In this document: positions 1-64,000 of the stretch, one piece after another
Layout of the letters: every line of letters begins with the position of its first letter
Position numbering within the stretch: position 1 is the stretch's first letter
DNA from: Armatimonadota bacterium
GTDB lineage: Bacteria; Armatimonadota; UBA5829; DTJY01
Assembly (NCBI GenBank): GCA_023511795.1
Contig: JAIMAU010000004.1
Span: forward strand, 1 to 64,000
Direction: 5' to 3'
DNA: 64,000 bases
Made by a program: the position numbers and the translations under genes
Notes under the pieces: model-generated
Told to the model about the DNA's origin: nothing
The model's database searches: none
Seen by the model: only the letters and a program-made list of their open reading frames with translations

Positions 1-413
1 GTGTAGGGCCCGTGATCAACGAACCACCGAGGTTTCGGAAAATCCCAATGCGCCACTGCTTTGCCCCCAAAAATTGACGCATTCGCCCATCGATTTGCCC
101 CTTCCCACAATTCCTTCAACCAGTAGGGGGAAAACAATACATCATCATCTGCATATGCTATGATTTCCCCCTTTGCTTCCAAAATAGCCCGATTTCTAGC
201 ATTGGAAAGTCCCTGACGCTCTTCAAACACATATCGAACACCTGGGTGACTTGAAAAAAATTCAGCTACTTCCGGCGTATCATCGGTGGAGCCATTATCA
301 ACCAGTAGCAATTCGTATGGTATGCTTTCTAGATGCTCCTGTTTAAAAAAGCTGTCAAGAGCATCCTTCAACATATCACTCCGGTTGTATGTACAAATTG
401 CAATAGTAATCAT
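1..413 (-). CDS. Family 2 glycosyltransferase (3' end cut by window edge)
   Basis: The reading frame opens with ATG at 413 and runs without a stop to base 1, so only the N-terminal 137 codons are visible. The start MITIAICTYNRSDMLKDAL, followed by LLVDNGSTDDTPEV, is the nucleotide-sugar binding fold of GT-A family 2 enzymes. EERQGLSNARNRAI and the DXD-type stretch AYADDDV are the metal/UDP-sugar site. It would transfer a sugar to a growing surface glycan at the cytoplasmic membrane. It is the last visible gene of the polysaccharide operon, 13 bases after the GT4 gene. Donor and acceptor cannot be told. Confidence 0.88.
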   Translation of the reverse strand, partial: MITIAICTYNRSDMLKDALDSFFKQEHLESIPYELLLVDNGSTDDTPEVAEFFSSHPGVRYVFEERQGLSNARNRAILEAKGEIIAYADDDVLFSPYWLKELWEGANRWANASIFGGKAVAHWDFPKPRWFVDHGPY

Positions 414-426
414 AATAAACCCAAAT

Positions 427-1611
427 TCAGGCAACCATGGCAGCACGGTTTCCAAGCACTTCGTGGTAAACCTCCTCCAAAGAGTCAATAGAGCGTTCCC
501 AAGTAAAGTTCTTCTCCACATAGTGCCTGCCGAGCATGCCTAGCGTTTTTCGACGATCACTGTCGCGCATAAGGCAAACTATTGCCTCTGCCATTCCACT
601 AGGGTCCGACGCAACAATAACGCCGTTCTCCTCGCAAGCCCCAATACCGCCATTCGCAGCTGGCGTCATCACCACCGGAACACCCATTGCCAAAGACTGG
701 AGCACTTTATTCTGCATTCCAGAAGCAAATCTCAAAGGAGCAACTGTTGTAGCACATCGCCAAATATAAGGACGGACATCATCTACAGTGCCGGTAACGA
801 CAACACCGTCTTGATTGTTAAGTTTCTGCACCTCAGGCAAAGGATTCTTCCCAACAATGTAAGCCTTTGCAGCTGGGGACACTTCGCGCACTAATGGCCA
901 TACCTTATTTGCAAAATATACAGCGGCATCTACGTTAGGAATGTAATCCATTGCACCTACAAAGCACACCATATGCCTGTCATACATTTTCTCACATTGC
1001 TGGTAGTATTCCAGGTCAACACCATTTGGCACAACGGCTATTTTCTCTCGAGGGCAGTTAATTGCTGCTGCATCTCGCTCAGAAATTACCAACACCCTAT
1101 CTGCAAACGAACCAATGAATGCCTCCATCTCCCGATAGCCCTTCAGCCACCACCATGACCTTAGCCAACCACCATGCAATGGCGACTGCAGTGACACTGC
1201 ATCGCAGATGTCAACCACCACAGGAATTCCCTTAATTCTAAAACAGTGCCTCGCAGTGGGCATATTAGCATGTATAATATCCGGCTGGAAATTTTCGATT
1301 GAACGTATCAATGCCTTTTCAAAATCATAATCAAGCCACCAAGGCTCCACATTAAATGACAAAGACCAAAGCATTCGGTTTGCAAATCTAGTTACTTTTG
1401 ATGCACATGGCGGCTTCAACTGGATGACCTCGATGCTGTCAACGAAATCCTCGAGTCGCCGGATATCCTCGCTTGTCCAAGTAACTTGGCTCGTACACAC
1501 TAAGAGCCGCACCAAATTCTTTCTGGCTAATCCCTTTAGAAAGCGGTAATGCCTTAGGTCTCCAGTCATCTCCGAAACAGGCAGAATATGGCTTAAATAC
1601 AAAATTCTCAT
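427..1611 (-). CDS. Family 4 (GT-B) glycosyltransferase
   Basis: A 394-residue retaining-type glycosyltransferase. The N-terminal half (MRILYLSHILPVSEMTGDLR, then HANMPTARH) is the acceptor-side Rossmann domain. The C-terminal half has VVPNGVDLEYY, CFVGAMDYIPNVDA and a glycine-rich donor site around GMQNKVLQSLAMGVPVV. It resembles the Stp1/TIGR03087 group linked to exopolysaccharide systems. Its ATG overlaps the TGA of the upstream GT2 gene (ATGA), which implies translational coupling. The likely role is adding a sugar to a lipid-linked glycan on the cytoplasmic face. The sugar is unknown. Confidence 0.88.
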   Translation of the reverse strand: MRILYLSHILPVSEMTGDLRHYRFLKGLARKNLVRLLVCTSQVTWTSEDIRRLEDFVDSIEVIQLKPPCASKVTRFANRMLWSLSFNVEPWWLDYDFEKALIRSIENFQPDIIHANMPTARHCFRIKGIPVVVDICDAVSLQSPLHGGWLRSWWWLKGYREMEAFIGSFADRVLVISERDAAAINCPREKIAVVPNGVDLEYYQQCEKMYDRHMVCFVGAMDYIPNVDAAVYFANKVWPLVREVSPAAKAYIVGKNPLPEVQKLNNQDGVVVTGTVDDVRPYIWRCATTVAPLRFASGMQNKVLQSLAMGVPVVMTPAANGGIGACEENGVIVASDPSGMAEAIVCLMRDSDRRKTLGMLGRHYVEKNFTWERSIDSLEEVYHEVLGNRAAMVA

Positions 1612-2561
1612 GATATTGAACTCCGCAGAGCCTTCATAAAGCCGTATACACCTGGCATGTAAAGGCGAAAAAGATGCTTCAGTATATTCTCTTCACCATC
1701 GTTGAATGATCTAGTTGCCAATCTATAAAGAGCATACTTCTTGGCTTTGGATAGGTTGCCAATCTTCTCAAAATGGGTTGATAATAAATAGTATCTTCTT
1801 GAAATTGCAGGCCGAATTATCGACCTATGTCTGCCGTGAAAATAGTTATCCACTAACCCATAGATCTTCAGCTCACCTTGAAGAAATAACTCACCCTTGG
1901 GGCCAAACTTTGCCGCGCCGCCTGCTGTGGCCGCTTCAGTTCGTCTGCGATAAGCACCCATGGTTTGTTTGATGTAGCCAATCTTTCCGAACTGAGAGAG
2001 AATGACAAAAAATGGCCAATCACCAAACGGCAGGTCATAATACCAGTCTGGGAATTGCCGAATGAAGCCATTCCTAAAAACCACGGATGACGTGGGGATA
2101 AAGTTGTCCCTTAAAATATCCTCGATATCCATCGTCTCAGGTCGCTCGTTCTGGATATAAACTGGTTCCCCAGTACAATCCTCAAAAACGTTCTCAACGT
2201 CATGAAAACACATGATACACTCCGGATGGCTATCTAGGTAATCAACCTGAGTTTGCAGTTTTCTAGGCGACGTCCAGTAATCATCGCCATCCAATAAAGC
2301 TATATATTGACCTCTGCAAATTGCCAAAGAACGAGTGAAGTTCCTGTTCGCACCGATATTTTGCTCGGCACAAGGCGCCACCATTTTGTTGGGATACCTT
2401 TGCATGTATTCATTGATTATTTCTCGCGTTCCATCGGTTGAGCAATCATCGCCAACTACAATTTCAAAGTCGAAATTTGTCTCTTGAGAAAGTACGCTAT
2501 CGATTGCCTTCCTGATGTATTTCGCGTGATTATAAGTAATCATTAAAACACTTAAACGCAT
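1608..2561 (-). CDS. Family 2 glycosyltransferase
   Basis: A 317-residue GT-A enzyme. Residues 1-100 carry LSVLMITYNHAKYIRKAIDS, IVVGDDCSTDGTREI and the DXD metal site in LLDGDDYW. QFGKIGYIKQTMGAYRRR near residue 200 is common in GT2 enzymes of O-antigen clusters. It has no transmembrane anchor, so it probably works as a peripheral enzyme on a polyprenyl-linked acceptor. It lies 32 bases after the DegT gene and overlaps the GT4 gene by four bases. The specificity is unknown. Confidence 0.88.
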   Translation of the reverse strand: MRLSVLMITYNHAKYIRKAIDSVLSQETNFDFEIVVGDDCSTDGTREIINEYMQRYPNKMVAPCAEQNIGANRNFTRSLAICRGQYIALLDGDDYWTSPRKLQTQVDYLDSHPECIMCFHDVENVFEDCTGEPVYIQNERPETMDIEDILRDNFIPTSSVVFRNGFIRQFPDWYYDLPFGDWPFFVILSQFGKIGYIKQTMGAYRRRTEAATAGGAAKFGPKGELFLQGELKIYGLVDNYFHGRHRSIIRPAISRRYYLLSTHFEKIGNLSKAKKYALYRLATRSFNDGEENILKHLFRLYMPGVYGFMKALRSSIS

Positions 2562-2593
2562 CTCAACACCAAAGCTGTAATTTTCGCCTCGTA

Positions 2594-3808
2594 TCAGGCA
2601 GCCATGACAAATTCCCCTAACAAACGCTCCTTAATCTCCCCTCCGTTTATTACAGCAGTCTGAATGATCTCGCAAACCTTGGCAATCTCCTTTGGCCCAA
2701 CAGCAGTTCCAGTTGGGAGAAGAAGCACTCTCCGGCATAATTTTTCCGTCTCTGGTAACACAAGTCCAGCATGCGGAAAATACGACTTATAGGGCTCCAT
2801 TCGGTGGCAACCAGGATAAAAGTAGCGGCGTGCGATGACATTTTCCGCATGTAAAATTCTCACAAGAAGGTCTCTATCTATTCCCGCTTGTCCTTCGTCG
2901 ATTTCCAGCACGACATATTGGTAATTGCATTTTTCCGACTCGTCATAGGTAACCATGGTTACTCCAGGAATTCCAGCAAGCTGTCGCCGATACAACAAAT
3001 AATTACGCTTATTGATAGCTATAACTTCTTCCATACTCTCAAGCGATGTTAAGCCCATAGCTGCCGATATTTCGCTCATCTTACCATTCGTGCCAATATA
3101 AATCACATTATCATACCCAGCAAACCCGAAATTTTTCATAAGTCGAATTTTATTAGCAAGTTCATCGTTGTTGGTAGTGACCGCACCACCCTCAAAGGTA
3201 TTCAAAAACTTAGTGGCATGAAAACTGAATACTTCTGCTTCTCCGAAGTTGCCAATCATCGTACCATTATATGAGCAGGCGAACGCATGGGCGGCGTCAA
3301 AAATTAACCTCAGGCCATGTTTGTCGGCTATGCTTTGAAGGGCCTCAACATCACAAGGTCTACCCCAAATGTGAACTCCTATGATGCCCGTTGTGCGAGG
3401 CGTGATCATATCCTCTACTCGGTTCGGATTAATGTTATGGGTCAGCGGGTCGATGTCACAAAATACGGGGGTAATCTCTTGCCACTGAAGCGCGTGCGCG
3501 GTAGCTATAAATGTAAAAGCAGGTACAATTACCTCTCCTTTTAAGCCGAGCGCCTTGATAACTATCTCCAAGGCAACCGTGGCATTGCACATCGCTATGC
3601 AGTGCTTTGCGCCTGTCAGTTCCGCAATCTTTTGCTCGAATTCCTCAACGTAGGGTCCATGATTGGTTAACCATCGTCTGTCTAGCATTTCTCCTATGCG
3701 TTCTAGTAGGCGCTCACGATTGCCAATATTAGGCCGACCAACATGAAGCTTTTCGCTAAACGTCGGGACACCGCTAAAAATCGCCAAAGAGTCAACCTGC
3801 GACTTCAT
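2594..3808 (-). CDS. DegT/DnrJ/EryC1/StrS-family aminotransferase
   Basis: A 404-residue PLP enzyme of the sugar-aminotransferase type. The N-terminal substrate loop RRWLTNHGPYVEEFE is typical, the cofactor-ring aspartate lies in LIFDAAHAF, and the Schiff-base lysine is in VFSFHATKFLNTFEGG. Enzymes of this family convert keto-sugar nucleotides to amino sugars. The adjacent GNAT gene could then acylate that amine (inference). The ATG at 3808 follows a GGAGG five bases upstream and overlaps the end of the GNAT gene by 17 bases. The C-terminal extension after IIQTAV is not recognised. Confidence 0.9.
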   Translation of the reverse strand: MKSQVDSLAIFSGVPTFSEKLHVGRPNIGNRERLLERIGEMLDRRWLTNHGPYVEEFEQKIAELTGAKHCIAMCNATVALEIVIKALGLKGEVIVPAFTFIATAHALQWQEITPVFCDIDPLTHNINPNRVEDMITPRTTGIIGVHIWGRPCDVEALQSIADKHGLRLIFDAAHAFACSYNGTMIGNFGEAEVFSFHATKFLNTFEGGAVTTNNDELANKIRLMKNFGFAGYDNVIYIGTNGKMSEISAAMGLTSLESMEEVIAINKRNYLLYRRQLAGIPGVTMVTYDESEKCNYQYVVLEIDEGQAGIDRDLLVRILHAENVIARRYFYPGCHRMEPYKSYFPHAGLVLPETEKLCRRVLLLPTGTAVGPKEIAKVCEIIQTAVINGGEIKERLLGEFVMAA

Positions 3809-4349
3809 TTGTGCCTCCTTGCCCTTTCGTCAAAGCCCAATCATTAGAGCATATTCCCATAACAACGACGTCTTTGAATGCACCACCCTTGAACGCATGC
3901 TGTCGAAGCCGGCCTTCTACTGCAAACCCGCATTTTTCATATGTCCGGATTGCAGGTTCATTGTCTGCCAAAACAAATAAGTAAACCCTATGGAGTCCTA
4001 GATCTTGGAACGCGTGCCGTAGCATCTGATTAACTGCTATAGTTCCATACCCATTTGAGCGTTCGTTCGGTTCACCAATAAAAATATGAAGTTCAGCCCT
4101 ACGTGAAACCCAGTCAATATTTCTGAGGTAGACATTGCCAATATGCCTACCGCCATCTGTCAAGCAAATTGCCAGACTTACCTCGTTAGCAGAATACGAC
4201 GATGCTTTTCGAAGCCACTCTTCCTCACTAGCTCTGCTAACATACCTAAACACGCCACCCAAAGACTCATATAGCTTGGGGTCATTGTGCCACTTATAAG
4301 TCCTCTCAAGATCATCAGGTTCAAGGCATCTTAGGTAAACTGGACACAT
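3792..4349 (-). CDS. GNAT-family N-acetyltransferase (RimJ/RimL/PseH-like)
   Basis: A 185-residue single-domain GNAT protein. Motif A appears as ERSNGYGTIAVNQMLRHAF (acetyl-CoA pyrophosphate loop with the G-x-G pattern), and motif B as NEPAIRTYEKCGFAVEGRLR. The N-terminus (YLRCLEPDDLERTYKWHNDP) matches the RimJ/RimL group, which includes PseH-type amino-sugar acetyltransferases. With a sugar aminotransferase immediately downstream, N-acetylation of a nucleotide amino sugar is the best guess. The start at 4349 has AAGGTGAG just upstream. Confidence 0.85.
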   Translation of the reverse strand: MCPVYLRCLEPDDLERTYKWHNDPKLYESLGGVFRYVSRASEEEWLRKASSYSANEVSLAICLTDGGRHIGNVYLRNIDWVSRRAELHIFIGEPNERSNGYGTIAVNQMLRHAFQDLGLHRVYLFVLADNEPAIRTYEKCGFAVEGRLRQHAFKGGAFKDVVVMGICSNDWALTKGQGGTNEVAG

Positions 4350-4384
4350 CGCTCACCTTAATTAGAGTTTTTTTATTTTGTTTT

Positions 4385-5290
4385 CTACCCAAATTCACCA
4401 AGACGATAAGTAGGAAAGTAATCTGTCTGTGTGATGCCCTTTGCATCAACAATCTGCCTGTATTTAATCGGAGTCAAAATAGCTCCACAAAAATAAGCCA
4501 TTCTCGTACCAGATGCCCAACCTCGCTTGAAAGCAGCAAGTCCCTCTGACGCACCATCATGAACGCCTGGAACGCCCCCTGTATCAACCCATCGGATTTT
4601 TCCCTTGGAAAGATGCTCAAAGGAAGCCCAAGTCATTGCATAAGAAGCTCTGGTCTTATAGCCGATTTCACTCATTGACATCAAATGACCATAAGCAATA
4701 TCCCCATGCACATAGTAAGTCTGAAGGCCAACCGTAATACCTTGATATACCGCCCGAAACATTTGGAATCCTGGAACTCTAAATTGGTCTGCAAATGACT
4801 TCTTTGAAAATGCTTTTATGCCCGTTAGCCCCTCACGCTCAACGAGACCCCCATAGAGCGTCACCCATTCATCCAAATGCTTAAGTGGGTCCTCACACAA
4901 CTCCACTTTAATCTCTCTGAGTGCTCGCCTTGCCCAATAGCGGTGCTTCTCTGCAACAAAACTAGCCAACGGCTGGCTTAGATCTGCAACAAAGTGCTCC
5001 TTAAAAGGTTTAACAACGTCAAAGCATTCTTGGAGGTAAGAGATATCATAATCACCAAATGGGTCTGCTACGAGTGCTATGCTAACCAAGTCATTCCTTA
5101 GGTTCTCAATATCCTTTTTTAAGTTTGACCAATCACGACATTGGAAAATCGGATAACAACCCATAGCGTCTCTCTCGGATGTGCCAGGAATCTGCCGCTC
5201 TAGAACCCATGCGCCACATTCTGGCAGTTCTCGCGGAACACCGAACTCCGAAAGTGATTTTGCATAATCCGGATGGAGGTAACCAGTCAC
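4385..5290 (-). CDS. FemAB-like GNAT acyltransferase
   Basis: A 301-residue protein with the double-GNAT FemAB/Fem-like layout. HRYWARRALREIKVEL, VEREGLTGIKAFSKKSF and VGLQTYYVHGDIAYGHLMSM in the C-terminal half match the signature of the peptidoglycan-bridge/cell-envelope acyltransferases. It starts at GTG (5290), overlapping the TGA of the preceding PLP-enzyme gene. In a polysaccharide operon, a FemAB-like enzyme may attach an acyl or aminoacyl group to an amino sugar rather than to peptidoglycan. This role is an inference from context. Confidence 0.72.
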   Translation of the reverse strand: MTGYLHPDYAKSLSEFGVPRELPECGAWVLERQIPGTSERDAMGCYPIFQCRDWSNLKKDIENLRNDLVSIALVADPFGDYDISYLQECFDVVKPFKEHFVADLSQPLASFVAEKHRYWARRALREIKVELCEDPLKHLDEWVTLYGGLVEREGLTGIKAFSKKSFADQFRVPGFQMFRAVYQGITVGLQTYYVHGDIAYGHLMSMSEIGYKTRASYAMTWASFEHLSKGKIRWVDTGGVPGVHDGASEGLAAFKRGWASGTRMAYFCGAILTPIKYRQIVDAKGITQTDYFPTYRLGEFG

Positions 5291-6306
5291 CTGTAAACTT
5301 CCTTTCTAATTATGCTAGCGACACGATTCATATCATCAGCGCTGTATCTTTGATCGCATGGTATCATCATAATATCGCCAGCTAGTCGGTGGCTTTCCCG
5401 AAATTCTTGCGGAACAACGCCCGCTATTGGCCAGTGAACAGGCGGATAGATATCCTCAGCAAAAAGAACCTCCCTAAGGCTGTCGCGATTTCTAACCCTT
5501 ATCGGAAACCCAAGTGGCACGATGCCTTTTGAGAGATTTGGAAACACAGCAATCTCCTTAAGACATTCAGCAAGCACAAGATAGTTTTCAATTCGCCGTC
5601 TTGCGATTTCTTGGTAGTTGAACGCATACATCAACAGAACTCTCGAAAGTTCGCTCATCGAATAGCGTGCCGCCTTATTCTCAGCTTCAACCTCTTTATA
5701 AAGGTCGTACCATTCGCGAGAACCACCACAAATGTCAAACTGCCATCTAAGGATTAGTGAGGTTACTGATTTCATCCACCAATCTGCAGGTGGGCGCTCA
5801 AGTTGAATGTCAGAAACATTTATCTCCTGTGTATTAATGTTTAAAATTCCACCGTCGGGTATACCTAAGAACTTTCTTGGACTAAACACTACGAAGTCCG
5901 CCAGCTTTCCGACACCATTTGTTAGCAACGCCTGGCAAGCATCCTCTAAAACCCATGCTCCCCTATTCTTAGCATCAACTATATATTCTGTGCTGAAATG
6001 CCATCCAAAGTAGTCAATAAAAATAACCAAATCGCCCTCTTTTACTTCATTCATCCAGCCATCATGGTCGGGTTGTAAGTTGTAGTTCACAGGAAAGAAT
6101 CGAACTTTCTGCATTTTTATCCCACTTAGGATAGTGTGGCATAAATACGATGGCACCCAAATATTAGCTGGCAATAATAAGTCAGCTACCAATGCTATGC
6201 ATGACCGCGCGTTTGACATTAGAATGCTGTCTTCCTTCATAAAAGGAGGGAGACAACTTCGTTCTTGAGCAAGTGGGAAACCAAACATACCTCCAATTAT
6301 GCTCAT
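5287..6306 (-). CDS. Divergent DegT-like PLP-dependent enzyme
   Basis: A 339-residue PLP fold protein, weakly like DegT sugar aminotransferases. Visible elements are NARSCIALVADLL (phosphate-binding helix start), NIWVPSYLCHTIL, LVIFIDYFGWHF, WVLEDACQALLTN (cofactor-ring acid) and VVFSPRKFLGIPDGG with the candidate Schiff-base lysine. It is about 50 residues shorter than usual DegT proteins and lacks their N-terminal W-L/G-x-x-V region. It lies directly upstream of, and overlaps, the FemAB-like gene, so the two may act on the same substrate (inference). Confidence 0.7.
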   Translation of the reverse strand: MSIIGGMFGFPLAQERSCLPPFMKEDSILMSNARSCIALVADLLLPANIWVPSYLCHTILSGIKMQKVRFFPVNYNLQPDHDGWMNEVKEGDLVIFIDYFGWHFSTEYIVDAKNRGAWVLEDACQALLTNGVGKLADFVVFSPRKFLGIPDGGILNINTQEINVSDIQLERPPADWWMKSVTSLILRWQFDICGGSREWYDLYKEVEAENKAARYSMSELSRVLLMYAFNYQEIARRRIENYLVLAECLKEIAVFPNLSKGIVPLGFPIRVRNRDSLREVLFAEDIYPPVHWPIAGVVPQEFRESHRLAGDIMMIPCDQRYSADDMNRVASIIRKEVYR

Positions 6307-6341
6307 ATCAGCCCAAAATCCCTCGAAATGAAATCACAATC

Positions 6342-7652
6342 TTATACAATCGAAGCAGTATCACGAGATGGCAACCCTGGAATCACTAAATCCGTAGTCC
6401 AGTCGAGTTTAGGGCGCACTACTCCTTCGACCTTGCCCCGCCATTCACCCCGAGTCTCTGGGTCGTCAAAAATATCGAAAGCTAATATATCCTCATGGGT
6501 GTAGATTACTTTCCCACCATCTTTTACAACCATGAGGTTGACACGATACGTGTTGTCGTTCATTAGGTCACCGGGTATGCAGCAGATGGTGCGGAAAAGA
6601 CCTACTGGAAATGGCCGCCCATGCCAAACCGGCTCATTGACGGGCGCTGGATTTATCACCAGGACCCCTTGTGCATTATAGATATGCAGACATAGGTGAA
6701 TACGTGCGTCAGGTTCGAGGTTCCAGTAATCAAACTCAAGTCTGAAAGGCGTATGAACGGTAATTTGTCCGCCTCCGTTCTCGGCTCGCGCACAAGCGCG
6801 GCAAATTCGCACCTTATCATTTCCTGGGGCAGTTGAAATATCATCCCAAACCTGTTCGGTTAGGAAAGTTGCGTCTGCTTGGAGGTAATCTGCCACGACT
6901 TTTGATGCCTCCCCAATTTCAGCTATTCGGCCGTGGTCTAACCAAATGGCTCTTCCACAGAGGCTCTGCACTGCTGCCATGTTGTGACTCACAAAAATTA
7001 CTGTGCGTCCACTTGTAGTCACTTCGCCCATTTTCCCCAAGCATTTCTTTTGGAAGGCAATATCACCAACAGCTAAGACCTCATCCACAAGCAGGATTTC
7101 TGGGTCAAGGTGTGCAGCTACGGCAAACGCAAGGCGAACATACATTCCCGAGGAGTATCTTTTGACTGGTGTATCAAGGAACCTTTCGATTTCAGAAAAT
7201 TCAACAATGTCGTCGAATTTTCGCTTTATCTCGGCCCTGCCCATGCCGAGAATCGCTCCATTAAGAAAGATATTTTCGCGACCAGTTAGTTCAGGATGAA
7301 AGCCAGTGCCAACCTCCAATAAGCTTGCAACTCGCCCATGTATTGTAATCTTCCCAGTGGTAGGGCAAGTGATTCGGCTGACGATTTTAAGTAGGGTGGA
7401 TTTACCGGCGCCATTTCGTCCTACAACCCCAAGCCTCTCACCTTGCCCAACCTCAAAATTGACATCTTTAAGAGCCCATAATTCATTCGAAAGTCCGTCT
7501 TGTTTTGGGGCGCGTCCATTCAAACGGCAAAGCGCTTTCCGTGCCGCATCCCAAATGATATCGCGAAGGGTATCATAACTTTCCCTGTCCGGCATCCGGC
7601 GCCCTAGAACATATTTCTTTCCAAGTCCTTCTACTTTTACGATGCTATCCAT
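6342..7652 (-). CDS. wzt: O-antigen ABC transporter ATP-binding protein (Wzt type, with carbohydrate-binding C-terminus)
   Basis: An ABC ATPase with Walker A GRNGAGKSTLLKIV, signature YSSGMYVRLAFAVA, Walker B EILLVDEVLAVGD and switch histidine in IFVSHNM. After about residue 245 comes a beta-rich extension (HTPFRLEFDYWNLEP to FDDPETRGEW) matching the Wzt C-terminal domain, which recognises the finished glycan's non-reducing end. It pairs with the permease just upstream to export lipid-linked polysaccharide. An earlier in-frame TTG at 7661 overlaps the permease stop. ATG at 7652 is preferred because MDSIVKVEGLGKKY is the usual N-terminus, but neither start has a clear Shine-Dalgarno. Confidence 0.92.
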   Translation of the reverse strand: MDSIVKVEGLGKKYVLGRRMPDRESYDTLRDIIWDAARKALCRLNGRAPKQDGLSNELWALKDVNFEVGQGERLGVVGRNGAGKSTLLKIVSRITCPTTGKITIHGRVASLLEVGTGFHPELTGRENIFLNGAILGMGRAEIKRKFDDIVEFSEIERFLDTPVKRYSSGMYVRLAFAVAAHLDPEILLVDEVLAVGDIAFQKKCLGKMGEVTTSGRTVIFVSHNMAAVQSLCGRAIWLDHGRIAEIGEASKVVADYLQADATFLTEQVWDDISTAPGNDKVRICRACARAENGGGQITVHTPFRLEFDYWNLEPDARIHLCLHIYNAQGVLVINPAPVNEPVWHGRPFPVGLFRTICCIPGDLMNDNTYRVNLMVVKDGGKVIYTHEDILAFDIFDDPETRGEWRGKVEGVVRPKLDWTTDLVIPGLPSRDTASIV

Positions 7653-7657
7653 AGTTA

Positions 7658-8491
7658 TCAAATTATATCTGCAAAATCGCGTTCCATTTTCCTGAAATGA
7701 CGAAGCCCGGTAAACAAAACAAGTAAGGTCAGAGCCACGGAAAGTGCAAAACCTGGCCAGTATAGATTAACATTACTCCCAATGATCGCCCATCGGAAAC
7801 CATCTATTACTCCTACCATAGGGTTGGCTGAATACAACAGTCTCCATTTTTCAGGAATGATATTACTGCTGAAGCCGACGGGTGAAATATATAAACCCAT
7901 CTGCGTAAGGAATGGGACAATGTATCGAAAATCACGGTACTTCACATTTAGAGCCGACGCCCACAATCCAACACCAAAAGCTGAGAGCACCGCCAGAGCT
8001 AAAAAAGCTGGCAGAACAATTATTCGCCAGCTAGGAACAAAATGGTAGAAAACCATTAAAAAGCAAAGAATCACGAATGAAAGAAAGAAATCGATTAGGT
8101 TTACAATTACTGTGCTTGCAGGAATTATTACACGCGGAAAATAAACCTTTGTGATTAAGCCAGCACTAGCAACTACACTCCCGCTACAATCATTGAGTGA
8201 ACCGGCAAACAACTGCCATGGTAGCATAGCGGTGAAAACGAGAATTGGATACGGCACGCCTCCAGAAGGGAGTTTAGCAAGCTTTCCAAAAATTATAGAA
8301 AAGACAACCATTGTTAAAACTGGTCTAAGTACACTCCAGGCAACTCCTATCACCGTTTGCTTGTACCTCACAAGAACATCTCGCCATGATAAGAAAAAGA
8401 AAAGCTCCCGGTAGCGCCATAGGTCAGCCCAATAATGGTGCTCTTCGCGTCCCGCCTCAATTACCAGTGTATGCTGGAACTTATGAGTCAA
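7658..8491 (-). CDS. wzm: O-antigen ABC transporter permease (Wzm type)
   Basis: A 277-residue ABC-2 type membrane protein. The cytoplasmic N-terminus HYWADLWRYRELFFFLSWRD is followed by VRYKQTVIGVAWSVLRPVL, the hallmark of polysaccharide/teichoic-acid export permeases, and then about six hydrophobic segments. With the downstream Wzt-type ATPase it would flip undecaprenyl-linked glycan across the inner membrane. The start is TTG at 8491, supported by GGAG six bases upstream; no in-frame ATG precedes a plausible N-terminus. It is the first gene of the minus-strand polysaccharide operon. Confidence 0.92.
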   Translation of the reverse strand: MTHKFQHTLVIEAGREEHHYWADLWRYRELFFFLSWRDVLVRYKQTVIGVAWSVLRPVLTMVVFSIIFGKLAKLPSGGVPYPILVFTAMLPWQLFAGSLNDCSGSVVASAGLITKVYFPRVIIPASTVIVNLIDFFLSFVILCFLMVFYHFVPSWRIIVLPAFLALAVLSAFGVGLWASALNVKYRDFRYIVPFLTQMGLYISPVGFSSNIIPEKWRLLYSANPMVGVIDGFRWAIIGSNVNLYWPGFALSVALTLLVLFTGLRHFRKMERDFADII

Positions 8492-8801
8492 AGTTTACTC
8501 CGTCTGAATTAGACCTTCGTTTGTAATGTGCAATGGCCTAGCGGTAACAAACAATGCCCAGAGGAACATGCCTGGCGTCCTTATAGACCTTTACCCTTAG
8601 CCTTTACTATACAAAACATATATTCCAAAGCGAATTTTAAATGTTTTCTATCCATTAACTGCTACTTTTAAAACAAATGGGCAAGCATTTTGATTGTAGC
8701 CTAACAACAACCAAAAGGCGTCAATTACTTGCTTATTCAATGTTTCCCTGTTTCTCAATGTGGGAATATCACTTAAAAATTAAACCAGCGGGAGGCCTAG
8801 T
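8492..8801. other. Divergent intergenic region between wzm and a secreted deacetylase gene
   Basis: About 310 AT-rich bases separate two divergent genes, so promoters for both directions should lie here. On the minus strand a TATAGT at 8606-8611 could be a -10 for wzm, but no convincing -35 accompanies it. On the plus strand only the GGGAGG at 8790-8795 is clear. No ORF, tRNA or terminator was found. Confidence 0.5.
8790..8795 (+). promoter_or_regulatory. Shine-Dalgarno GGGAGG that fixes a CTG start
   Basis: GGGAGG lies six bases before CTG at 8802. Between the in-frame TAA at 8781 and TTG at 8895 there is no ATG, GTG or TTG in this frame, yet the frame encodes a textbook signal peptide. This makes CTG the best start. 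Confidence 0.7.
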
Positions 8802-11708
8802 CTGAGTAGGTACTATAACCGGAAATTAGCAAGTTTTGTATTACTCCTCATTTTATGTAGCCTAACACCAATCACGCTTCATGCACAGCGAGTATTGGTA
8901 GTTACAACGGAGCAATATTTACCCGAGCAATGGGCGTTACCAATCTATAACGGCGAATTCATAATAGCCGACCTTGTCGGAGCAGGATTACCATTTGATG
9001 TAGTCACATATGGCAGATTTGTAAATATGGATTTAGGCGACCATGACATAATCTTCCTCAGCGGTCATACATCACCCACAACAGTTAGCGCAGTTTATGC
9101 AAAATGCCAGGCCGCATTATCTGAAGGTCGAAAGATATTTATAAACGGCGAACTGCCATACATGCGTTTTTCAACGGAAGGCATACTTCGGGAATACATA
9201 AGATTCGGCTTAGACCTCTTCAACGTACAAGATGGTGGCCTTCAATCTGTATCTGGTACACCTATTGTGCCATCGATTATTGAGAAAGACCCAATCGTTA
9301 CGGCGGTCTCTCTGCCGCCTACTCAATTCAACACGTTTCTTTTTACTACCCAACCCGATATGACCATAAAGTTTGGGGAACATGCAGTTGGGTTCCTTTA
9401 CCCACAAGGAGGAGCTATAGATGCTTATAGTAACCATACTTTACATTTGTTAGACTATGGGAAGGTTGCAAACTATCTTCGTTATGGAAATCGTCCTCCA
9501 ATAGGGTTTGCAAATGACCGTATAGAAGGCACTCCAATCGTATCCATTGAAATCCATGCTGATCTCACAAACAATCTGCCCGCAATTGATGCTTTGGAAC
9601 AAATAGCAACCCAGTACAATATAAAAATGACAGCGCTACTTGTTTATAATTTTCTAACCCCTGAATCAATCGAGAAATGGAATAACATTAGTCCACTTTT
9701 TAGCATCGGCTCACATTCTAGATCGCACCATTGGGATTGGACGCCGCGTGATATTTATGTTGAAGTCATAAGCGCCATTGCCGACCAACGAATACTAATT
9801 CCCAGAACGATTGACTACTTTAATTTTTCAGGAATGATGAATCCTACTTTACAACAGATTGAACAACTCTACCCCACAAGCATACTTTTTGGAGCCCGTG
9901 GTGCCGACCCCAGGAATTGCAAGCTCCCCTCTGGCGAAGACATGATTCTTCAGGGGATTCCAATCAAAAGGCATTGGTTTCAAACTCTTGCGCAATCCAC
10001 CACTGTACCGTTTTGCCTATCACAAACGATGCCAGACGACATCACACTTTGGCTATATGGATACAACTACTATGAAGAACTAAGAAAAGTTTACCAAGCA
10101 AATCTAAAATACGGCTTATACACATACGGCTTTATCCACGATTTAGAGTTCGCACCAGACAGCAACTACTATACTGATGGCGTCCCTCTAGCCGATCTCG
10201 TTAGAGCCGGTATTGCATACATGGTTGACCAAGGCGCGAAGTTTATACCCACAGAAGACCTTGTCCGCAGACTTCGGGACTTCATAGGGGGCCGTATTTT
10301 CTATACCTCTAACCCCGATGGAAGCGTAACTGTTACCGCAATCAGACCGGAAGGAGTTTTAAATGAGATAAAGGTAGGCGTTAATGGCGACCGAGTACCC
10401 TATGCCTATGGAGAATCCGTATTGTCTCAGCACCAAACAGAGGAGCGAGTTTATATTACTCTAAAACCAGAGACCACTAGCACCATAACTATCCGATGGT
10501 TAAAACCTGGCACACCACTGCCCCCCGTTGTTACTGCTCCCAAAGGATATATATCTAATGCGTCCATTGCAGAGTGGGAGGAAGCCGAGAAACAAGATGC
10601 AATTTATGAATACCAATATGCCGTTGGAACTCAACCTGGCAGCACAGATGCGCTTGATTGGACTTCTGCCGGAACCTCAAATTCCGCCGTGCTGACCGAT
10701 GCAAATTTAACCCATGGCGAAACTTATTATGTATCCGTAAGAGCTCGGTATTCAGATGGCGACTGGAGCGACCCTGGATCTTCAGAAGCCCTTATGGCTG
10801 ACCTCACACCACCGCCACCACCATCAGTCACCGACGATGGCGTAGAACAAATCTCCACTTCTTGTCTTCGTGCAAACTGGACAACTTTCGATCCTGAATC
10901 TGGAATATCATGCTATCAATATGCTGTTGGCACTACGCCAGGCTCGATGGATATAAAAGACTGGACATTGACCGATGAAACCCAAATTGAACTAACCGAT
11001 TTGAACCTTACACCAGGTGAGACATATTACATTTCCATCAAGGCATGCAATGGCTCAAACCTCTGGGGATTGCCTGGAGTTTCTGATGGGATATACATCC
11101 TACCTTGTGATTCTGTAACAATTGGCACTGCCCGACGGTCGCCAGATGGAAGGCCAGTCCATCTTTCAAACGGCATCGTTACAGTAGTATTTCAAGATGA
11201 ATTTTATATTGAGGACGCCAACAGGGCATCAGGAATAAAAATACTATCCAATGCGCTTGTAAACGTGGGTGATATTGTAGAAGTCAAAGGGAAAGTAACA
11301 GGTAATGAAGTGGAACGGTTCATAACTAACGCAGAAGTAACATCTATTGGTACTGGTGCCGCGATCGAACCAATTTTTATGTGCAACTATTCAGTGGCGG
11401 GAGCCGCCGATGATATAGTCCCTGGTGCTACTGGTAGCATAAGTCTGAATAATGTTGGCTTATTAATAACAACTACAGGGCGAATTAAAGCAATAGCTTC
11501 GGACCATATTTATATTTCCGACGGTTCCGTTCCCAGAGAAGGAGTAACTCGGTCAGGAATAAAGGTTCTAGTATCTAATACAACCAACTTGGAGATAGGA
11601 ATGCTAGTAGCAGTTACAGGCATTAGTAATCTTGAAAAAGAAGGCGAAACCCTAATGCGAGTAGTTCGCACCCGCGCACCCACTGATATAGCTATCCTTG
11701 CACCCTAA
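8802..11708 (+). CDS. Secreted multidomain protein: GATase-like, polysaccharide-deacetylase-like, two FN3, two OB-fold-like repeats
   Basis: About 968 residues from a CTG start. Residues 2-28 form a signal peptide (SRYYNRKLASFVLLLILCS, ending HA before QRVL). Next come a Rossmann/GATase-like region (about 30-200), a NodB-like barrel whose metal motif HSRSHH follows a SIEIHAD strand (about 240-480), two fibronectin type III domains (570-760, both with QYAVGT-x-PGS), and two OB-fold-like repeats. The first OB repeat has SPDGRPVHL, FYIED and GDIVEVKGKV; the second has HIYISDGS and GMLVAVTGI. It is probably an extracellular or periplasmic glycan-acting protein. Its TAA overlaps the stop of mqnC on the other strand. 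Confidence 0.8.
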   Translation: MSRYYNRKLASFVLLLILCSLTPITLHAQRVLVVTTEQYLPEQWALPIYNGEFIIADLVGAGLPFDVVTYGRFVNMDLGDHDIIFLSGHTSPTTVSAVYAKCQAALSEGRKIFINGELPYMRFSTEGILREYIRFGLDLFNVQDGGLQSVSGTPIVPSIIEKDPIVTAVSLPPTQFNTFLFTTQPDMTIKFGEHAVGFLYPQGGAIDAYSNHTLHLLDYGKVANYLRYGNRPPIGFANDRIEGTPIVSIEIHADLTNNLPAIDALEQIATQYNIKMTALLVYNFLTPESIEKWNNISPLFSIGSHSRSHHWDWTPRDIYVEVISAIADQRILIPRTIDYFNFSGMMNPTLQQIEQLYPTSILFGARGADPRNCKLPSGEDMILQGIPIKRHWFQTLAQSTTVPFCLSQTMPDDITLWLYGYNYYEELRKVYQANLKYGLYTYGFIHDLEFAPDSNYYTDGVPLADLVRAGIAYMVDQGAKFIPTEDLVRRLRDFIGGRIFYTSNPDGSVTVTAIRPEGVLNEIKVGVNGDRVPYAYGESVLSQHQTEERVYITLKPETTSTITIRWLKPGTPLPPVVTAPKGYISNASIAEWEEAEKQDAIYEYQYAVGTQPGSTDALDWTSAGTSNSAVLTDANLTHGETYYVSVRARYSDGDWSDPGSSEALMADLTPPPPPSVTDDGVEQISTSCLRANWTTFDPESGISCYQYAVGTTPGSMDIKDWTLTDETQIELTDLNLTPGETYYISIKACNGSNLWGLPGVSDGIYILPCDSVTIGTARRSPDGRPVHLSNGIVTVVFQDEFYIEDANRASGIKILSNALVNVGDIVEVKGKVTGNEVERFITNAEVTSIGTGAAIEPIFMCNYSVAGAADDIVPGATGSISLNNVGLLITTTGRIKAIASDHIYISDGSVPREGVTRSGIKVLVSNTTNLEIGMLVAVTGISNLEKEGETLMRVVRTRAPTDIAILAP

Positions 11709-12796
11709 GCGCTTTTATGTAGAATATTCGGTGGCTTTTCAAGAAGACGATAATACGTATCTCTTTTGCAAGGTACAAAACCAGCTTCTTGAATTGCCGA
11801 CCGAATCTCATCCTCAGTTAGCCGAAAGTTAACACCTGCCGCAGCCACCACATTTTCTTCAATCATAGTGCCACCAAGATCATTTGCTCCGAAAAACAAG
11901 GCAATTTGTCCAATTTTTAACCCTTGTGTGACCCATGACGCTTGAATGTTAATAAAATTATCCAAAAACAGACGAGAAATCGCGAGAGTCCGAAGATAGT
12001 CATGACCACCTACACTTGAGCCATTCAAAGCAGTGTTCAAAGGTTGAAATGTCCATGGGATAAATGCTGTAAAACCGCCAGTTCGGTCTTGCAAATTGCG
12101 GATTCTTGCCAAATGCTCGATTCGGTTGGCATATGTCTCGATATGGCCAAACATCATTGTAGCTGTTGTAGGCATGCCAAGCAGCTGGGCTGTTTCCATC
12201 ACCTTAATCCACTCATCAGCAGTGCACTTATTGGGGCTGACCAAAACTCTAGGACCATCCGCTAGTATTTCAGCCCCGCCGCCTGGAAGCGAATCTAAGC
12301 CAGCATCCTTAAGTCGGCGAATGGTTTCTTCAATGCTTATATTCGAAATCCGCGCTATGTGCACAATCTCTGGTGGAGAAAAAGAATGCAAGTGGATATT
12401 GAATCGCTCCTTTATCCTGCGAACGAGTGACTCGTAGTATTCAATCTTTAGCGTTGGGTGCAATCCACCTTGCATAAGGATTTGGGTCGCACCTAGTTCA
12501 ACTGCCTCCGCAATTTTTCTGTGGATTTCATCTTTAGAGAGCAAATAAGAATCTGGTGAATCGGCGCTCCGAAAAAAGGCGCAAAACTTGCATTTCGATA
12601 CACAAATATTTGTGTAATTGATGTTTCGGTCGCAAACATAAGTCCTGTATGGCTCCGGATGCATCCGCCTGCAAACCGCATCAGCAGCTAAACCCAGCTC
12701 TGCAAGAGAAGCCTTCTCAAAAAGAAGATTTCCCTCTTCGCAGCTAATCCTGTTTCCCTCAACTGCCTTATCCAAAATTGCTAGAACAGCCTTCAT
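11705..12796 (-). CDS. mqnC: Cyclic dehypoxanthine futalosine synthase (radical SAM), MqnC
   Basis: A radical SAM enzyme of the futalosine menaquinone pathway that cyclises dehypoxanthine futalosine. The cluster motif CVSKCKFCAF (C-x3-C-x2-C) follows the family phrase NINYTN. DSLPGGGAEILADGPR and ASWVTQGLKIGQIALFFGAN with GGTMIEENVV are MqnC hallmarks that distinguish it from MqnE. ATG at 12796 is chosen, four bases after the mqnA stop, giving MKAVLAILDKAVEGNRIS. An in-frame GTG at 12823 would overlap mqnA by 23 bases. Neither has a strong ribosome site. It is the last gene of the mqn operon. Confidence 0.93.
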   Translation of the reverse strand: MKAVLAILDKAVEGNRISCEEGNLLFEKASLAELGLAADAVCRRMHPEPYRTYVCDRNINYTNICVSKCKFCAFFRSADSPDSYLLSKDEIHRKIAEAVELGATQILMQGGLHPTLKIEYYESLVRRIKERFNIHLHSFSPPEIVHIARISNISIEETIRRLKDAGLDSLPGGGAEILADGPRVLVSPNKCTADEWIKVMETAQLLGMPTTATMMFGHIETYANRIEHLARIRNLQDRTGGFTAFIPWTFQPLNTALNGSSVGGHDYLRTLAISRLFLDNFINIQASWVTQGLKIGQIALFFGANDLGGTMIEENVVAAAGVNFRLTEDEIRSAIQEAGFVPCKRDTYYRLLEKPPNILHKSA

Positions 12797-12800
12797 ATGG

Positions 12801-13598
12801 TTAGAGCTCTGTTGCGTCACCAAAAAACTTTATTGGAACTGAGGGAATATTCACTCCCAGCTGGCGAATTTTCCCCTGGAAAACCTCTAAAGATTCCAGA
12901 TGCTCCTTAGTAAGATTATAGTCCATAATCTCGCTAAGGTAATGATAGCATTTCTCATAAGATAGCCCTAGTCTCTGGGATTCCGATTCAGCGATTGTGC
13001 TCAGTGTATCAAGCCCATTCTGTTTAGCTCTCTGCAGTATTTTTGTTAGCTCTGATGAAGCCATTTCAGGATTGACAGCCCAAACAGCAAATACAAAAGG
13101 GAGGCGAGTCAGCGAAAACCATTCTGAACCCAAGTCTATCTCAGCCCAACGTCCTGGCGGAACTTTCATCGTTGTATCGCCAATGACTACTGCTGCATCA
13201 CAAACACTCAGCATTTCATCTACCCGTGGCTGCATTGGTATAAATTGGGGCGTCAGATTGTATTGTTCACGAAGTATAACCTTTGCAAGTAAGACAGATG
13301 TAAGCGAGCTCGTGTCGAGTGCAACCCTCTTGGCTTTCTCGATTTTGTTCTTGTAGAAAATCTTGACACTTTCTGCTATTCCGCGACATGAAATACTTAT
13401 TTTAGGTACGATTTGCAGGTTTGGATTCATAAAGCAAGCAACCGATGATACTAATCCCGCAGCAATTTCATCTTCCCTGAGCATGTCTGCCAACCTGGAG
13501 GGAACATCAACAACGAGTTCAACCTTCGATTCAGAATCCAGACCATAAGTAAGAGGTTTGCCATTTAAATATGGAATTGTCCCAAGCCTAAATTTCAA
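12801..13598 (-). CDS. mqnA: Chorismate dehydratase MqnA
   Basis: A 265-residue periplasmic-binding-protein-fold enzyme that dehydrates chorismate to 3-[(1-carboxyvinyl)oxy]benzoate, the first step of the futalosine route. FRLGTIPYLNGKPLTYGL, VDVPSRLADML, AAGLVSSVA, ALDTSSLTSVLLAKV and DAAVVIGDTTM are family signatures. The start is TTG at 13598, overlapping the mqnE stop (TTGA), with purine-rich GAGGTAAGG just upstream. The order mqnE-mqnA-mqnC places sequential pathway steps in one transcript. Confidence 0.93.
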   Translation of the reverse strand: MKFRLGTIPYLNGKPLTYGLDSESKVELVVDVPSRLADMLREDEIAAGLVSSVACFMNPNLQIVPKISISCRGIAESVKIFYKNKIEKAKRVALDTSSLTSVLLAKVILREQYNLTPQFIPMQPRVDEMLSVCDAAVVIGDTTMKVPPGRWAEIDLGSEWFSLTRLPFVFAVWAVNPEMASSELTKILQRAKQNGLDTLSTIAESESQRLGLSYEKCYHYLSEIMDYNLTKEHLESLEVFQGKIRQLGVNIPSVPIKFFGDATEL

Positions 13599-14692
13599 TG
13601 CCTTACCTCATTGTAAAGCGTATCGCGCTCCACGGGAACCGTGCCTGTCTCGGAGATTAACCGCGTAATTTCGGCTACCGACAGGCCCTCAGGGGTTTCA
13701 GCGCCAGCCGAATGAGTGATTTTTTCCTCAACAACAGTGCCGTCGAAGTCATCAGCTCCGAAGCTCAGAGCAACTTGGGCAAGTTTTAACCCAAACATAA
13801 TCCAGAAAACCTTAATATGCGGAAAATTGTCAAGCATCAAGCGCGATACTGCTATGATTTTTAGGTCCTCAACGCCCGACGACCGCTTACTTTGATGCTC
13901 AAGCTCAGTACCTTTTGGATGGAATGAGAGAGGGATAAATGCCAGAAATCCAGAGGTCTCGTCTTGAAGTTCTCGAAGGCGCATCAAATGGTCGATTGTT
14001 TCTTCTGGCGTTTCAACATGATGATAAAGCATGGTTGCATTGCTTTTAATTCCTAATTCATGCGCAGTTCGCATTACATCCAGCCATCCCTCTGCGGGCA
14101 GCTTCTCAGCACATAACTGAGCCCGCACACGCGGTGAAAACACCTCGGCTCCACCTCCAGGAAGCGACCCAAGCCCAGCATCACGAAGTTTGATTAGAAC
14201 ATCCCTCACACTCAATCCAGATATACGCGAGAAATGTTCAACCTCAACCGCAGTAAATGCCTGCAGATGAACATCCGGCATTCGCTTTTTTAGCTCAGAA
14301 AGCATCATCAGGTAGTAATCAAAAGGCAAGCTGGGATGGAGGCCACCAACTATGTGCAATTCAGTAAAATCAACTTCGCGCTTGGCGACCTCAGCCTTTT
14401 CTATTACCTCTTCAATTGTAAGTGTATATGCTCCGGGCTCGCTTTCGCTTTTCGAGAATGCGCAGAAGCGGCAGCGGTTCTTGCAAACATTCGTGTAATT
14501 GATATGGCGATTGACAACATAGTAAGTTCGATTACTATTTAACCGCCGCCTTATGACGTCTGCCATCCAACCAATTACAGGAAGATTGTTAGATTTTAGT
14601 AGCCGCACACCGTCGTCGAAGCTGAGACGCACCCCCTGCTCTACCTTTTCAACAATGTCGCCAATGTCAGATTCAAGTGCTAATCTTCTCAC
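13595..14692 (-). CDS. mqnE: Aminofutalosine synthase MqnE (radical SAM)
   Basis: A 365-residue radical SAM enzyme that joins the MqnA product to SAM-derived adenosine to give aminodeoxyfutalosine. The cluster motif is CKNRCRFCAF after HINYTNVC. LHIVGGLHPSLPFDYY, GSLPGGGAEVFSPRVR and FGADDFDGTVVEEKITH match MqnE rather than MqnC. It starts at GTG (14692), overlapping the TGA of the upstream UbiA-family gene. An aminofutalosine deaminase, MqnB and MqnD are not in this window and must be elsewhere. Confidence 0.93.
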   Translation of the reverse strand: MRRLALESDIGDIVEKVEQGVRLSFDDGVRLLKSNNLPVIGWMADVIRRRLNSNRTYYVVNRHINYTNVCKNRCRFCAFSKSESEPGAYTLTIEEVIEKAEVAKREVDFTELHIVGGLHPSLPFDYYLMMLSELKKRMPDVHLQAFTAVEVEHFSRISGLSVRDVLIKLRDAGLGSLPGGGAEVFSPRVRAQLCAEKLPAEGWLDVMRTAHELGIKSNATMLYHHVETPEETIDHLMRLRELQDETSGFLAFIPLSFHPKGTELEHQSKRSSGVEDLKIIAVSRLMLDNFPHIKVFWIMFGLKLAQVALSFGADDFDGTVVEEKITHSAGAETPEGLSVAEITRLISETGTVPVERDTLYNEVRH

Positions 14693-15576
14693 ATCATGCC
14701 CTTTCTAATTAGGAGGTCGAGCACTGTAAATATCAGGAGTCCAATGCTAACCAAACCGTTGGTGTTGAAGAAAGCTACATCTACTTTGCTGATATCATGC
14801 GGTTTTACAAGGCTCTGCTCATATATCAATAACGCCGCTGCCGCTGCCGTCCCTACAAAATACATTCCCCCAAGAGACATTACGGCACCAAATAGAACAA
14901 GCAGTGTAATTGCAGCAAAATGGAAAAGTCTTGACACCATTAGCGACCGACGAATACCCAAAAAGCGCGGAATTGAAAATAATCCTTGTGCACGATCAAA
15001 TTCGATGTCCTGCAAAGCATAAATTATGTCAAAGCCTGCAGTCCAAAACATTACTGCTGCCGAAAGCACGATTGGCGCAAGATTAAACTGACCTCTAACA
15101 GCAATCCATGCGCCAACAGGAGCAATTCCAAGCGCTAAACCAAGTACAAGATGCGTAAGCGAGGTAAAACGCTTTGTATATGAATATCCAAGGATTACGA
15201 TAAGAGCGACCGGAGAAAGTGCAAATGCAAGTGGATTCAGCATATATGCGGCAAAGACGAACGCAGCGGCTGAAAAAAGCGTGAACAACCATACTTCGCT
15301 AAGACTCAAAACACCTCTTGGAAGCGCTCTATCCGCGGTGCGTGGGTTCAACCTATCGTATGCAATATCAGCAATGCGATTGAATGCCATTGCTGAACTG
15401 CGCGCTCCAACCATTGCTACCAGTATCCAGAAAATAACCCTTCCTTCAGGCAAGCCATCGGCTGCAAGCACCATGCTTATTAAGGCAAAAGGGAGGGCGA
15501 AAACCGTGTGTTCAAATTTTATCATCTCTAGGATTGTCTTTAGCTTTCGCAATCCTCGAAATGCAAGATACTTCAT
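14689..15576 (-). CDS. mqnP: UbiA-family prenyltransferase of menaquinone synthesis (MqnP-like)
   Basis: A 295-residue integral membrane prenyltransferase with about eight hydrophobic helices. The two Asp-rich diphosphate/Mg sites are visible as AFNRIADIAYDRLNPRT and YALQDIEFDRAQGLFSIP. In futalosine operons this enzyme attaches the polyprenyl tail to the 1,4-dihydroxy-6-naphthoate ring. ATG at 15576 forms an ATGA overlap with the ubiX stop and has GGGAGAGAG upstream. A GTG at 15594 is less likely. Confidence 0.88.
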   Translation of the reverse strand: MKYLAFRGLRKLKTILEMIKFEHTVFALPFALISMVLAADGLPEGRVIFWILVAMVGARSSAMAFNRIADIAYDRLNPRTADRALPRGVLSLSEVWLFTLFSAAAFVFAAYMLNPLAFALSPVALIVILGYSYTKRFTSLTHLVLGLALGIAPVGAWIAVRGQFNLAPIVLSAAVMFWTAGFDIIYALQDIEFDRAQGLFSIPRFLGIRRSLMVSRLFHFAAITLLVLFGAVMSLGGMYFVGTAAAAALLIYEQSLVKPHDISKVDVAFFNTNGLVSIGLLIFTVLDLLIRKGMM

Positions 15577-16184
15577 TTGCTTGCTCTCTCCCACTCAGGA
15601 AGCGCCACATGTGTGATTCCCAATTGCCGCATCACACGGCAGACAACAAAGGAAACTAGGTCTTCTATTGTCTTCGGATTGTGGTAGAATCCCGGAGCCG
15701 CAGGAAGTATGGTAGCCCCAGCCTCCGCAAGCATGGTGAGGTTCCTCAGGTGAATTAAGTTAAGCGGGGTTTCGCGAATCACAAGGATAAGAGGCCTCCG
15801 TTCTTTTAGACACACATCCGCCGCGCGCGTTACCAAATCATTTGAAACACCGCTAGCAATTCGCCCTACGGTGCCCATCGAACATGGAATAATTACCATG
15901 CCTTCGTGTTTTACCGACCCACTGGAAGGAGGAGCAGCAAGGTCAGTCGGAGAAAAGATTTCAACTTTCTTGTAATATCCACCTAATAGCGACTGAGCAT
16001 CTACTTTATCTGTTGGAAAATCGATTCCAAGTTCAGTTTTAATGACAGCAGTAGCATTCTCGGTCAACGTAAGGTATATCTTCTCATAATATTCCAAAAT
16101 TGCCTCAAGGAAGCGAACAGCGTAGATGCTCCCGCTTGCACCTGTTATCGCCATTACCAATTTTCGCTCGTCTTCGTTTACCAT
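15573..16184 (-). CDS. ubiX: UbiX-like flavin prenyltransferase
   Basis: About 203 residues. LVMAITGASGSIYAVRFLEA is the FMN-binding start of UbiX/Pad1 proteins. IIPCSMGTVGRIASGVSNDL, RRPLILVIRETPLNLIHL and ILPAAPGFYHNPKTI are the other conserved blocks. It makes prenylated FMN, the cofactor needed by the UbiD-type decarboxylase encoded directly upstream. ATG at 16184 lies two bases after the ubiD stop; longer frames extending into ubiD are not supported. The coupling supports a menaquinone role (MqnM-like). Confidence 0.9.
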   Translation of the reverse strand: MVNEDERKLVMAITGASGSIYAVRFLEAILEYYEKIYLTLTENATAVIKTELGIDFPTDKVDAQSLLGGYYKKVEIFSPTDLAAPPSSGSVKHEGMVIIPCSMGTVGRIASGVSNDLVTRAADVCLKERRPLILVIRETPLNLIHLRNLTMLAEAGATILPAAPGFYHNPKTIEDLVSFVVCRVMRQLGITHVALPEWERASK

Positions 16185-16186
16185 GT

Positions 16187-17629
16187 TTACAATCCCAATT
16201 GGTCCCATAAGTTGTTTATTTTTGCAACTACCTCTGGATCCATTTGTATTTCGTCCGGCCACTCGCGATCAAACCCTTCGCCGGGAAGCTTCTTCGTGGC
16301 ATCTATACCCATCTTGCTTCCGTAACCCAAAAGCCTAGATGCGTGGTCAAGGATATCAACTGGGCCCATTACAAACTCAATATCTCTTTGAGGATCGATA
16401 TTATTCCCTACCCGCCAAAGCACTTCGCTGAGGTCGTGAACATTTACATCGTCATCCACAACTATTACTATCTTTGTTAACGCCATTTGCCCTAATCCCC
16501 AGAGCGCATGCATAACCTTTCTGGCTTGCCCGGGATATTGCTTGCGAATTGAGACAACCGCCAAGTTGTGGAATACGCCTTCAATTGGGAGATTCATATC
16601 AACAATTTCGGGAACCTGAAGACGAATTAGCGGAAGGAATATGCGCTCTGTTGCCTTTGCCATGAAACAATCTTCTTTGGGCGGCTTGCCAACTATTGTC
16701 GCTGGGTATATAGCGTTTTTCCGTCGTGTGATGCATGTTACGTGAAAAACTGGAAACTCAGCCTGGAGAGAGTAGTAGCCGGTATGATCTCCGAACGGCC
16801 CCTCTATTCTTCTTTCGCCTGGTTCTACATAGCCTTCTATAACTATTTCAGCATCCGCCGGAACTTGGATGTTGACTGTTTTGCACTGGACCATTTCCAC
16901 TGCCTTCTTGCGAAGGAAACCTGCAAAGAGTATCTCATCGAAATTATCGGGGAGTGGCGCTGTTGCTGCATAAGTAAGCGCTGGGTCGCCGCCAAGCGCC
17001 ACGGCTATTTCCATGCGTCGTCCCAGCCGCTCATACCCTGCATAGTGCCTTGCGCCCACTTTGTTTGGATGCCAGTGCATCCCAGTTGTTCGCTCGTCAT
17101 AGACATGCATGCGATACATTCCGACATTGCGAACACCAGTATATGGGTCAACCGAAAAAACCATGGGAAGGGTGATAAAACGCCCTCCATCGCCCGGCCA
17201 ACATTTTAAAATTGGCAGCTCATATAAGGAAGCATCGTCCGTCTGCACCACTTCTTGGCAAATGCCTGACTTTACAATTTTTGGTGCGTATGAAGCAAGC
17301 TTGCCATATTTAGGAATCATCATTAACTTGCCAAGAAGGGTCTCAGGAACTTCTGGCTGAAGTAGGTCGGCAATCTCATATCCTATATCATCCAAGTTTG
17401 TTACACCCAAAGCAGCGCACATTCGCTGTTCCGTTCCAAAAGCGTTAATGAGCACGGGAATATCGTAACCTAGAGGCTTCTCAAAAATTAAAGCCGGGCC
17501 ACCCTCACACATTACGCGGTCTGCGACCTCCGTAATTTCAAGGTCGGTACTTATCGGAACGAGGATGCGCCTTAACTGACCTGTCTTCTGCAGGTGCTCA
17601 ATGAAATCATGCAGGTCTTTATATGCCAT
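16187..17629 (-). CDS. ubiD: UbiD-family decarboxylase, menaquinone branch
   Basis: About 480 residues from MAYKDLHDFIEHLQKTGQLR. IEGPFGDHTGYYSLQAEFP is the core prenyl-FMN/metal signature, with VFSVDPYTGVRNVGMYRMH and FHNLAVVSIRKQYPGQARKV also typical. It decarboxylates an aromatic acid, here probably the prenylated naphthoate in the late futalosine pathway, using prenyl-FMN from the adjacent UbiX. It is the first gene of the six-gene mqn operon. An upstream frame to 17671 would add 14 residues unlike the family. An inverted repeat lies just ahead of the start. Confidence 0.9.
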   Translation of the reverse strand: MAYKDLHDFIEHLQKTGQLRRILVPISTDLEITEVADRVMCEGGPALIFEKPLGYDIPVLINAFGTEQRMCAALGVTNLDDIGYEIADLLQPEVPETLLGKLMMIPKYGKLASYAPKIVKSGICQEVVQTDDASLYELPILKCWPGDGGRFITLPMVFSVDPYTGVRNVGMYRMHVYDERTTGMHWHPNKVGARHYAGYERLGRRMEIAVALGGDPALTYAATAPLPDNFDEILFAGFLRKKAVEMVQCKTVNIQVPADAEIVIEGYVEPGERRIEGPFGDHTGYYSLQAEFPVFHVTCITRRKNAIYPATIVGKPPKEDCFMAKATERIFLPLIRLQVPEIVDMNLPIEGVFHNLAVVSIRKQYPGQARKVMHALWGLGQMALTKIVIVVDDDVNVHDLSEVLWRVGNNIDPQRDIEFVMGPVDILDHASRLLGYGSKMGIDATKKLPGEGFDREWPDEIQMDPEVVAKINNLWDQLGL

Positions 17630-17721
17630 CGAAGTTACCAATCCACATGCATTATTGAAGAGTAAGCACATGTGGAATGCGGCTGTACTGAACGACCCTA
17701 ATTCAAAATATTGCTCCGAAA

Positions 17722-18822
17722 TTATTCCTTCCGCCTGGCAAGGATGGTATTTGCTTCTTCTTCGAACTGCTCAATCTGTTCCTTAGAATCCAACACGCCA
17801 ATTTCTAAGTGATACTCACGTACTTCGCCCGGTTGGAGAAATTGAAGAGTCCCGCGCTCACGCTCTTTAGCACGCCCTTCCACTGCGCAGTTTGCAGGTT
17901 CAAGCCCTACGACATACGTATCTTCGGCATTCATTTTCCATTCAGCAAACTTTGGAAGTTCACGCTTAAAGTATCTGACATAAACACCAAACCCACGTCC
18001 TCCATCAAAGTTTGGATTGACCAAAGCAACACCAACAGTTCCGTCAGCTCCCTCAGCTATATCAAGGTAGTATACCCGCTCCTTGAAACCTGGAGTGGGA
18101 GGAGGAAAACTTGCGTAAAGTTCCTTCTCCACCTCTGCATCAGCATCTCTAGGTTGGTAACTTATAACCGGTGCAATCAACTTGCTACCCCCATCAACAA
18201 CGGGGAAACCGAGGTTTATATGATAAAGCATCATGTGTTCAGTCTTTTGATGGCCAAGATTACGTACCATATCATGAATTCTGAGTCTAGATTCGCCCAA
18301 AACAGCAGATATTCTGCGCATCATCTCGATATTTTCACCAAACACCGAGGTTTCACGAACCCGGCCTTGAACCCATATAATATAATCATCACCATTCCAT
18401 TCGCCGTCGGCATATACATTAGATGCTGGAATATTTGATACGCGGCCATGGAGACCAAGCGGCTTACCCTTGTCAACGCAAGGAGCACCCGCGTATGTTA
18501 ACCCACACGTGACAACCAAACCACCATAGAAACTCCTAAGCCATCCGAAGCCAGGCTCTTCAAAGTAGGCTGGTGAAGTGTCGCCCGTGGACGATCTCCA
18601 AGCAAGAGGCCTCCCTTTGTACTCGGCAGTCGAGATATCCAATCCTCTGTCTACAAGCACGTTGAAGTTGAATCCTGTGCCAGTTCGAAACTCAACCGCT
18701 CGAACGCCACGTTCGGCACCATCATTTAGCACAATAGAGCGCACTCCACCAATTTGTGAGATATCACCAACTCTTACAAGCAACTGCTCGCGGGTATATT
18801 CGGTTCCAAAGAGCTTTGCCAT
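17722..18822 (-). CDS. DUF4432 aldose-1-epimerase-like protein
   Basis: A 366-residue galactose-mutarotase-fold protein of the DUF4432 family. RAVEFRTGTGFNFNVLVDRG and LDISTAEYKGRPLAW near the N-terminus, LVVTCGLTYAGAP, and the central GLHGRVSNIPA are its conserved blocks. YHINLGFPVVDGGSKL and VGLEPANCAVEGR follow in the second half. Relatives are thought to act on sugars or sugar acids, but no reaction is established. AGGAGG nine bases before the ATG supports the start. It lies 36 bases after the LolA-like gene and could share its transcript. Confidence 0.85.
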   Translation of the reverse strand: MAKLFGTEYTREQLLVRVGDISQIGGVRSIVLNDGAERGVRAVEFRTGTGFNFNVLVDRGLDISTAEYKGRPLAWRSSTGDTSPAYFEEPGFGWLRSFYGGLVVTCGLTYAGAPCVDKGKPLGLHGRVSNIPASNVYADGEWNGDDYIIWVQGRVRETSVFGENIEMMRRISAVLGESRLRIHDMVRNLGHQKTEHMMLYHINLGFPVVDGGSKLIAPVISYQPRDADAEVEKELYASFPPPTPGFKERVYYLDIAEGADGTVGVALVNPNFDGGRGFGVYVRYFKRELPKFAEWKMNAEDTYVVGLEPANCAVEGRAKERERGTLQFLQPGEVREYHLEIGVLDSKEQIEQFEEEANTILARRKE

Positions 18823-18858
18823 TCCTTAATACCTCCTGCCTCTTAAGGTTATTATAGC

Positions 18859-19494
18859 CTACTTCTTTGAGCCAGACTTAGGCGCAGCTTTAGGTTGTGC
18901 CTTGACCTCTATGATTTTCGTCCCCTTGGGCAGCGTGAACTTATCGTCCGAGACGCTTGCGTTGAGTCTGATTGTCTTTATCTCCCGCACTTCTGAATAA
19001 CCATTTGCTGCCGTCACGCTCTGCTTCAAGACGATTGGAAGTTTAGGGTCGACACACATCCAAGCTTTCCCGGTGGCTTTTTTGTCTGGAGAAGTCAAGG
19101 TGTAGACTTCGCACTTATATCCCCTTATTGTTTCCGTCCCTGTTTTTTTCGCCCCTTTAACTTTCTTCATTCTGTCCGCTTGCTGAACTAGAATCTCAAT
19201 TATACTTGGCGTGTTCACTTTACTTTTTGCAGCTTTCTTTTCAAGAGGAGAATATGTGTATATTGCATCGCCGGTACCAATAGTTATCATCAATCTGTCG
19301 CCAACTAACGTTTCCATCCGCCACCTTTTGTCCTTCCAATAGAGCTTGCTATTTTGAGACTTAGAGACCCCAGCGTTTGTAATAGTCCCTGTTTGCTCCA
19401 TATAGCCAGACTTCGCATACGTAGCCGCCTCAGCAGTCTGCAATACCAGCACTAGCAACCCAGCCAAAACCACCAGCAGTCTTACTGTTTTCAT
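18859..19494 (-). CDS. Secreted LolA/DUF4412-like protein
   Basis: A 211-residue protein with a signal peptide (MKTVRLLVVLAGLLVLVLQ, cleavage near AEAA). The mature part resembles the LolA/LppX or DUF4412 fold: KLYWKDKRWRMETLVGDRLM, TGDAIYTYSPLEKKA, RGYKCEVYTLTSPDKKATGK and AWMCVDPKLPIVLKQS. It ends in a lysine- and alanine-rich tail. Members bind lipids or are of unknown envelope function, so a periplasmic role fits but is not proven. The ATG directly follows the stop of the DUF2007 gene. Confidence 0.78.
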   Translation of the reverse strand: MKTVRLLVVLAGLLVLVLQTAEAATYAKSGYMEQTGTITNAGVSKSQNSKLYWKDKRWRMETLVGDRLMITIGTGDAIYTYSPLEKKAAKSKVNTPSIIEILVQQADRMKKVKGAKKTGTETIRGYKCEVYTLTSPDKKATGKAWMCVDPKLPIVLKQSVTAANGYSEVREIKTIRLNASVSDDKFTLPKGTKIIEVKAQPKAAPKSGSKK

Positions 19495-19749
19495 TTACTC
19501 TTCCTCCTCTAAAATCTTTGAGCCATTTTCATATGCCTCAAGAACCTTCTTTGCTCTTTCCGCCTCCTCTTCCGGCACCAAAATATCGCCCCAAAAGCCT
19601 TCTGCAGGTTTCATAATGCTATCCATCCAAGGTACCTGGTGCGAATGGATGATTACGTCGATATCTTCTGCTTCTAGAATGCCCTTAATCAAATTCGCCG
19701 TCAATTCGTCTGGCGCTTGGAAAACCGAAACATAACCTTCATGATTCAT
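19495..19749 (-). CDS. DUF2007-type small protein
   Basis: An 84-residue protein. VSVFQAPDELTANLIKGIL, followed by EDIDVIIHSHQVPW and DILVPEEEAERAKKVLEAY, is the DUF2007 pattern (putative signal-transducing or stress-related, PII-like fold). ATG at 19749 is chosen because AAAGGAG lies six bases upstream. A frame starting at 19779 would run into the thioesterase gene. Its partner and effect are unknown. Confidence 0.82.
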   Translation of the reverse strand: MNHEGYVSVFQAPDELTANLIKGILEAEDIDVIIHSHQVPWMDSIMKPAEGFWGDILVPEEEAERAKKVLEAYENGSKILEEEE

Positions 19750-19768
19750 GAATTTCTCCTTTGATAAT

Positions 19769-20158
19769 TTAAACTTCAAGCATTCGAGCCTTAGCCACCG
19801 CTATCACATCGCCCCAACTGTTCCGCGCCTCTGCCGAGCACTCCAGCAAACGGCCCTTTTTAGAACTTATCCGGCCGGCTACAATAAGCTCTTTGCCAGT
19901 TGGCGCCGGCTTTCGAAGCTTAATGTTTATCTCAGCGGTTACCGCCCTGTAGCCCTTAACATATACATATCTTGCCATCACCTCGTCTAGCACTGTTGAG
20001 ATTATACCGCCGTGGGTAATTCCAACAAAACCTTGATGCTCCTGGCTAGGGGTGAAGCGAGTAATGTATTCTCCATCCTTTTCGGCAAATTGAAGCTTAA
20101 GTCCTATGGGATTCAAAGGTCCGCATGCAAAACATCTTCCGTCATCACGCAGTTCCAA
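19769..20158 (-). CDS. PaaI-family (hotdog-fold) thioesterase
   Basis: About 129 residues from a TTG start, giving the classic N-terminus MELRDDGRCFACGPLNPIGL. GITHGGIISTVLDEVMARY contains the HGG and acidic residues of the acyl-CoA thioesterase site. KLRKPAPTGKELIVAGRI and GRLLECSAEARN complete the hotdog fold. TTG at 20158 has GGGAGG exactly six bases upstream, inside the end of the endonuclease III gene, giving a 14-base overlap. The 34-residue longer frame starting at 20260 is unlike the family. The substrate is unknown. Confidence 0.85.
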   Translation of the reverse strand: MELRDDGRCFACGPLNPIGLKLQFAEKDGEYITRFTPSQEHQGFVGITHGGIISTVLDEVMARYVYVKGYRAVTAEINIKLRKPAPTGKELIVAGRISSKKGRLLECSAEARNSWGDVIAVAKARMLEV

Positions 20159-20825
20159 TTGATTCCTCCCATTGTAGGCGCCTATTCCCATACTCACACT
20201 TTGGAAGCAAACAACAAGTCCAACACATAGGACTTTGTGCCTTGCAAACTTTCCTACCATGCATCACCATATTAACGTGAAATGAGTAGACGTCCTCGTT
20301 TTTCAGCATTCCTTGCAAAATTCCATGTGCTGCTTCGGCGCTCACGTCGGAGCCTATTAGTCCCAGGCGCTTCGAAACTCGATGGATATGTGTGTCAACT
20401 GGAAGCACCGGACGGCAAAGGGAAAACATGAGAACGCAAGATGCTGTCTTTATTCCAATTCCCTCAAACCTCATTAGACAATTGCGCGCCTCTTCATCAG
20501 TCATATTCGCCAGAAAATCTAATGATAATTCACCATAAATATCAAAGATTTCGTTAAGAATTCTCTTAATGCGTGATGCTTTTATCTTCGATAGACCACC
20601 AACGCGGATTGCCTCTTCGATATCTGCCACCGGAGCTTTACGCACGTCATCCCAGGACTTGAACTTCTCTTGTAGATTGTTGAATGCCCTAGTATAATTT
20701 GCCGCTGATGTGTTCTGGGAAAGTATTGTAAATATTAGCTCCTCGAGTGGGTCGCGCCTAGGTTTGCACTCAGGTCTCCCGTAGGTCTTCTCAAGTAATG
20801 TACAAATTTGTCTAATCTTTTCCAT
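20145..20825 (-). CDS. nth: Endonuclease III-type DNA glycosylase/AP lyase
   Basis: A 226-residue HhH-GPD protein. IFTILSQNTSAANYTRAFNN is the N-terminal signature. GIGIKTASCVLMF holds the helix-hairpin-helix and catalytic lysine, and PVDTHIHRVSKRLGL holds the catalytic aspartate. The 4Fe-4S loop reads C-x6-C-x2-C-x5-C between CKAQSPMC and PKC. It removes oxidised pyrimidines in base excision repair. ATG at 20825 begins a short minus-strand operon with the thioesterase, DUF2007 and LolA-like genes. Confidence 0.92.
   Translation of the reverse strand: MEKIRQICTLLEKTYGRPECKPRRDPLEELIFTILSQNTSAANYTRAFNNLQEKFKSWDDVRKAPVADIEEAIRVGGLSKIKASRIKRILNEIFDIYGELSLDFLANMTDEEARNCLMRFEGIGIKTASCVLMFSLCRPVLPVDTHIHRVSKRLGLIGSDVSAEAAHGILQGMLKNEDVYSFHVNMVMHGRKVCKAQSPMCWTCCLLPKCEYGNRRLQWEESIGTA
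20165..20170 (-). promoter_or_regulatory. Shine-Dalgarno GGGAGG deciding a TTG start
   Basis: On the minus strand GGGAGG lies within the last codons of the endonuclease III gene and six bases before TTG at 20158. It defines the thioesterase start better than the upstream in-frame codons do. Confidence 0.7.
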
Positions 20826-20908
20826 TAGCCAAGAAAGAGTATATCACAGTAAGAGAGCACCCGCAATGCGAAGACACTATTGGCTCATAAAACGAAGTTA
20901 TTAATATT

Positions 20909-22237
20909 TCAGAAAACACCATAAATCTCGGGTAATAACGGCATGATGCACGCTACAAGAGCATAAAATGCAAGAGAAAGCATGCATACAATGACGAAAC
21001 TAGGCGCGAATTTTCTAACGCTTGATGGAAAAACCTGCCGAATGCCAAGAACCCAAAACAGCGATATTGGTATCAGAGCGGGGTATAAGTATCTTCCTTG
21101 TGCCTGAAAGTATTCGAAATTGAATATAATGAAAGCAACTAATACAAGTAACAGTGTAGCACCATAGAGCATTAAAGTGTATTTAATTACCTGCGACGTC
21201 CTAACCTCTTCCCGCCCTTTTATGCAGCAGGAAATGGCTGGTGCAAGCGCAATACCTGATGCCAAAGTTGCCAAACCCAAGAAAAAATAGGTCCAGGTTG
21301 CCATAAAAACCCTCATATGCCCGAAAACGCCCCAAAAGCTCGCAAAAGTCCAACCACAAACAAGCAAAACATAATTCCCAAGGGACAGTCCTCGCCCGCG
21401 GAGCCAATACTGCGGCCGAGCGGTTTGCTCAAACGCTTTTGCAAACTCTGATACACCAAAAAAATCGCCATAAAGGAGTTTATTCCGAAGAAGCCACCAG
21501 CCTCCGATGATAAGACTAACGCCAAATATGCCAGCCAATTGCCACATTATATGAGAATCTTTCTCGAGACGCCAGGCAAAGATATATGCAAGAACCACAA
21601 GCGGAAAGAGAATAACACATGTTGTTTTGGTCAACAAACCTAGTCCCAGGACACACCCAAGCAGGAGTATGTTTCGTGACGTCGAGCCTGCCGTTAACAT
21701 GCGTGTCATTAAAAGCGACCCAACACCAAACAACAACTCTGTCAGCATATCATTGCTCACCGAGACACTCAATGTTAAATGCATCGGGAGAAACGCAACA
21801 AATCCAGCGCATGCGATTGAAAGCCCTTCATCTTCGGGGAACAGCATTTTCACAACACTATAGGTTACCCAAATTGAAAAAGCACCCAGAATGAGTGACA
21901 ATAGGCGGACCGCCTCAACAGGATTCTCGCTTCCAAATGACTTTGCCATCTGATAAAATAGCACGCCAAGCAAATAGTACAGAGGCGGTTGGTGTGCTTC
22001 GTAATTTTCCCGGTCAGCCGCACTAAAAACAGGCAACCTACGATCAGCAACTATGCTTTGAATGTAAGCGCCATGCGCCTTTTCGTCAGGAGAAGCTCCA
22101 AAAGGTGTGTAATACCAATACAACGCTCCTAGAACAATGTGAAGTATGACTACACCACCGAGGTATAAATGCCATTTGCCTCTTCTAGTCGAATTCGTCT
22201 CAAAAGTTCTCTTGTTGCGTTGCTTTTGCCCTCTCAT
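20909..22237 (-). CDS. Multi-pass membrane glycosyltransferase (GT39/ArnT/DUF2142-like)
   Basis: A 442-residue protein with a basic cytoplasmic N-terminus and about ten hydrophobic segments. GASPDEKAHGAYIQSI after the first helix has the acidic pair of polyprenyl-phosphate-sugar dependent GT-C transferases. EAHQPPLYYLLGVLFYQ is the common H-x-P-P-L-Y-Y motif. It would transfer a sugar from a polyprenyl carrier on the periplasmic side. The ATG overlaps the stop of the upstream membrane-protein gene (ATGA). The acceptor is unknown; lipid A/core or a surface glycan is an inference from kdsC/kdsD upstream. Confidence 0.78.
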   Translation of the reverse strand: MRGQKQRNKRTFETNSTRRGKWHLYLGGVVILHIVLGALYWYYTPFGASPDEKAHGAYIQSIVADRRLPVFSAADRENYEAHQPPLYYLLGVLFYQMAKSFGSENPVEAVRLLSLILGAFSIWVTYSVVKMLFPEDEGLSIACAGFVAFLPMHLTLSVSVSNDMLTELLFGVGSLLMTRMLTAGSTSRNILLLGCVLGLGLLTKTTCVILFPLVVLAYIFAWRLEKDSHIMWQLAGIFGVSLIIGGWWLLRNKLLYGDFFGVSEFAKAFEQTARPQYWLRGRGLSLGNYVLLVCGWTFASFWGVFGHMRVFMATWTYFFLGLATLASGIALAPAISCCIKGREEVRTSQVIKYTLMLYGATLLLVLVAFIIFNFEYFQAQGRYLYPALIPISLFWVLGIRQVFPSSVRKFAPSFVIVCMLSLAFYALVACIMPLLPEIYGVF

Positions 22238-24099
22238 TTTATCTCATAAACGCTGACGCCGTTTGAGGAAAAGGCCTCAGCTAAACGTCCAGACCCAATC
22301 GCTTGCAATATAAGTTTTTGGTAACTCGCCTTCGAACCCAAGGAGGAAAAACGCCAATTAATGAGAGCATGTGTGAAGCCTTGACTACGTAGCCAATCAA
22401 CAAGCTGGTCTCCTGTTTTGAAAGTTCTATAGGGAATCATCTCGTGATGGCCAGGATTGCCCCAAATATATGTCCGGTCAAGGTAGAAACCCCGAACCTC
22501 ATCATATAATATGATCTTTGAATTCCTTGGCGTTGAAGTATTGATGAAGTTTTCCGCATCATATACATCAAGACTTCGAGATAGGTATTCTTCAAACGGT
22601 TCCAATCCAAAAACCACTGGACCACACCAATAACCCATGACAGCAGCCGGATATAAGCCTACCAATATGCAACCTGCAACAAACATATTGACAATATGTC
22701 TGGTTATTTTCCAATCAGTGTTTGCTTTTGCTACTGCAGCACCAACAGCAATGCTCAAGAGCGGAAGTATGCCCATCATGTACCGTGCACTTTGCATTAG
22801 GAAAAACCATGCAATTATAAACGCTCCAGCAACAAGTTGTAGTTTGATTGCAACTTTGCTTATGTTTCTTTGAAATACTTGAACACCAAGTATTCCTAGA
22901 AATGCTGGACCGATTATTCCAAGTAACACAGGGGCACCCTTATCATAGAACTTACTTCCATGCATCGTGATATTCCAGGGAAGGAGAACAAAATCAAGCA
23001 GACCGCGTCCCATTCCAAACTCAAGCTGTGCCTGCCGATAGCTTTGAGCCGCCTCCGCACTCCAGTATTTCCCACCAAAAATGTTGTAGAGAAACGGATA
23101 GACCGGATTGCCAGTATATATGAAAGTCTTGATGTACCATGGCGCAGCTATTAAAAGCAAAACTGCACCTAAAATAGATGCTGATTTTATTCCTTCGGAT
23201 ATCCCTTTCATTCTACACGCAGATACAAACACCCAAAGGCATAATGCAAGAACCGGCACCACCGCCAGGACTTTAGTACCTAATGCAAATCCGCCCATAA
23301 TTCCACCCAGAATCAGCCAGCCGCGTTCAAATTTCGCTTCCCAATTCACCACGCAATAGGTCGCCAAGAGCACATATAGCGCAGTCGAAAGGTCAGAATA
23401 TGCAATCCCTGCTTCCCAAATGCAAAGGGGCACGCTCATGAAAACTAATACCCCCACGAAACCGGCCACCGAATTGATATATTTGCGTCCCAGCGAGAAT
23501 ATCCCAACGGCTGTTGTAATATACATGGCAAAGTGGAAAAGCTTTGCAACACCTATGTCTCCCAATGCTAAACCAATTGTGTAGAGCATCTCGATAAGAA
23601 ACGGAAAGTTCGAGTGGGAAATGAACGGAATATAGTAGATCTTGTGGGCCTTAAGGTACATTTTTGGAACAGCAAGATGATATGCTAAGCCGTCCCAATC
23701 GCTGAAGGCTGGCGGTGCTAAAGCTGAAATTAGCACAAAACCACCCATGAGAACAACAGCAATTAGAATGAGCACATATAGGGCGCTTATTTTCTTCCCC
23801 GACATTCGCAACTGGTTATAAATGATGCGTATAAATGCTCCCATTTCTTTTATGGAAGCGACTGCTAATATCAGAAGCAAAGTGACTAGCACCCAGGCAT
23901 ACAAAATATTTGCAAGGCCAACTGCCAACACCAAATATGCCAAAACTCCCAACCCCAAACCAGTAGCGAAAATAGAACACTCTAGGTCATCAGAAGCCTT
24001 AATGCCCAAATGTTTTAAAAGCATTCGACCAAACGAGATGGCGATTAATAAAATTACAATTGATATTGGGAGTGCAGTCAACAAAATCTTAAACTCCAC
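22234..24099 (-). CDS. Large multi-pass GT39-like membrane protein
   Basis: A 621-residue protein with more than ten hydrophobic segments. A periplasmic loop after the third helix carries SDWDGLAYHLAVPKMYLKAH, the acidic-residue loop of GT-C enzymes, followed by HSNFPFLIEMLY. The C-terminal region FINTSTPRNSKIILYDE is soluble and probably periplasmic, as in PMT-like proteins. It starts at GTG (24099), 15 bases after the metallophosphatase gene, with AAGGAGG eleven bases upstream. It probably cooperates with the next GT-C protein in envelope glycan assembly. Confidence 0.75.
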   Translation of the reverse strand: MEFKILLTALPISIVILLIAISFGRMLLKHLGIKASDDLECSIFATGLGLGVLAYLVLAVGLANILYAWVLVTLLLILAVASIKEMGAFIRIIYNQLRMSGKKISALYVLILIAVVLMGGFVLISALAPPAFSDWDGLAYHLAVPKMYLKAHKIYYIPFISHSNFPFLIEMLYTIGLALGDIGVAKLFHFAMYITTAVGIFSLGRKYINSVAGFVGVLVFMSVPLCIWEAGIAYSDLSTALYVLLATYCVVNWEAKFERGWLILGGIMGGFALGTKVLAVVPVLALCLWVFVSACRMKGISEGIKSASILGAVLLLIAAPWYIKTFIYTGNPVYPFLYNIFGGKYWSAEAAQSYRQAQLEFGMGRGLLDFVLLPWNITMHGSKFYDKGAPVLLGIIGPAFLGILGVQVFQRNISKVAIKLQLVAGAFIIAWFFLMQSARYMMGILPLLSIAVGAAVAKANTDWKITRHIVNMFVAGCILVGLYPAAVMGYWCGPVVFGLEPFEEYLSRSLDVYDAENFINTSTPRNSKIILYDEVRGFYLDRTYIWGNPGHHEMIPYRTFKTGDQLVDWLRSQGFTHALINWRFSSLGSKASYQKLILQAIGSGRLAEAFSSNGVSVYEIK

Positions 24100-24114
24100 T
24101 AAATAGGCGCCTCC

Positions 24115-24852
24115 TTAGCTACTCAGGTCAACCAGCGTATTTGATATCTCAACCCCTTTTCGCTCAATTATCAACTCAGCTTTGCCAAGATACTGGCCCC
24201 ACCATCCTGAATGGAGAATTTTCGTGTTTCCAATGACAACCGGCTCGGTTGACGCAATATGTGTGTGGCCGCCGATTATAAGATCAATGCCTTGCGTCTC
24301 CAGAGCAATTTCCTTATCAACCTTGATTCCAACATGTGTTAGCGCAATCACGACATCTGCATTCGCTCGAAGAACGGGCACTATCTCCATACTTACCTTT
24401 ACGGGGTCTTCAAACCAATATGGACTAACTAACCTAGCTAACATCTGGCGAGTAATCATTGGCACAGTCAAGCCGAATATTGCCACCTTTAGCCCTGCAG
24501 ACTCCAAGATGGCACTTGGGAGAATCATTGGTTTACACAAACTACCTTTGCACCTTAGATTAGCACTGAGAATGGGAAACTGAGCAAGCGATACTTTCGA
24601 CTTAAAGCCATACTGAAGAAAATGGAACTCGCGGTTTCCTAGCGCCATTGCGTCATATCCTATTTCACTCATTCTAGCCAAAATGGGTTCACCGCCAGGT
24701 CGCCAATAGATATTACCTGAGGAAACAGCATCACCTGCGTCGAAGAGGAGGCAGTTGCCGCACGCGGCCTTCTCCGCTTTTATTCGCTCAGCCACATTCG
24801 GACGGAGCTTGCCATGAAGGTCACCTGTGTAAAGGATAGTGATATTTGGCAT
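24115..24852 (-). CDS. Metallophosphatase (5'-nucleotidase N-domain type) with altered motif III
   Basis: A 245-residue calcineurin-like protein. Motif I is LYTGDLHGKLRP, motif II LLFDAGDAVSSG, motif IV ALTHVGIKVD and motif V IIGGHTHI. Motif III reads ALGNREFHF, where the usual GNHE histidine is arginine. It lacks the C-terminal domain of full 5'-nucleotidases/UDP-sugar hydrolases and has no signal peptide. It lies directly between kdsC and the membrane glycosyltransferases, with no spacing from kdsC, so a nucleotide-sugar or lipid-carrier phosphate could be the substrate (inference). Confidence 0.82.
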   Translation of the reverse strand: MPNITILYTGDLHGKLRPNVAERIKAEKAACGNCLLFDAGDAVSSGNIYWRPGGEPILARMSEIGYDAMALGNREFHFLQYGFKSKVSLAQFPILSANLRCKGSLCKPMILPSAILESAGLKVAIFGLTVPMITRQMLARLVSPYWFEDPVKVSMEIVPVLRANADVVIALTHVGIKVDKEIALETQGIDLIIGGHTHIASTEPVVIGNTKILHSGWWGQYLGKAELIIERKGVEISNTLVDLSS

Positions 24853-25395
24853 TTAGGCCTTTCCGGCACTCTCAAGCTCACGAAGATAGCATTCGACCGC
24901 AGAGGACCATTTACCCTGAGCCTTAAGGATCATCTCGATTACCTCGCGGATGGCGCCATTTCCACCTGAGCAATTTGTAATTATATCTGCATGTGCTTTT
25001 AAATCATCGGATGCATTCGAAACCGCAATCCTCAACCCGCTTTCTCGAAAAGCCGGAATATCGTTAATATCATCCCCAACGAAGGCGATTTCATCAGCTG
25101 AAAGGTTGAATTTAGAACGCAAGTTTCGAATGGCAGTGCCTTTGTCTTGGCACCCATCACACAGAGCGGTTACTTTGAGTTCCTTCGCCCTACGGGCAAC
25201 CGCACCGGATTTCCTACCGGTAACAAATGCCGTAAGGAGACCAGCATGCCCTGCGACTGTGATTCCGAGACCATCCATGATGTTGAAGACTTTGTATTCG
25301 GCACCGTCGTCTTCATAAATAACGTCACCTTTCGTTAGAACCCCATCAACATCCATTGCCAATAGCTTTATTCGAAGCAATCTTTCTTCAACCAT
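24853..25395 (-). CDS. kdsC: Kdo-8-phosphate phosphatase (KdsC, HAD)
   Basis: A 180-residue HAD subfamily III phosphatase. LLAMDVDGVLTKGDVIY contains the catalytic DxD, FVTGRKSGAVARRAKEL is motif II, DKGTAIRNL supplies the lysine, and EIAFVGDDINDIPAF is motif IV. The lack of a cap domain and the length match KdsC, which releases Kdo from Kdo-8-phosphate. The start overlaps the kdsD stop (TAATG). The C-terminal extension after AIREVIEMIL is longer than in E. coli KdsC. The other Kdo genes are not in the window. Confidence 0.9.
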   Translation of the reverse strand: MVEERLLRIKLLAMDVDGVLTKGDVIYEDDGAEYKVFNIMDGLGITVAGHAGLLTAFVTGRKSGAVARRAKELKVTALCDGCQDKGTAIRNLRSKFNLSADEIAFVGDDINDIPAFRESGLRIAVSNASDDLKAHADIITNCSGGNGAIREVIEMILKAQGKWSSAVECYLRELESAGKA

Positions 25396-26363
25396 TATAC
25401 TATACCAGCCTTAAAAAGGTCCTTTAACATCAGCATACCGATTGGCCTATGCTCGTCATCAAGTACTGGCAACTCACCTATCTTGAAAACTTCCAGGATA
25501 TGCATTCCTTCGGTAGCAAGTTGATTGGGTCTTACAAATTTTGGGTTTACAGTCATAATCTCAGACGCTCGCTTGTAAAGGCAGCGTTCATCTGCAAGCA
25601 TATGCCTACGAACGTCACCATCAGTTATGATTCCAACTAAACGACGCTCGCCGTCTACAACTGCCGCCGCACCTGCCCCTGCGCGAGTAATCGCAAACAG
25701 GACATCACGAACCAAGTCATCCTCTGAAACTATAGCCACACGGTCGTCGGTGCGCATGACATCGCAAACGCGGAGCGTAAGCCTGCGCCCAAGCGTTCCA
25801 CCCGGATGAAAGAGAGCATAATCCTCCGCCGTGAATTTTCGCGCTTCCATTGCAGCTAGCGCAATTGCATCTCCAAGAGCTAGCATAGCGCTAGTGCTTG
25901 CTGTTGGCGCTAAACCCAACGGACATGCTTCGCGCTCGACGGAGGCATCAAGGACGACATCGCTATTTGCAGCCAGTGCCGAGTCTTTTTTACCCACTAT
26001 GCTGATTAGCTTTGCGCCAATTCGCTTGATTATAGGAACTATGGACATAATTTCTTCAGTTTCGCCGCTGTTTGAGAAAGCGATTACCACATCCTGGCCA
26101 GTAACCATACCTAGATCGCCGTGGACTCCCTCGGCAGGATGTAGAAACAATGCTGGGCTTCCTGTGCTTGAAAGTGTTCCAGCGACTTTTCTTGCAATTG
26201 CGCCAGATTTTCCCATACCCGTAACGACAACTCGCCCTTTACACTTTAGAATCAACTCGACAGCATCCACAAAACTTTTGTCCAGTCTGTCTCTTAACGC
26301 AAGGATTGCGTTTGCCTCAATTTCAAGAACATTCTTTGCTCGCTCAAGCATTCGAGCCTCCAT
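25395..26363 (-). CDS. kdsD: Arabinose-5-phosphate isomerase (KdsD/KpsF)
   Basis: A 322-residue SIS plus tandem CBS protein. VVVTGMGKSGAIARKVAGTL and IAFSNSGETEEIMSIVP form the sugar-phosphate site, and ALFLHPAEGVHGDLGMV carries the conserved histidines. Two CBS domains follow (RVCDVMRTDDRVAIV and ASEIMTVNPKFVRPNQ). It converts ribulose-5-P to arabinose-5-P, the first step to Kdo. With kdsC next to it, the cell probably makes Kdo-containing LPS or capsule. A sigma-70-like promoter lies upstream. It is the first gene of the operon that ends at 20909. Confidence 0.93.
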   Translation of the reverse strand: MEARMLERAKNVLEIEANAILALRDRLDKSFVDAVELILKCKGRVVVTGMGKSGAIARKVAGTLSSTGSPALFLHPAEGVHGDLGMVTGQDVVIAFSNSGETEEIMSIVPIIKRIGAKLISIVGKKDSALAANSDVVLDASVEREACPLGLAPTASTSAMLALGDAIALAAMEARKFTAEDYALFHPGGTLGRRLTLRVCDVMRTDDRVAIVSEDDLVRDVLFAITRAGAGAAAVVDGERRLVGIITDGDVRRHMLADERCLYKRASEIMTVNPKFVRPNQLATEGMHILEVFKIGELPVLDDEHRPIGMLMLKDLFKAGIV

Positions 26364-26393
26364 TAGTAGCCTTTGTCCTTTCTAGTTGTTAGA

Positions 26394-26422
26394 ATTATAC
26401 CAATGCGGCGCACTACCCGCAA
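26394..26422 (-). promoter_or_regulatory. Sigma-70-like promoter for kdsD
   Basis: On the minus strand TTGCGG is followed after 17 bases by a perfect TATAAT, ending 31 bases before the kdsD ATG. Confidence 0.55.
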
Positions 26423-26527
26423 CAAACATTGGACTATATCCTAAGCAGACTTTTAAATTGCTAGAAAAGGGTTTACCAAGTGTTTGGTTTAATATTTCAG
26501 ATGTCAGGAATTTTAGAGGAGGTAGTT

Positions 26528-27160
26528 ATGTCACCAGTATTTGAGAAAAATGCAATTGTTCTTTTTCAAGGCGACAGCATTACGGATGCTGGGCGCAACC
26601 GCGAAGTAGGCGAGGACCTAGGCCGTGGTTATGCAATGATAACGGCTGCATGGTTTTCGGCAATGTATCCAGAGCTTGGTGTTCGTTTCCTAAACCGCGG
26701 TATTAGTGGCAACACGGTCATGGACCTCAAAGGGAGATGGAAAGCAGACTGCCTCGACCTAAAGCCAACATGGATTTCTATCATGATAGGAATAAACGAA
26801 GCTGCAAGACGTTACACCCAGAACAACCCAATGCCGCATGAGGTTTATGAAAACACATATCGTGAAATCCTCACCCAAGCTAAGGAACAGCTCAATGCAA
26901 AGTTTATCTTGCTAGAACCCTTCGTTCTCCCAATCCCCGAAGACCGAATTCTATGGCGTGAGGATCTTAACCCAAAGATTGAGATAGTCCGAAATCTTGC
27001 AAGGGAATTTGGAGCAATACTTGTTCCGACCGATGGGATCTTTGCTCAAGCATCGGCGCGCAGGGAGCTAGCATTCTGGGCGCCCGACGGCGTTCATCCC
27101 ACTCCTGCAGGGCATGCACTCATGGCACGCGCATGGCTTCAAGCAGTCAACGCGCTGTAA
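26528..27160 (+). CDS. SGNH/GDSL hydrolase
   Basis: A 210-residue lipase/esterase-like protein. Block I IVLFQGDSITDAGRNR contains the nucleophile serine, LNRGISGNTVMDL is block II, IMIGINEAARR is block III (GxN), and WAPDGVHPTPAGH carries the Asp/His pair. No signal peptide, so it is probably cytoplasmic; relatives remove acetyl groups from sugars. ATG at 26528 is chosen for the GAGGAGG five bases upstream; the longer frame from 26480 has no such site. Its stop is three bases from the convergent gene's stop. Confidence 0.88.
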   Translation: MSPVFEKNAIVLFQGDSITDAGRNREVGEDLGRGYAMITAAWFSAMYPELGVRFLNRGISGNTVMDLKGRWKADCLDLKPTWISIMIGINEAARRYTQNNPMPHEVYENTYREILTQAKEQLNAKFILLEPFVLPIPEDRILWREDLNPKIEIVRNLAREFGAILVPTDGIFAQASARRELAFWAPDGVHPTPAGHALMARAWLQAVNAL

Positions 27161-27163
27161 CGG

Positions 27164-29338
27164 TCAGCTACGAAGGAAACGGAAAAATACGCCCTCATAT
27201 GGACCAAGTTCAAGCTGGATGCCTTTAGCTGAATCAACAAGCTTGATTTCGCCTGTAGCAGGATTCCAAAGCTCACCCTTTCTGGTAATCGAAAAATTAA
27301 TCGTACCAGTCCAAGGCTTCTCGCCATCGTTAATCAAGAAGTAAACATCAAAGCCGTTGATTAGTCGATGTGCAAATCTAATCGGCGAATTTGCTGGAAC
27401 TTCCACGTCGGGCTTCGTAGTCAAACGAAGAATATCTAGAAGTTTTTCTTCTGCTCCAGCATCTAAAAATATTGTTTTGCCATTTGGTATGTTAGACTGC
27501 GCAAACAAAGTTTTCGTCAATTCTCTAACTTTTGGAGACGGGAATTCCTTTTCGCTATTGGTTGGAAGTGCTCCTATCGAGATAATGACGCCGCCGTCCC
27601 TGTAAAAGCTAACTAAATTTTCCCATGCCTTCATCGGTAGTGTATCGACACAAGGCAGAATGACCACCTTCCAACGAAGCTTACCATGTACAATAGTGCC
27701 TCCTTCTACGTGTGCCCTCGATAGAGCCTGACCATCTATATAAGTAAAATCTCGGCTGGACTCCCACAACAACCGGCTTACCGTGTTGAAAACATCTTCA
27801 ATTCGTTTAGCCTCCTGTGAATCAGTTGCATATTGATGTGCAGGAACAAATTTAGGCCACATGCTCTCAATTGGATAGACCACTGCGATATCTGCTATTT
27901 GATGGCCACCCTTGAGCATCGTACAGCATCTACCAATATATGTGTTCAAGTTCCTTAATTGGTCATTTGATAGGCCAGAAAATGAGTAATAGCTTGTAAT
28001 GGTAGTAATTCCATTTAACATCAGGCGGTTGCATGTACCCCTTATCTCCGCCTCGGTAACATCGCGAACAGGCCTGGCATCTCCCTGAGGTCGGTAGCGC
28101 TGGATAAAATCGGATGTCTCACACATAGTCAGTGGTCTTTCTTCAAGTTCGGCAACGCTACTGACAAGACGAGCTATCTGCCATGGAACTTCCGAAGGTA
28201 TGCTTGTCAGGCAGTCTATGCTTGGGGCATCTAGTCGCCGAACGCATCGAAAGAAATCGCCATAGAACGAAACATGAGCTGCTAGTGATTCTTCCATCAG
28301 GAGATGGCCGCCAGATGGTATGTTGTGTTTACGACAGTATGTTTGAATCTGACCGAAAAAGTTTTCTGAAACAAGCTCGCCAATTGTAAGCCAAAAATCG
28401 TAGCGAACTTTCTGTCCTTTTTCACCAGCATCACCAACAAGCAAAGGTATAACAGGCTTTAGCGCATATCCTCGGCGTTTCTCGAACTCCACAGGCAAGT
28501 TGGGCGACCAAGGTATCACACGATAGGGCATCCGGTTGAACCAAAAACTCATTAACGATGGTTCGTCGGTGAACATGGCAATGAACCACTTGCCAAGATT
28601 AGTACCAAGATGCTTTGCATAAGCGCCATAGGTTACGTCAAGAAAACGAGCAGTCGGCTCCGGCATCAAGAGATTTATGTAGTGAAGTTTATCTGCAAGG
28701 CTAATTTGAGCATGTGTAGATTCATATAGGAAATCCTCTGTTACTGCAAATACATGCCAAACACCATCAGGCACATTCCAGCTAAGTGTTCTCTCACGAA
28801 TATATGCAGACAAATCCACCGCCTTATCTGGTATCATTCGGCCTTGTACTATTGGATATGCAACCGCCATAATTAATTTGCCAGGTGGGAGGTCAATATT
28901 AACTAAACCGCTCTCACAAATCTTTTCAGCAATTAGAAGTCCGCGCGCTTCCCACTCTGGATTACCACGCATCGTGATACCGCCAGCAGTACCTGAGGGG
29001 TAACCCTTCTCGTCATAAAGCCATAGTGACATTCCCGCTTTTTTCGCCGCCTTTACCGCGCGAACGAAGGCAGCCCATTTTTCCTCACTCTCCAGGTATT
29101 GGTCGAACGAAACATTGCACACCACGCCGCCAAAACCAGAATTGACTAGTTTTGAGATTAAATCGTCCTGGGCATTTGGGTCGTCTGGCCAAGAATGGAT
29201 AATTTTTATTATGCGCGATTCGGCAGGCGGATTCATAAACCGTTCTGAAAGTGAACGGTCAGATTGTGGAAGTTTCACCGAAGCCTCCGTTTTGTTGATA
29301 ATAAGAAAACAGGCAAGTAGTAAATATAGCATTTTCAC
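27164..29338 (-). CDS. Secreted glycoside-hydrolase-like protein (GH106-like barrel with GATase-like domain)
   Basis: A 724-residue protein with a signal peptide (KMLYLLLACFLIINKTEAS). The N-terminal barrel has SGFGGVVCNVSFDQYLES and MSLWLYDEKGYPSGTAGG, a pattern seen in GH106-like alpha-L-rhamnosidases and related beta/alpha barrels. FIAMFTDEPSLMSFW holds a D-E pair that could be catalytic. Around 480-640 a GATase-like domain appears (IADIAVVYPIESMWP, WKVVILPCVDTLP), then a beta domain at the end. A GTG at 29338 or ATG at 29332 may start it. The family assignment is tentative; activity on plant-type glycans fits the neighbours. Confidence 0.65.
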   Translation of the reverse strand: MKMLYLLLACFLIINKTEASVKLPQSDRSLSERFMNPPAESRIIKIIHSWPDDPNAQDDLISKLVNSGFGGVVCNVSFDQYLESEEKWAAFVRAVKAAKKAGMSLWLYDEKGYPSGTAGGITMRGNPEWEARGLLIAEKICESGLVNIDLPPGKLIMAVAYPIVQGRMIPDKAVDLSAYIRERTLSWNVPDGVWHVFAVTEDFLYESTHAQISLADKLHYINLLMPEPTARFLDVTYGAYAKHLGTNLGKWFIAMFTDEPSLMSFWFNRMPYRVIPWSPNLPVEFEKRRGYALKPVIPLLVGDAGEKGQKVRYDFWLTIGELVSENFFGQIQTYCRKHNIPSGGHLLMEESLAAHVSFYGDFFRCVRRLDAPSIDCLTSIPSEVPWQIARLVSSVAELEERPLTMCETSDFIQRYRPQGDARPVRDVTEAEIRGTCNRLMLNGITTITSYYSFSGLSNDQLRNLNTYIGRCCTMLKGGHQIADIAVVYPIESMWPKFVPAHQYATDSQEAKRIEDVFNTVSRLLWESSRDFTYIDGQALSRAHVEGGTIVHGKLRWKVVILPCVDTLPMKAWENLVSFYRDGGVIISIGALPTNSEKEFPSPKVRELTKTLFAQSNIPNGKTIFLDAGAEEKLLDILRLTTKPDVEVPANSPIRFAHRLINGFDVYFLINDGEKPWTGTINFSITRKGELWNPATGEIKLVDSAKGIQLELGPYEGVFFRFLRS

Positions 29339-29340
29339 GC

Positions 29341-29793
29341 CTAAATATACTCCGCCAAAGTTCTGCCAAGTTTCCTGCTTTGATTTTCTACATCACCTCC
29401 TGGAGCGCCCTGACAAACAACGGCAGGAACGATAATCTCCAAATTCATTGCTCGAGCTAGGTTTTCAAGGCTAGCGATGCCTTTTCCACCGCCTCCATGG
29501 GTCATGAATAGTACGCATGGCTTGCCTTTGACGTTTTTTCCAGCAAGAGCAGCGATGTAGAGGTCATCAAAAAACTGCTTTATTCCACCTGCGACATATG
29601 AGTAGTAATCTGGACTACCTATTGCATATGCATCGGCCTGTTCAGCGATGTTCATGTCAACTCGGGACTCATTAGTGTTTACAAGCATGACTTCTACATC
29701 TGGAACTTGACGGCAACCTTCCGCCACCATTTCCGCCATCCTTCTAGTATTGCCGTATTCTTGCGAATGATAGACAATAAGAATGCGTTTCAT
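29341..29793 (-). CDS. Flavodoxin-fold protein
   Basis: A 150-residue protein. ILIVYHSQEYGNTRRMAEMV is the FMN phosphate-binding loop, AYAIGSPDYYSYVAGGIKQF the ring-stacking region, and VLFMTHGGGGKGIASLENLA the third loop. It resembles WrbA-like or small flavodoxins used for electron transfer or as NAD(P)H oxidoreductases. AAGGAGGAGG lies just upstream of ATG 29793. It sits between an aldo/keto reductase and a glycosidase gene; its redox partner is unknown. Confidence 0.85.
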   Translation of the reverse strand: MKRILIVYHSQEYGNTRRMAEMVAEGCRQVPDVEVMLVNTNESRVDMNIAEQADAYAIGSPDYYSYVAGGIKQFFDDLYIAALAGKNVKGKPCVLFMTHGGGGKGIASLENLARAMNLEIIVPAVVCQGAPGGDVENQSRKLGRTLAEYI

Positions 29794-29825
29794 GACGCCT
29801 CCTCCTTACCCTTAATTAGAACCTC

Positions 29826-30827
29826 TTACCACCAATTTAGAGCTGGTGCCGCTCCTTCAACGATTCGCTGGTTGTGAAACGGAATAAATCGCCACTGCTG
29901 TGACCATTCATCAATCTGTTGAAGGTCTTCCGGAGCGATTTCAAGATCTAGTACATTATAAATGGGTTCGAAGTGTTCAGGTTTGCTTCCACCCATAAGA
30001 ACTGTCGTTACATACGGCTTTGAAACAAGCCATGCTATAGCTAGTTGGTTCATGCCGATATTATATTTCTTGCACAATACCTCAAGCTTCTCAAGCAAAT
30101 CGAAAGTAGCATCAGTGATCTTTGCCTGATAGTTTTTCAGTCTGGCAAGACGCGAACCAGGAATCGGCTGGTCGCCCCGATGATAATCACCAGAAAGTAT
30201 ACCGCCGCTGAGGCCGCCATAAATCATTGTCGCTATATTGAACCGCTGGACAAAGTGTACTATTTCATTTTCGATAGCACGGTCAATTATGTTGTAGCGG
30301 CACTGCACAGAAATAAGCGGCTCCCAGTTATGCAAAGCACTTACTCCAAGCATATGCGCCATCTGCCAAGCATAATGGTTTGAAACACCATAATAGCGAA
30401 TTTTCCCTTGCTTAATCAGATTGTCAAGTGTGGAGATTGTTTCTTCAACTGGGGTATTGCTGTCAGGATGATGAAGCTGGTACAGATCAATCCAATCAGT
30501 CTGAAGTCGTCGCAAGCTGTCTTCCAAAGCGTTTATTATATGTACCCTTGAGCAACCCCGGCCATTGGGGCGATCATACATCTTTGCCCAAAATTTGGTA
30601 GCAAGGATTACCCTATCCCGTTTGCCCTTAAGTATGCGTCCAAGTACTTCTTCTGCACGGCCTTTTTCATATGTGTCAGCGGTATCAAGGAGATTCACTC
30701 CGTGGTCAAGTGCAGTATCAAGCACCCGCTGGGCTTCCGATTCATCAAGTCTCGTGGGGAAGTCCATGCATCCCAAAGCAAGTTTGGACACTTCTATGCC
30801 TGCGTTTCCAAATTTCACATACTTCAT
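29826..30827 (-). CDS. Aldo/keto reductase
   Basis: A 333-residue NAD(P)H-dependent TIM-barrel reductase. The tetrad is visible: Asp and Tyr in NLLDTADTYEKGRAEEVLG, Lys in RVILATKFW, and His in DLYQLHHPDSNTPVEET. ISVQCRYNIIDRAIEN and TVLMGGSKPEHFEPIYNVLD are the cofactor segments. It would reduce an aldehyde or sugar carbonyl in this sugar operon. ATG at 30827 has AGGTGG five bases upstream and is preferred over GTG at 30836. Confidence 0.9.
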   Translation of the reverse strand: MKYVKFGNAGIEVSKLALGCMDFPTRLDESEAQRVLDTALDHGVNLLDTADTYEKGRAEEVLGRILKGKRDRVILATKFWAKMYDRPNGRGCSRVHIINALEDSLRRLQTDWIDLYQLHHPDSNTPVEETISTLDNLIKQGKIRYYGVSNHYAWQMAHMLGVSALHNWEPLISVQCRYNIIDRAIENEIVHFVQRFNIATMIYGGLSGGILSGDYHRGDQPIPGSRLARLKNYQAKITDATFDLLEKLEVLCKKYNIGMNQLAIAWLVSKPYVTTVLMGGSKPEHFEPIYNVLDLEIAPEDLQQIDEWSQQWRFIPFHNQRIVEGAAPALNWW

Positions 30828-30865
30828 GCTTACCACCTATATCCTGAAATAATTAATAAAAATAC

Positions 30866-31909
30866 TCACAAGCCGTTTTTCGTGAGCCACTCCCGCACAA
30901 AATCATCATCGTTCAGGTGTGGATAGCTTTTGTATACTCGATCAATTTCTTCACTTTGCCCAGGGCTGAGACATTCCTTTGGGTCAAGGCACCAAATGCC
31001 TTCCAGCAATCCCTGTCGGCGAAGTACTTCATGAATGCCAGCAATGCACCCTGCAAAACCATTTGCAACGTCAAAGAACGCCGCATTTACATCCGTCCAT
31101 TCCGCCGCAAGACGCATCATTTCAGCTGGCACATCTCCGACCTTGGAAACAACTTCATGGCATTTCTCAAGTAACTGTACTGCGCTACGAGTCCATACCG
31201 ACCATTGGCCTAGCAATCCGCCTACGATTCGGCGTTCAACTTTCTTGCCGTTTATGGAAAAGCGATAGGGTGTAAGCAAGTCAAGCACTATGTTATCATC
31301 ATTTCCGGTATACAGAGCAATGTCATCACGGCCTGACTCAGCTATTGCACGAATTACGTCAATTGTTTGGTAGCGATTGAATGGAGCAATTTTAATAGCT
31401 ACAGCATTCTCAATTTCAGCAAATCGCCGCCAGAAAGTATATGGAAGTATTCGACCGCCAACTGCGGGTTGCAGGTAAAAACCAACGAGAGGGATTACCT
31501 CTGCAACAGTTTTGCAGTGAGCAATCAGTTCGTCTTCATCAGCCTCGCTAAGCGCAGCCAAGCTCAGTAATCCTGCATGGTAGCCAAGTTCACGTGCAAG
31601 GCAAGCTTCCGCCACTGCCTGCTCGGTCTTTCCACACACACCGGCTATCCGCACGAAAGGCTCCTTGATGTGTTTCATCTCCTCGGCGCCCAGCTCGAGA
31701 AGCGGTCTAAAAAGACCAATCTCTGGCTTCCGAATAGCAAATTGGGTTGTATGAACCCCGATTGCCAAACCACCTGCTCCTGCAGCTATGTAGTACCGCC
31801 AAAGTAATCTTTGCCGGCGCTCGTCAAGCTTCCGCTCGGCTGTCAACGCAAGCGGACTTGCAGGAATGACTACCCCTTTATCTAAGACTTTCTTGATGCT
31901 GTTTTCCAT
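30866..31909 (-). CDS. DapA/NAL-family aldolase or dehydratase
   Basis: A 347-residue class I lyase of the dihydrodipicolinate synthase superfamily. VIPASPLALTAERKLDERRQ is the usual opening, FYLQPAVGGRI replaces the Y-N-x-P motif, and AVAIKIAPFNRYQTIDVI holds the Schiff-base lysine. In this neighbourhood (dehydrogenase, reductase, glycosidase) a sugar-acid lyase such as a 2-keto-3-deoxy-acid aldolase is more likely than lysine synthesis, but this is inference. The start is ATG 31909 or GTG 31918; neither has a clear ribosome site. Confidence 0.85.
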   Translation of the reverse strand: MENSIKKVLDKGVVIPASPLALTAERKLDERRQRLLWRYYIAAGAGGLAIGVHTTQFAIRKPEIGLFRPLLELGAEEMKHIKEPFVRIAGVCGKTEQAVAEACLARELGYHAGLLSLAALSEADEDELIAHCKTVAEVIPLVGFYLQPAVGGRILPYTFWRRFAEIENAVAIKIAPFNRYQTIDVIRAIAESGRDDIALYTGNDDNIVLDLLTPYRFSINGKKVERRIVGGLLGQWSVWTRSAVQLLEKCHEVVSKVGDVPAEMMRLAAEWTDVNAAFFDVANGFAGCIAGIHEVLRRQGLLEGIWCLDPKECLSPGQSEEIDRVYKSYPHLNDDDFVREWLTKNGL

Positions 31910-31995
31910 AGCGCACACAAATTTACAATATTCTTTTTAGGTGTTAGATTCTTCTCACTCCTCGAAGTGCAAGCAAAATTTTATCTTTAACGCTA

Positions 31996-33051
31996 TTAAA
32001 ACTTGCCATCTCTTGTTTCAAAATGCGTAGGCTTTCCAAGAGTTTCTCCCCCGAGCATAACCCAATCAGCAATCCATCGTATCATCTGTTGGACTGGAAC
32101 CCTAGGATATCCAAAGAGGCGATGTCCTAGCTGTCCATTGCTAAGCAGCGCATCGGGTGATTCAACGCCGGAAAATTCAACTAGTTTATCCATTAATCCG
32201 GCAAAATCCCATGCGATTCGCCGAACGCTAAGGATTTCCGGACCGGTTATGTTTATTACAAAAGGCGGACTAGCCACATAGTCAAACGACTGCAAAGCCA
32301 TTGCGATGGCATCGCCCTGCCAGATTACGTTCACATTACCCATTGTGAGGTCAATTTCCTCGCCCGACCATACCTTTTGGGCTATGTCAACTAGAACGCC
32401 ATATCGCATCTCGACCGCATAGTTAAGCCTGATAATTGCTATGGGAATACCAAAATTAAGGCTGAAATGCTCAAAAATGCGTTCGCGCCCTAGAGCACTT
32501 GTAGCATATTCGCCCTCAGGATTAGGCGGCGCTGTTTCTACTGAACCACCTAGAGTCACGGGCGAAAGACCATAAACATTTCCTGTTGAAAATACAATCA
32601 TTCGGCTGTTTTTATACTTTTGGCATACCATGCCAGGCAAAAATGCATTGACAGCCCAAGTTAACGCCTCTTGTCCGGTCGTGCCAAATTTCATGCCAAC
32701 CATGAAGACAACATTAAGAGCATCGGGGAGTTTAGCCAAATCATCAGGGTCAAGCAAGTTGCACTTTATTGTTTCGATACCAACCTCACGAAGCTTCGAT
32801 TCCTGTTCGGATGATGGAAAAATGTCTACACCGATTATCCGACGGCGCACCCCAGCGGCATCCGAAGCACGCTTCACCATTCGCGCAAGGCTTGGGCCCA
32901 TCTTGCCGCCAACACCAAGGATGAGAACGTCCCCCTCCAATCTTGCAAGTGTTTTAATCACTCCTTCAGTTGGCTCACTAAGCATGTCTTCGAGCTGCTG
33001 AAGGCTTTCAATTCTATCAATCAACAAAAATTTGTTGCCTTCTGTGCACAT
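31996..33051 (-). CDS. NAD-dependent epimerase/dehydratase-like protein without the Y-x3-K lysine
   Basis: A 351-residue extended short-chain dehydrogenase fold. DVLILGVGGKMGPSLARMVK is the dinucleotide site. SRMIVFSTGNVYGLSPVTL carries the usual Ser/Thr region. The next motif reads EYATSALGRERIFEHF: the tyrosine is present, but the position of the catalytic lysine is alanine. A related group with this change may exist in environmental bacteria (recalled, not checked). The substrate is likely a nucleotide sugar or sugar acid. AAAGGA lies upstream of ATG 33051, the first gene of the five-gene operon ending at 27164. Confidence 0.8.
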   Translation of the reverse strand: MCTEGNKFLLIDRIESLQQLEDMLSEPTEGVIKTLARLEGDVLILGVGGKMGPSLARMVKRASDAAGVRRRIIGVDIFPSSEQESKLREVGIETIKCNLLDPDDLAKLPDALNVVFMVGMKFGTTGQEALTWAVNAFLPGMVCQKYKNSRMIVFSTGNVYGLSPVTLGGSVETAPPNPEGEYATSALGRERIFEHFSLNFGIPIAIIRLNYAVEMRYGVLVDIAQKVWSGEEIDLTMGNVNVIWQGDAIAMALQSFDYVASPPFVINITGPEILSVRRIAWDFAGLMDKLVEFSGVESPDALLSNGQLGHRLFGYPRVPVQQMIRWIADWVMLGGETLGKPTHFETRDGKF

Positions 33052-33338
33052 AATGGCTATCCTTTCCGAAAATGATTAATACCATCTTGTTTAATTTTTG
33101 TCCTTCCTGATTTAAAGTTCAACACAACTTTTGGGATTGCCTTCGTAATAATCGAAGAATTGTCTCTGTAAGTCTAAGATGCAGGCAAAAGATTTTAGAA
33201 CTTGCAATCGTCTAGATTATTCGCCCATTTTCGTACATCGACAGCCAGAAATTCGTGCGCTTGTAATATTTGTACAAATCATGTTAAACTTTTCACACCA
33301 AATAAGTGGTAGATATCCTTTCTATGGCGAGGCAAACA

Positions 33339-33569
33339 ATGAAAAGGGCTGTACTTATTATTATATGCATCGTCCTTTTCGCTGGGCTTATAGCCTATTC
33401 CGCATTGAAGGCTCGATATAATGTTGATGGAGAGCTTTTAGGCGAGCCGGCTGTAACAGAACTAAGTGAAACCCACAGCGTGGAACGCGGAAAAGACGGA
33501 AAGCTTACTAAACCTGGAAAAGAAAAGAAAGAAACACAACCAGGCAAAGGAAAAGCCTGCCCCACTTGA
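33339..33569 (+). CDS. Small single-pass membrane protein upstream of an iron-sulfur protein
   Basis: About 76 residues. MKRAVLIIICIVLFAGLIAY is one transmembrane helix or uncleaved signal. After it the chain is hydrophilic and lysine/glutamate rich, with a repetitive tail (KPGKEKKETQPGKGKACP). ATG at 33339 has GCGAGG six bases upstream; ATG 33324 and GTG 33306 are alternatives. It ends 19 bases before the iron-sulfur protein gene, so the pair is likely co-transcribed. No family recognised; it could anchor or assist the downstream redox protein. Confidence 0.6.
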   Translation: MKRAVLIIICIVLFAGLIAYSALKARYNVDGELLGEPAVTELSETHSVERGKDGKLTKPGKEKKETQPGKGKACPT

Positions 33570-33588
33570 ATTTGGTAGACCAAAGATT

Positions 33589-34362
33589 ATGGGTTCCATA
33601 ATCAAAAAAATAAGCAAAATAAGAATAATTACGCAAATTTCTTTCCTGGTTGTGCTAAACATCCCTCTCATAGGGTTGCGTTCAATATGCGCACCAGTAT
33701 TAAATTGCCACTCATGCCCTCTGGCAGCAATGGCATGTCCTATTGGAATCCTTGTTAACTTTAGCACACTTCGGCTGATTCCATTCATCACAATTGGGAT
33801 TTTGGGATTTTTCGGCACACTTGGCGGCAGATTGGTCTGCGGCTGGATTTGCCCTTTTGGTTTATTTCAAGACATCCTACATAAAATCCCAACGCGGAAG
33901 ATTACCCTGCCACGCCAGCTAACCCTTGTGAAATATGTTCTCCTTATCGGGTTGGTATTCGCCACACCATTCTTTTTACCCGGGCAGCCATATACCTACT
34001 GTAATTTTTGTCCAGCTGGGACGCTTGAATCGGCAATTCCTTGGGCTTTTATGGGCATAAGCACGGGATCATGGTGGAGTTTCGCCACTAGGATTACCAT
34101 ACTAGTAGGCGTGCTAATTCTCGCTATATTGGCGTCAAGAAGTTTTTGCCGGGTTCTTTGTCCGCTTGGTGCATTATTTGCCCTATTCAATCGGTTTTCG
34201 CTATTCCGACTGAGGATTACCACTGAGACTTGTGACGGATGCGGACTCTGCCGCAAGAAATGCCCAGTTGAGATTGACCCTGTTAAGGAAATAAACACGG
34301 CAGAGTGCATTCGCTGTCTTGAATGCACAACCACAGACCACTTAAAGCTGGGAACTAGCTAG
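33589..34362 (+). CDS. NapH/YccM-like membrane 4Fe-4S protein
   Basis: About 257 residues with several transmembrane helices. The paired Cys-Pro motifs of this family are all visible: CHSCPLAAMACPIG, CGWICPFGLFQDIL, CNFCPAGTLESAIP and CRVLCPLGALFAL. The C-terminus has one complete 4Fe-4S motif, CDGCGLCRKKCP. A second, CIRCLECTTTDH, lacks the fourth cysteine. It probably passes electrons from the quinone pool to a periplasmic or membrane acceptor. ATG at 33589 is chosen because the longer frame overlaps the small upstream gene. The stop lies six bases from the convergent rhomboid-like gene's stop. Confidence 0.82.
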   Translation: MGSIIKKISKIRIITQISFLVVLNIPLIGLRSICAPVLNCHSCPLAAMACPIGILVNFSTLRLIPFITIGILGFFGTLGGRLVCGWICPFGLFQDILHKIPTRKITLPRQLTLVKYVLLIGLVFATPFFLPGQPYTYCNFCPAGTLESAIPWAFMGISTGSWWSFATRITILVGVLILAILASRSFCRVLCPLGALFALFNRFSLFRLRITTETCDGCGLCRKKCPVEIDPVKEINTAECIRCLECTTTDHLKLGTS

Positions 34363-34368
34363 TTTTCA

Positions 34369-35139
34369 TTAATCTCCCATGCCGGAACGTTTAAAGAGAT
34401 CCTCGAGGCGTTTTCGCTGGCGGTATTCCTTATACCATTTAAGAGGATTGAATGTCCGACTTCGACTGTATCTAGGGCGAATGCGGATGATATTATCCTG
34501 GACTCGACGGCGAGATGTGCCAAAGTGAAACGCAGTACCACTTTTAGCATACCAATAGGCAGCTCCACAGCCTGCAAGCGCAAACACCCCAAGGATGAGA
34601 TTTCGTGAGCCATACTCGATAAATACTATCCCTACACTAATTAGGGCTACCCATTTTAATCTAAGAGGTATAAAAAACATAAACAATATTTGCTGTTCAG
34701 GGTTCAACATGGCCCATGCAACAGTCACTGCCGCAATTGGAAGCCATAATCCGGCGGCGCTAGTCGAAGTGCCAATTAGCATGCTTCCCACATACAAGCC
34801 AAACGCTGTCAGGGCAGAAGTAATAAAGAAGAACGCGGCATACGTCCGACTTCCCCACGACCGCTCTAGACTCCCGCCTGCAAGCCAAAGCCAGTAGATA
34901 GCAAAAAGCATATAAATAATGCCACCAAATATCCCCACAAGTGGATAGGTTACTACAGTCCAAGGTTTTGCGAACAATTGGGAAGTAGTAAAAACAAAGT
35001 ATTCCTCAATTATTCGCATCCGAAATAGAACCATGCCGAGGAAAGTTATGATATTTGCTATAATTACCGATTTTGTTACGGGTATACCATCATGGAATAT
35101 CCAATGTTTCATTTTATATTGCAAGTCATCAGCTCGCAT
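34369..35139 (-). CDS. Rhomboid-like membrane protein, probably catalytically dead
   Basis: About 256 residues with six hydrophobic segments. LEERSWGS-type spacing appears as GGSLERSWGSRTYAAFFF, followed by GTSTSAAGLW at the position of the rhomboid GASGAxxGL motif, so a serine may remain. The last helix reads FALAGCGAAYWY where active rhomboids have A-H-L-G-G-x-x-x-G-Y-L-Y; the histidine is replaced by alanine. The C-terminal tail is basic and soluble. Members like this may act as chaperone-like pseudoproteases. ATG at 35139 has GGAGGA five bases upstream. Confidence 0.75.
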   Translation of the reverse strand: MRADDLQYKMKHWIFHDGIPVTKSVIIANIITFLGMVLFRMRIIEEYFVFTTSQLFAKPWTVVTYPLVGIFGGIIYMLFAIYWLWLAGGSLERSWGSRTYAAFFFITSALTAFGLYVGSMLIGTSTSAAGLWLPIAAVTVAWAMLNPEQQILFMFFIPLRLKWVALISVGIVFIEYGSRNLILGVFALAGCGAAYWYAKSGTAFHFGTSRRRVQDNIIRIRPRYSRSRTFNPLKWYKEYRQRKRLEDLFKRSGMGD

Positions 35140-35362
35140 ATATGTCCTCCGTTGCTCCAAAAACCAATTCTCCCACAACCTTTAGATTCTAACACCTAAT
35201 ATCACAAGTGTCGAGTGGGGATTATGCATAAAGAAGTTGCATAACCAAGATATTCAGAAACCCAAGATTTTTGCTGTTATTTAATAAAAATACTCCAGTA
35301 ATCTCCACTATGCACCGATAATTTGAGTAGAAAGCACCATCTTTTTCTCCTTTCCGGTCTTG

Positions 35363-35394
35363 CCCCGGTCTACCGACAACCGGGGTATTTTTTT
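35363..35394 (+). terminator. Rho-independent terminator-like hairpin
   Basis: CCCCGGT at 35363-35369 pairs perfectly with ACCGGGG at 35379-35385 around a nine-base loop, and TATTTTTTT follows. It points along the plus strand, but no plus-strand gene ends upstream of it; the nearest upstream gene is on the minus strand. Confidence 0.7.
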
Positions 35395-35424
35395 GTGCCC
35401 ACTTTTTAAAAACACCCATCTTAA

Positions 35425-35453
35425 TTGACACCACAAGCGTATTATGGTATACC
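35425..35453 (+). promoter_or_regulatory. Sigma-70-like promoter for pilT
   Basis: TTGACA at 35425-35430 is perfect, the spacer is 17 bases, and TATACC forms the -10. It ends 51 bases before the pilT ATG, which has AAAGGAG nine bases ahead. Confidence 0.65.
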
Positions 35454-35504
35454 AATTCCAAATGTGCTTGTAGACAACACGACGCTGGAAAGGAGAATAA
35501 CCGT

Positions 35505-36596
35505 ATGGCGGATAGGATAGACGTAGAAGAACTTTTAAACAAAACTGTAGATTTAAACGCCTCTGATATGCACATGCTCGTAGGAGAGCCTCCCACGCTT
35601 AGAATCCACGGCAGGCTCCACAGACTTGAGGAATACGGTCAACTCAAGCCCGAGCAAACGGAACAATTTCTACGAGATATCGCCACGCCCAGAGCACTAG
35701 CTGAGATGGAGGAAGTACAAGGAGCAGACTTTGGTTACACATTCGCAAGAGCTCGCTTTAGAGTCGCAGCTTTTATGCAAAAGGGTACTGTTGCCATCAA
35801 CATGCGCCTTATTCCATACAAACTACTAACGTTCGAGGAGATTGGGCTTGACAATCGCATTCAGAGGCTACTCTATGCGCCACGCGGTTTGATATTGGTA
35901 ACCGGGCCAACAGGGTCTGGTAAAACTACCACGTTGGCGACGATGATAGATTTCATAAACCAACACCGAGACTGCCATATCATAACTATCGAAGACCCAA
36001 TTGAATACTACCACGAGCCCAAAAAGTCCATTATCTCACAGCGAGAGGTTGGAAATGACGTCCCAAGTTTTGCCGTGGGGGTTGTCAAGGCTCTGCGACA
36101 AGACCCAGATGTTATCCTTGTGGGTGAAATGCGAGACCTTGCGACTATTTCAGCGGCGGTAACCGCCGCTGAAACTGGCCACCTTGTATTTTCCACCCTA
36201 CATACAACAGGAGCGGCCAGAACAGTTGACCGAATTGTAGACGTTTTCCCATTTGACCAGCAAGAACAAATCCGAACACAGCTCAGCGGCAATCTCATTG
36301 CAGTTATATCGCAACTTCTTCTGCCTAAAAAAGACGGCAATGGGCGAGTGGCAGTATTCGAAATCATGATTGCTACTCCCGCAATTCAGCACCTAATCAG
36401 AGAGAAAAAGACATATGCCATATTCTCTGCTATTCAGACGGGCCAGCAACTTGGGATGAAAACGCTTGATCATTCGCTCTTCGAGCTTTACTCGAGAGGA
36501 CTAATAGACAGAAATGAAATGCTTCGCGCTGCTGAAAAACCAGAGGAAATCCTCGAAAAGCTCGGCGAAAGGAAAGCAACAAGGGAAATACAATAG
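35505..36596 (+). CDS. pilT: Type IV pilus retraction ATPase PilT
   Basis: A 363-residue hexameric secretion ATPase. The N-terminal PAS-like domain has ASDMHMLVGEPPTLRIHGRL. Walker A is GPTGSGKTTTLATMID, the Asp box IITIEDPIEY, Walker B DPDVILVGEMRDL, and the His box ETGHLVFSTLHT. The length and QVFRVFEMRDL-like sequence fit PilT rather than PilB. It powers pilus retraction and twitching at the cytoplasmic face of the membrane. It is monocistronic here, with a promoter upstream and a long hairpin downstream. Confidence 0.92.
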   Translation: MADRIDVEELLNKTVDLNASDMHMLVGEPPTLRIHGRLHRLEEYGQLKPEQTEQFLRDIATPRALAEMEEVQGADFGYTFARARFRVAAFMQKGTVAINMRLIPYKLLTFEEIGLDNRIQRLLYAPRGLILVTGPTGSGKTTTLATMIDFINQHRDCHIITIEDPIEYYHEPKKSIISQREVGNDVPSFAVGVVKALRQDPDVILVGEMRDLATISAAVTAAETGHLVFSTLHTTGAARTVDRIVDVFPFDQQEQIRTQLSGNLIAVISQLLLPKKDGNGRVAVFEIMIATPAIQHLIREKKTYAIFSAIQTGQQLGMKTLDHSLFELYSRGLIDRNEMLRAAEKPEEILEKLGERKATREIQ

Positions 36597-36617
36597 CTGG
36601 TAGAATGCCCTTTTAGA

Positions 36618-36657
36618 TTCAAGTGCCTGGCAAAAGTTGGATTGCCAGGCACTTGAA
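36618..36657. terminator. Perfect 16-bp hairpin between convergent genes
   Basis: TTCAAGTGCCTGGCAA and TTGCCAGGCACTTGAA form a perfect 16-bp stem with an 8-base loop, 21 bases after the pilT stop and 15 bases after the convergent gene's stop. Neither side has a good T-run, so it may act as a bidirectional transcript-end structure rather than a classical terminator. Confidence 0.5.
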
Positions 36658-36672
36658 TATTAGCACAGTATT

Positions 36673-39594
36673 CTACGGTGGCGGAATTATAAGCTCGAGG
36701 CAGTTGCCATGCGACTGCAGCCAGTAACCCCGCCATGGCTCAAACTTAGTTGAGTCTGGCCAATCGTCTGGCAAACCAGCGGTCTTCAGCGAACAGGTTG
36801 CAGAGTCCCACCACCACAAAGTAGCTGAAATCCATCCCTCTGATATTGCCTCTTCTATAGAACGCGTCTTGGGCTCAACCGCGTTCGGATTGAATACTTC
36901 ACAATTGCTTATATCTTGAGAGGTCGTCCACGGATATCCAATGATAGTCCATGGGGATTCTAAAGGAGCTGCTTGCGCCAGCTTAATGTGACGAGCAACC
37001 GTAGGCTGAGCACCCATGCATTTGATTGTAGTAGGTTCAGTTGCGAAGTAGAAATACCCTTCGTCAGCGCTGATATTCCCAAACGCCTCAGGATCCCAAG
37101 AGCTATACACAACCCATGTGGCTGTGTCCTTATCCCATCGGAAAAGTTTTGAATCTATGTCTTGGTTACGGAAGACTATATGGGGACTTGGATTAGCCGG
37201 CTCAAGAGGAATTGAAATCAAATTCCAACCAGGGTTAATTGTACCCACTGGACTCACTACCTCTTCGGGTGCAATAATTTCCGGCACTGTGACTAATTCG
37301 TAGCCTCTATTTCTTAGTTCGTTAATTATTGTAGGCATAGCAGCTTCGGTATTAGCCACAGTGCAATGATAAAGCATAATGCACCCATTGGTTGCTGCAT
37401 TCAGCGTACGATTAATAATCTCCTCCGTTGACGCATTCCACGATGCATCGCCACAATCTTCTGTCCAATATATGCTTCTAAAGCCTGCGTTCGCCGCTGC
37501 AGCAAGAACATGTGAATCGGTATACCCATAAGGTGCTCTAAAATAAGAATGGGTATGGTGGCCAGTAATGCCATACAAGATATCATCTGTAACGCTCAAC
37601 TGCCACGCAATCTGTTCGTCGGTACAGTCACGCAAATCCGGATGGTCGTATGTATGATTGCCAATGTGATTACCGTTCGCAGCAATCTGAGCTACTTGCG
37701 AGGGTTGAGTTTGAGCGACTAGACCAGTGATAAAGAAAGTGCAGAAAACCTTTTGGTCTTTTAGGAATTGGATTAGACCAGAACGAATTGATGCCGTGCC
37801 TGCGTCGAATGTCAGAGCCATTTGGTGGCGAGAAGTATTGCCAATAGATACTTCTGTGAAGTCCTTACCAGGTGTAAGCGCCCAGTCCTCATTTGACGGC
37901 GTTGAAACTCGAGTAGCATCGAAAGCCCGTACACGATAATAATAGTTTGTCGCTGGGTTCACACTTACATCGGAATATGTAGTTACCCCTGCATTAACTA
38001 TGGCTATTTGCTGAAAGAGGCCGTTCGGCCCCACCATTCGTTCAATCCTAAAGCCTAATTCATCCAGTGACCTATCAGTCCAAGTAAGGTCGACACGAGT
38101 TTCCGAAATGGGCGTCGCAACAAGGTCAGTTGGTGCTGCAAGGCCAGGAGTTGTAACCAACGCCTCATTCGAATAAGCAGAGTTTCCTGCTTCTTGATAA
38201 GCACATACACGGTAGTAGTAAGTTTGACCTGAGCTGAGCCCTGAATCAGTATAGGTTGTTACACTCTCACCAACATTTGCAATAAAAGTGTAAGCACCTC
38301 CAGCTATCTTGCGCTCAATACGGAAGCCATATTCATCGTTTGAATTGTCCTGCCATTGCAGATGAACCTGGGTCTCCGACAAGGCAGTTGCCACAAGATT
38401 ACTCGGTGGATTTGCAGCAGGAGGTGTACCTCTCAAATTGCCATAAACATATCCGTCAAAAGAACCAATAACAACACTTCCATCAGCAGCAATTGCTGGG
38501 GATGAGTAACCACTTCCCCTCATTAGGAAGTGCCATTTTTTCGTGCCATTCGAGTTTAAAGCCCAGACATAGCCATCAAATGTGCTAAAAATTATCGTGC
38601 CATCGGCGGTAACCGCTGGCGAAGATCGAATGTCCGAACCTGTTTCGAAATGCCAGATTTCCGCACCGGTTGCTGGGTCAAGCGCATACAGCGTGCCATA
38701 ATTCGAACCTACGTAGACTGTACCGTTAGGACCAATGGCTGGCGAGGAAGTAGTACTGCCATTTTTATAGCCTGCCAAGAACTTCCATATAAGGCTACCA
38801 TCCGAAGCGTTGATAGCATAACAATAACCATCATATGCACCAAAAAATATTTTGGAGCCATCCGAACTAATAGCTGGCGAACTGAGAATGCCATCACCCG
38901 CAGAATAATTCCACAAAATGCTGCCATTAGTTGGATTTACTGCATACAATTTTGAATTACTGCTACCTACATATATTTTTCCATCTGGTCCCACCGCAGG
39001 CGAAGACATATGCATGTCGCCCAATGTACAAGACCACTTTCTTGTACCGTTTGGATTGAGAGCATAAAGTTTTCCATCCCTCGAGCCAATATATATCGTG
39101 CCATCGGGGGCAACAGCAGGAGAACCTGTAATGTCGCCCCCCGTTAAATAGCTCCATTTTAACGTCCCATTTGAATTAAAAGCATACAACCTATCGCTGT
39201 TGCTTCCAATGTAGATTGTTCCGTCGGATGCTATTGCTGGAGATGAACGTGTGGAGGACCCTATGGAAGCCGACCATTTAAATGTTCCATTGCTGTTTAA
39301 AGCATAAAGTGAAGAGCTGCCGCCGATATATATTGTGCCGTCTGGACCTATTGCCGGCGATGAAAGCCCACCACCAACACTATATTTCCAGTAAGTACCA
39401 CCCGGAGCAGGGTCATGGCTCGGGCTCGCACCCGTATGTCGAAGGTCATGGCGAAACATAGGCCAAGGGGAGTTTGCCAGCTGTGCAATTGCGCTAGCTG
39501 AACAAACAACCAATGTTGCAACCAAAAACATCTTAACAGGTTTTACAAAACTTGCCTTTACCATCTTCAAACAGTCCTTTTTCAAAGAATGCAA
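36673..39594 (-). CDS. Secreted PQQ-type beta-propeller / FN3 / NodB polysaccharide deacetylase protein (copy B)
   Basis: A 973-residue protein with a signal peptide ending near SASAIA. The linker SPWPMFRHDLRHTGASP leads into eight propeller repeats, each with S-P-A-I/V-x-x-D-G-T-I-Y-I-G. Two FN3 domains follow (about 395-580). The NodB domain (about 590-760) has MALTFDAGTASI, NHIGNHTYDHPDL with both metal histidines, and FRAPYGYTD. The end has INPGWNLISIPLEP, a possible surface or sorting domain. The TFDDG motif is TFDAG, as in some deacetylase subfamilies. It is seven bases after copy A. An internal ATG at 39564 may be the true start. Confidence 0.82.
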   Translation of the reverse strand: MHSLKKDCLKMVKASFVKPVKMFLVATLVVCSASAIAQLANSPWPMFRHDLRHTGASPSHDPAPGGTYWKYSVGGGLSSPAIGPDGTIYIGGSSSLYALNSNGTFKWSASIGSSTRSSPAIASDGTIYIGSNSDRLYAFNSNGTLKWSYLTGGDITGSPAVAPDGTIYIGSRDGKLYALNPNGTRKWSCTLGDMHMSSPAVGPDGKIYVGSSNSKLYAVNPTNGSILWNYSAGDGILSSPAISSDGSKIFFGAYDGYCYAINASDGSLIWKFLAGYKNGSTTSSPAIGPNGTVYVGSNYGTLYALDPATGAEIWHFETGSDIRSSPAVTADGTIIFSTFDGYVWALNSNGTKKWHFLMRGSGYSSPAIAADGSVVIGSFDGYVYGNLRGTPPAANPPSNLVATALSETQVHLQWQDNSNDEYGFRIERKIAGGAYTFIANVGESVTTYTDSGLSSGQTYYYRVCAYQEAGNSAYSNEALVTTPGLAAPTDLVATPISETRVDLTWTDRSLDELGFRIERMVGPNGLFQQIAIVNAGVTTYSDVSVNPATNYYYRVRAFDATRVSTPSNEDWALTPGKDFTEVSIGNTSRHQMALTFDAGTASIRSGLIQFLKDQKVFCTFFITGLVAQTQPSQVAQIAANGNHIGNHTYDHPDLRDCTDEQIAWQLSVTDDILYGITGHHTHSYFRAPYGYTDSHVLAAAANAGFRSIYWTEDCGDASWNASTEEIINRTLNAATNGCIMLYHCTVANTEAAMPTIINELRNRGYELVTVPEIIAPEEVVSPVGTINPGWNLISIPLEPANPSPHIVFRNQDIDSKLFRWDKDTATWVVYSSWDPEAFGNISADEGYFYFATEPTTIKCMGAQPTVARHIKLAQAAPLESPWTIIGYPWTTSQDISNCEVFNPNAVEPKTRSIEEAISEGWISATLWWWDSATCSLKTAGLPDDWPDSTKFEPWRGYWLQSHGNCLELIIPPP

Positions 39595-39600
39595 ATACTT

Positions 39601-42495
39601 TTATGGCTTTGGGATTATAAGATCCAAGCCATTTGTAAAAGATTGAACACAATAACCACGCCAGGGCTCCAGTTGCGTTGTGTCAGGCCAATCATCCGGC
39701 AAGCCTACTGTTCGAAGAGAACCACAGGCCGAGTCCCACCACCAAAATGTGCTCAAAATCCAGCCAGACGCCGCTGCCTCTGCAATTGGCCGTTCTTTGG
39801 AGTCCGTAGCATTTGGATTATTTACACTGCAGTTGCTTATCGGCTGAGCTATTGAAAACGGATAGCCTATTACCGTCCACTGAACAGAAGATGGCGATTT
39901 CTGGGCAAGTTTGATGTGGCGAGCAGCTGAGGGTTGGGCACCTGCGCACTTTATTATTACCGGCGTAGTGGTATAGAGCCAGTAGCCTTCGTCTGGACTA
40001 ATGGTACCGAATGTTTCAACATCCCATGAGTCAAAGGAAAAGTAGCTCACAAAATCCTTATCCCACCGGTATAAATTACCGTCAATTTCCACGTTACGAA
40101 AAACGACAAGAGGATTAGGGTTGGCAGGTTCGGTAGGAATCGAAATCAGATTCCATCCAGGGTTTATCAAGCCAGCTGGACTTGTGACGACTTCTGGTGC
40201 AAGTATCTCAGGAACGGTGACAAGCTCGTAGCCTCTATTTCTTAGCTCAGTAATTATAGTTGGCATGGCGATTTCCGTGTTTTCCGGGCTACAGTGGTAT
40301 AACATAATGCAACCATTTCTTGCATTGCTAAGTGTATTGTTGATAATTTGCTCCACAGTCCAGCCACCAAAGTCCCCTCCACCTGCTGTGCATGCGATAT
40401 CTCGATAACCCACGCTTTGCGCAAGTGCAAGTACCCGCTCGTCTCTATCGAGACCCGGCGCTCTGAAATATGGCCTAGCATGGTGGCCACATATTGAATA
40501 TAACACGTCATCTGTTTTCGTAAGTTGATAGATAACTTCCTCATCGCTACAGGTTGTGAGGTTGGGATGGGTGTACGTGCGATTTCCGATGTAGTGCCCA
40601 TCAACTGCAGCTTGGACAACATTCCACGGCTCGGCTTCGGCCACTTTGCCAGTGATGAAAAATGTACTATAGACTTTATACTGCCTTAAGATGTCAAGCA
40701 AACCGGGACGGATTGGCGTTACTCCAGCATCAAACGTCAGTGCCATCTGCTTCCTTGAGGTATTGCCCAATGTTACGTCGGAAAAAACCATACCATGGGT
40801 TTGCGCCCATGCTTCGTTGGAATATATAGAATATCTCATCGCGTCAAAACTCCGAATGCGGTAGTAATATGTTTCTGCGCGAGCAAGTCCCATGTCGGTA
40901 TAAGACGTCACGTTAGGACCAACAACTGCAATTTGGCGAAAATGTCCATTTGGCCCCGTCATTCGCTCAATTGCAAAGCCTAGCTCGGTTGCAGACCAAT
41001 CTCTCCAAGTGAGACTAACCTCTGACTCTGATATACCAACTGCTACCAAATCAGTTGGCGCGGCCAATCCAGGCATAGTAACACACGCTTCGTTTGTGTA
41101 TCCAGAGTTGCCGCCCTCCTGATAGGCACATACCCGATAGCAGTATGTCAAACCACTACCAACGCCAGAATCATCATAAGAGGTAACACCAGCTCCAACT
41201 ACTGCTACCAAAGTAAAGTTAAGGTTAGGTACAAGCCGCCGCTCAATTCTAAAGCCATATTCATTATTGGAGTTATCTTGCCATTGAAGATGAACTTGGG
41301 TTTCAGAAATTGCGGCAGCCGTGAGGTTGCTCGGCGGATTGGCAGCAGGAGGTGTTCCCCTCAAGCCGCCATATACATAACCATCGGTTGCGTCAACGAC
41401 AACAGTACCATCTGCAGAAATCGCCGGGGAAGCATAAATGCCACTTTTAGCAAGAAACCGCCATTTTAGGGTGCCGTTTGGATTGAGAGCATACAGGTAG
41501 CCATCCCATGTCCCAAAATATATCGTACCATCCGCACTAACTGCAGGCGACGAGCGAATGTCTGAACCTGTTTCAAATCGCCAAATCTCAGTCCCAACTG
41601 GAGAAATTGCATGGAGCGTCCCGTAATTCGAGCCTATGTAGATTGTACCGTCAGGAGCGATAGCAGGAGAAGACGAAGTGCTTCCAGATTTAAGCGCAAT
41701 AGGAAATGTCCAAAGCAGTGTGCTGTTTTTGTTAACTGCATAGAGCTTTCGGTCCCACGAAGAAAAATATATAGTGTTTCCATCTGCTGTAATTGCTGGT
41801 GAGCTCAAGACTTCGGCACCGGTAGGAAAACGCCATTTTTCAGAACCATCTGGATTGATTGCATAGAGGTTTTTGTCATAACTGCCTACGTAAATTGTCC
41901 CATCAGGCCCGACTGCCGGCGATGAAGTATGCACACTAGTGCCGCACTGCGTCGCCCATTTTAGCGTTCCATCGGGGTTTATTGCATACAACTTACCATC
42001 CCTTGAGCCGACATAAACAGTTCCATCTGGTCCGATTGCCGGAGAACTTGTTACATCACCCCCCGTTAGATAACTCCATTTTACAGTGCCGTTGGGGTTG
42101 ACAGCATAGAGCATGTCATTGGTTGAGCCGACATATACCGTTCCATCTGCTGCAATTGCCGGACTTGAGCGATCTACGGTGCCGATTAAGCATTTCCACT
42201 TTAGCCTGCCATCTGGGTACAAAGCATTTAGATATGAACCAGCGCCGATGTAAATAGTGCCGTCAGGCCCGATTGCACAAGATCCGTACCCACCACCCGT
42301 ATAATATTTCCAGAAGGTTGAAGCCATAGGTGGGTCATGGATTGGACTTGCACCCGTGTGTCGAAGGTCATGGCGAAACATCGGCCAAGGGGAGTTTGCT
42401 AACTGAGAATAGGCAAAATTAGCTAAAAACAACGATAACACGCAACTAACTAGGAAGGGGAGTACCATTTGAGCGCAGTAGCACTTTTTGCACAT
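39601..42495 (-). CDS. Secreted PQQ-type beta-propeller / FN3 / NodB-like protein (copy A, altered metal site)
   Basis: A 964-residue paralog with the same domain order as copy B: signal peptide ending near FAYS, SPWPMFRHDLRHTGASP, eight propeller repeats, two FN3 domains, NodB-like region and INPGWNLISIPTEP ending. In the NodB region MALTFDAGVTPI is kept, but the metal motif reads GNRTYTHPNL, where the first histidine is arginine. The R-x-P-Y-G-Y motif has become FRAPGLDRD. Deacetylase activity is therefore doubtful, and the domain may only bind glycan. A consensus-like promoter lies upstream. It is the first gene of a two-gene operon with copy B. Confidence 0.82.
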   Translation of the reverse strand: MCKKCYCAQMVLPFLVSCVLSLFLANFAYSQLANSPWPMFRHDLRHTGASPIHDPPMASTFWKYYTGGGYGSCAIGPDGTIYIGAGSYLNALYPDGRLKWKCLIGTVDRSSPAIAADGTVYVGSTNDMLYAVNPNGTVKWSYLTGGDVTSSPAIGPDGTVYVGSRDGKLYAINPDGTLKWATQCGTSVHTSSPAVGPDGTIYVGSYDKNLYAINPDGSEKWRFPTGAEVLSSPAITADGNTIYFSSWDRKLYAVNKNSTLLWTFPIALKSGSTSSSPAIAPDGTIYIGSNYGTLHAISPVGTEIWRFETGSDIRSSPAVSADGTIYFGTWDGYLYALNPNGTLKWRFLAKSGIYASPAISADGTVVVDATDGYVYGGLRGTPPAANPPSNLTAAAISETQVHLQWQDNSNNEYGFRIERRLVPNLNFTLVAVVGAGVTSYDDSGVGSGLTYCYRVCAYQEGGNSGYTNEACVTMPGLAAPTDLVAVGISESEVSLTWRDWSATELGFAIERMTGPNGHFRQIAVVGPNVTSYTDMGLARAETYYYRIRSFDAMRYSIYSNEAWAQTHGMVFSDVTLGNTSRKQMALTFDAGVTPIRPGLLDILRQYKVYSTFFITGKVAEAEPWNVVQAAVDGHYIGNRTYTHPNLTTCSDEEVIYQLTKTDDVLYSICGHHARPYFRAPGLDRDERVLALAQSVGYRDIACTAGGGDFGGWTVEQIINNTLSNARNGCIMLYHCSPENTEIAMPTIITELRNRGYELVTVPEILAPEVVTSPAGLINPGWNLISIPTEPANPNPLVVFRNVEIDGNLYRWDKDFVSYFSFDSWDVETFGTISPDEGYWLYTTTPVIIKCAGAQPSAARHIKLAQKSPSSVQWTVIGYPFSIAQPISNCSVNNPNATDSKERPIAEAAASGWILSTFWWWDSACGSLRTVGLPDDWPDTTQLEPWRGYCVQSFTNGLDLIIPKP

Positions 42496-42585
42496 TGCCT
42501 AGCTCCTTTTCTCTGAAGGAGTTGCTACCCTACGCCAAGCCTTCCATGGTATGGTCGAGGGTAAAATGGGAGAAATTGTTTATAT

Positions 42586-42614
42586 ATTATTAAACATTTT
42601 CTCAGTTTTGTCAA
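42586..42614 (-). promoter_or_regulatory. Sigma-70-like promoter for the tandem propeller/deacetylase genes
   Basis: On the minus strand TTGACA is perfect, followed after 17 bases by AATAAT. It lies about 90 bases before the copy A start, leaving a leader of roughly 80 bases. Confidence 0.65.
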
Positions 42615-42680
42615 GAGCCGTTGCATGCTTAAACCACTGCGCCACAGTCAAAGCATGATTGCATGATTGATCGTTTAGTA

Positions 42681-42715
42681 ATAAAAATGGGGGCAGAAGC
42701 CTTGGCTTCTGCCCC
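42681..42715 (-). terminator. Rho-independent terminator after the GGDEF/HD-GYP gene
   Basis: A 12-bp perfect stem, GGGGCAGAAGCC with GGCTTCTGCCCC and two bases between, is followed on the minus strand by ATTTTTAT. It lies about 50 bases after the minus-strand gene that ends at 42766. Confidence 0.7.
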
Positions 42716-42765
42716 TTAAATATTCTACACCTGCTTTATTCAAAAACAACTGCAAAATTCTCTTC

Positions 42766-44649
42766 TTATGCCGCCATCCTGTTATCTGCTTTCCTTCTGT
42801 CTAATATATTAATGAACAGCTCTACCAGATTTGGGTCGAATTGTGTGCCTGCACAACGCTGCAGCTCTTCCTTTGCTTCATCAGGTGTCATCTTTTTGCC
42901 GTGCACTCTGTCCGTCATCATTGCATGGTAAGCATCTACAATTGCAATTATTCGAGCTATCAAAGGAATTTCTTCACCCTTTAAACAGTTCGGATAACCG
43001 CTTCCATCCCAAGCTTCATGATGATAAAGAATTCCTGGAAGCATTGACTTCAGATGAGGCGATTTCTGAACAATAGCATAGCCTAAGGCTGGATGACTTC
43101 TAATGACTCGCTTTTCTTCCTCGGTAAGATCCCCTTTCTTCCTCAAAATAGAAGCAGAGATGCCAAGCTTGCCGATGTCATGCAATAAGCTTGCAATCTT
43201 TACGTCATTTCGTTCTTGTTCCGATAAGCCAAGCGCTTCTGCTAGGGCAACAGCATCTTGCATTACGGCGCAAGATGTACCGGGTTCTCTCTGCTCCTTT
43301 GCATCTACTGCTGCGGCTATGGCCTCGATTGTACTAATATCAGTAGCATGAAGCAGTAAATAAAGTCGGTATGGGTCAGCAGACTTGTCCGTTGAAAAGT
43401 CACTACTAAACGCAACTACGCGGTTTCTGCCCATAGACTTCGCCTGGTACATGGCTAAATCAGCAGCCATTATCAAGCCTTCGCGCTCAGTACTGTGAAT
43501 AGGGTACTGCGCCACCCCTAAGCTGATGGTAACAGGGATGCTTTGACCATCTTTACCAATGAAGCAGTGCCTCCTTACTGCTGACCTAAGTCTTTCTGCA
43601 ACAGCAACAGCCTCGGACGCCTGGGACTCTGGAAGTATAATAGCGAACTCTTCACCTCCATAGCGGCTGACTACATCAATATCTCGCACCGAGCTGACAA
43701 GCAATTTGGCAACTTCTTGGAGCACAACATCCCCGACAGGATGCCCATGCGTATCATTCAGCGCCTTGAAGTGGTCAATATCCAACATAATGATGGAAAG
43801 TGGTCGGCCATATCGCTCAGCCCGACTTAACTCCTTTCCTAAGCGCTCCTGAAAATAACGGTGATTATAAAGGTCCGTAAGTCCATCAGTGTTAGCACGT
43901 TCAATTAAGCGATCTCTACTTTCTTTAAGAGCCACAACCATATGGTTGAACGCTCTTGAAAGCTCTCCAATTTCATCGGCAGACTTTATTGGTATTGCAA
44001 CATCTAAATTACCGGAAGAAATAGCCCGGGCTGCCGCGGTAAGCTGCTTTATTGGCCTGCTTATTGTCCTCGCCAATGAGATTGTTCCTACCAACCCTAC
44101 AAGAAAAGCTACAGCAAAAACGCATAACAATCGCGCTTGCAAACCCTCAATAATCATATCAACCGTCTGAGTGCCAAAGCCGACTCCAATCGTGCCCATT
44201 TCCCCAGGCTTAATCATTGTTGGAATGTTCACAATTTGGAAGTTTTTACCTTCAGAAAGGTCAAGTGTTCGAAGGAAGCGTAGAAGTTTTGAAGACTGAC
44301 GACCAAATGGGTGCTTCTGATTGTAATCCTTAGACAGTCGGCTTTGGGCAAATATAGTCTTCCCGCTTGGTTCATTTATAACTACAAACAAGATGTCAGC
44401 ATCCGCCTTCATAAATCTCTCAGCAAATGCTCTATATTTGTTCATATCACCTACTTCAGTTATAGGAGAAAACGAAAGCGCGAGAATTCTTGAGAGTACC
44501 TGGTATTTATCGGTTTTTTGATCATTGAGAGCTTTTGATTGTTCCGAGATAACTAAATGCCCCACAGCAAGGAGTAATGCAAAAAGCAATCCCGAAGTCA
44601 AGATGCACAATCTTGACTCAAGATTGCCTTTTAATTTTAACTTCCTCAT
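42766..44649 (-). CDS. Membrane GGDEF plus HD-GYP cyclic-di-GMP signalling protein
   Basis: About 627 residues from MRKLKLKGNLESRLC. A TM helix, a periplasmic sensor region (about 40-180), a second TM and a HAMP linker (RTISRPIKQLTAAARAISSG) lead to a GGDEF domain. That domain has NTDGLTDLYNHRYF and active RYGGEEFAIILPE. A C-terminal HD-GYP domain follows, with SLLHDIGKLGIS and ILYHHEAWDGSGYPN. It may both make and degrade c-di-GMP in response to an outside signal. ATG at 44649 has GGTGGG five bases upstream; the frame extending to 44820 runs into the divergent ridA promoter. Confidence 0.88.
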   Translation of the reverse strand: MRKLKLKGNLESRLCILTSGLLFALLLAVGHLVISEQSKALNDQKTDKYQVLSRILALSFSPITEVGDMNKYRAFAERFMKADADILFVVINEPSGKTIFAQSRLSKDYNQKHPFGRQSSKLLRFLRTLDLSEGKNFQIVNIPTMIKPGEMGTIGVGFGTQTVDMIIEGLQARLLCVFAVAFLVGLVGTISLARTISRPIKQLTAAARAISSGNLDVAIPIKSADEIGELSRAFNHMVVALKESRDRLIERANTDGLTDLYNHRYFQERLGKELSRAERYGRPLSIIMLDIDHFKALNDTHGHPVGDVVLQEVAKLLVSSVRDIDVVSRYGGEEFAIILPESQASEAVAVAERLRSAVRRHCFIGKDGQSIPVTISLGVAQYPIHSTEREGLIMAADLAMYQAKSMGRNRVVAFSSDFSTDKSADPYRLYLLLHATDISTIEAIAAAVDAKEQREPGTSCAVMQDAVALAEALGLSEQERNDVKIASLLHDIGKLGISASILRKKGDLTEEEKRVIRSHPALGYAIVQKSPHLKSMLPGILYHHEAWDGSGYPNCLKGEEIPLIARIIAIVDAYHAMMTDRVHGKKMTPDEAKEELQRCAGTQFDPNLVELFINILDRRKADNRMAA

Positions 44650-44772
44650 ACTATCCCACCAAAACTTACTTGCTTTGCAAAAGCTGATAATATTTGAACT
44701 GCTCAAATTAATTATTGGATTTCTTGGTGAGTTTCTTAGAGTAAAACAAAGCCAAAAGAAATTGACTTTCGC

Positions 44773-44801
44773 TTGTTTTTTCAATATTTGGTGAATATAA
44801 T
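44773..44801 (+). promoter_or_regulatory. Sigma-70-like promoter for ridA
   Basis: TTGTTT, a 17-base spacer and a perfect TATAAT at 44796-44801 lie 36 bases before the ridA ATG, which has AAAGGGAGG nine bases upstream. Confidence 0.6.
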
Positions 44802-44836
44802 GACTAAAAGTCAGCCTCAAAGGGAGGTATTTAGAA

Positions 44837-45223
44837 ATGACAAAACAACCAGTTGTTACATCACGTGCCCCTGCTGCAATTGGTCCTTATTCACAAGCAA
44901 TTCGAGCTGGCGAGTTTCTATTTATCTCCGGTCAAATAGGGGTCGACCCAGCTACGGGCAAATTCGTAGAGGGAGACACAGCAGCCCAGACAGACCGGGC
45001 TTTGCGAAATATCATGAACATTCTCGAGGATTCTGGAGCAACGCTTAACGATGTGGTAAAAACAACAATTTATCTGGCTGATTTGAACGACTTTGCGATT
45101 GTAAATGAAGTATATGCTAGATATTTCGATACCGAACCCCCTGCACGAGCCACCGTTGAGGTCTCCAGATTGCCAAAAGATGCCAAAGTTGAAATCGAAG
45201 CGATTGCCTGGTTGGGTCAATAA
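44837..45223 (+). CDS. ridA: RidA-family imine/enamine deaminase
   Basis: A 128-residue trimeric YjgF/YER057c/UK114 protein. [20 protein letters not shown] is the N-terminal signature. [14 protein letters not shown] carries the arginine that binds the substrate carboxylate, and [11 protein letters not shown] ends the fold. It hydrolyses reactive 2-iminoacids formed by PLP enzymes. It is the first gene of a plus-strand run with a cupin and a YjbQ-family gene, spaced 13 and 21 bases apart. Confidence 0.94.
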
Positions 45224-45236
45224 CAAGGAGGGTAAT

Positions 45237-45629
45237 ATGCCAGTAATCCGCACGTCTGAGAAACCAATGGGTGAGGGAAACCGACCTGAGTGGTGCAAAG
45301 TTACAAGTGCCGGGATATTCGGCGTCCCTCGAGAAAATGGAAGATTTGATTGTCACTTTCATGACTGCGATGAATATTGGCTTATATTTCAGGGTAAGGC
45401 AAAAGTAATGTCCGAAGGGCATGAGTATTATGTCAAACCTGGAGATATTGTTTGCACCCGTGCTGGCGACGAACACGACGTTATAGAAGTTTACGAGGAT
45501 TTATGGGCATTTTGGTTTGAAGACGCCACTCCAAAAGGAGGACGCATTGGCCACCTTCATAAGGATGAAGAAAAAAGCAAAGGCCACCCAGTGCCTGCCA
45601 AACCATTGCCAAGTGACTTTCCAACATAA
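45237..45629 (+). CDS. Cupin-domain protein
   Basis: A 130-residue single-cupin protein. HFHDCDEYWLIFQGKAKV supplies the first metal motif (H-x-H-x5-E) and VKPGDIVCTRAGDEHDVIEV the second (G-D-x-x-x-x-x-G-x-x-H). The substrate is unknown; small cupins often isomerise or bind sugars. ATG at 45237 is fixed by AGGAGG five bases upstream, so the longer overlapping frame from 45105 is rejected. It lies just after ridA. Confidence 0.85.
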   Translation: MPVIRTSEKPMGEGNRPEWCKVTSAGIFGVPRENGRFDCHFHDCDEYWLIFQGKAKVMSEGHEYYVKPGDIVCTRAGDEHDVIEVYEDLWAFWFEDATPKGGRIGHLHKDEEKSKGHPVPAKPLPSDFPT

Positions 45630-45650
45630 AAAGCGAGAGGTTAAAGAAAA

Positions 45651-46067
45651 ATGGTTTATCAATCTGAGATAAACATCAACACTCGTGAAAGCCACGAAAT
45701 GCATGATCTTACGAACCAAATTGCAACAATTGTCCGCGAGTCAGGAGTAATCAAGGGCATTGTCAATGTTTTTAATATCGGAAGCACCGGGGCTGTCGGC
45801 ACGATTGAGTTTGAGCCAGGGCTTGCCAAAGATTTGCCAGCAATTCTCAACCGAATGATTCCGCCCAGTCGCGATTACGCCCATGAAAAAACCTGGCATG
45901 ATGGAAACGGCCATTCGCATCTTCAAGCTACGCTTCTCGGACCTTCGCTAACTGTCCCAATTGCGGATGGAAAGCTGGTCCTAGGGACTTGGCAACAGAT
46001 ATTCTTTCTCGAATGCGATATCAAGCCCCGCCGCCGCACAATTCTTGTGACGGTATATGGAGAATAG
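45651..46067 (+). CDS. YjbQ-family (UPF0047) protein
   Basis: A 138-residue protein. INTRESHEMHDLTNQIATIV, VFNIGSTGAVGTIEFEPGL, KTWHDGNGHSHLQATLLGPS and LGTWQQIFFLECDIKPRRR are the conserved blocks, with histidines of a likely metal site in HDGNGHSHL. Some members show thiamine-phosphate-synthase side activity; the true role is uncertain. It begins 21 bases after the cupin gene. Confidence 0.9.
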   Translation: MVYQSEININTRESHEMHDLTNQIATIVRESGVIKGIVNVFNIGSTGAVGTIEFEPGLAKDLPAILNRMIPPSRDYAHEKTWHDGNGHSHLQATLLGPSLTVPIADGKLVLGTWQQIFFLECDIKPRRRTILVTVYGE

Positions 46068-46118
46068 AAAACCAAATAGCGATTTGCAAACAAAACACTT
46101 CAAAGGAGAGCCGGGGGG

Positions 46119-47942
46119 GTGCGCATAGCGCTTCTTTTTGGTGTACTTTATATTATGATGTCCTCACTTGCATTAGGGAACAACGATATCCAAAAGCCCA
46201 AAAAATTCATTGGGATGCTTCAAAATGGGAAGCCTTTCATTGCTACTATGTATTACGAACGATATTACAATTTTCCAGATGAATACTACCTAATGGACCG
46301 CGACCTAGAAGATATAGCGGCAAGGGGTTGGACAATCGCATTTACCGATTATACCCATTTGTCATTGAGTGAGGTATGGGACCATTATTACGAAAAAGCA
46401 AAAAGCCTGGGTATTTATGTCATGCCCGACCAATGGAATGCTTGCTTCCACGCTGGCGGCCCATTTTTCTCGCGCATAAAGCTCCCAATAACTGAAACAG
46501 GCGGCCCACCCACGGGATTCGCTATCGGCGCCCAGGTGCGGTTCTGCGACCAATCGTTCATTGATGCTATGGTCGAATACCAATCCCAAGTGCTATCGCG
46601 ATACATTAACCATCCCGCTTTCCCTAGAATCCTAGGACCGGATGGCAAACATCATCCAGTAATGCTAGTTATATATGAAACTGGCATGGCAGACTATGAC
46701 GGCCATTGGATAGATTATTCACCAGATACTGCAGAGCAGTTTGTCGAATACCAAAAGAAGCGCATTGGCAAAGTTCTCGTTTACAAACCACCCATGCCGT
46801 CTGAAATAAACAAACAAGAAGCCCTAGTGCTATGGAACGATTTCCGAGCAGAATATCTCTCGAATGGCTGGTGTGCAGTTGCTCGGGAATTAAAGGCAAA
46901 GTTTCCAGGACTTTATACAATGGTCTGCTTTCGCCAACATGGCTTGCTAGAGGAAAGCAAAAGCGGGGTCAACCAAGGAGGCATCGGCAGAAGAGCAATC
47001 CGTCCAGAGCTTTGGAGAGACTTTGATATAATATGCAGCGAACACGACGGCGACGATGGCATCGAATATCTACTTGCAGATGCAGACTTAATAAAATCAG
47101 CATCTGTGGGGCGGATTGGCGCTATTGAGTATTATCTAGACTCCGGATACAAAGCCTGGAGTGCACGCCCAGTCGAATTCCACCGCCCATGGGGACAAGC
47201 GGAAATGCTGGGGATAGCATCGCTTCGCTGCCTGCTGCCCCTTCACTATGGATATAATGAACGAGATGATCGTGCAGGTATAGCCAGCATCGGCCGCAGA
47301 GAAAAGGATGCCCCACTCTGGCAAGAAAAGACGTGTGCTGAAGCAGCTGAAGCTAATGCGATATTTCAGGAAGTCGCTCCTTACATATACGCTGCTAAGC
47401 CAGCTCCCGCCAGAGCAGCTATTGTAATGCCTTACGAAGCATATGCACTCTCCAACGATGACGAACTCTCCCTCGACCGCTGGCTTGTAAAGTTACACAA
47501 TCTATTCATTAAGAACGATATTACGGTGGATTGGGTTTTCACAAGCGCAAGGGAAATTGGGCAATACCGTTTTCTTGTTGTTCCAAACGCTCCTTACTCA
47601 AAAGATTTTGAGAAAGCAATTAGTCAGGCAGAGAAAAAGGGAACAAAAGTCATCCGGGTGCAATTGAAAGACAACTCAAGTTTGAGCAAGCTTGAAAAGC
47701 AAATAGTATCAAGAATCAGTGAACTGCGAATTTCGCGATTAACTCGACATGTAAATGTTGAAACAGGATTATTAATTGGTAATGGGTATGAAATTGATAT
47801 AGCGGTCAATCATGGACATGTTCCTATTCATTATTCGGAAGTGAGCAATGCGCTCGTGTTTCCAAAAGAAAAGCGCAGGACAAACGTAATAGTACTCCGC
47901 CCCCACAGCGCGATATGGATAGTAAGGTCTACACGCCATTGA
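46119..47942 (+). CDS. Secreted glycoside-hydrolase-like protein
   Basis: A 607-residue protein starting at GTG, with signal peptide RIALLFGVLYIMMSSLALG. A beta/alpha barrel is suggested by FIATMYYERYYNFPDEYY, KSLGIYVMPDQWNACF, HPVMLVIYETGMADY and RDFDIICSEHDGDD. Around 425-550, PARAAIVMPYEAYALS to YRFLVVPNAPYSKDFEKA resembles the GATase-like trimerisation domain of GH42-type enzymes. Family and substrate are not recognised with confidence. AAAGGAG lies ten bases upstream. The HPF promoter begins at its stop codon. Confidence 0.6.
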   Translation: MRIALLFGVLYIMMSSLALGNNDIQKPKKFIGMLQNGKPFIATMYYERYYNFPDEYYLMDRDLEDIAARGWTIAFTDYTHLSLSEVWDHYYEKAKSLGIYVMPDQWNACFHAGGPFFSRIKLPITETGGPPTGFAIGAQVRFCDQSFIDAMVEYQSQVLSRYINHPAFPRILGPDGKHHPVMLVIYETGMADYDGHWIDYSPDTAEQFVEYQKKRIGKVLVYKPPMPSEINKQEALVLWNDFRAEYLSNGWCAVARELKAKFPGLYTMVCFRQHGLLEESKSGVNQGGIGRRAIRPELWRDFDIICSEHDGDDGIEYLLADADLIKSASVGRIGAIEYYLDSGYKAWSARPVEFHRPWGQAEMLGIASLRCLLPLHYGYNERDDRAGIASIGRREKDAPLWQEKTCAEAAEANAIFQEVAPYIYAAKPAPARAAIVMPYEAYALSNDDELSLDRWLVKLHNLFIKNDITVDWVFTSAREIGQYRFLVVPNAPYSKDFEKAISQAEKKGTKVIRVQLKDNSSLSKLEKQIVSRISELRISRLTRHVNVETGLLIGNGYEIDIAVNHGHVPIHYSEVSNALVFPKEKRRTNVIVLRPHSAIWIVRSTRH

Positions 47943-47967
47943 CAAACCTTATAGCGTATGTTACAGT
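47939..47967 (+). promoter_or_regulatory. Sigma-70-like promoter for hpf
   Basis: TTGACA overlaps the stop codon of the preceding gene. After a 17-base spacer TACAGT forms the -10. It is about 92 bases before the hpf start. Confidence 0.5.
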
Positions 47968-48059
47968 TGACGCGCTACGATGCTTTTGGCAGGCGGCGGC
48001 GTACTTTACGCCTATAGTTAAACCAACCTGCATGTCTGTTGAAAGGAGTTCACAAGCAG

Positions 48060-48605
48060 ATGCGAGTAACCGTCAAAGGGAAAAACATGGAAGTGACGGA
48101 CGCCCTGCAGAGGTATGCGAAAAAAAAGATAGAAAAGCTTGGCAAATATTTCAGCGAAATTAAAGAAGCAATCGTCACACAAAGCGTGCAACGCAACTGG
48201 CACATTGTCGAGGTTATGCTCGAGGGTGATGGCATAGTCCTCCGAGGCGAAGAGCGCTCAGACAACATGTACGCATCTATAGACCAAGTTGTTGAAAAAC
48301 TAGAAAAGCAAATCAAGCGATTCAAAGGCAAGCTTTACGACCGCGTGCATGAAGAACCCCCAAAGGAAATAATCAAGGCAGTTGCCGAAGAGGAAGAAGA
48401 AGAGATCCTGGTAGAAGAGGAAGAAGAGGCGCCAGAGATTGTACGAACGAAGAAGTTCGCGCTCAAACCGATGCTTCCCGAGGAAGCCGCACTACAAATG
48501 GAGCTATTAAACCACGACTTCTTCGTATTTCTCAACGCCGATACAAATGCAATTAACGTCTTATATAAACGAAAAGATGGACACTATGGTTTAATCGAAC
48601 CTTAA
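48060..48605 (+). CDS. hpf: Long-form ribosome hibernation promoting factor
   Basis: About 181 residues. The N-terminal domain MRVTVKGKNMEVTDALQRYA to KQIKRFKGKLYDR binds the 30S decoding region. The C-terminal domain KKFALKPMLPEEAALQMELL to KDGHYGLIEP drives 100S ribosome dimer formation in long HPFs. The linker is strikingly acidic, with two runs of six and five glutamates. ATG at 48060 has AAAGGAG about eleven bases upstream; a TTG at 48039 precedes that site and is rejected. Confidence 0.93.
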   Translation: MRVTVKGKNMEVTDALQRYAKKKIEKLGKYFSEIKEAIVTQSVQRNWHIVEVMLEGDGIVLRGEERSDNMYASIDQVVEKLEKQIKRFKGKLYDRVHEEPPKEIIKAVAEEEEEEILVEEEEEAPEIVRTKKFALKPMLPEEAALQMELLNHDFFVFLNADTNAINVLYKRKDGHYGLIEP

Positions 48606-48690
48606 GTTTGACATGTAAGAAATTAATTAGAAAATTAGCAATAAAGAACTTTTCTATTAAAGATAACAAATTTACAGCTTCATCCCTATC

Positions 48691-49665
48691 ATGCCTGACG
48701 TTGTCTGCCTTGGCGAAGCATTAATAGATTTCATTCCGCTGGAGAGCGTAGTGCCACTAATGGAAGTCACAACCTTCAAGAAGGCACCCGGTGGCGCACC
48801 TGCCAATGTAGCTGCAGGGCTTTCAAAGCTAGGCAATCCCAGTGCATTCGTAGGCAAAGTTGGCGATGACCCTTTCGGCCACTTCCTTGAAAAAACATTC
48901 CGAGAGAATGGCGTTGATACTAGCCGATTGATTTTTGATAAAACAGCGCTTACTGGCCTTGCCTTCGTCGCTCTAAGCGCAGAAGGTGTCCCAGAGTTCA
49001 TGTTCTACCGCAACCCCAGCGCCGACATGCTGCTCAGACAAGATGAGCTTGACATGCAATTCATCAAATCCGCCAAGGCTTTCCATTTCGGCTCTATAAC
49101 GCTTATATCCGAACCGTGCAAATCTGCGACCGAAGCAGCAATAAAATGCTCAGTTGAAAACAACCTTTTAATCTCATACGACCCCAACCTAAGAAAGCCC
49201 CTTTGGCCAAGTCTCGACCAAGCCAAGAAGCAAATGCTAGCGGCAATGATTTATCCGCATGTAGTCAAAGTAAGCGAAGAAGAACTAGCATTCTTGACCA
49301 ACAAGTACAACGTATCCGAAGGAGCAAAAGAATTAATTAGCAGTTATCCGAACATTGCCCTTCTAGCTGTGACCCTTGGTGCTGAAGGTTGCTATTTCAG
49401 AACCACACGACTTGAAGGATATGAGGCAGCCTTAAACGTCAAAGTAGTTGACACCACAGGCGCTGGTGACGGTTTCGTCGCTGGAATGCTATCTTATCTC
49501 TTGTCGTTAACCATAAATCCAAACGAGATAGCTGAGCTTGAAGAAGATGAAATCCATAAAATATTTAAGTTTGCAAATGCTGTAGCCGGAATAACAACAA
49601 CCAAACATGGAGCAATAACTGCGCTCCCCACGCGCACTGAGGTTGAAACACTCATTAAACAATAA
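48691..49665 (+). CDS. PfkB-family sugar kinase (fructokinase-like)
   Basis: A 324-residue ribokinase-fold enzyme. VVCLGEALIDFIPLE and PGGAPANVAAGLSKLGNP are the substrate-site motifs, ISYDPNLRKPLW is the middle block, and VVDTTGAGDGFVAGML contains the anion hole and catalytic aspartate. It phosphorylates a hexose such as fructose, or a keto-deoxy sugar. The ATG has no visible Shine-Dalgarno, which is unusual here. An aldolase gene follows 219 bases later, consistent with sugar breakdown. Confidence 0.88.
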   Translation: MPDVVCLGEALIDFIPLESVVPLMEVTTFKKAPGGAPANVAAGLSKLGNPSAFVGKVGDDPFGHFLEKTFRENGVDTSRLIFDKTALTGLAFVALSAEGVPEFMFYRNPSADMLLRQDELDMQFIKSAKAFHFGSITLISEPCKSATEAAIKCSVENNLLISYDPNLRKPLWPSLDQAKKQMLAAMIYPHVVKVSEEELAFLTNKYNVSEGAKELISSYPNIALLAVTLGAEGCYFRTTRLEGYEAALNVKVVDTTGAGDGFVAGMLSYLLSLTINPNEIAELEEDEIHKIFKFANAVAGITTTKHGAITALPTRTEVETLIKQ

Positions 49666-49884
49666 AGCTTATAAGAAGGTTGCCATAGGCCTATATTTAA
49701 TAGTCTATATTGTATCTAGCAGAACACTTTTGCAAAAGTAATTCCTTCGCAACAAGAAGAATACTTGCCAAAAATCGCATATATCCGCTAAACTATTTAG
49801 GAACTAATTATCCGCTTCCAACTCAGAGTGAACAAACCTAATAAGCTCTGAGCAAAATTAAGCTATAAGGAGTTAAGGTAAATT

Positions 49885-50835
49885 ATGATTGTCACAACAA
49901 AAGAACTTTTCCAACACGCATATGGCAAGTATGCCCTTGGCGCCTACAACATTAACAACGCTGAACAGACGATGGGCCTTTTTAGAGGCAACATAAACTC
50001 CAAAGCCCCGTTCATTATTCAAATTTCGAAGGGCGCAAGGTCATACACCCACAAGCTTTTGCTTGAAGCCATGATTCGTGCAGCAAACGAAATCTTCCCT
50101 GACGCAATTTTTGCGGTTCATCTCGATCACGGCGATGAAGAGACATGCTATGATTGCATAGAATCCGGCTTCTACTCTTCGGTAATGATTGATGCAAGCC
50201 ACCTGCCATTCGAAGATAACGTTGCTGTCACCAAGCGAGTTGTAGAAGCAGCCCACGCAAAGGGCATCAGCGTTGAGGCTGAGCTCGGCCAACTAGGTGG
50301 AGTGGAAGAAGACATCAGTGTCGACGAGGCGAAAGCTCACTTAACCGACCCGAAGCAGGCGGCCGAATTTATCGAGCGGACTGGCTGCGACAGCCTAGCA
50401 TGCGCAATCGGTACAAGCCATGGAGCCTTCAAGTTCTCGGGCACTCAAAGGCTCCACTTCGAGGTCATCGAAGCAATACAGAAGCTAGTTCCTGGCTTCC
50501 CATTGGTTTTGCATGGTTCATCCTCCGTACCTCAAGAAGAAGTAGAGCGAATCAACGCAGCTGGTGGAGCATTAAAAGGAGCAAAAGGCGTAGACCCAAG
50601 CCAATATTTACCAGCAGCCAAGCTAGGTGTATGCAAGATTAACATTGACACTGACGGCCGTCTGGTATGGACAAGGGTGCACCGAGAGTTCTTCCGCGAC
50701 CATCCTGAGGTCTTCGACTTCCGTCCAATTGGCAAGATTTTCATGGAAGAATACGCAAAATTCATAGCTAGCCGAAATGAGCTTTTGGGCTCTGCTGGCC
50801 AGCTCGAAGCCGTACGCGCAGCTTTGAAAAAGTAA
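49885..50835 (+). CDS. fba: Class II fructose-bisphosphate aldolase
   Basis: A 316-residue zinc aldolase. FAVHLDHGDEETCYDCIESG has the Zn histidine and catalytic aspartate, SVMIDASHLPFEDNV the neighbouring loop, LACAIGTSHGAFKFSG the second histidine, and LVLHGSSSVPQEEV the third plus the phosphate loop. It splits fructose-1,6-bisphosphate or a related sugar bisphosphate in glycolysis/gluconeogenesis. AAGGAG lies upstream. The DegT-like gene begins four bases after its stop. Confidence 0.92.
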   Translation: MIVTTKELFQHAYGKYALGAYNINNAEQTMGLFRGNINSKAPFIIQISKGARSYTHKLLLEAMIRAANEIFPDAIFAVHLDHGDEETCYDCIESGFYSSVMIDASHLPFEDNVAVTKRVVEAAHAKGISVEAELGQLGGVEEDISVDEAKAHLTDPKQAAEFIERTGCDSLACAIGTSHGAFKFSGTQRLHFEVIEAIQKLVPGFPLVLHGSSSVPQEEVERINAAGGALKGAKGVDPSQYLPAAKLGVCKINIDTDGRLVWTRVHREFFRDHPEVFDFRPIGKIFMEEYAKFIASRNELLGSAGQLEAVRAALKK

Positions 50836-50839
50836 ACCC

Positions 50840-51979
50840 ATGGCTCAGAGAGATTATGGAGAGAGGGAAATGGAACTCCTGGGCGAGGTTATTCGCTCAG
50901 GACAGCTTGGAGCGCTGAATGGGCCGTTTACCACGCGCTTTGAAGCCGAATTTGCCGCGATGATTGGCGCAAAGTTCGGCATAGCAATGAACTGCGCCAT
51001 GAGTGTGCTACATGCGTCGGTCATATGTGCAGGTGCAGGAGCAGGAACTGAAGTAATCTGCGACCCTGTGTTTATATTTGGGGCGCTAGCTAGTCTTTAT
51101 AACAACGCAATCCCCAAGTTTGTTGACATAGACCCGGATAGACATACTCTCGATCCATCGAAGCTAGAAGAGGTAATCAACGAACGAACAAAAGCTGTTA
51201 TAGTGACACATGCCTGGGGCCTTCCTGCGGACATGGACCCAATCATGGAAATTGCGCGCCGGCATAATCTTCTTGTGATTGAAGACATTGCCCACGCTAT
51301 TCTAGCAAAATACAAAGGCCGGTACACCGGCACACTCGGAGATATAGGCTCATTCAGCTTCCAAGCAAGTAAGCAGGTGTCGCTAGGCGATGGCGGAATG
51401 GCAACAACAAACAATGAGGAACTAGCTAAGAAGCTTGATCTCCATGCCGGCGCGCCAACGTTCTACTCAGTCGCATACGGCTTGCACTATAACTATCGAA
51501 TGAACGAGCTGACATCTGCTGTTGGAATTGCACAGTTAGAGAAACTTCCCAAACTCATAGAAGGTCTAAAGGCAAACGCAAAGTACTTCGACCAAGCCAT
51601 CGCCGATTGCAAATGGCTTTCCCCACAATGTGCACCGAACGCCGAGTCCACATACCATTTCTGGGCAGCTAATTTTAGGGGCGAAGAGTATGGCCTCAGC
51701 CTGGAAGAGTTCCGCATGGCAATTGAGGAGTCAAAATGCGGAATAAATGTGGGTTATACAGGGATGCCAGCATATAAACACCCAGTAATAAAAGACCGTC
51801 TTGCCCATGCGTTTCACTGTGGTAGCGTAAAGGAAAAGGTCGAGTACCCAGATGGCCTCTGCCCAATTGCAGAAAAGGCTATACCACGAATGGTTTTAGC
51901 CTACACCCTAGTACCTGAGGACACTGCTAAAGCCTCGGCTGAAAAGTTACATACTGTAATCGAGAAACTACAAGGCTAA
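50840..51979 (+). CDS. DegT/DnrJ/EryC1/StrS-family PLP enzyme
   Basis: A 379-residue sugar-aminotransferase-fold protein. GQLGALNGPFTTRFEAEFAA is the N-terminal substrate loop, VIEDIAHAILAKYKGRYTG holds the cofactor-ring acid, and FSFQASKQVSLGDGGMATT the Schiff-base lysine. NYRMNELTSAVGIAQLEKL is also typical. Its placement right after aldolase and before a deacetylase-like gene suggests a role in sugar conversion rather than O-antigen synthesis (inference). The ribosome site is weak. Confidence 0.87.
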   Translation: MAQRDYGEREMELLGEVIRSGQLGALNGPFTTRFEAEFAAMIGAKFGIAMNCAMSVLHASVICAGAGAGTEVICDPVFIFGALASLYNNAIPKFVDIDPDRHTLDPSKLEEVINERTKAVIVTHAWGLPADMDPIMEIARRHNLLVIEDIAHAILAKYKGRYTGTLGDIGSFSFQASKQVSLGDGGMATTNNEELAKKLDLHAGAPTFYSVAYGLHYNYRMNELTSAVGIAQLEKLPKLIEGLKANAKYFDQAIADCKWLSPQCAPNAESTYHFWAANFRGEEYGLSLEEFRMAIEESKCGINVGYTGMPAYKHPVIKDRLAHAFHCGSVKEKVEYPDGLCPIAEKAIPRMVLAYTLVPEDTAKASAEKLHTVIEKLQG

Positions 51980-52017
51980 GCAATTACTCCTGCGCCAATG
52001 ACTTGGAGAAAGGCAGA

Positions 52018-53739
52018 ATGGATCCCCTAAAAGCCGCTTACGCTATTGACGAGGCACAGTGGGAAAAAACAAACGGTGAAGGCAAGACCTACTGGTGGGC
52101 CTATATCGAGGAAGTACTGAATCGTCTGGGGCTAACCGCCGAAAAAATCTATACTGTCGACCTTCCAAGGAAACTCCATGACTTCAGTATACTTTTCCTA
52201 GGTAGCATCGATGCTAGCAGCCTAGCTCCTAATCTTGATGCATGGGTTCGCAATGGCGGAGCACTTTTCGCATGCGGAACCAGTGGGCTGGATGGCATAT
52301 GCGGAAACAGATTCTTTAGGCAAATTCCCCAGTCAAGCGACGAATTCTCAATAACTGGTGAGCTTCACTTAACCGAAGGTATACAAAACACCAACAACAT
52401 TCGCTTCCCAATGTACATTGGTAAACCCCTCCTCATTGCTAGTGGAATGCGTCTAGTCAATGCTGAGAGCTCTACAGTGATTGCCACCACCCAAAATCAC
52501 GCCGTCATAACAAGCCGAAAATATGGAGATGGCTGGGTTTTTTATTTTGGATTTGACCTTGCAAAAACGTTCTGGGTGATTCAACAAGGTAGACCAGTGG
52601 ATGCAGATTACGACGGTGACGGATATCTCCGCACTGGCGATGCATTGGTTACTGGAGATTATGAGCCGGAAATCCCGTATACAGATGAACTGCTGATTCT
52701 CCTTGAGCGTTTTATCGGGTTATCAGGCATTCCTCTCATCCACCGTCTTCCGCCCATTAACGATAAAATCCCCGATGTTTTGTTATTTTATGGCGGGGAT
52801 GATGAAGGTAGTACTGGCGTTCAAATTCCAGCTGCCGAATTTATGACAAGTCGGAAACTTCCGTATCATATCAATTGCATGCTTCTCAATGGAAAATATG
52901 GCTTGAATCCTGGCGAAATTCGTTGCCTTGACGAATTAGGCACCGAGCTTGCTCCTCACTTTGACTTTATTAATGGCTTCGCCCACCCAACCGGATTTTC
53001 ACGCAAGGACCTTCTAAAACAAGCAAAAGCCTTCATTAAGCATTTTAACAGACAGCCTTTAACCTCAAACTGCCACTGGTGTCGATGGACAAATTACCAC
53101 GAACCAGCTCTTTGGTTGAGCGAAGTGTGCATACGAGGCGACAACTCATTCGTTCACAAGCGACTTGATGTGCTCAACCCAACAAACACTATTGGCTTTG
53201 CGTTCGGCACGGCGTTTCCTTTCAATATATATGCCAATCACACCTACGGCAACCGACGAACTGGTGTAATTGAGCTCCCAATTACTGCCTATGAAGTTGG
53301 GTACACTGCTGAGGGCACCGACTTTCCAACGCTTGAACGAGCGCTGAAACTTGCCATCCACTACGGCTCTACAATGAACTTCTTTTATCATCCCATCTAT
53401 ATTTCCCAGCAAAAAACGTGTCGCAATGCAATCGACAAGCTGCTGTCATTGATTGAAGAATGGGGAATTACGCCGGCGCATTCCACCCCCGATGCACTTG
53501 CGAAATGGTGGATGGACCGCAACGACAGCCAGATCAAAGACATCAGAAAAACAGACGGCAAGGAAACATTTATCGTTCAAACGCCTTCCAAGTTGGGATG
53601 TATCGTAAAACTAAGATATTTCGGAGCTTTGCCTAGTACGTCTCTTCCTTATCGCACTATCAAGCTAGATAGGCAATCTGGCTGGCTAATGATTGCCGTT
53701 TCTCCGGGCGAAACAAGGGTTGAAATTAAATTTGGATAA
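52018..53739 (+). CDS. GATase-like plus NodB-like deacetylase-fold protein
   Basis: About 573 residues without a signal peptide. The first 240 residues (AYAIDEAQWEKTNGEGKTYW, FSILFLGSIDA, WVRNGGALFACGTSG) resemble the GATase-like trimerisation fold. From about 265 a NodB-like barrel appears (DVLLFYGGDDEGSTGVQ, LAPHFDFINGFAHPTGFS, MNFFYHPIYISQQKTC), with D, H and H residues in plausible metal positions. It shares this order with the secreted protein at 8802. ATG 52018 is chosen for AAAGG just upstream. The substrate is unknown. Confidence 0.6.
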   Translation: MDPLKAAYAIDEAQWEKTNGEGKTYWWAYIEEVLNRLGLTAEKIYTVDLPRKLHDFSILFLGSIDASSLAPNLDAWVRNGGALFACGTSGLDGICGNRFFRQIPQSSDEFSITGELHLTEGIQNTNNIRFPMYIGKPLLIASGMRLVNAESSTVIATTQNHAVITSRKYGDGWVFYFGFDLAKTFWVIQQGRPVDADYDGDGYLRTGDALVTGDYEPEIPYTDELLILLERFIGLSGIPLIHRLPPINDKIPDVLLFYGGDDEGSTGVQIPAAEFMTSRKLPYHINCMLLNGKYGLNPGEIRCLDELGTELAPHFDFINGFAHPTGFSRKDLLKQAKAFIKHFNRQPLTSNCHWCRWTNYHEPALWLSEVCIRGDNSFVHKRLDVLNPTNTIGFAFGTAFPFNIYANHTYGNRRTGVIELPITAYEVGYTAEGTDFPTLERALKLAIHYGSTMNFFYHPIYISQQKTCRNAIDKLLSLIEEWGITPAHSTPDALAKWWMDRNDSQIKDIRKTDGKETFIVQTPSKLGCIVKLRYFGALPSTSLPYRTIKLDRQSGWLMIAVSPGETRVEIKFG

Positions 53740-53761
53740 TAACTTCGATTAGGAGTAATTT

Positions 53762-56146
53762 ATGCAAGTCATCCTAGAAAAAGAGCCCTTTGAAAACAAT
53801 AGCGCACACTGGATGAGGCGCGGCGATTGGCCCGCCAAGTGGATAAGCCACCCAGCAGTACGAGGCACAGAACCATCCGTCACTGCTTTTCGTAGAGAGT
53901 TCAATTTAACAAAAAGGACAAAACTTCGCATTCATGTGAGCGCAGACGAAAGATATGAGCTATTCCTCGACGGCAGGCACATTGGCCGTGGGCCACAGCG
54001 CGGCGACCGCGAAAATTGGTTCTATGAAACCTATGATCTTGATATCCCGGCTGGTAAGCACATGGTTGTTGCCAAAACCTGGTGGCTTGGCCCAAACGGA
54101 CCTTCCCCATATGCCCAGCACACGGTTCGGCCTGGTTTTCTGCTCGCCGCTGAAGGTGTGGATGAGAAACTTATAAACACAGGCTTAGCACGCTGGGAAA
54201 GCAAAAGGCTTGGTGGACACAAGTTTATTAATCCCGGCATGGCATGGGGCACTGGCGCAAAGTTAAATATCGTCGGCTCAGACTTCCCATGGGGCTTTGA
54301 AAAGGGTGAAGGAGATGGTTGGACCCAAGCTGAGGTCGTTGGCGAAGCAGCGAACGCCTCAACGGCAAACGAATTTCCACCCATTTGGATGCTTCGACCT
54401 GCCATGCTTCCACCAATGCTTGAAAAGGATATCACGGTGGGAGTTGTGCGCCATATCGAAGCAATTGCCACTGAAGATACGCATCCAATTCAAGTGAAGG
54501 CAGATAAACACCTTGCTCATGAAGCAGAAGAATGGAATCAGCTCCTAGAAGGAAAAACGATGCTCACAATTGCCCCAAATAGTATGCGGCGCATAATTAT
54601 CGACCTAGGCAATTACTACTGCGCATACCCTGTCTTGGTCACCACAGGCGGCGAAGGTTCAAAAGTTCGAATCCTATGGGCAGAAGCACTTTATGAAAAG
54701 CCCGAAGGCGGACCAAAGGGAAACCGAGATGTTGTAGAAAACAAGTATTTCATCGGCGTCGGCGACATATTCGAACCAGACGGGGGCTCGAAACGCGAGT
54801 TTTCAACGCTTTGGTGGGAAGCTGGCAGATATCTCGAAGTGCTTGTTTCCACTGCAGATGAACCATTGACCATCGAGAAATTAGGCATCCGCGAAACCCA
54901 TTACCCCTATGACATACAAATGGAGTTTGCATCTGCCGACCCACGCCTAGAAGAAGTTGTCCCTATTGCTCGACGTGCACTCGAAATGTGCTCACATGAA
55001 ACATATATGGATTGCCCCTACTATGAACAACTTCAATATATTGGCGATGTCCGTCTTCAAGTCCTAGCCACATACACTTTTACACAGGATGACCGCCTTC
55101 CAAGAAAGGCAATTCTGCAATTTGATCAATCGCGAAAAATTTCAGGAATTACGCAATCCCGTTATCCAAGCCGCATAATGCAAATTATACCGCCATTCTC
55201 CCTGTGGTGGATTGGTATGGTCCATGATTATGCCATGTGGCGAGATGACATTGAATTCGTTCGCGAACGCATGCCGGGTGTCCGTGCAGTGCTCGATGCT
55301 TTCAGACGCTGGGTAAACAATGACAACCTTCTGGAGGCGCCGAATGGATGGAACTTCATGGACTGGGTGCCAAGCTGGGGAAATGGAATACCTCCCGATG
55401 GCGATAAAGGTGTGAGCGGCGTTATAAATTGGCAATTTATTCTCATCCTTGGTCTTGCAGCAGAACTCGAAGAAATGCTAGGTGAAAGAGAGCTTGCCAA
55501 GCGAAATCAAAAACTTGCATATCAGATTAGGAAATCTGCAGAAGAGGCATTCTGGCACCAGGACCGAGGAATTTTTGCAGATAATTTGGCAAAAACTCGA
55601 TTTAGTGAACACACCCAATGCTTAGCTCTTCTCTCTGGAAATATTGACGAATCAAAACGCAATAGCGTTATCCGTGGGCTGCTTGACGACCCCGACCTTG
55701 AGCGCACAACAATATACTTCACCCATTATTTGTTCGAGACTTACCGTCTTATTCGCCGCATGGACCGATTTTTTGAACGAATGAGCCTTTGGTTCGACCT
55801 CAAACGTCTAGGTTTTAAAACAACTTTTGAGCATCCTGAGCCAAGCCGTTCTGACTGCCACGCATGGGGTGCTCACCCAATATATCATTATTTCGCGTCG
55901 GTGCTTGGAATTCGTCCTTCGGAATCAGGCTTTAGGAAAGTAAGGATTGAACCGCAAATTTGGCCACTTACCTGGGCAAAGGGCAAATTACCTCATCCAA
56001 ATGGCTTTATTTCGGTTGACCTCGCAATAAAAGACAGCAAACTTTATGGCTCAATTGAATTACCAGAGGACACATTCGGAACGCTTACATATGGCGACAC
56101 GACTTTGAATCTCAAACCCGGAAAGCAAGAGATTTATCATCACTAA
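53762..56146 (+). CDS. GH78-type alpha-L-rhamnosidase
   Basis: A 794-residue protein with no signal peptide. An N-terminal carbohydrate-binding-like domain (RRGDWPAKWISHPAVRG, SADERYELFLDGRHIGRG) precedes beta domains and an (alpha/alpha)6 barrel starting near MCSHETYMDCPYYEQLQYIG. The latter, with GWNFMDWVPSWGNGIPPDGD, is the GH78 catalytic signature region. SDCHAWGAHPIYHYF and a C-terminal beta domain complete it. It would release L-rhamnose from oligosaccharides or glycosides in the cytoplasm. AGGAG lies six bases before the ATG, 22 bases after the upstream gene. Confidence 0.87.
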   Translation: MQVILEKEPFENNSAHWMRRGDWPAKWISHPAVRGTEPSVTAFRREFNLTKRTKLRIHVSADERYELFLDGRHIGRGPQRGDRENWFYETYDLDIPAGKHMVVAKTWWLGPNGPSPYAQHTVRPGFLLAAEGVDEKLINTGLARWESKRLGGHKFINPGMAWGTGAKLNIVGSDFPWGFEKGEGDGWTQAEVVGEAANASTANEFPPIWMLRPAMLPPMLEKDITVGVVRHIEAIATEDTHPIQVKADKHLAHEAEEWNQLLEGKTMLTIAPNSMRRIIIDLGNYYCAYPVLVTTGGEGSKVRILWAEALYEKPEGGPKGNRDVVENKYFIGVGDIFEPDGGSKREFSTLWWEAGRYLEVLVSTADEPLTIEKLGIRETHYPYDIQMEFASADPRLEEVVPIARRALEMCSHETYMDCPYYEQLQYIGDVRLQVLATYTFTQDDRLPRKAILQFDQSRKISGITQSRYPSRIMQIIPPFSLWWIGMVHDYAMWRDDIEFVRERMPGVRAVLDAFRRWVNNDNLLEAPNGWNFMDWVPSWGNGIPPDGDKGVSGVINWQFILILGLAAELEEMLGERELAKRNQKLAYQIRKSAEEAFWHQDRGIFADNLAKTRFSEHTQCLALLSGNIDESKRNSVIRGLLDDPDLERTTIYFTHYLFETYRLIRRMDRFFERMSLWFDLKRLGFKTTFEHPEPSRSDCHAWGAHPIYHYFASVLGIRPSESGFRKVRIEPQIWPLTWAKGKLPHPNGFISVDLAIKDSKLYGSIELPEDTFGTLTYGDTTLNLKPGKQEIYHH

Positions 56147-56225
56147 TGGCGTCTCTGAGAATGTAACAGCTTTCCAATATTATTCAAAATTACAATCACA
56201 TGACAAAACTCTTTGATAACAAATC

Positions 56226-56254
56226 TTGACCACCTGCGCCAATTCTGCTAGACT
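56226..56254 (+). promoter_or_regulatory. Sigma-70-like promoter for dprA
   Basis: TTGACC, a 17-base spacer and TAGACT lie about 30 bases before the dprA ATG. Confidence 0.5.
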
Positions 56255-56285
56255 CTGCCGAGTAAACAGCCATAAGGGAGCTATG

Positions 56286-57359
56286 ATGTCCGTAGAAAAT
56301 TGGATACGTTTGGCAAAAATAGAAAATCCAAAGAAAGCTCTTGCCCTTGTAGAGCACTTTGGCGGTCCCGATGAATTGTTCCACGTTAGTGCTAAAGAAC
56401 TCGTACATGTTTGCGACATTCACCCTAGGACTGTCGAGCGCATACAACAAGTAGCTGTGGAACCGGTGGACAAAGAACTTGCCAGTCTAGAAAAGGTTGG
56501 CGGCAAAATTGTTACTTATTGGGATGAAAACTACCCAGCGAACCTCAGGCAAATATTCGACCCGCCGCCCGTTCTATTTGTTCTTGGCGAACTACGTGAG
56601 GAAGACCGGTTTGCAGTAGCGGTCGTCGGAACCCGCCGCCCCACAGAGTATGGCCGTTCGATAGCAATAAAACTCAGCCGCGATCTTGCACGCAGGGGAT
56701 TAACGGTTGTGAGTGGCTTAGCTCGAGGGATAGACACAATTGCCCACACTGCAGCAATCCAGGCTGGCAGAACAATTGCTGTTCTTGGAAGTGGAATTGA
56801 CGTGCCCTACCCTTACGAAAACCGAGGGCTGATGAAGAAAATTAGCGAAAACGGAGCCGTAATCTCGGAATTTGCACCTGGCACCCAACCAGAGTCTTGG
56901 CGGTTCCCTGTGCGCAATCGCCTTGTTAGTGGTCTAGCGCTTGGAGTAGTGGTTATTGAAAGCGGCGTTGAGGGAGGTGCTATGATTACCGCAACGCTTG
57001 CGGCCGACCAGGGTCGTGACGTTTGGGCTGTGCCTGGACCTACGGACAGCGCTACAAGCCAAGGACCCCATAAACTTATCAAAGAAGGAGCAAAACTCAT
57101 CGAGCATGCAGAAGACGTTTTAGAAGACCTTGGAATTGAAGCCGAAAGCACAGGGCGAGAGCGGCAAAGCATACCTAGCAACCTAACAACCGAACAGAAG
57201 GCTATTCTCCAAGTTCTCAATCTTCACCCAAAACATGTTGATGAGATCATTGGAGAATGCAGGCTAACGGCAGCTACTGCTAATAGCACCCTTACTATTC
57301 TGGAAATGCTTGGCCTTATTCGCCGAGTACCAGGAAACGCATATGTTAGAGCAGTCTAA
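56286..57359 (+). CDS. dprA: DNA-processing protein DprA
   Basis: About 357 residues. An N-terminal helical region (IHPRTVERIQQVA) leads to the Rossmann core: VAVVGTRRPTEYGRSIAIKL, VVSGLARGIDTIAHTAA, IAVLGSGIDVPYPYENRGL, FPVRNRLVSGLALGVVVIE and GRDVWAVPGP. The C-terminus is a winged-helix domain (LTTEQKAILQVLNLHPKHVD). It loads RecA on incoming single-stranded DNA during natural transformation. With pilT in the same window, competence is plausible. ATG 56283 or 56286 follows GGGAG; the frame from 56226 is rejected. Confidence 0.93.
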   Translation: MSVENWIRLAKIENPKKALALVEHFGGPDELFHVSAKELVHVCDIHPRTVERIQQVAVEPVDKELASLEKVGGKIVTYWDENYPANLRQIFDPPPVLFVLGELREEDRFAVAVVGTRRPTEYGRSIAIKLSRDLARRGLTVVSGLARGIDTIAHTAAIQAGRTIAVLGSGIDVPYPYENRGLMKKISENGAVISEFAPGTQPESWRFPVRNRLVSGLALGVVVIESGVEGGAMITATLAADQGRDVWAVPGPTDSATSQGPHKLIKEGAKLIEHAEDVLEDLGIEAESTGRERQSIPSNLTTEQKAILQVLNLHPKHVDEIIGECRLTAATANSTLTILEMLGLIRRVPGNAYVRAV

Positions 57360-57462
57360 TTTCGATTACTAAGCCAACGCTCATCGTTGCACAATAATCA
57401 GATTTATGATTAAATTTTTGCTTCAAGCAAAGCAAGGTCGAAACTGAATATCTTCATAGGAA

Positions 57463-57491
57463 TTGACACAACAGATTAGCAGCATTATAAT
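57463..57491 (+). promoter_or_regulatory. Perfect consensus sigma-70 promoter with no gene directly downstream
   Basis: TTGACA at 57463-57468, a 17-base spacer and TATAAT at 57486-57491 match the consensus at all twelve positions. The next start codon of a real gene is 283 bases away. Confidence 0.75.
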
Positions 57492-57497
57492 TCTTCT

Positions 57498-57650
57498 CTC
57501 GTAAGTAGAAAGGATAATATTTGGAACTTTCGGGAGCGAAATCTGGTCTTAAGTTACTGACCACCGCTCCCGATAATCGTGTCAGCAAAGTAATTTCATT
57601 TGGGGTGGGAGTAAACAAACGCCCAAACTAAAATCCAGCGTTTGCAATTC
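57498..57650 (+). ncRNA. Candidate structured RNA or long leader upstream of topA
   Basis: Transcription from the consensus promoter should begin near 57498. Downstream, CGGGAGCG (57531-57538) pairs with CGCTCCCG (57565-57572), enclosing a nested TGGTC/GACCA stem (57544-57548 with 57559-57563). CAAACGC (57616-57622) pairs with GCGTTTG (57638-57644). No reading frame or known riboswitch or 6S signature was recognised, and the 3' end is a guess. Confidence 0.35.
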
Positions 57651-57664
57651 AATTATCCACCTCG

Positions 57665-57692
57665 TTTGATAACAAAAAACTTCGGCTATAAT
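57665..57692 (+). promoter_or_regulatory. Sigma-70-like promoter for topA
   Basis: TTTGAT, a 16-base spacer and a perfect TATAAT at 57687-57692 lie about 80 bases before the topA ATG. Confidence 0.55.
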
Positions 57693-57773
57693 GAAGTGCC
57701 AGCATAGGGAAGGATTATCGCTTGGTCAGATTAATTAGAAATTTTTCGCCTAATTGGCAGGTTTTAAATTAGG

Positions 57774-60164
57774 ATGTCAAAAGCACTTATTATTGTTGAA
57801 TCACCGGCAAAAACTAAAACTTTAAAGAACTTCCTGGAGGATGAGTTTAACGTCGAAGCTTCGATGGGCCACGTCCGCGACCTTCCCGAGAAGGAACTCG
57901 GAGTAGACATCGAGCATGGGTTCAAACCCAAGTACGTTATAATTCCGGAACGGAAGAAAGTTCTTGCTCACCTAAAGAAGCAAGCAAAAAGAGCAGGGCA
58001 AGTTTATCTAGCCACCGACCCTGACCGTGAGGGCGAGGCAATCGCATGGCACCTGATTCAGGTCCTTGGCCTTAAAAATGCTAAGCGCATTGCCTTCAAC
58101 GAAATCACTCGCAACGCCGTCCGAGATGCCCTAGCTCATCCACAGGAGGTAAACGAGCGCCTTGTAGATGCCCAGCAAGCACGCAGAGTTCTGGATAGGC
58201 TTGTTGGATACAAGCTAAGTCCACTCCTTTGGCAAAAGGTAAAGAAATACCTAAGCGCCGGCCGAGTACAATCAGTCGCTGTGCGTCTTATATGTGACCG
58301 AGAGCGCGAAATTCAAGCATTTGTCCCAGAGGAATACTGGTCTCTAACTGCATTACTCACAAAATTCGATAATGAAAAACAATTCTCAGCAAAGCTTGTC
58401 GAAAAAAATGGTGAGAAGATCAAACTAAAGAATGAATCTGAGGCAAAACAGGTCCTCAGCGACCTTGAAGGCGCAAAATACATAGTTGTTAGTATCAAGG
58501 AACGTGAGCAAAAACGACATCCTTCACCTCCGTTTATTACGAGTACACTCCAGCAAGATGCATCGCGCAAGCTTGGTTTTTCTAGCAAAAAGACAATGCT
58601 TATAGCCCAAGAACTCTACGAAGGTATAGAGCTTGGGCCGGAAGGCTCCGTCGGCTTAATTACATACATGCGGACAGACTCCACCCGAGTTGCATCTGAG
58701 GCAATAGCCCAAGCACGTAATTTTATAGAGTCGGAGTTTGGCAAGGAGTATCTGCCCGCAGACCCAAGACAATACAAATCAAAGAAAACAGCCCAAGATG
58801 CACATGAGGCTATACGCCCTACACTTGTCTCACGACGGCCCGAAGATGTAAAAAAGTATTTGACCGCAGACCAATTTCGCCTTTATCAACTTATCTGGCA
58901 GCGTTTCCTGGCAAGCCAAATGGAATCTGCCGTGCTAAAAATCACTACTGTCGATATTTCGGCAAAAGACTATTTGTTTAGAGCAAACGGTTCAACAGTA
59001 AAATTCCCGGGTTTCACCATACTTTATATTGAAGGCAAGGATAATGGAAAAGATGAGGAAGAAGACCAAATTCTGCCAAGACTAGCGAAAGACGAAACTT
59101 TGCACCTAGTCAAGATGATTCCAAAACAACATTTCACCGAGCCTCCGCCGAGGTACACTGAAGCAACGCTTGTAAAAGCGCTTGAGGAAAAAGGAATTGG
59201 CCGCCCAAGCACATATGCGACAATCATTTCGACGATTCAGGAAAGGAAATATGTTCTACTAGAGGACAGGAAGTTTGTGCCAACTGAATTAGGATTCGTT
59301 GTAAATGACCTTTTAGTGAAACACTTCCCAGATATTATTGACGTGGAGTTTACCGCTGGTGTTGAATCGAAACTTGATGAAATCGAAGAGGGCGAGCTCA
59401 ACTGGGTTGACGTACTAAATGAGTTCTGGAACCCATTCAAAAGCGCATTAGAAAATGCGGAAAAAAACATGGAAAAAGTAAAGATTTTTCCAAAGGAAAC
59501 AAACGAAAAATGCCCAAATTGCGGTCTTCCGCTCTTTATTTGGGAAAGCAAATTTGGACAATTGTTCTTGGGATGCTCAGGCTACCCTACATGCAAAACA
59601 GTCGTTTCCAAAGGAATCGGCGAACCATGCCCAGTACCAGGATGTGGTGGGACAATCGTTGAAGCCAGCGCTGGAAGTGGAAAATACAGGTGCAGTAATT
59701 ATCCAAAGTGCACATACGCTTCCCACGCAGAGAACAACACGAACGGCAATGGTGGTGAGGAAGTCACAGACCAAAACTGTCCGCAGTGTGGAAAACCGCT
59801 TGTAAAGCGCACAAGCAAGTACGGAAAGTTCCTTGGCTGTTCTGGATATCCAAAATGCAAATACATTGAAAACATCCCACAACCTGTTGGAGTTGCATGC
59901 CCAATCGAAGGATGCACAGGCGAAATCGCAGAGAAACAAACTCGAAGGGGAAAAACATTTTATGGCTGCAATCGGTATCCCGAATGCACTTTTGTATCAT
60001 GGGATAAGCCGATTGGTCGCAAATGTCCAAAGTGTGGTTCAATGCTTGTTGAAAAACAATGGAACGGTAATCCTCGAGGCATTGAATGTATAGCGGAGGA
60101 ATGCGATTATAAGGAATCCATAACGGAAGAACCTAAAGAAGAGGTAATTGCCTCTCAAGTTTAA
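57774..60164 (+). CDS. topA: DNA topoisomerase I with five C-terminal zinc modules
   Basis: A 796-residue type IA topoisomerase. The TOPRIM domain has LIIVESPAKTKTL and YLATDPDREGEAIAWHL. LSAGRVQSVAVRLI is in the arch, and GLITYMRTDSTRVASEA contains the active tyrosine. PPRYTEATLVKALEEKGIGR follows. The C-terminus carries five Cys4 modules beginning CPNCGLPLF, CPVPGCGG, CPQCGKPLV, CPIEGCTG and CPKCGSML, more than the usual three or four. It relaxes negative supercoils. No clear Shine-Dalgarno is seen before ATG 57774, and a terminator follows the gene. Confidence 0.96.
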   Translation: MSKALIIVESPAKTKTLKNFLEDEFNVEASMGHVRDLPEKELGVDIEHGFKPKYVIIPERKKVLAHLKKQAKRAGQVYLATDPDREGEAIAWHLIQVLGLKNAKRIAFNEITRNAVRDALAHPQEVNERLVDAQQARRVLDRLVGYKLSPLLWQKVKKYLSAGRVQSVAVRLICDREREIQAFVPEEYWSLTALLTKFDNEKQFSAKLVEKNGEKIKLKNESEAKQVLSDLEGAKYIVVSIKEREQKRHPSPPFITSTLQQDASRKLGFSSKKTMLIAQELYEGIELGPEGSVGLITYMRTDSTRVASEAIAQARNFIESEFGKEYLPADPRQYKSKKTAQDAHEAIRPTLVSRRPEDVKKYLTADQFRLYQLIWQRFLASQMESAVLKITTVDISAKDYLFRANGSTVKFPGFTILYIEGKDNGKDEEEDQILPRLAKDETLHLVKMIPKQHFTEPPPRYTEATLVKALEEKGIGRPSTYATIISTIQERKYVLLEDRKFVPTELGFVVNDLLVKHFPDIIDVEFTAGVESKLDEIEEGELNWVDVLNEFWNPFKSALENAEKNMEKVKIFPKETNEKCPNCGLPLFIWESKFGQLFLGCSGYPTCKTVVSKGIGEPCPVPGCGGTIVEASAGSGKYRCSNYPKCTYASHAENNTNGNGGEEVTDQNCPQCGKPLVKRTSKYGKFLGCSGYPKCKYIENIPQPVGVACPIEGCTGEIAEKQTRRGKTFYGCNRYPECTFVSWDKPIGRKCPKCGSMLVEKQWNGNPRGIECIAEECDYKESITEEPKEEVIASQV

Positions 60165-60186
60165 AAGCTCTTACTGATGACAAACA

Positions 60187-60240
60187 AGCCGGTTTGGGAT
60201 AGAATGCTTTTAAAGCATGCCAAGCTGGCTGTTTATTTTT
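60187..60240 (+). terminator. Rho-independent terminator after topA
   Basis: AGCCGGTTTGG (60187-60197) pairs with CCAAGCTGGCT (60220-60230) with two G-U pairs. A nested ATGCTTT/AAAGCAT stem sits inside. GTTTATTTTT follows. Confidence 0.75.
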
Positions 60241-60267
60241 GGAATTATTTTAAAATCGGAGGAATAT

Positions 60268-61281
60268 ATGGCAATACGAATTGCGTTCATAGGATTCCGC
60301 CATTCTCATATCTTTGATCTTTACTCTCGTGCCAATGCGTCCAACGACTTCGAAGTAATCGCGGCATGCGAGGAAGACGACGAAACAAGACAACAACTTA
60401 ACGAAAGCATGAGGGCGCGGATTACCCATGATAACTTTGATAAAATGCTTGACGAAGTTGAATGCGATGCAATAGCAGTGGGCAACTATTATGGAAAACG
60501 AGGGAGCATAATCATTAGGGCACTTGAAAGTGGTAAACATGTTATTTCTGACAAACCAATCTGCACAAGCTTTGATGAACTCGATAAAATCAACATGCTC
60601 TCCATCGAAAATCAGCTCAAGGTAGGTTGCATGCTCGACTTGCGCGATAAAGGGCAATTCATTCGCGCTCACGAACTTATCCATGCGGGCGCAATTGGCG
60701 AAGTTCACGGCGTTGTTGTTTATGGCCAGCATCCGCTACTGTTCGGCACACGACCAGCCTGGTACTTTGAAGAGGGAAAACACGGTGGGACTATCAACGA
60801 CATTGGAATACACGCCTTTGACCTGATTCCCTGGGCAACCGGGCTCGAGTGGTCACAAATTGTTGCTGCCAGAAGTTGGAACGCCTTTGCAACTCAGACG
60901 CCACATTTCCGTGATGCCGGTCAGTTTATGCTCAAGTTGTCTAATGACGGAGGAGTAGTCGGCGATGTTTCATATTTCATGCCGAATTCGCTAGGCTATA
61001 CACTCGACTTTTATTGGCGAATGACTTTCTTTGGACGCGAAGGCATAATTGAAACGTCCAGCACTGCAAAATCAATAATGCTTGCGAAAGATGGGAATAA
61101 AGAACCCGAGATGTTTCCACCCGCAAAAGACAACTCAGGTGGATATCTTAGGTCCTTTGCAGAAGAGGTCTTACATGGAAAAACTGAAGGGCTTTCAACA
61201 GAGGATGTGCTTCGAGCTAGCTATGTAGCACTTTTGACACAGCACGCAGGCGACGAAGGGTTATTTGGCATAGAGATATGA
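60268..61281 (+). CDS. Gfo/Idh/MocA-family oxidoreductase
   Basis: A 337-residue NAD(P)-dependent enzyme. RIAFIGFRHSHIFDLYSRAN is the Rossmann start (with H-S-H in place of the usual G-x-G-x-x-G end), and GKHVISDKPICTSF holds the catalytic lysine (the E-K-P motif reads D-K-P). GTINDIGIHAFDLIPWATG carries the conserved D-x-G-x-H-x-x-D. It probably oxidises or reduces a sugar or polyol. ATG at 60268 is fixed by CGGAGG five bases upstream; the frame starting at 60217 lies within the topA terminator. Confidence 0.88.
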   Translation: MAIRIAFIGFRHSHIFDLYSRANASNDFEVIAACEEDDETRQQLNESMRARITHDNFDKMLDEVECDAIAVGNYYGKRGSIIIRALESGKHVISDKPICTSFDELDKINMLSIENQLKVGCMLDLRDKGQFIRAHELIHAGAIGEVHGVVVYGQHPLLFGTRPAWYFEEGKHGGTINDIGIHAFDLIPWATGLEWSQIVAARSWNAFATQTPHFRDAGQFMLKLSNDGGVVGDVSYFMPNSLGYTLDFYWRMTFFGREGIIETSSTAKSIMLAKDGNKEPEMFPPAKDNSGGYLRSFAEEVLHGKTEGLSTEDVLRASYVALLTQHAGDEGLFGIEI

Positions 61282-61335
61282 TTTAATTTGAAAGGCACAG
61301 AGGCTTTTATAAAATTTCTAAGAATTATCAAGCAT

Positions 61336-62706
61336 ATGCCTAATAATGGTGAATTAACAATAATCGGTGGGGGACTAGCAGGAGCAGAAGCCGCTTGGCA
61401 GGCGGCACAACGCGGCATAGAGGTTTGTCTATATGAAATGCGCCCCAAGAAACAAACACCTGCGCATAAGACGGGTCTCCTTGCCGAGCTTGTATGTAGT
61501 AACTCCCTCAAATCAAACCTCCTCACAACAGCCTCTGGACTCCTTAAGGAAGAAATGCGTATCCTAAATTCAGTTGTCATTGCCTGCGCAGACGATAATC
61601 GCGTTCCGGCTGGGGAAGCTCTAGCAGTTGACCGTGATAAGTTTGCCGAGTGTGTTACCGAGCGCGTATCATCGTTATCAAACGTTACTCTAATTCGAAA
61701 AGAGATTACCAAAATTCCCAAAGAAGGCACGACAATTATTGCTTCAGGACCTCTAACATCTGATGCCCTAGCTCGGGAAATCAGCAAGCTCACTGGGCGC
61801 GAGCACCTCTATTTTTATGACGCAGTCGCCCCCACTGTCACCGCAGATTCCATTAACTATGACAAGGCTTTCCGCGCTTCGCGATACGGCAAAGGAGAAG
61901 CAGCTTATCTTAATTGTCCGATGATTGAAGAAGAATACAATGCCTTTTGGGAAGCTTTGATATCTGCTGAGCGGGTACCCCTTGCTGAATTTGAACCCTT
62001 GAAGCTTTTTGAAGGCTGTATGCCTATTGAAGAATTGGCATCAAGGGGAAAACAAACACTCCTCTTTGGACCGTTAAAACCAGTAGGTCTAATAGATCCC
62101 AGAACAGGCAAGCGCCCCTTTGCTGTCGTTCAACTTCGGCAAGAGAACATAGAAGGCACACTATATGGCCTTGTGGGCTTCCAGACCCGGCTAAAGTGGG
62201 GAGAGCAAGAACGCGTTTTCCGCATGATTCCCTGCCTAGAACACGCAGAATTTGTTCGGTTTGGTGTAATGCACCGAAATACTTATATAGACTCGCCACG
62301 CCTCTTGCAACCTACCATGAAGTTTGACCCCCAAAAAACTACCCGCCAGCCTCAGACAAAGAATACTCACTCTGCGTCAAACTTGTTTTTTGCCGGGCAA
62401 ATCACAGGCGTCGAAGGCTATGTGGAATCAGCGGCAATGGGGTTGGTCGCTGGTATTAATGCATCACGACTCCTAAAAGGCGAGGAACTTCTTACCTTTC
62501 CCCGGGAGAGCATGATTGGCTCACTAGCAAACTACATCTCTTCGCCCACAATAACCAATTTTCAACCAATGAACGCAAACTTTGGCATTCTTCCAAAACC
62601 GGAGCCGCCAATTCGAAACAAGCAAGAGCGTCAACGCCGCCAAGTCGAAATTGCAATTGGGTCAATTCGAAAGATGGCCCTTGTGCTGCAACAACATGTT
62701 TGTTAG
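61336..62706 (+). CDS. trmFO: Methylenetetrahydrofolate-tRNA (uracil-5-)-methyltransferase TrmFO
   Basis: About 456 residues. [20 protein letters not shown] is the FAD site, [16 protein letters not shown] and [20 protein letters not shown] are family hallmarks, and [18 protein letters not shown] contains the catalytic-region cysteine. [19 protein letters not shown] closes the flavin domain. It methylates U54 of tRNA using methylene-THF instead of SAM. ATG at 61336 is preferred over TTG 61288, giving [13 protein letters not shown]. It lies 54 bases after the oxidoreductase gene. Confidence 0.95.
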
Positions 62707-62775
62707 AATCGAATTATCAACGTCATGCTCCTTTTCCATAGAGGACAATTAATTTTAATTAAGTAGCGCTGGCTT

Positions 62776-62804
62776 TTATTTCTCTTGGAGCAAAAGAGGA
62801 ATAA
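62776..62804. repeat. Inverted repeat before the YprB-like gene
   Basis: TTATTTCTCTT and AAGAGGAATAA form an 11-bp stem (one G-T pair) around a 7-base loop, about 70 bases after trmFO and 100 before the next gene. There is no T-run, so its role is unknown. Confidence 0.35.
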
Positions 62805-62903
62805 GCAAAGGGTGCAGTGTCTCAACCTTGTAATCGAATAAGGCCACAAACCCCACATCAATCCAACGCCAATATGAAAGTATGCAGGACAAGGTGGTAA
62901 ACA

Positions 62904-63659
62904 ATGCTTTCGCCTGATTTGCGACGCAAGCTATCGAAATTTAATCTAGAGCGCAATAAAACAGAAACTTTAGAGTACCACATCACTCCAACGACACTTG
63001 AAAGCGTCATCCCTGGCCGCGTTCATGAACATGAGTATGGCGAATTATACATAGTCGAACGCTCGGCTGGCGATTTCGGCATCCTGCCCCAAGAGGAGCT
63101 TATTAGTAGACTGACCGTACTCACTACTTTAGGCTATTCACCTGAGGAGACACTGTTCCTAGACATCGAAACTTGCGGCATGGCTAGCCGTCCTCTTTTC
63201 TTAATAGGAATTATGCGAGTGTGTGATGGCGAATTGAGGATAGAACAGTTCTTTGCGAGAAACTACGCCGAAGAAAAAAGCATTCTCGCCCATGCCGCCG
63301 ACACTATTGCCAAGCATAAAATGTTAGCAACGTTTAACGGCAAAGCCTATGATATTCCATATATACGCGACCGTATGCTATACCACAAGCTAGAGGCAAA
63401 GTTTGACGTCGAGCACCTCGACCTCCTGCATCATGCGCGACGAAAGTGGCGTCGAATACTCCCAAACTGCCAACTTAAGACCCTGGAAGAGAACATTTGC
63501 GGTCGTAGGAGATTTGGCGATATTCCCAGAGAAATCATACCCGAGCTTTACCATGCTTTTGTGCGCACTGGAAATGCCGAGACCATCGAGATCATCTTTC
63601 GCCACAATGCCCTCGATTTGATAGCAATGGCAGAACTCCTGCCCCATATCGGGCTATAA
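62904..63659 (+). CDS. YprB-type ribonuclease-H-like exonuclease
   Basis: A 251-residue 3'-5' exonuclease-fold protein. LFLDIETCG is the Exo I motif, ATFNGKAYDIPYIRDRML Exo II with Asp, and FRHNALDLIAMAELL Exo III. This matches the RNase H-like domain of Bacillus YprB, here without its TPR part, and it probably acts on DNA or RNA in metabolism or repair. The N-terminal 60 residues (NLERNKTETLEYHITPTTLE) are unassigned. The start lacks a strong ribosome site. Confidence 0.82.
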   Translation: MLSPDLRRKLSKFNLERNKTETLEYHITPTTLESVIPGRVHEHEYGELYIVERSAGDFGILPQEELISRLTVLTTLGYSPEETLFLDIETCGMASRPLFLIGIMRVCDGELRIEQFFARNYAEEKSILAHAADTIAKHKMLATFNGKAYDIPYIRDRMLYHKLEAKFDVEHLDLLHHARRKWRRILPNCQLKTLEENICGRRRFGDIPREIIPELYHAFVRTGNAETIEIIFRHNALDLIAMAELLPHIGL

Positions 63660-63748
63660 GCCTGGAAAGTTATTCAAAAATCCCCAAGCGACTCAAAATT
63701 ATCCAAACAACCCTATTATTTTCCTTTCAGAGCTTTATCCCAGCTTAT

Positions 63749-63765
63749 TTGGCATTCTTCTTGCA
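63749..63765 (+). promoter_or_regulatory. Sigma-54-type promoter 1
   Basis: TTGGCATTCTTCTTGCA contains the -24 GG and -12 GC with exactly ten bases between, and the flanking TTGGCA and TTGCA match the RpoN consensus. Confidence 0.7.
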
Positions 63766-63858
63766 TTATCCCCCATTGAACCCTCTAAGGGGTAAAGTGG
63801 GACTTGCAAAACCATCCAATCGATGGCCAGAGCAAAAAAATTAAAATCCAAAGTTCGA

Positions 63859-63875
63859 TTGGCATGATAATTGCA
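63859..63875 (+). promoter_or_regulatory. Sigma-54-type promoter 2
   Basis: TTGGCATGATAATTGCA again has GG and GC ten bases apart with near-consensus flanks, exactly 110 bases after the first site and in the same direction. Confidence 0.7.
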
Positions 63876-64000
63876 AGTACCTCTATTGGAGTGAAGAGCA
63901 AAGCACGCCACTGATGAAAGAGAGAGAAATCTCTAAAGCAGGTTAAGAGCTCTCACTCTCAAAGAAAGAACGGAATTTAAAATCCGCGGACGATGTGATT

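Follow-up and report, generated by a model that had tools for sequence, protein, structure and literature searches.

A conserved CTG is the probable start codon of a large secreted protein in an Armatimonadota genus

A gene for a 968-residue secreted protein in an Armatimonadota bacterium is probably translated from a CUG codon at position 8802 (we put the probability at roughly 0.86), where a 30S subunit placed by a Shine-Dalgarno (SD) sequence would initiate with fMet initiator tRNA. The gene lies in a window of 64,000 nucleotides (contig JAIMAU010000004.1, positions 1 to 64,000). A first-pass annotation had proposed this CTG as the likely start of a large secreted protein, and the proposal is now supported by conservation in a sister species, by ATG in more distant relatives and by the lack of any other start. 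CTG is almost never used as a start codon by bacteria; translation table 11 allows CUG starts, and to our knowledge comparative evidence rarely backs them. The present case adds an example to a known rarity rather than a new mechanism, and it provides a clean, conserved CTG with ATG-bearing relatives for comparison. Gene finders that accept only ATG, GTG and TTG would call the TTG at 8895, with the result that the signal peptide is lost and the protein is misplaced to the cytoplasm.

Read directly from the sequence, the frame comprises 974 codons, is opened by a TAA and ends at 11708 on the forward strand (Table 1). The letters after the TAA run ACC AGC GGG AGG CCT AGT CTG AGT AGG TAC TAT AAC CGG ... 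GTA TTG, and between 8784 and the TTG at 8895 this reading finds no in-frame ATG, GTG or TTG, as had been claimed; the GGGAGG reported six bases ahead of the CTG is likewise present. Pairing of this GGGAGG with the 3' end of the 16S rRNA (GGATCACCTCCTTTCT) was calculated at -9 to -10 kcal/mol, such that CTG 8802 has, at a suitable distance, a match to the organism's own anti-SD. For comparison, of 1807 CTG triplets counted across the window, 42 (2.3%) are preceded by a 5-nt SD match at a spacing of 4–9, which gives the rate expected by chance. Within the frame, moreover, a full signal peptide is obtained only from CTG 8802.

Table 1. Positions of the features discussed, in window coordinates.
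Feature	Position	Strand	Basis
Conserved leader; 6 of its 176 bases differ between the species	8626..8801	+	Two-species comparison
Upstream ORF, 42 codons, ATGs at 8677, 8740 and 8758; TGA overlaps the CTG as CTGA; putative leader peptide	8677..8805	+	Open in both species
In-frame TAA that opens the frame	8781..8783	+	Sequence; same TAA in sister species
Shine-Dalgarno GGGAGG, 6-nt spacer CCTAGT to the CTG	8790..8795	+	Identical in sister species; complementary to 16S 3' end
CTG, inferred start codon	8802..8804	+	Sole near-cognate codon ahead of the signal peptide; identical in sister species; ATG in four relatives
Complete CDS of 968 aa read from the CTG; lone gene flanked by two opposed neighbours	8802..11708	+	Frame intact; interspecies dN/dS 0.17
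Signal peptide (M)SRYYNRKLASFVLLLILCSLTPITLHA, with probable cleavage before Q29	8802..8885	+	Hydropathy; equivalents in four relatives
TTG, first canonical start	8895..8897	+	No SD; a start here loses the signal peptide and cuts the conserved RVLVVTT
Fibronectin type III domain	10842..11057	+	PF00041, E 1.4e-6, above curated cut-off
C-terminal module, also present in about 19 further open frames elsewhere in the genome	11139..11696	+	Genome comparison

Translation from the CTG gives an N-terminus, (M)SRYYNRKLASFVLLLILCSLTPITLHA, that is followed by QRVLVV with a cleavage-like site, LHA|Q. By simple hydropathy it has the charged n-region (net charge +3), the hydrophobic core (mean Kyte-Doolittle value 3.2 over 10 residues) and the small residues before the cleavage site that are expected of a Sec signal. 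The 31 codons ahead of TTG 8895 thus encode a textbook Sec signal peptide in unbroken join with the mature protein, and the claim that a complete signal peptide is joined directly to the mature protein is borne out by translation and hydropathy. Between the two species discussed below, the stretch coding for the signal peptide holds two synonymous and three nonsynonymous differences, too few alone to prove coding. The gene itself is intact and under purifying selection; its overall dN/dS is about 0.17, and the N-terminal domain has a value of 0.10.

A genome search for relatives found the gene in another species of the same genus (G001), in two other genera of the same family (G003 and G004, the latter with two tandem copies) and in a genus of another family of the same class (G244), while scans of public genome contigs returned the G004 gene again and no further homologue. 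The sister species G001 is ∼94.5% identical to the window in DNA, its synonymous sites differing by about 15% (a divergence of about 0.17), and from 8776 to 8818, spanning TAA-ACCAGC-GGGAGG-CCTAGT-CTG-AGTAGG, it shows no difference. At the synonymous rate, the absence of differences over this ∼44-base block from TAA through SD to CTG has a probability of ∼5e-4. The four homologous genes outside the genus each carry an ATG ahead of their own signal peptide, 26–33 residues from the conserved RVL(V/L)VTT, and the corresponding distance from the CTG here is 29 residues. No relative within the genus has a conserved start elsewhere, the four outside having ATG at the equivalent place, and in the two species of the genus, which are the only carriers of the CTG, the functional N-terminus lacks any other possible start. 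Since the homologues have ATG before an equivalent signal peptide, the CTG would be a derived replacement; most simply, ATG changed to CTG before the two known species of the genus separated, the direction of the change being inferred.

The region ahead of the CTG is also conserved. The leader shows its six differences where ∼28 would be expected at the synonymous rate; compared with the other intergenic stretches of the window this is somewhat fewer than usual, with p ∼0.005 for a stretch chosen after the fact. Together with an upstream ORF that ends in CTGA, the leader hints at regulation or coupling. Ribosomes may translate the upstream ORF, terminate at the CTGA and reinitiate on the CUG, which would refine the proposed CUG initiation and keep the same start; if true, a poor start codon would be enabled and expression would depend on the leader. 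This is supported by conservation of the CTGA overlap in two species, by the low divergence of the leader and by the location of five of the six interspecies differences in the upstream ORF at third positions (p ∼0.018 before correction for the choice of frame). However, none of the upstream ATGs is preceded by an SD, half of the differences alter the amino acid, the relatives' genes have no visible homologue of the upstream ORF ahead of them and the leader stands out only mildly from typical intergenic divergence, and we consider reinitiation unlikely on balance. The arrangement resembles gene pairs with a -4 overlap (ATGA type, served by termination-reinitiation) in that an upstream stop overlaps the start, but differs from them in that the upstream frame is a short putative ORF and not a known gene. 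The neighbour upstream (7658–8491) is divergent and reads as an ABC-2 type permease, and the neighbour downstream (11705–12823) is on the opposite strand, so that the gene stands alone and is thus without an upstream operon gene for coupling.

A further suggestion, which we regard as unlikely, is that the CUG has been kept on purpose, in which case leader, upstream ORF (CTGA) and CUG would form a translational control element with output set by coupling or by the stringency of IF3; such control is known for infC, and here it would act on an exported protein. The leader and intergenic region had no Rfam match to a riboswitch or other known RNA, no sigma-70-like promoter was found in the intergenic region, and the genome holds no second copy of the upstream element. 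Predicted RNA structure near the start is weak and differs between the two species. Near 8743–8748 there is a UUUCCC for which both the SD GGGAGG and a nearby GGGAA are potential pairing partners, a possible switch.

Initiation at the TTG, yielding a cytoplasmic protein, or at a different near-cognate codon, for example ATT 8850, is very unlikely. TTG does serve regularly as a start in this genome; however, the one at 8895 has no SD and, besides removing the signal peptide as the first-pass annotation had stated, a start there would cut a RVLVVTT block that is conserved in all homologues, and ATT 8850 lies inside the hydrophobic core so that the charged n-region would be lost. Very unlikely as well is a start at one of the upstream ATGs (8677, 8740 or 8758) followed by a -1 shift near GTCTGA to give a longer N-terminus: neither species has a stop within the upstream frame, which terminates right at the CTG and carries the third-position bias described above, but the junction GGC CTA GTC TGA holds no slippery heptamer, the ATGs lack an SD, the relatives have no such extension and the signal peptide would end up buried behind the predicted extension. 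A sequencing or assembly error at 8802, or a decayed gene that has lost its start, is equally improbable, for although both genomes are draft assemblies, the separate sister genome has identical letters, so an error would need to have occurred twice, and both species keep the 968-codon frame intact under purifying selection, which makes error or decay unlikely.

Our reading of initiation at CUG 8802 involves no unusual machinery. A candidate explanation by an altered initiation apparatus was rejected, as the 16S 3' end contains CCTCC and has a normal anti-SD, the genome encodes an initiator-type tRNA with a CAT anticodon and the GGG/CCC stem, and infC is complete, the single TAG reported in it being its normal stop. 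We propose that the strong SD, six bases away, would position the 30S subunit over the CUG, that the ordinary initiator tRNA would read it as fMet with a first-position mismatch, and that this SD-directed initiation would proceed at reduced efficiency to give a 968-residue product with a Sec signal peptide. Retention of the CTG after the change from ATG implies that low or controlled output may be sufficient or wanted.

Usage of CTG across the lineage was also considered and rejected. In a survey of CTGs with an SD of at least 5 nt ahead of the first canonical start, no other gene needing CTG was seen among 304 ORFs in 400 kb or among the genes of the window, so the CTG start looks gene-specific, a single exception among the genes sampled. 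Near-cognate initiation as such appears to be accepted in the lineage. In both species infC has no ATG, GTG or TTG ahead of its conserved N-terminus and only an ATA after GAGGTGA, so infC of this genus likely starts at ATA, as a second near-cognate start in the organism. This infC lies at G000:C6 (locus L076, reverse strand, around position 1494) and at locus L078 in G001, and the ATA is also seen in other genomes of the family, there with a TTG or GTG two or three codons upstream. The gene studied here resembles infC, which encodes IF3 and has an AUU or AUA start, in placing a near-cognate start behind an SD. The near-cognate start of infC serves IF3 autoregulation, whereas no such role is known for the CTG-start gene.

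Only 2 of 61,358 ancestral ATG starts switched to CTG in a published reconstruction, which also found that weak start codons tend to pair with stronger or more conserved SDs (PMC5622118), a tendency that the strong GGGAGG fits. CUG was an inefficient start in vitro with both wild-type and variant initiator tRNA, and CUG complexes were less stable than those on AUG, GUG or UUG (PMC11497404), while in a mycobacterial selection CTG behind an SD was not enriched (PMC4633059). As in the rare CUG-initiated genes on record (PMC11005335, PMC5622118), fMet-tRNA would read the CUG, which in this gene follows a clear SD. Riboproteogenomics in Salmonella identified four CUG-initiated proteoforms (PMC11005335); unlike those alternative N-terminal forms, the present CUG is the only codon from which this large, intact secreted protein could start, and it is recognised in two species from sequence alone.

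Searches of Pfam, NCBIfam and the PDB gave no credible match for the N-terminal 530 residues of the protein, and the predicted structure of the N-terminal 560 residues has a pLDDT of 33. An identity as a NodB/CE4 polysaccharide deacetylase, prompted by a GSHSRSH motif, found no support, as none of six homologues has a Pfam match to PF01522 and a profile comparison with the PF01522 domains of the window itself was negative. The C-terminal module spans ∼170–190 residues, and the query has no Pfam match there. Elsewhere in the window, two adjacent paralogous genes of ∼970 codons each (36676–42498, reverse strand) both combine a PQQ-type beta-propeller with fibronectin III and polysaccharide deacetylase domains. 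Downstream of the CTG-start gene, the reverse strand from 11705 to 15594 carries a cluster resembling the futalosine (menaquinone) pathway, whose members, recognised by their translations, are two related radical SAM enzymes, an MqnA-like protein and a UbiA-like prenyltransferase.
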